Shown here piece after piece: positions 1 to 5,680 of a DNA stretch of 5,680 bases. The stretch spans positions 1 through 5,680 of the forward strand of contig JAJYEK010000214.1 of the NCBI GenBank assembly GCA_021785795.1, in the 5' to 3' direction. The position numbers and the translations under genes were made by a program. The stretch comes from Pseudomonadota bacterium (GTDB taxonomy: Bacteria; Pseudomonadota; Gammaproteobacteria; Acidiferrobacterales; UBA6901). The notes below the pieces were generated by a model. It had not been told where the DNA came from and did no database searches. It was given only the letters and a program-made list of their open reading frames with translations. The stretch's first letter is position 1. Each line of letters starts with the position of its first letter.

Positions 1-12
1 TTAAAGGGCTTT

Positions 13-831
13 ATGGGCATACGCTGGACTGACATCGGTTGTTGGACGTCGTTCATCCTGGCCGCGGTCATCGTGGTGCCGGCGGCGTTCGCGCAGGATG
101 GCCTGCCGGACTCGCGTTCCACACCGGCTCCGGTGGTGAGCATTCCTCTTGACGGAGGGATGCCGCCGCCGCAGTCCGGGCTGCGCAGCAGCGTGCTCAA
201 CCTGCTTCAGCAGGTCGAGACGCTGCAGTCGCAGGTGCGTAAGCTGCGTGATGCGGTCGAAATTCAGTCCCATAAGCTGCACGTCATGAAGCAGCAGCAA
301 CGGGATCTCATCGCGGATCTTGACCGGCGTGTAAGCGCTCTCGAGGCGCGAAGCGCAGCGGCTGCTCCGTCAGGGGGGGCGGCTGCTCCGGCAGCGGGGG
401 TGGCAGCCGGAGGTACGACGCCTGCTGCTGCAGTGCAGGCGACCTCAGGACAGCAGCAGGCCTACAATGGCGCGTTCAATCTGATGAAAGAGGGTTTCTA
501 CGATCGCGCCATTGCGGCCTTCCATGCCTTCATCGTGAAGTACCCGGATGGTCCCCTGGCCGGCAATGCCGAGTACTGGATTGCCGAAGGCAACTACGTC
601 ATGGGCAACTACCGGCGGGCCTTGAAGGAATACAAGGTGGTGGTCACAAAATACCCGAACGGAACCAAGGTGCCGGATGCCCTGCTCAAGATCGGTTTCA
701 CTCAGTACGAGCTGCACTCCTATGACAAGGCGCGCAAGACCCTGAACAGCGTCATCGCGCGTTTCCCCAGCACTACGGTGGCAACGCTAGCCGCCACGCG
801 TCTCGATCAGATGCAGAAGGAAGGGCACTGA
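13..831 (+). CDS. cpoB: Cell division coordinator CpoB (YbgF), periplasmic TolA-binding TPR protein
   Basis: A 272-residue exported protein. Residues 1-27 form a signal peptide with a hydrophobic core (FILAAVIVVPAAFA) and a likely cleavage AFA|QDG. Residues about 58-113 are a heptad-rich coiled coil (LLQQVETLQSQVRKL onward), which in the family forms the trimer. Residues about 114-147 are a low-complexity Ala/Gly/Pro linker. Residues 148-270 hold three TPR-like repeats, visible as NLMKEGFYDRAIAAF, YVMGNYRRALKEYKVV and YELHSYDKARKTL, each followed by a (K/R)(Y/F)P turn. Known family role: it acts in the periplasm with Tol-Pal and PBP1B, tying outer-membrane constriction to septal peptidoglycan synthesis. 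The ATG has an AAAGGG four bases upstream. The TAA at 2-4 could be the stop of an upstream pal, but that gene is outside the window. Family assignment is firm; the exact role in division is inferred from homologues. Confidence 0.93.
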   Translation: MGIRWTDIGCWTSFILAAVIVVPAAFAQDGLPDSRSTPAPVVSIPLDGGMPPPQSGLRSSVLNLLQQVETLQSQVRKLRDAVEIQSHKLHVMKQQQRDLIADLDRRVSALEARSAAAAPSGGAAAPAAGVAAGGTTPAAAVQATSGQQQAYNGAFNLMKEGFYDRAIAAFHAFIVKYPDGPLAGNAEYWIAEGNYVMGNYRRALKEYKVVVTKYPNGTKVPDALLKIGFTQYELHSYDKARKTLNSVIARFPSTTVATLAATRLDQMQKEGH

Positions 832-966
832 ACGCGGTTCCGGGACATGTCTGCCGGGCATTTTGTAGTCATGGCGCGAAGGTATAACATCTCCGACGTC
901 CTCATATTTAGAACGGTGTCGGACGGCGACGAAGCGGTCCGGCCGCAGTCGGCACCTTGAAGCCTT
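832..966 (+). promoter_or_regulatory. cpoB-queE intergenic region with possible promoter and leader hairpin
   Basis: A 135-bp gap. A good -10-like hexamer, TATAAC, lies at 883-888, but the -35 region (TTTTGT at 861-866, 16 bp away) is poor. Just before queE, GGTGTCGG (915-922) can pair with TCGGCACC (949-956), using two G-U pairs, to form a hairpin ending 10 bases before the start codon. No U-run follows, so it is not a terminator, and I do not see a preQ1 riboswitch consensus. It may mean queE-queC are transcribed separately from the tol-pal genes. Confidence 0.25.
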
Positions 967-1671
967 ATGGCAAGCGCACCCAAACCCGAAGCCGAGTTCT
1001 TAGGGCCCGGGCCGGAGAACAGTGCCGGTGCGGCGCGCCTGCGGGTCAAAGAAATCTTCTATTCGCTGCAGGGTGAGAGCCGTACCGTCGGCTTTCCCAC
1101 AGTGTTTGTACGGCTTTCAGGATGCCCCCTGCGCTGCGGCTACTGTGATACAACCTATGCCTTTCAGGGTGGATCGTGGATGTCGCTTGAGGAAATAGGC
1201 AACCGTGTGGCACGGCATCGGCCGCGTTACGTGACACTGACCGGCGGTGAACCGCTTGCACAGCGTCCGAGCACCGTGCTTCTCGAGCGCCTGTGCGATG
1301 CCGGCTACGAGGTGTCGCTAGAAACCAGCGGAGCGCTCGACATCTCCGCAGTCGACCAGCGCGTGAGTGTGGTGATGGATATCAAGACACCGGGATCGGG
1401 CGAGGAAGCGCGCAATGTCTACGCGAACCTCGCGCATATCGACGCCAATGACCAGATCAAGTTCGTGATCTGCGATCGCGCCGACTATGAGTGGAGTCGC
1501 GCCAAGCTCGATGAACTGGGACTCGCCGGACGGTGCGAGATCCTGTTCTCGCCCTCCCATGGCGCCGTGGCGCCGACGGAGCTTGCCGACTGGATTCTGG
1601 CGGACCATCTCCCGGTGCGCATGCAGGTGCAGCTGCACAAGCTCCTCTGGGGCAACAGCCCGGGGCATTAG
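967..1671 (+). CDS. queE: 7-carboxy-7-deazaguanine synthase QueE (radical SAM)
   Basis: A 234-residue radical-SAM enzyme that, in the known pathway, converts 6-carboxy-tetrahydropterin to 7-carboxy-7-deazaguanine on the route to preQ0 and queuosine. The 4Fe-4S ligands are in [11 protein letters not shown] (Cys53, Cys57, Cys60), the CX3CX2C spacing usual for proteobacterial QueE. Further signatures are FYSLQGES (31-38), TGGEP (92-96, SAM binding), SLETSG (117-122), MDIKTPGSG (137-145) and the C-terminal QLHKLLWG (222-229). The homologous region begins at LRVKEIF (about residue 25), so there is a leader of about 24 residues. No ATG, GTG or TTG lies in frame between 967 and that point, so the ATG at 967 is kept despite a weak ribosome-binding site. 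The next gene, queC, starts two bases after this stop, which suggests one transcript. QueD and QueF are not in the window. Confidence 0.93.
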
Positions 1672-1673
1672 CG

Positions 1674-2348
1674 TTGACGCGCGCAGTCGTGCTGCTCTCC
1701 GGAGGGCTTGATTCCGCCACGCTGCTTGCGATGGCGCGCGGTCTCGGACATTCCTGCCATGCGCTGAGCTTTGATTATGGCCAGCGCCACCGCGTCGAGC
1801 TTGATGCGGCGCAGCGCGTTGCCCGGCAGCTTGGCGCGGCGGAGCACCGTATCGTCAGCCTGGATATCGGATGGATGGGCGCATCGGCCCTGACCGACAG
1901 CGCCATTCCCGTGCCGCGTGCGCCTACCGAGGGAATCCCGGTGACCTATGTGCCGGCGCGCAACACCATTTTCCTGGCGATCGCTCTCGGCTGGGCGGAA
2001 GTGCTGGGGGCAGGCGACATCTTTATCGGTGTGAATGCGCTCGACTACTCGGGCTATCCGGACTGCCGGCCGGAATTCATCCGTGCCTTCCAGGCGCTGG
2101 CGGATCTTGCGACACGGGAGGGCGTGGAGGGCCGCGGTTTCCGGATCAATGCCCCGCTCGTCGCGATGACCAAGGCCGAAATCATCCGCACCGGGATGAA
2201 GCTCGGCGTGGATTATGGACAGACCCTGTCATGCTATGCACCGGACCCGATGGGACGCGCCTGCGGGAAATGCGATTCCTGCCGGTTGCGGGCGCAGGCG
2301 TTCGCCGCCGCAGGTGTGGCGGATCCCACCCGCTATCAGGACGGCTGA
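1674..2348 (+). CDS. queC: 7-cyano-7-deazaguanine synthase QueC
   Basis: An ATP-dependent enzyme of 224 residues that converts 7-carboxy-7-deazaguanine, the QueE product, into preQ0 with ammonia. The N-terminal PP-loop is [10 protein letters not shown] (7-16), followed by SFDYGQRH (32-39). VPARNTIFL (93-101) and [17 protein letters not shown] (119-135) are family motifs. Four cysteines near the end, C187, C197, C200 and C203 (SCYAP...CGKCDSC), form the zinc site. I choose TTG at 1674 as the start: it puts [11 protein letters not shown] in the place where the family begins and gives the usual length of about 220-230 residues. An upstream start in the same open frame would add about 47 unrelated residues inside queE. 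The GGGG at 1662-1665 may serve as ribosome-binding site. The 2-bp spacing after queE suggests translational coupling. All catalytic and zinc residues are present. Confidence 0.94.
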
Positions 2349-2558
2349 ATTTCCGCATTGCGACGCCAGTTGCCGTTCCAGACGCACAACCCCCGGAGAT
2401 TCGCTGCCGCGCAGGACGGGCGCCAGGGACGGCGGCGCCTGCCGCACCGCAAGGGAATAAACCTCGGGACCAAGCCGTCTTTTCGGCAAATCGGGATGAG
2501 CTATCCTTAAGCTTGGTCCAGAACTAGTGGTCGAGGTCGACTCCGGAGGTATTAAAAG
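2349..2558 (+). promoter_or_regulatory. queC-permease intergenic region: possible promoter and strong Shine-Dalgarno
   Basis: A 210-bp gap. GGCGCC at 2419-2424 and again at 2434-2439 could form a short hairpin after queC, but no U-run follows. A possible weak promoter is TTTTCG, 16 bp, TATCCT (-10 about 2502-2507). GGAGGT at 2545-2550, eight bases before the ATG at 2559, is the best ribosome-binding site in the window and fixes the permease start. The promoter assignment is uncertain; the ribosome-binding site is clear. Confidence 0.4.
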
Positions 2559-3701
2559 ATGCATCTGAACAATGTTGAACACGTAGCCCTGCTGGGCTTC
2601 GGGGTTGCTGTCGCATTCGGCGCGATCGCGAACAAGACGAATTTCTGCACCATGGGTGCGGTAAGCGACTGGGTCAATATGGGTGACACCGGGCGCCTGC
2701 GCGCCTGGTTCCTGGCCATCGGGGTCGCCATTCTCGGTTCCCAGGCGCTGCAGGGCCTGGGCTATGTCGACCTCGGCAAGTCCATCTATCTCACGACCAA
2801 TTTCGGATGGCTGGGCAATCTGGTCGGCGGGTTTCTGTTTGGTGTCGGGATGACCCTGGGGTCGGGGTGCGGCCAGCGTACTCTGGTCCGTGTCGGAGGC
2901 GGAAACCTCAAGTCTCTGGTCGTCATGCTCATGCTCGGCTTTACCGCCGCGACGACCCTCTATGGGGTGCTCGCGCTGTTGCGCATCCACTACATTGAAG
3001 TGACCAACGTTGACCTGTCCAGCCACGGTCTGGTGAATCAGGGCATCGACACTGCGATCGTAGCGCTGACCGGATTCAAGAACGCCAACCTGGTTCACTG
3101 GGCGGTGACGGGTGTTATGGGGCTCGGGTTGGTGCTGTTTTCCTTTTCGAGCAGGGATTTCCGCAGGAATTTCGACAACGTGCTGGCCGGTGCATTCATC
3201 GGTCTGGCAGTGGTTGCGGCCTGGTACATCACCGGCAAGGTGGGTCACGATGATTTCAATCCGATACCGGTGGAATCCTTCACTTTTGTGGCGCCAGTCA
3301 GCGACACCTTGCAGTACATAATGACCTTCACAGGATCGACCATCAAATTCGGCATTGCCGCGGTCTTAGGAGTGATCGTGGGCTCGTTCCTGTATGCTGT
3401 TTCATCGGGCAAGTTCCGCATCGAGACATTCACGTCGCGAAATGACATGGTCAATCACATTGTTGGCGGCGCGTTGATGGGGTTCGGCGGCATCGTCGGG
3501 TTGGGGTGCACCATAGGGCAGGGCGTAACCGGTGTGTCGACGCTCGCAATGGGTTCGCTGATCACGCTCATCATGATCATTTTCGGCAGCGCACTGACGA
3601 TGAAGGTGCAGTATTACATGCTGGACGAGCAGGGATTCTTCAGCGCCTTGTTCTCGGGCCTGGCGGACTTCCGCCTCCTGCCTCGCAGGAGAATTGCCTA
3701 G
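2559..3701 (+). CDS. YeeE/YedE (TsuA-like) family transporter, probable thiosulfate or related sulfur-compound permease
   Basis: A very hydrophobic inner-membrane protein of 380 residues with about ten or more helical segments in two related halves. The family's repeated cysteine loops are visible: NKTNFCTMGAVSDWV (Cys30), GSGCGQRTLVRVGGGNLKS (Cys104) and GLGCTIGQGVTGVS (Cys317). In the characterised thiosulfate carrier TsuA/YeeE, three conserved cysteines at equivalent places line the substrate path, and all three are kept here. Residues about 226-262 are a more polar loop between the halves. No tusA-like sulfurtransferase gene lies beside it, so the partner and exact substrate (thiosulfate, or a selenium or other sulfur species as suggested for YedE) cannot be told. 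It has its own ribosome-binding site, is 210 bp from queC and is followed by a terminator, so it is probably a single-gene unit. Confidence 0.85.
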   Translation: MHLNNVEHVALLGFGVAVAFGAIANKTNFCTMGAVSDWVNMGDTGRLRAWFLAIGVAILGSQALQGLGYVDLGKSIYLTTNFGWLGNLVGGFLFGVGMTLGSGCGQRTLVRVGGGNLKSLVVMLMLGFTAATTLYGVLALLRIHYIEVTNVDLSSHGLVNQGIDTAIVALTGFKNANLVHWAVTGVMGLGLVLFSFSSRDFRRNFDNVLAGAFIGLAVVAAWYITGKVGHDDFNPIPVESFTFVAPVSDTLQYIMTFTGSTIKFGIAAVLGVIVGSFLYAVSSGKFRIETFTSRNDMVNHIVGGALMGFGGIVGLGCTIGQGVTGVSTLAMGSLITLIMIIFGSALTMKVQYYMLDEQGFFSALFSGLADFRLLPRRRIA

Positions 3702-3713
3702 TTTCCAACAGTC

Positions 3714-3753
3714 CCCGGGCCGGGACTTATCCCGGTCCGGGATGTTCTTCCTT
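3714..3753 (+). terminator. Intrinsic terminator after the permease gene
   Basis: CCCGGGCCGGGA (3714-3725) pairs with TCCCGGTCCGGG (3730-3741) across a four-base loop CTTA. This gives a 12-bp stem with one G-U pair. It is followed by ATGTTCTTCCTT, a moderately U-rich tract. It starts 13 bases after the permease stop and separates that gene from the tRNA promoter. Confidence 0.8.
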
Positions 3754-3766
3754 GCCGCTGCCTGAT

Positions 3767-3795
3767 TTGACAGGTCCGCGGCATGTCCGGATAAT
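3767..3795 (+). promoter_or_regulatory. Sigma-70 promoter, probably for tRNA-Lys
   Basis: A perfect -35 TTGACA (3767-3772), a 17-bp spacer and -10 GATAAT (3790-3795, five of six to consensus) are followed by a GC-rich discriminator (CCGACGCC). GC-rich discriminators are typical of stringently controlled stable-RNA promoters. It sits just after the permease terminator. Transcription would begin near 3802, leaving a leader of about 165 nt before the tRNA. Confidence 0.65.
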
Positions 3796-3968
3796 CCGAC
3801 GCCTGCTGCTCCCGGCCAAGTGTGGGTTATCAGCCCGACGGGCTTCGATCCCGAGTTCCGTCAACCTGGTGATTTTCGGCCTTCGGCCTGCTCCCGGGCG
3901 GAAGCGAGTGTGGTTGGCTCGAGGTAGGATGGTTGGAGCGGGCAGTGGCAAGTAGCTGGAAATTCGTC
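3796..3968 (+). other. Untranslated leader of the tRNA-Lys transcript
   Basis: There is no convincing gene here. Two small hairpins are visible: AGCCC-gac-GGGCT (3832-3844) and GGCC-ttc-GGCC (3878-3888). Neither has a U-run. The segment is presumably removed by tRNA 5' processing. I checked it for a second tRNA and found none. Confidence 0.4.
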
Positions 3969-4044
3969 GGGCCGTTAGCTCAGCCGGTAGAGCAGCTGGC
4001 TTTTAACCAGTTGGTCGACAGTTCGAATCTGTCACGGCCCACCA
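3969..4044 (+). tRNA. tRNA-Lys(UUU)
   Basis: A 76-nt gene with encoded CCA. The acceptor stem GGGCCGT pairs with ACGGCCC. The D-arm is AGCTCAGCCGGTAGAGCA. The anticodon loop is CTTTTAA, giving anticodon UUU. The variable segment is TGGTC, and the T-arm is ACAGTTCGAATCTGT. The sequence closely resembles E. coli tRNA-Lys from memory. Its 3' half is the attachment site of the integrated elements to the right, and the tRNA itself is intact. Confidence 0.97.
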
Positions 4045-4049
4045 ATTAA
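4000..4049 (+). repeat. Attachment-site direct repeat, copy 1 (within tRNA-Lys)
   Basis: Fifty bases identical to 5263-5312, running from the first base of the anticodon loop through the encoded CCA and five bases past it (ATTAA). Identity ends at both edges (ggC versus gcC on the left, TCAAC versus CTCAG on the right). A repeat that starts at the anticodon loop and rebuilds the tRNA 3' half is the classic product of tyrosine-recombinase integration into a tRNA gene. Confidence 0.93.
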
Positions 4050-4265
4050 TCAACGACTTACAGCTCCTTCCCGTCCTTGCGGTTCGGGTCTTGTGCCCTG
4101 GATCAGGCGCGGGCGGCCAATCTTCTCCGCGTACGGTGCAAGATGCTCGGCCGAGAGATGCGTGTAGCGGCGCACCATCAGCTCCGTTTCCCAACCGCCC
4201 AGGCTCTTGCAATATATGCATCGGTGTTCCCGCCTGGGTGTGCCACGAGCCCACTTGTTCTGGGT
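4050..4265 (-). pseudogene. Tyrosine recombinase (integrase) C-terminal relic 1, frameshifted
   Basis: Read on the minus strand, three frames together give a typical integrase C-terminus. A WA (near 4253) is followed by SWHTQAGTPMHILQE and then LGGWETELMVRRYTHLSAEHL, and the stop TGA is at 4050-4052. The Trp of GGW and the nucleophilic Tyr of RRYTHL remain. Two frame breaks are visible: one base missing near 4248 (between WA and SWH) and one extra G at 4202-4203 (between LQE and LGGW). Upstream of about 4265 the expected HxLRH motif is decayed beyond recognition, so most of the gene is lost. The stop codon comes one base after the attachment repeat, as in the second relic. It cannot make a working recombinase. 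Confidence 0.8.
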
Positions 4266-4383
4266 TTCTACCGTACAGTGCTGGGTGGACGCAGTGTCCG
4301 ATGTAATAGTTCTGGAACGTATTCAGCTTCCGTTGATACGTTGTAGTATCGTTCGGAATTTCGGACAGTACGAGATATTTTGC

Positions 4384-4791
4384 CTATTCCCAGGGATTGG
4401 TGACGGGGACACCGAAGCGGCGGAAATCCGCCTCATTGCGGGTTGCCACGGTCAGACCGTGGACGTGGGCCGTGGCCGCGATAAGTCCATCGACCACAGG
4501 AAGGGATTGCTTGCTGGTTCCGCGACGCGTACCCCAGACAACTGCCACCGGCAGGTCCACGGCGAGCAGCCGGCCGGCGAACCGATCCGGAAGGGCGCGT
4601 CGCACCCACGTCAGGAGTTGGGTGCGTTTCTCGCCATCCGGCAGGGCTGCCACGCCTTCCTCGATTTCACCGATAGTGATGACGCAGAGATAGAGATCGG
4701 CTTCGCGCTGCGCATCGATCCAAGCTATTACCCGTGCTGCTGGCCTGGCTTTGACCAGCTCGGAGATGACGCAGGTGTCGAGCAGGAACAC
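4384..4791 (-). CDS. vapC: PIN-domain ribonuclease toxin, FitB/VapC-like
   Basis: A 135-residue PIN-domain protein, full length for the family. Acidic metal-binding residues are in the expected places: Asp5 in MFLLDTCVISE, Glu42 in ITIGEIEEGV, Asp101 in LPVVDGLIAATA and Asp122 in ATRNEADF. The C-terminus FGVPVTNPW also matches FitB-type members. Such toxins are Mg-dependent RNases that cut tRNA or rRNA and are held inactive by the paired antitoxin. The start is GTG at 4791, which places LLDT correctly. It begins one base after the antitoxin stop (TAG at 4793-4795), so the two are translationally coupled. The gene is transcribed toward the tRNA, convergent with it, and I see no terminator between. 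The RNA target cannot be predicted. Confidence 0.88.
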   Translation of the reverse strand: MFLLDTCVISELVKARPAARVIAWIDAQREADLYLCVITIGEIEEGVAALPDGEKRTQLLTWVRRALPDRFAGRLLAVDLPVAVVWGTRRGTSKQSLPVVDGLIAATAHVHGLTVATRNEADFRRFGVPVTNPWE

Positions 4792-4792
4792 G

Positions 4793-5047
4793 CTAGAGCC
4801 GTACGCGCGGGCGGCCGGTGTCCTTCACGCGGCGTACTTTGAGCCGCGTGCCGGCCAGCGGTGAGTGCCGGAAGAACTCGGTCAGGGTTTCGGGCGGCTG
4901 CGACAGCTCGCGGAATTTTTCCACCGAGACCACCACGGCGGCCGGCGCGCCATGCACGGTGATGGTTTGCGGGCCGTGGCGGCGCGCCTCGGCCACCACG
5001 CGCGAAAGCTGGTTTTTTGCGTCCTGGAGTTGCCACCGCTTACCCAT
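4793..5047 (-). CDS. Phd/YefM-family antitoxin
   Basis: 84 residues. The N-terminal half (WQLQDAKNQLSRVVAEAR, then GPQTITVHGAPAAVVVS) is the Phd/YefM DNA-binding dimer fold. The C-terminal half (TLTEFFRHSPLAG, then a basic tail) matches the segment that wraps the toxin. It neutralises the downstream PIN toxin and, by family analogy, represses its own operon. I start at ATG 5047, which has GAGG six bases upstream. A TTG two codons earlier (5053) is less likely. Antitoxin before toxin is the usual order, with one base between the genes. The next upstream element is a promoter with a palindromic operator. Confidence 0.88.
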   Translation of the reverse strand: MGKRWQLQDAKNQLSRVVAEARRHGPQTITVHGAPAAVVVSVEKFRELSQPPETLTEFFRHSPLAGTRLKVRRVKDTGRPRVRL

Positions 5048-5064
5048 AGTCAACCTCGATAATT

Positions 5065-5109
5065 CTGGCTAGAATAGCCAGATTCTAGCCGAGGCGGACG
5101 GAAACTCAA
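5065..5109 (-). promoter_or_regulatory. Toxin-antitoxin promoter and nested palindromic operator
   Basis: On the minus strand, -35 TTGAGT (5109-5104), 16 bp, -10 TAGAAT (5087-5082). Two overlapping inverted repeats cover the -10 and the transcription start: CTGGCTA-gaa-TAGCCAG (5065-5081) and GGCTAGAAT-agccag-ATTCTAGCC (5067-5090). This is the expected place for autorepression by the antitoxin or the toxin-antitoxin complex. The overlap could allow two alternative dimer registers. Confidence 0.75.
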
Positions 5110-5262
5110 AGCCTCCCGCGGAGGGTAGTTTGGCAGGTGTGCCAAATTTGTACCAAAGCGGTCTCTGCTGCTACAGGAAATCAACGTTTTTCATCGGTCA
5201 CAAGGTGGCGGAAATCGTCGCAAGTGACTGTTATGGTTAAGATTTCAATTTGACGGTTCGGC
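5110..5262. other. Non-coding right end of the mini-island with possible recombinase arm sites
   Basis: No gene is seen. TTTGGCA-ggtg-TGCCAAA (5129-5146) is a perfect hairpin. Overlapping it are two direct repeats TGTGCCAAA (5138-5146) and TGTACCAAA (5149-5157) with an 11-bp period. Short phased repeats about 100 bp from an attachment core are suggestive of arm-type binding sites for an integrase. The rest (5160-5262) is more AT-rich than the housekeeping block and has no recognised feature. Confidence 0.35.
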
Positions 5263-5312
5263 CTTTTAACCAGTTGGTCGACAGTTCGAATCTGTCACGG
5301 CCCACCAATTAA
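5263..5312 (+). repeat. Attachment-site direct repeat, copy 2 (tRNA-Lys 3'-half fragment)
   Basis: Exact 50-bp copy of 4000-4049. It has the anticodon loop, the T-arm and the 3' acceptor strand with CCA, but the preceding bases (GACGGTTCGGC) do not supply the 5' half, so it is not a tRNA gene. It marks the right boundary of the mini-island and probably the left boundary of the next one, because another integrase 3' end follows at once. Confidence 0.93.
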
Positions 5313-5313
5313 C

Positions 5314-5538
5314 TCAGGTAGTTACCGCATCATCAGCAGAGTGCTGGTCAGGCGACTTTGCCAATTTTTTGCCAGCAACCACCCGAAGTCGCGGGAGATT
5401 GTCGGCAAACTCAGCCAGGTGGCTGGCACCGAGATGGGTGTATCGCAGGACCATCTCCAGCGTCTTCCATCCGCCGAGCTGCTGCAGGACAGGCAAAGGG
5501 GTTCCGGACTGCACGTGCCATGAAACCCACGTGTGGCG
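5314..5538 (-). pseudogene. Tyrosine recombinase (integrase) C-terminal relic 2, truncated by a palindromic element
   Basis: An uninterrupted minus-strand frame of 74 codons plus stop TGA (5314-5316), starting inside the catalytic RHTW motif. It reads RHTWVSWHVQSGTPLPVLQQ, then GGWKTLEMVLRYTHLG. The second catalytic Arg, the Trp of GGW and the nucleophilic Tyr are present. The preceding residues, expected as H-D-L, are replaced by palindrome sequence, and a stop (TAG) appears 11 codons further upstream. The C-terminal tail (about 40 residues, ending AVTT) differs from that of relic 1, so these are two separate integrases. An internal GTG could start a short peptide, but it would have no function as a recombinase. 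The rest of the gene may lie beyond the inserted element, outside the window. Confidence 0.82.
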
Positions 5539-5566
5539 GCTATTCCGATATCGGAATAGCCGCCAC
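5533..5566. repeat. Perfect 34-bp palindrome
   Basis: Two 17-base arms with no spacer: GTGGCGGCTATTCCGAT (5533-5549) and its exact complement (5550-5566). It begins exactly on the CGC CAC (Arg-His) codons of integrase relic 2. No U-run follows in either direction, so a terminator is unlikely. It contains two facing copies of CTATTCCGA separated by TA. Confidence 0.95.
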
Positions 5567-5578
5567 TATGCCGCATTG

Positions 5579-5651
5579 GAAACTATGCCGAGTTGAGTTT
5601 CCTGCGCCTGTTGTTTGACGGGTTTGCGTTGTTCTGACTCGGCATAGTTTC
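5579..5651. repeat. 15-bp inverted repeat within a five-copy CTATNCCG(A/C) motif cluster
   Basis: GAAACTATGCCGAGT (5579-5593) is exactly complementary to ACTCGGCATAGTTTC (5637-5651), 43 bp apart. The core CTATGCCGA recurs nearby: CTATGCCGC at 5566-5574 in direct orientation, and CTATTCCGA at 5540-5548 and, inverted, at 5551-5559 in the palindrome. So five related 9-mers lie within 108 bp, three forward and two inverted. This suggests a multi-site protein-binding region. Confidence 0.85.
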
Positions 5652-5674
5652 ATGTCTTCTCCCTTAACGATAAA

Positions 5675-5680
5675 AAGGAG
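5675..5680 (+). promoter_or_regulatory. Shine-Dalgarno sequence of a gene beginning beyond the window
   Basis: AAGGAG occupies the last six bases and is preceded by an A-rich stretch (GATAAA). An initiation codon would be expected within about ten bases past the end. This would be the first gene of the element that starts at the palindrome. Confidence 0.5.

Follow-up and report, generated by a model that had tools for sequence, protein, structure and literature searches.

The window analysed here, a stretch of 5,680 nucleotides (G000:C4:68962-74641), holds near its right end the relic of a tyrosine-recombinase gene that runs directly into a perfect palindrome, GTGGCGGCTATTCCGAT joined to ATCGGAATAGCCGCCAC, whose arms of 17+17 bp are 100% complementary (Table 1). 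The relic is readable on the minus strand from its stop codon (5314-5316) to RHTW; this 74-residue piece matches Pfam Phage_integrase (8.7e-07), and the 3' part of the gene is 79% identical at the nucleotide level, over 278 bp, to an intact integrase of 377 amino acids (L132). A sequence-only reading had described the relic as correct up to RHTW and then passing into the palindrome, with CGC CAC as the end bases. Rereading the palindrome and the Pfam match bear this out, the codons CGC CAC being both the palindrome's six outermost bases and the RH codons of the relic. As DNA, the segment 5533-5651 folds with a z of -9.74; an RNA feature at the palindrome was considered and rejected, Rfam at the gathering threshold giving 0 matches in 5300-5680. 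At 5663-5680 the window (ccttaacgataaaaaggag) and the G000 contig (ccttatcgataacaaggag) differ at 2 positions, with an overall identity of 99%.

Next to the relic lies an exact copy of the 3' end of the tRNA-Lys gene found at 3969-4044. Exact duplication of a tRNA 3' end is the usual sign of an element integrated into a tRNA gene, and the copy is presumably the attachment-site repeat of the element whose integrase became the target described below. Two integrase remnants, that of Table 1 and another at about 4003-4254 (minus strand, by look), adjoin the two tRNA-Lys repeats, and the interval between the repeats contains, also by look, a PIN-type toxin/antitoxin pair on the minus strand (4384-4791 and 4793-5053).

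Table 1. Features around the junction, in window coordinates unless a contig is named.
Feature	Position	Strand	Basis or remark
tRNA-Lys 3'-end copy	5263-5312	+	50-bp direct repeat of 4000-4049, 100%
Target tyrosine-recombinase gene, 3' part (RHTWVSWHVQSGTPLPVLQQLGGWKTLEMVLRYTHL...), beginning with the Arg-His codons	5317-5538	-	translation, Pfam, homologue match
Arg-His codons CGC CAC, the 6-bp overlap common to both target halves	5533-5538	-	flank ends and BLAST overlap
P-end of RIT1, 34-bp perfect palindrome	5533-5566		layout spacer (8), core (18), spacer (8), terminal repeat, also in relatives
P-end outer spacer	5533-5540		part of 34-bp palindrome
P-end 18-bp core, TAT(12)ATA	5541-5558		part of 34-bp palindrome
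P-end inner spacer	5559-5566		part of 34-bp palindrome
RIT1 terminal inverted repeat	5567-5651		inverted copy of 92 bp (5560-5651) at G000:C4:81402-81493, 99%
Inverted repeat within the terminal repeat, arms 5579-5593 and 5637-5651, GAAACTATGCCGAGT	5579-5651		further copy of the TATGCCG arm
AAGGAG, likely ritA ribosome-binding site (putative function)	5675-5680	+	ritA ATG at G000:C4:74647

Beyond the window lies a trio of recombinase genes, with the ritA ATG at the sixth base past the window end, and about 7 kb from the palindrome the element, RIT1, ends in the inverted copy of its terminal repeat. The flank adjoining this far end (G000:C4:81487 onwards, minus strand) reads ...AGITNFRWHDLRH and closes with the codons CAT GAC CTC CGC CAC (HDLRH), so that the last six bases of the far flank and the first six of the near flank are identical, CGCCAC. 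The N-terminal part of the integrase, which the sequence-only reading had predicted would end in H-D-L beside a matching end sequence, is therefore in place, adjoining the inverted terminal repeat. It is open for 39 codons only, and that piece alone gives no Pfam match, so decay has affected the target gene on its upstream side as well.

Both RIT1 and a second element nested in it, RIT2, consist of three adjacent tyrosine-recombinase genes A-B-C in the same direction with short overlaps, as is typical of RIT elements, and the terminal inverted repeat with an overlapping palindrome expected of elements of ~3.5 kb is present as well (92-bp repeat, 99%; 34-bp palindromes). RIT1 (ritA-ritB-ritC) measures ~3.41 kb without the nested element, and RIT2 ~3.57 kb; the overlaps in RIT1 lie at L004 2986-2989 (A/B) and 7497-7500 (B/C), ritB being split by RIT2, and those of RIT2 are 4 bp each. 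All the Rit proteins match PF00589 except the short 3' piece of ritB, and R263, K287, H358, R361, H384 and Y393 (RitA numbering), which we take to be the catalytic residues, are invariant in the five unbroken ones. The RitA of RIT1 has SAM-like matches at 30-90 and 124-202, whereas that of RIT2, despite 47% identity to it over 390 residues, has them only within 122-206; two sequential core-binding domains are described for RitA in PMC8138268. No cargo genes were seen in RIT1 or RIT2. The same genome encodes three further RitC homologues, on contigs C46 (L110), C21 (L111) and C36 (L112), of which L111 lies in an IS66 gene by its motif.

RIT2 sits inside the ritB of RIT1 on the opposite strand, with a 34-bp palindrome of its own (L004 7278-7311). 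The interrupted ritB is cut at HDFRH (CGC CAT) and resumes ~3.6 kb later at CGC CAT CGG TTT (RHRFARET...). The corresponding proteins of the two elements are 47-60% identical; on one contig, then, two different RIT elements interrupt the same two codons of two different genes.

Homologous recombinases without an insertion were found in two genomes of the same genus (G400, G401) and one of the same order (G414). Two of these sequences (L133, L134) match both flanks of RIT1, at 77-81% over 47 bp and 68% over ~280 bp, and the 6 bp that the two matches have in common are precisely the Arg-His codons; L132-L134 are homologues of the target rather than the same allele minus its insert. A near-identical empty site was sought on plasmids without success, the candidates being L119 for L071 (a 93% IS66 copy, comparable on one side only) and L120 (a 75% integrase), with short matches for L055 and nothing for L041. 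In another genome (L131; G399:C29, 1-700) a core identical to that of RIT1 joins, at the RH codons and with no terminal repeat between, the 3' halves of two recombinase genes, one 92% identical over 326 bp to the relic integrase and the other a ritB of another type (39-44% identity). This looks like a recombination product at Arg-His codons, as would be expected if the recombinases act on such codons wherever they meet them.

Relatives were gathered by RitC similarity, with the RitC of RIT1 and eight relatives (alignment A1) as query. A search of 84,980 species genomes supplied the best 80 loci of at least 585 confirmed stretches, to which were added 3 viral contigs and 9 stretches from the element's own genome and a 398-genome draw; with the starting cases, RIT1 and RIT2, this makes 94 elements, the 92 surveyed ones having been picked without regard to target. 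Of these 94, 78 were readable and 16 had no usable flank. Readable ends share one plan, a bare T-end and a palindromic P-end. The T-end runs from the target's 5' half through an 8-bp spacer to the terminal repeat (TATGCCG... type), and the P-end from the terminal repeat through a spacer, an 18-bp core TAT(12)ATA or near variant and a second spacer to the target's 3' half, the 34-bp palindrome being spacer-core-spacer. At least 7 of 9 base pairs are symmetric in 55 of 71 cores, and a core agrees with the terminal repeat of its own element at 6.75 of 9 bases, where shuffling gives 5.58 on average and 6.12 at most (n=65). In the 25 Arg-His elements with one T-end and one P-end the palindrome is always at the target's 3' half (with variant residues in L021, L025 and L066). 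The gene next to it is ritA in 16 of them and ritC in the other 9. Elements with a pair of like ends, both T or both P, also occur, as inversion between two inserted copies would produce; L005, L019 and L136 are among those with two bare ends and L035, L051, L067 and L072 among those with two palindromes.

A target class was given where at least one end shows the motif. The Arg-His codons of tyrosine recombinases are the target in 42 of the 78 readable elements (40 of 76 without RIT1 and RIT2), including the variant rows L021 (SLRQ), L025 (SH), L045 (RR) and L066 (LRS), and in 22 of the 42 the two halves share a phase and each stay open for 30 aa or more. A further 29 interrupt other conserved motifs: recombinase GHSxxD (5 elements) and the TKFG/K hairpin, TKxG (1); IS66 transposase TAKLN (12) and GRN (2); the IS21 IstA DWG motif (2; a sub-cutoff NCBIfam IS21 match, 6.6e-25, for L073, and likeness for L067); the IstB Walker A motif (1); an IS110 N-terminal motif (2; weak, with a sub-cutoff Pfam match, 0.0024, for L037 and likeness for L028); DUF932 (1); DUF3489 (2); and an MCNLY motif (1, L115). 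The last is probably SRAP; its 43-residue piece had no Pfam or NCBIfam match. We likewise assume that L057 and the plasmid copy L142 lie in DUF932 and L075 in IstB, both families being present among the pieces searched, and that the IS66, IstA, IstB and IS110 motifs carry catalytic meaning. Seven of the 78 (L033, L044, L059, L083, L085, L087, L110) have no recognised motif as target. The table of classes includes hand work: a regular expression gave 47 Arg-His rows, from which L044, L083, L087, L110 and L114 were removed by inspection; 14 rows of other classes were set by eye and the unassigned set was named by hand; two ends (L009, L050) were retyped; and 15 were dropped as unreliable (L017 left, L022 both, L037 left, L039 right, L047 left, L049 right, L059 left, L063 right, L065 right, L081 right, L086 right, L112 right, L113 left, L117 right). 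Pfam, run on 149 of 163 flank translations (the other 14 set aside by hand), which by design include many alternative and antisense frames, found Phage_integrase in 58 and IS66 in 10. Over-long matches at six loci, suspected of being mini-elements inside RitC, were rejected as such, the surplus being the 3' half of the neighbouring interrupted recombinase.

A later set of 12 named plasmid copies, out of 60 listed of 376 records and including those of pNGR234a, pHG1 and EbN1 plasmid 2, was read by eye under the same end rules. It gave 8 Arg-His targets, 1 recombinase TKF hairpin, 2 IS66 and 1 DUF932, with the motif at one end at least in 12 of 12 and a fit at 18 of 24 ends; of the other six, 3 could not be located (L139, L142 and L144 left) and 3 lie off the motifs of the first set (L138, L145 and L146 left). 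The Cupriavidus necator pENH92 copy (L145) has two bare ends, flanked by ..KKGIVESGVKYVN, presumably IS21 IstA-like, and by a tyrosine recombinase, ..VVVRETKFKN.

The agreement at the Arg-His codons was compared with that at shifted junctions. Of the 47 T-ends whose flank reaches 450 bp or more, 30 receive an Arg-His call (28 of 47 without L083 and L087, which are not counted as recombinases), against 33 of 18,800 shifted junctions (0.18%); under a looser call the P-ends give 30 of 53 (28 without L044 and L114) against 420 of 21,200. On a tree of RitC with 77 of the 78 readable rows (without L087), target class changes 16 times if the unassigned rows count as their own class, with 0 of 200 shufflings (mean 33.4) giving so few, and without those rows the 10 changes for 11 classes are the minimum possible. 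The 12 IS66 TAKLN elements form one clade (SH-aLRT 99) and the Arg-His class spans most of the tree. Judged from the sequences, then, target class follows the RitC tree, which is a quick tree without bootstrap and one in which near-copies add to the clustering. The idea, raised in the sequence-only reading, that the element recognises a conserved sequence in recombinase genes has held up, many unrelated copies interrupting HxLRH of different recombinases; copies at unrelated targets without a shared flank, which would have spoken against it, did not turn up for most elements of this type. The shared flank is only ~6 bp long, and other RIT clades sit at other motifs, mostly of mobile-element enzymes.

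How the overlap is used can be read from the spacers of 42 elements of all classes with one T-end and one P-end (a different set from the 42 Arg-His elements). At spacer position 1 the outer P spacer equals the inner spacer in 40 of 42 and the T-end does so in 5; at position 8 it is the T-end that matches the inner spacer in 40 of 42, the outer P spacer doing so in 16. Since the agreements at the two positions reverse, exchange is confined to positions 2-7, six bases. Within the Arg-His class (n=25) position 4 is G in all and positions 6-7 are CA in nearly all, while position 5, the Arg wobble base, varies. The two junction spacers often differ inside the 6 bp, so the homology at the overlap must be loose. 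The target arms outside the overlap showed no likeness to the element's arms, and no arm sequences common to the Arg-His targets were found beyond what the HxxRH...A codons would give.

Taken together, these observations make it very probable that the palindrome is the left end of RIT1, integrated site-specifically at the catalytic Arg-His codons of the integrase beside tRNA-Lys; a route by way of a circle is proposed here. An excised circle would join both terminal repeats through spacer-core-spacer, giving an almost symmetric attP in which the two crossover spacers are inverted, and the Rit recombinases would exchange strands over the 6 bp at positions 2-7 of the 8-bp spacer, against a target overlap that would read CGNCA or AGGCA, that is, the Arg-His codons of HxLRH. 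Whichever way round the element goes in, the T-end should come to lie at the target's 5' half and the P-end at the 3' half; both orientations could be explained by the symmetric circle junction, because either inverted spacer can recombine. We infer the roles of the circle, of excision and of the three recombinases. Active-site codons would suit as a landing site since few other DNA words are retained by all recombinases, and other RIT clades would carry other overlaps and use other conserved motifs. The elements are probably mobile, as indicated indirectly by the copies in unrelated targets, the uninterrupted homologues and the opposite orientations.

That the junction is a coincidence, or a deletion scar from which the N-terminal part was lost, might be suspected from the short open frame of the relic's upstream half and from the several relics in the region, but this reading deserves hardly any weight and is already refuted by the far flank and the independent copies. 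The upstream half ends exactly in CAT GAC CTC CGC CAC beside the inverted terminal repeat; the 6-bp overlap on uninterrupted homologues, together with the presence of the N-terminal part, rules out the scar that the sequence-only reading had named as an alternative; and a chance junction is excluded because RIT2 is nested at Arg-His codons and 42 of the 78 readable elements, RIT1 and RIT2 included, sit at such codons. It is also highly improbable that the shared target was inherited from one ancestral insertion copied along with its flanks. L006, L007, L018 and L027 do share a target type and close flanks, RitC is identical in L006 and L007 and again in L013, L014 and L016, and the 34 interrupted 3' halves, which are short and conserved, fall into 29 clusters at 70% identity and only 9 at 50%. 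The 31 interrupted 5' halves, however, form 27 clusters at 70% (22 at 50%), therefore representing many separate insertions, and the genes hit are as varied as HDLRH integrases, ritB and RitC-like genes. In Burkholderia sp. OK233 the same type of target gene is hit in two places (L006, L007) by elements in opposite orientations, which are either separate insertions or a flippable element. Survivor bias, by which insertion is fairly free and copies persist in dispensable genes, would agree with most assigned targets being mobile-element enzymes that the host can spare, but we regard it as improbable, as it can neither put 42 elements on the same two codons nor account for halves in phase and for an exchange bracketed to 6 bp. 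Such a bias may nevertheless have a part in which conserved genes appear interrupted.

The element may also move by another route. In a copy-out scheme of the kind proposed for SEs and Tn554, a 6-bp footprint would be moved between sites, in place of the cut-and-paste circle. The same 6-bp length is described for SEs and Tn554 in PMC10214605, the inner and outer spacers often differ as though one had retained an earlier target, and a fully palindromic circle junction would probably make a poor replicating molecule. Yet no footprint rule fits all 42 compared elements: the junctions agree with each other against the inner spacer in the Arg codon in L024, L026, L077 and L116, but not in L031, L042 and L043, and RIT elements lack the Srap/GinD protein of SEs and GInts. 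Because overlap matching is loose and inner spacers differ, copy-out keeps an appreciable share of the probability, though we think it unlikely.

Site-specific integration of RIT1 at the Arg-His codons may be one case of something wider. Eight of the 31 5' halves, among them the gene that RIT2 itself interrupts, are at least 38% identical to Rit proteins encoded on this contig, which suggests that RITs fairly often occupy one another. It is conceivable, with the chances slightly against it, that the RIT family in its entirety homes on catalytic motifs, with a clade-specific 6-bp overlap spelling part of an active-site motif that belongs to a mobile-element enzyme (recombinase Arg-His, GHSxxD and Lys hairpin; IS66; IS21 IstA and IstB; IS110) and new targets arising as the overlap changes. 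Since the active site is lost on insertion, RITs might then act as parasites or disablers of rival mobile elements, each other included. An overlap made of active-site codons would make RIT integration directly testable and insertions findable by sequence alone; it would be a mobile element's exploitation of the one sequence its competitors cannot easily change, and it may explain part of the broken integrase genes on plasmids and islands.

Among other systems, inteins and homing-endonuclease introns also occupy the most conserved, often active-site, codons, so that a site exists wherever the gene does, but they splice out and keep the gene working, whereas RIT elements interrupt it. By Pfam the Rit proteins have recombinase domains only, with no splicing or endonuclease domain, and the likeness is one of target choice alone. 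Integron integrases, with their off-target and attC recombination, are likewise arm-tolerant tyrosine recombinases with a short conserved crossover and a possibly folded palindrome; unlike RIT elements, they collect cassettes at attI and have neither a trio nor a coding motif as target. Tn554 uses radC as its target and has an additional protein, TnpC, absent from RIT; set against the TnpA-TnpB-TnpC, cargo and radC of that transposon, the elements described here have three tyrosine recombinases and an integrase target. Tn554-related elements, SEs and GInts also bring several tyrosine recombinases together and are site-specific (PMC10214605, PMC5385486), and the 6-bp footprint of SEs and Tn554 is a further likeness. 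SEs and GInts, however, have the additional protein Srap/GinD and are far larger than RIT, with medians of 15.7 and 34.9 kb (PMC10214605). The pair Tfp/GinC and Srap/GinD beside two integrases is absent here, the three Rit frames filling the elements with no room for it, and RIT1 RitA scores 20 bits with the GmtY model, whose cut-off is 340.

Catalogues of RIT elements go back to 2009, and Van Houdt 2009 and Ricker 2013 are reportedly among the earlier papers; the elements, their palindromes and a few targets are thus already known. In the open-licence PMC literature searched, no description of an active-site target rule for RIT was found, and nothing on RIT came up under insertions into integrases or conserved motifs. 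PMC10214605 marks RIT target specificity as 'NT', not formally tested, in its Table 1, and says that to its authors' knowledge RIT transposition has never been reproduced. PMC3414803 describes three tyrosine-recombinase genes overlapping by 4-8 bp in ~3.5 kb, ends formed by a '28-9 bp inverted repeat and overlapping palindromic sequence', which it says 'do not fit well' the conventional core and arm sites, and cases in which radC of a Tn4371-like ICE or a Tn6049-like transposase is interrupted; PMC2864759 names radC and IS66 tnpA. Trio, size, repeat with overlapping palindrome and mobile-element targets are the same in RIT1. Where these descriptions give targets as single cases, the comparison made here points to a rule, a 6-bp overlap on active-site codons, with the palindrome as part of the attachment site.
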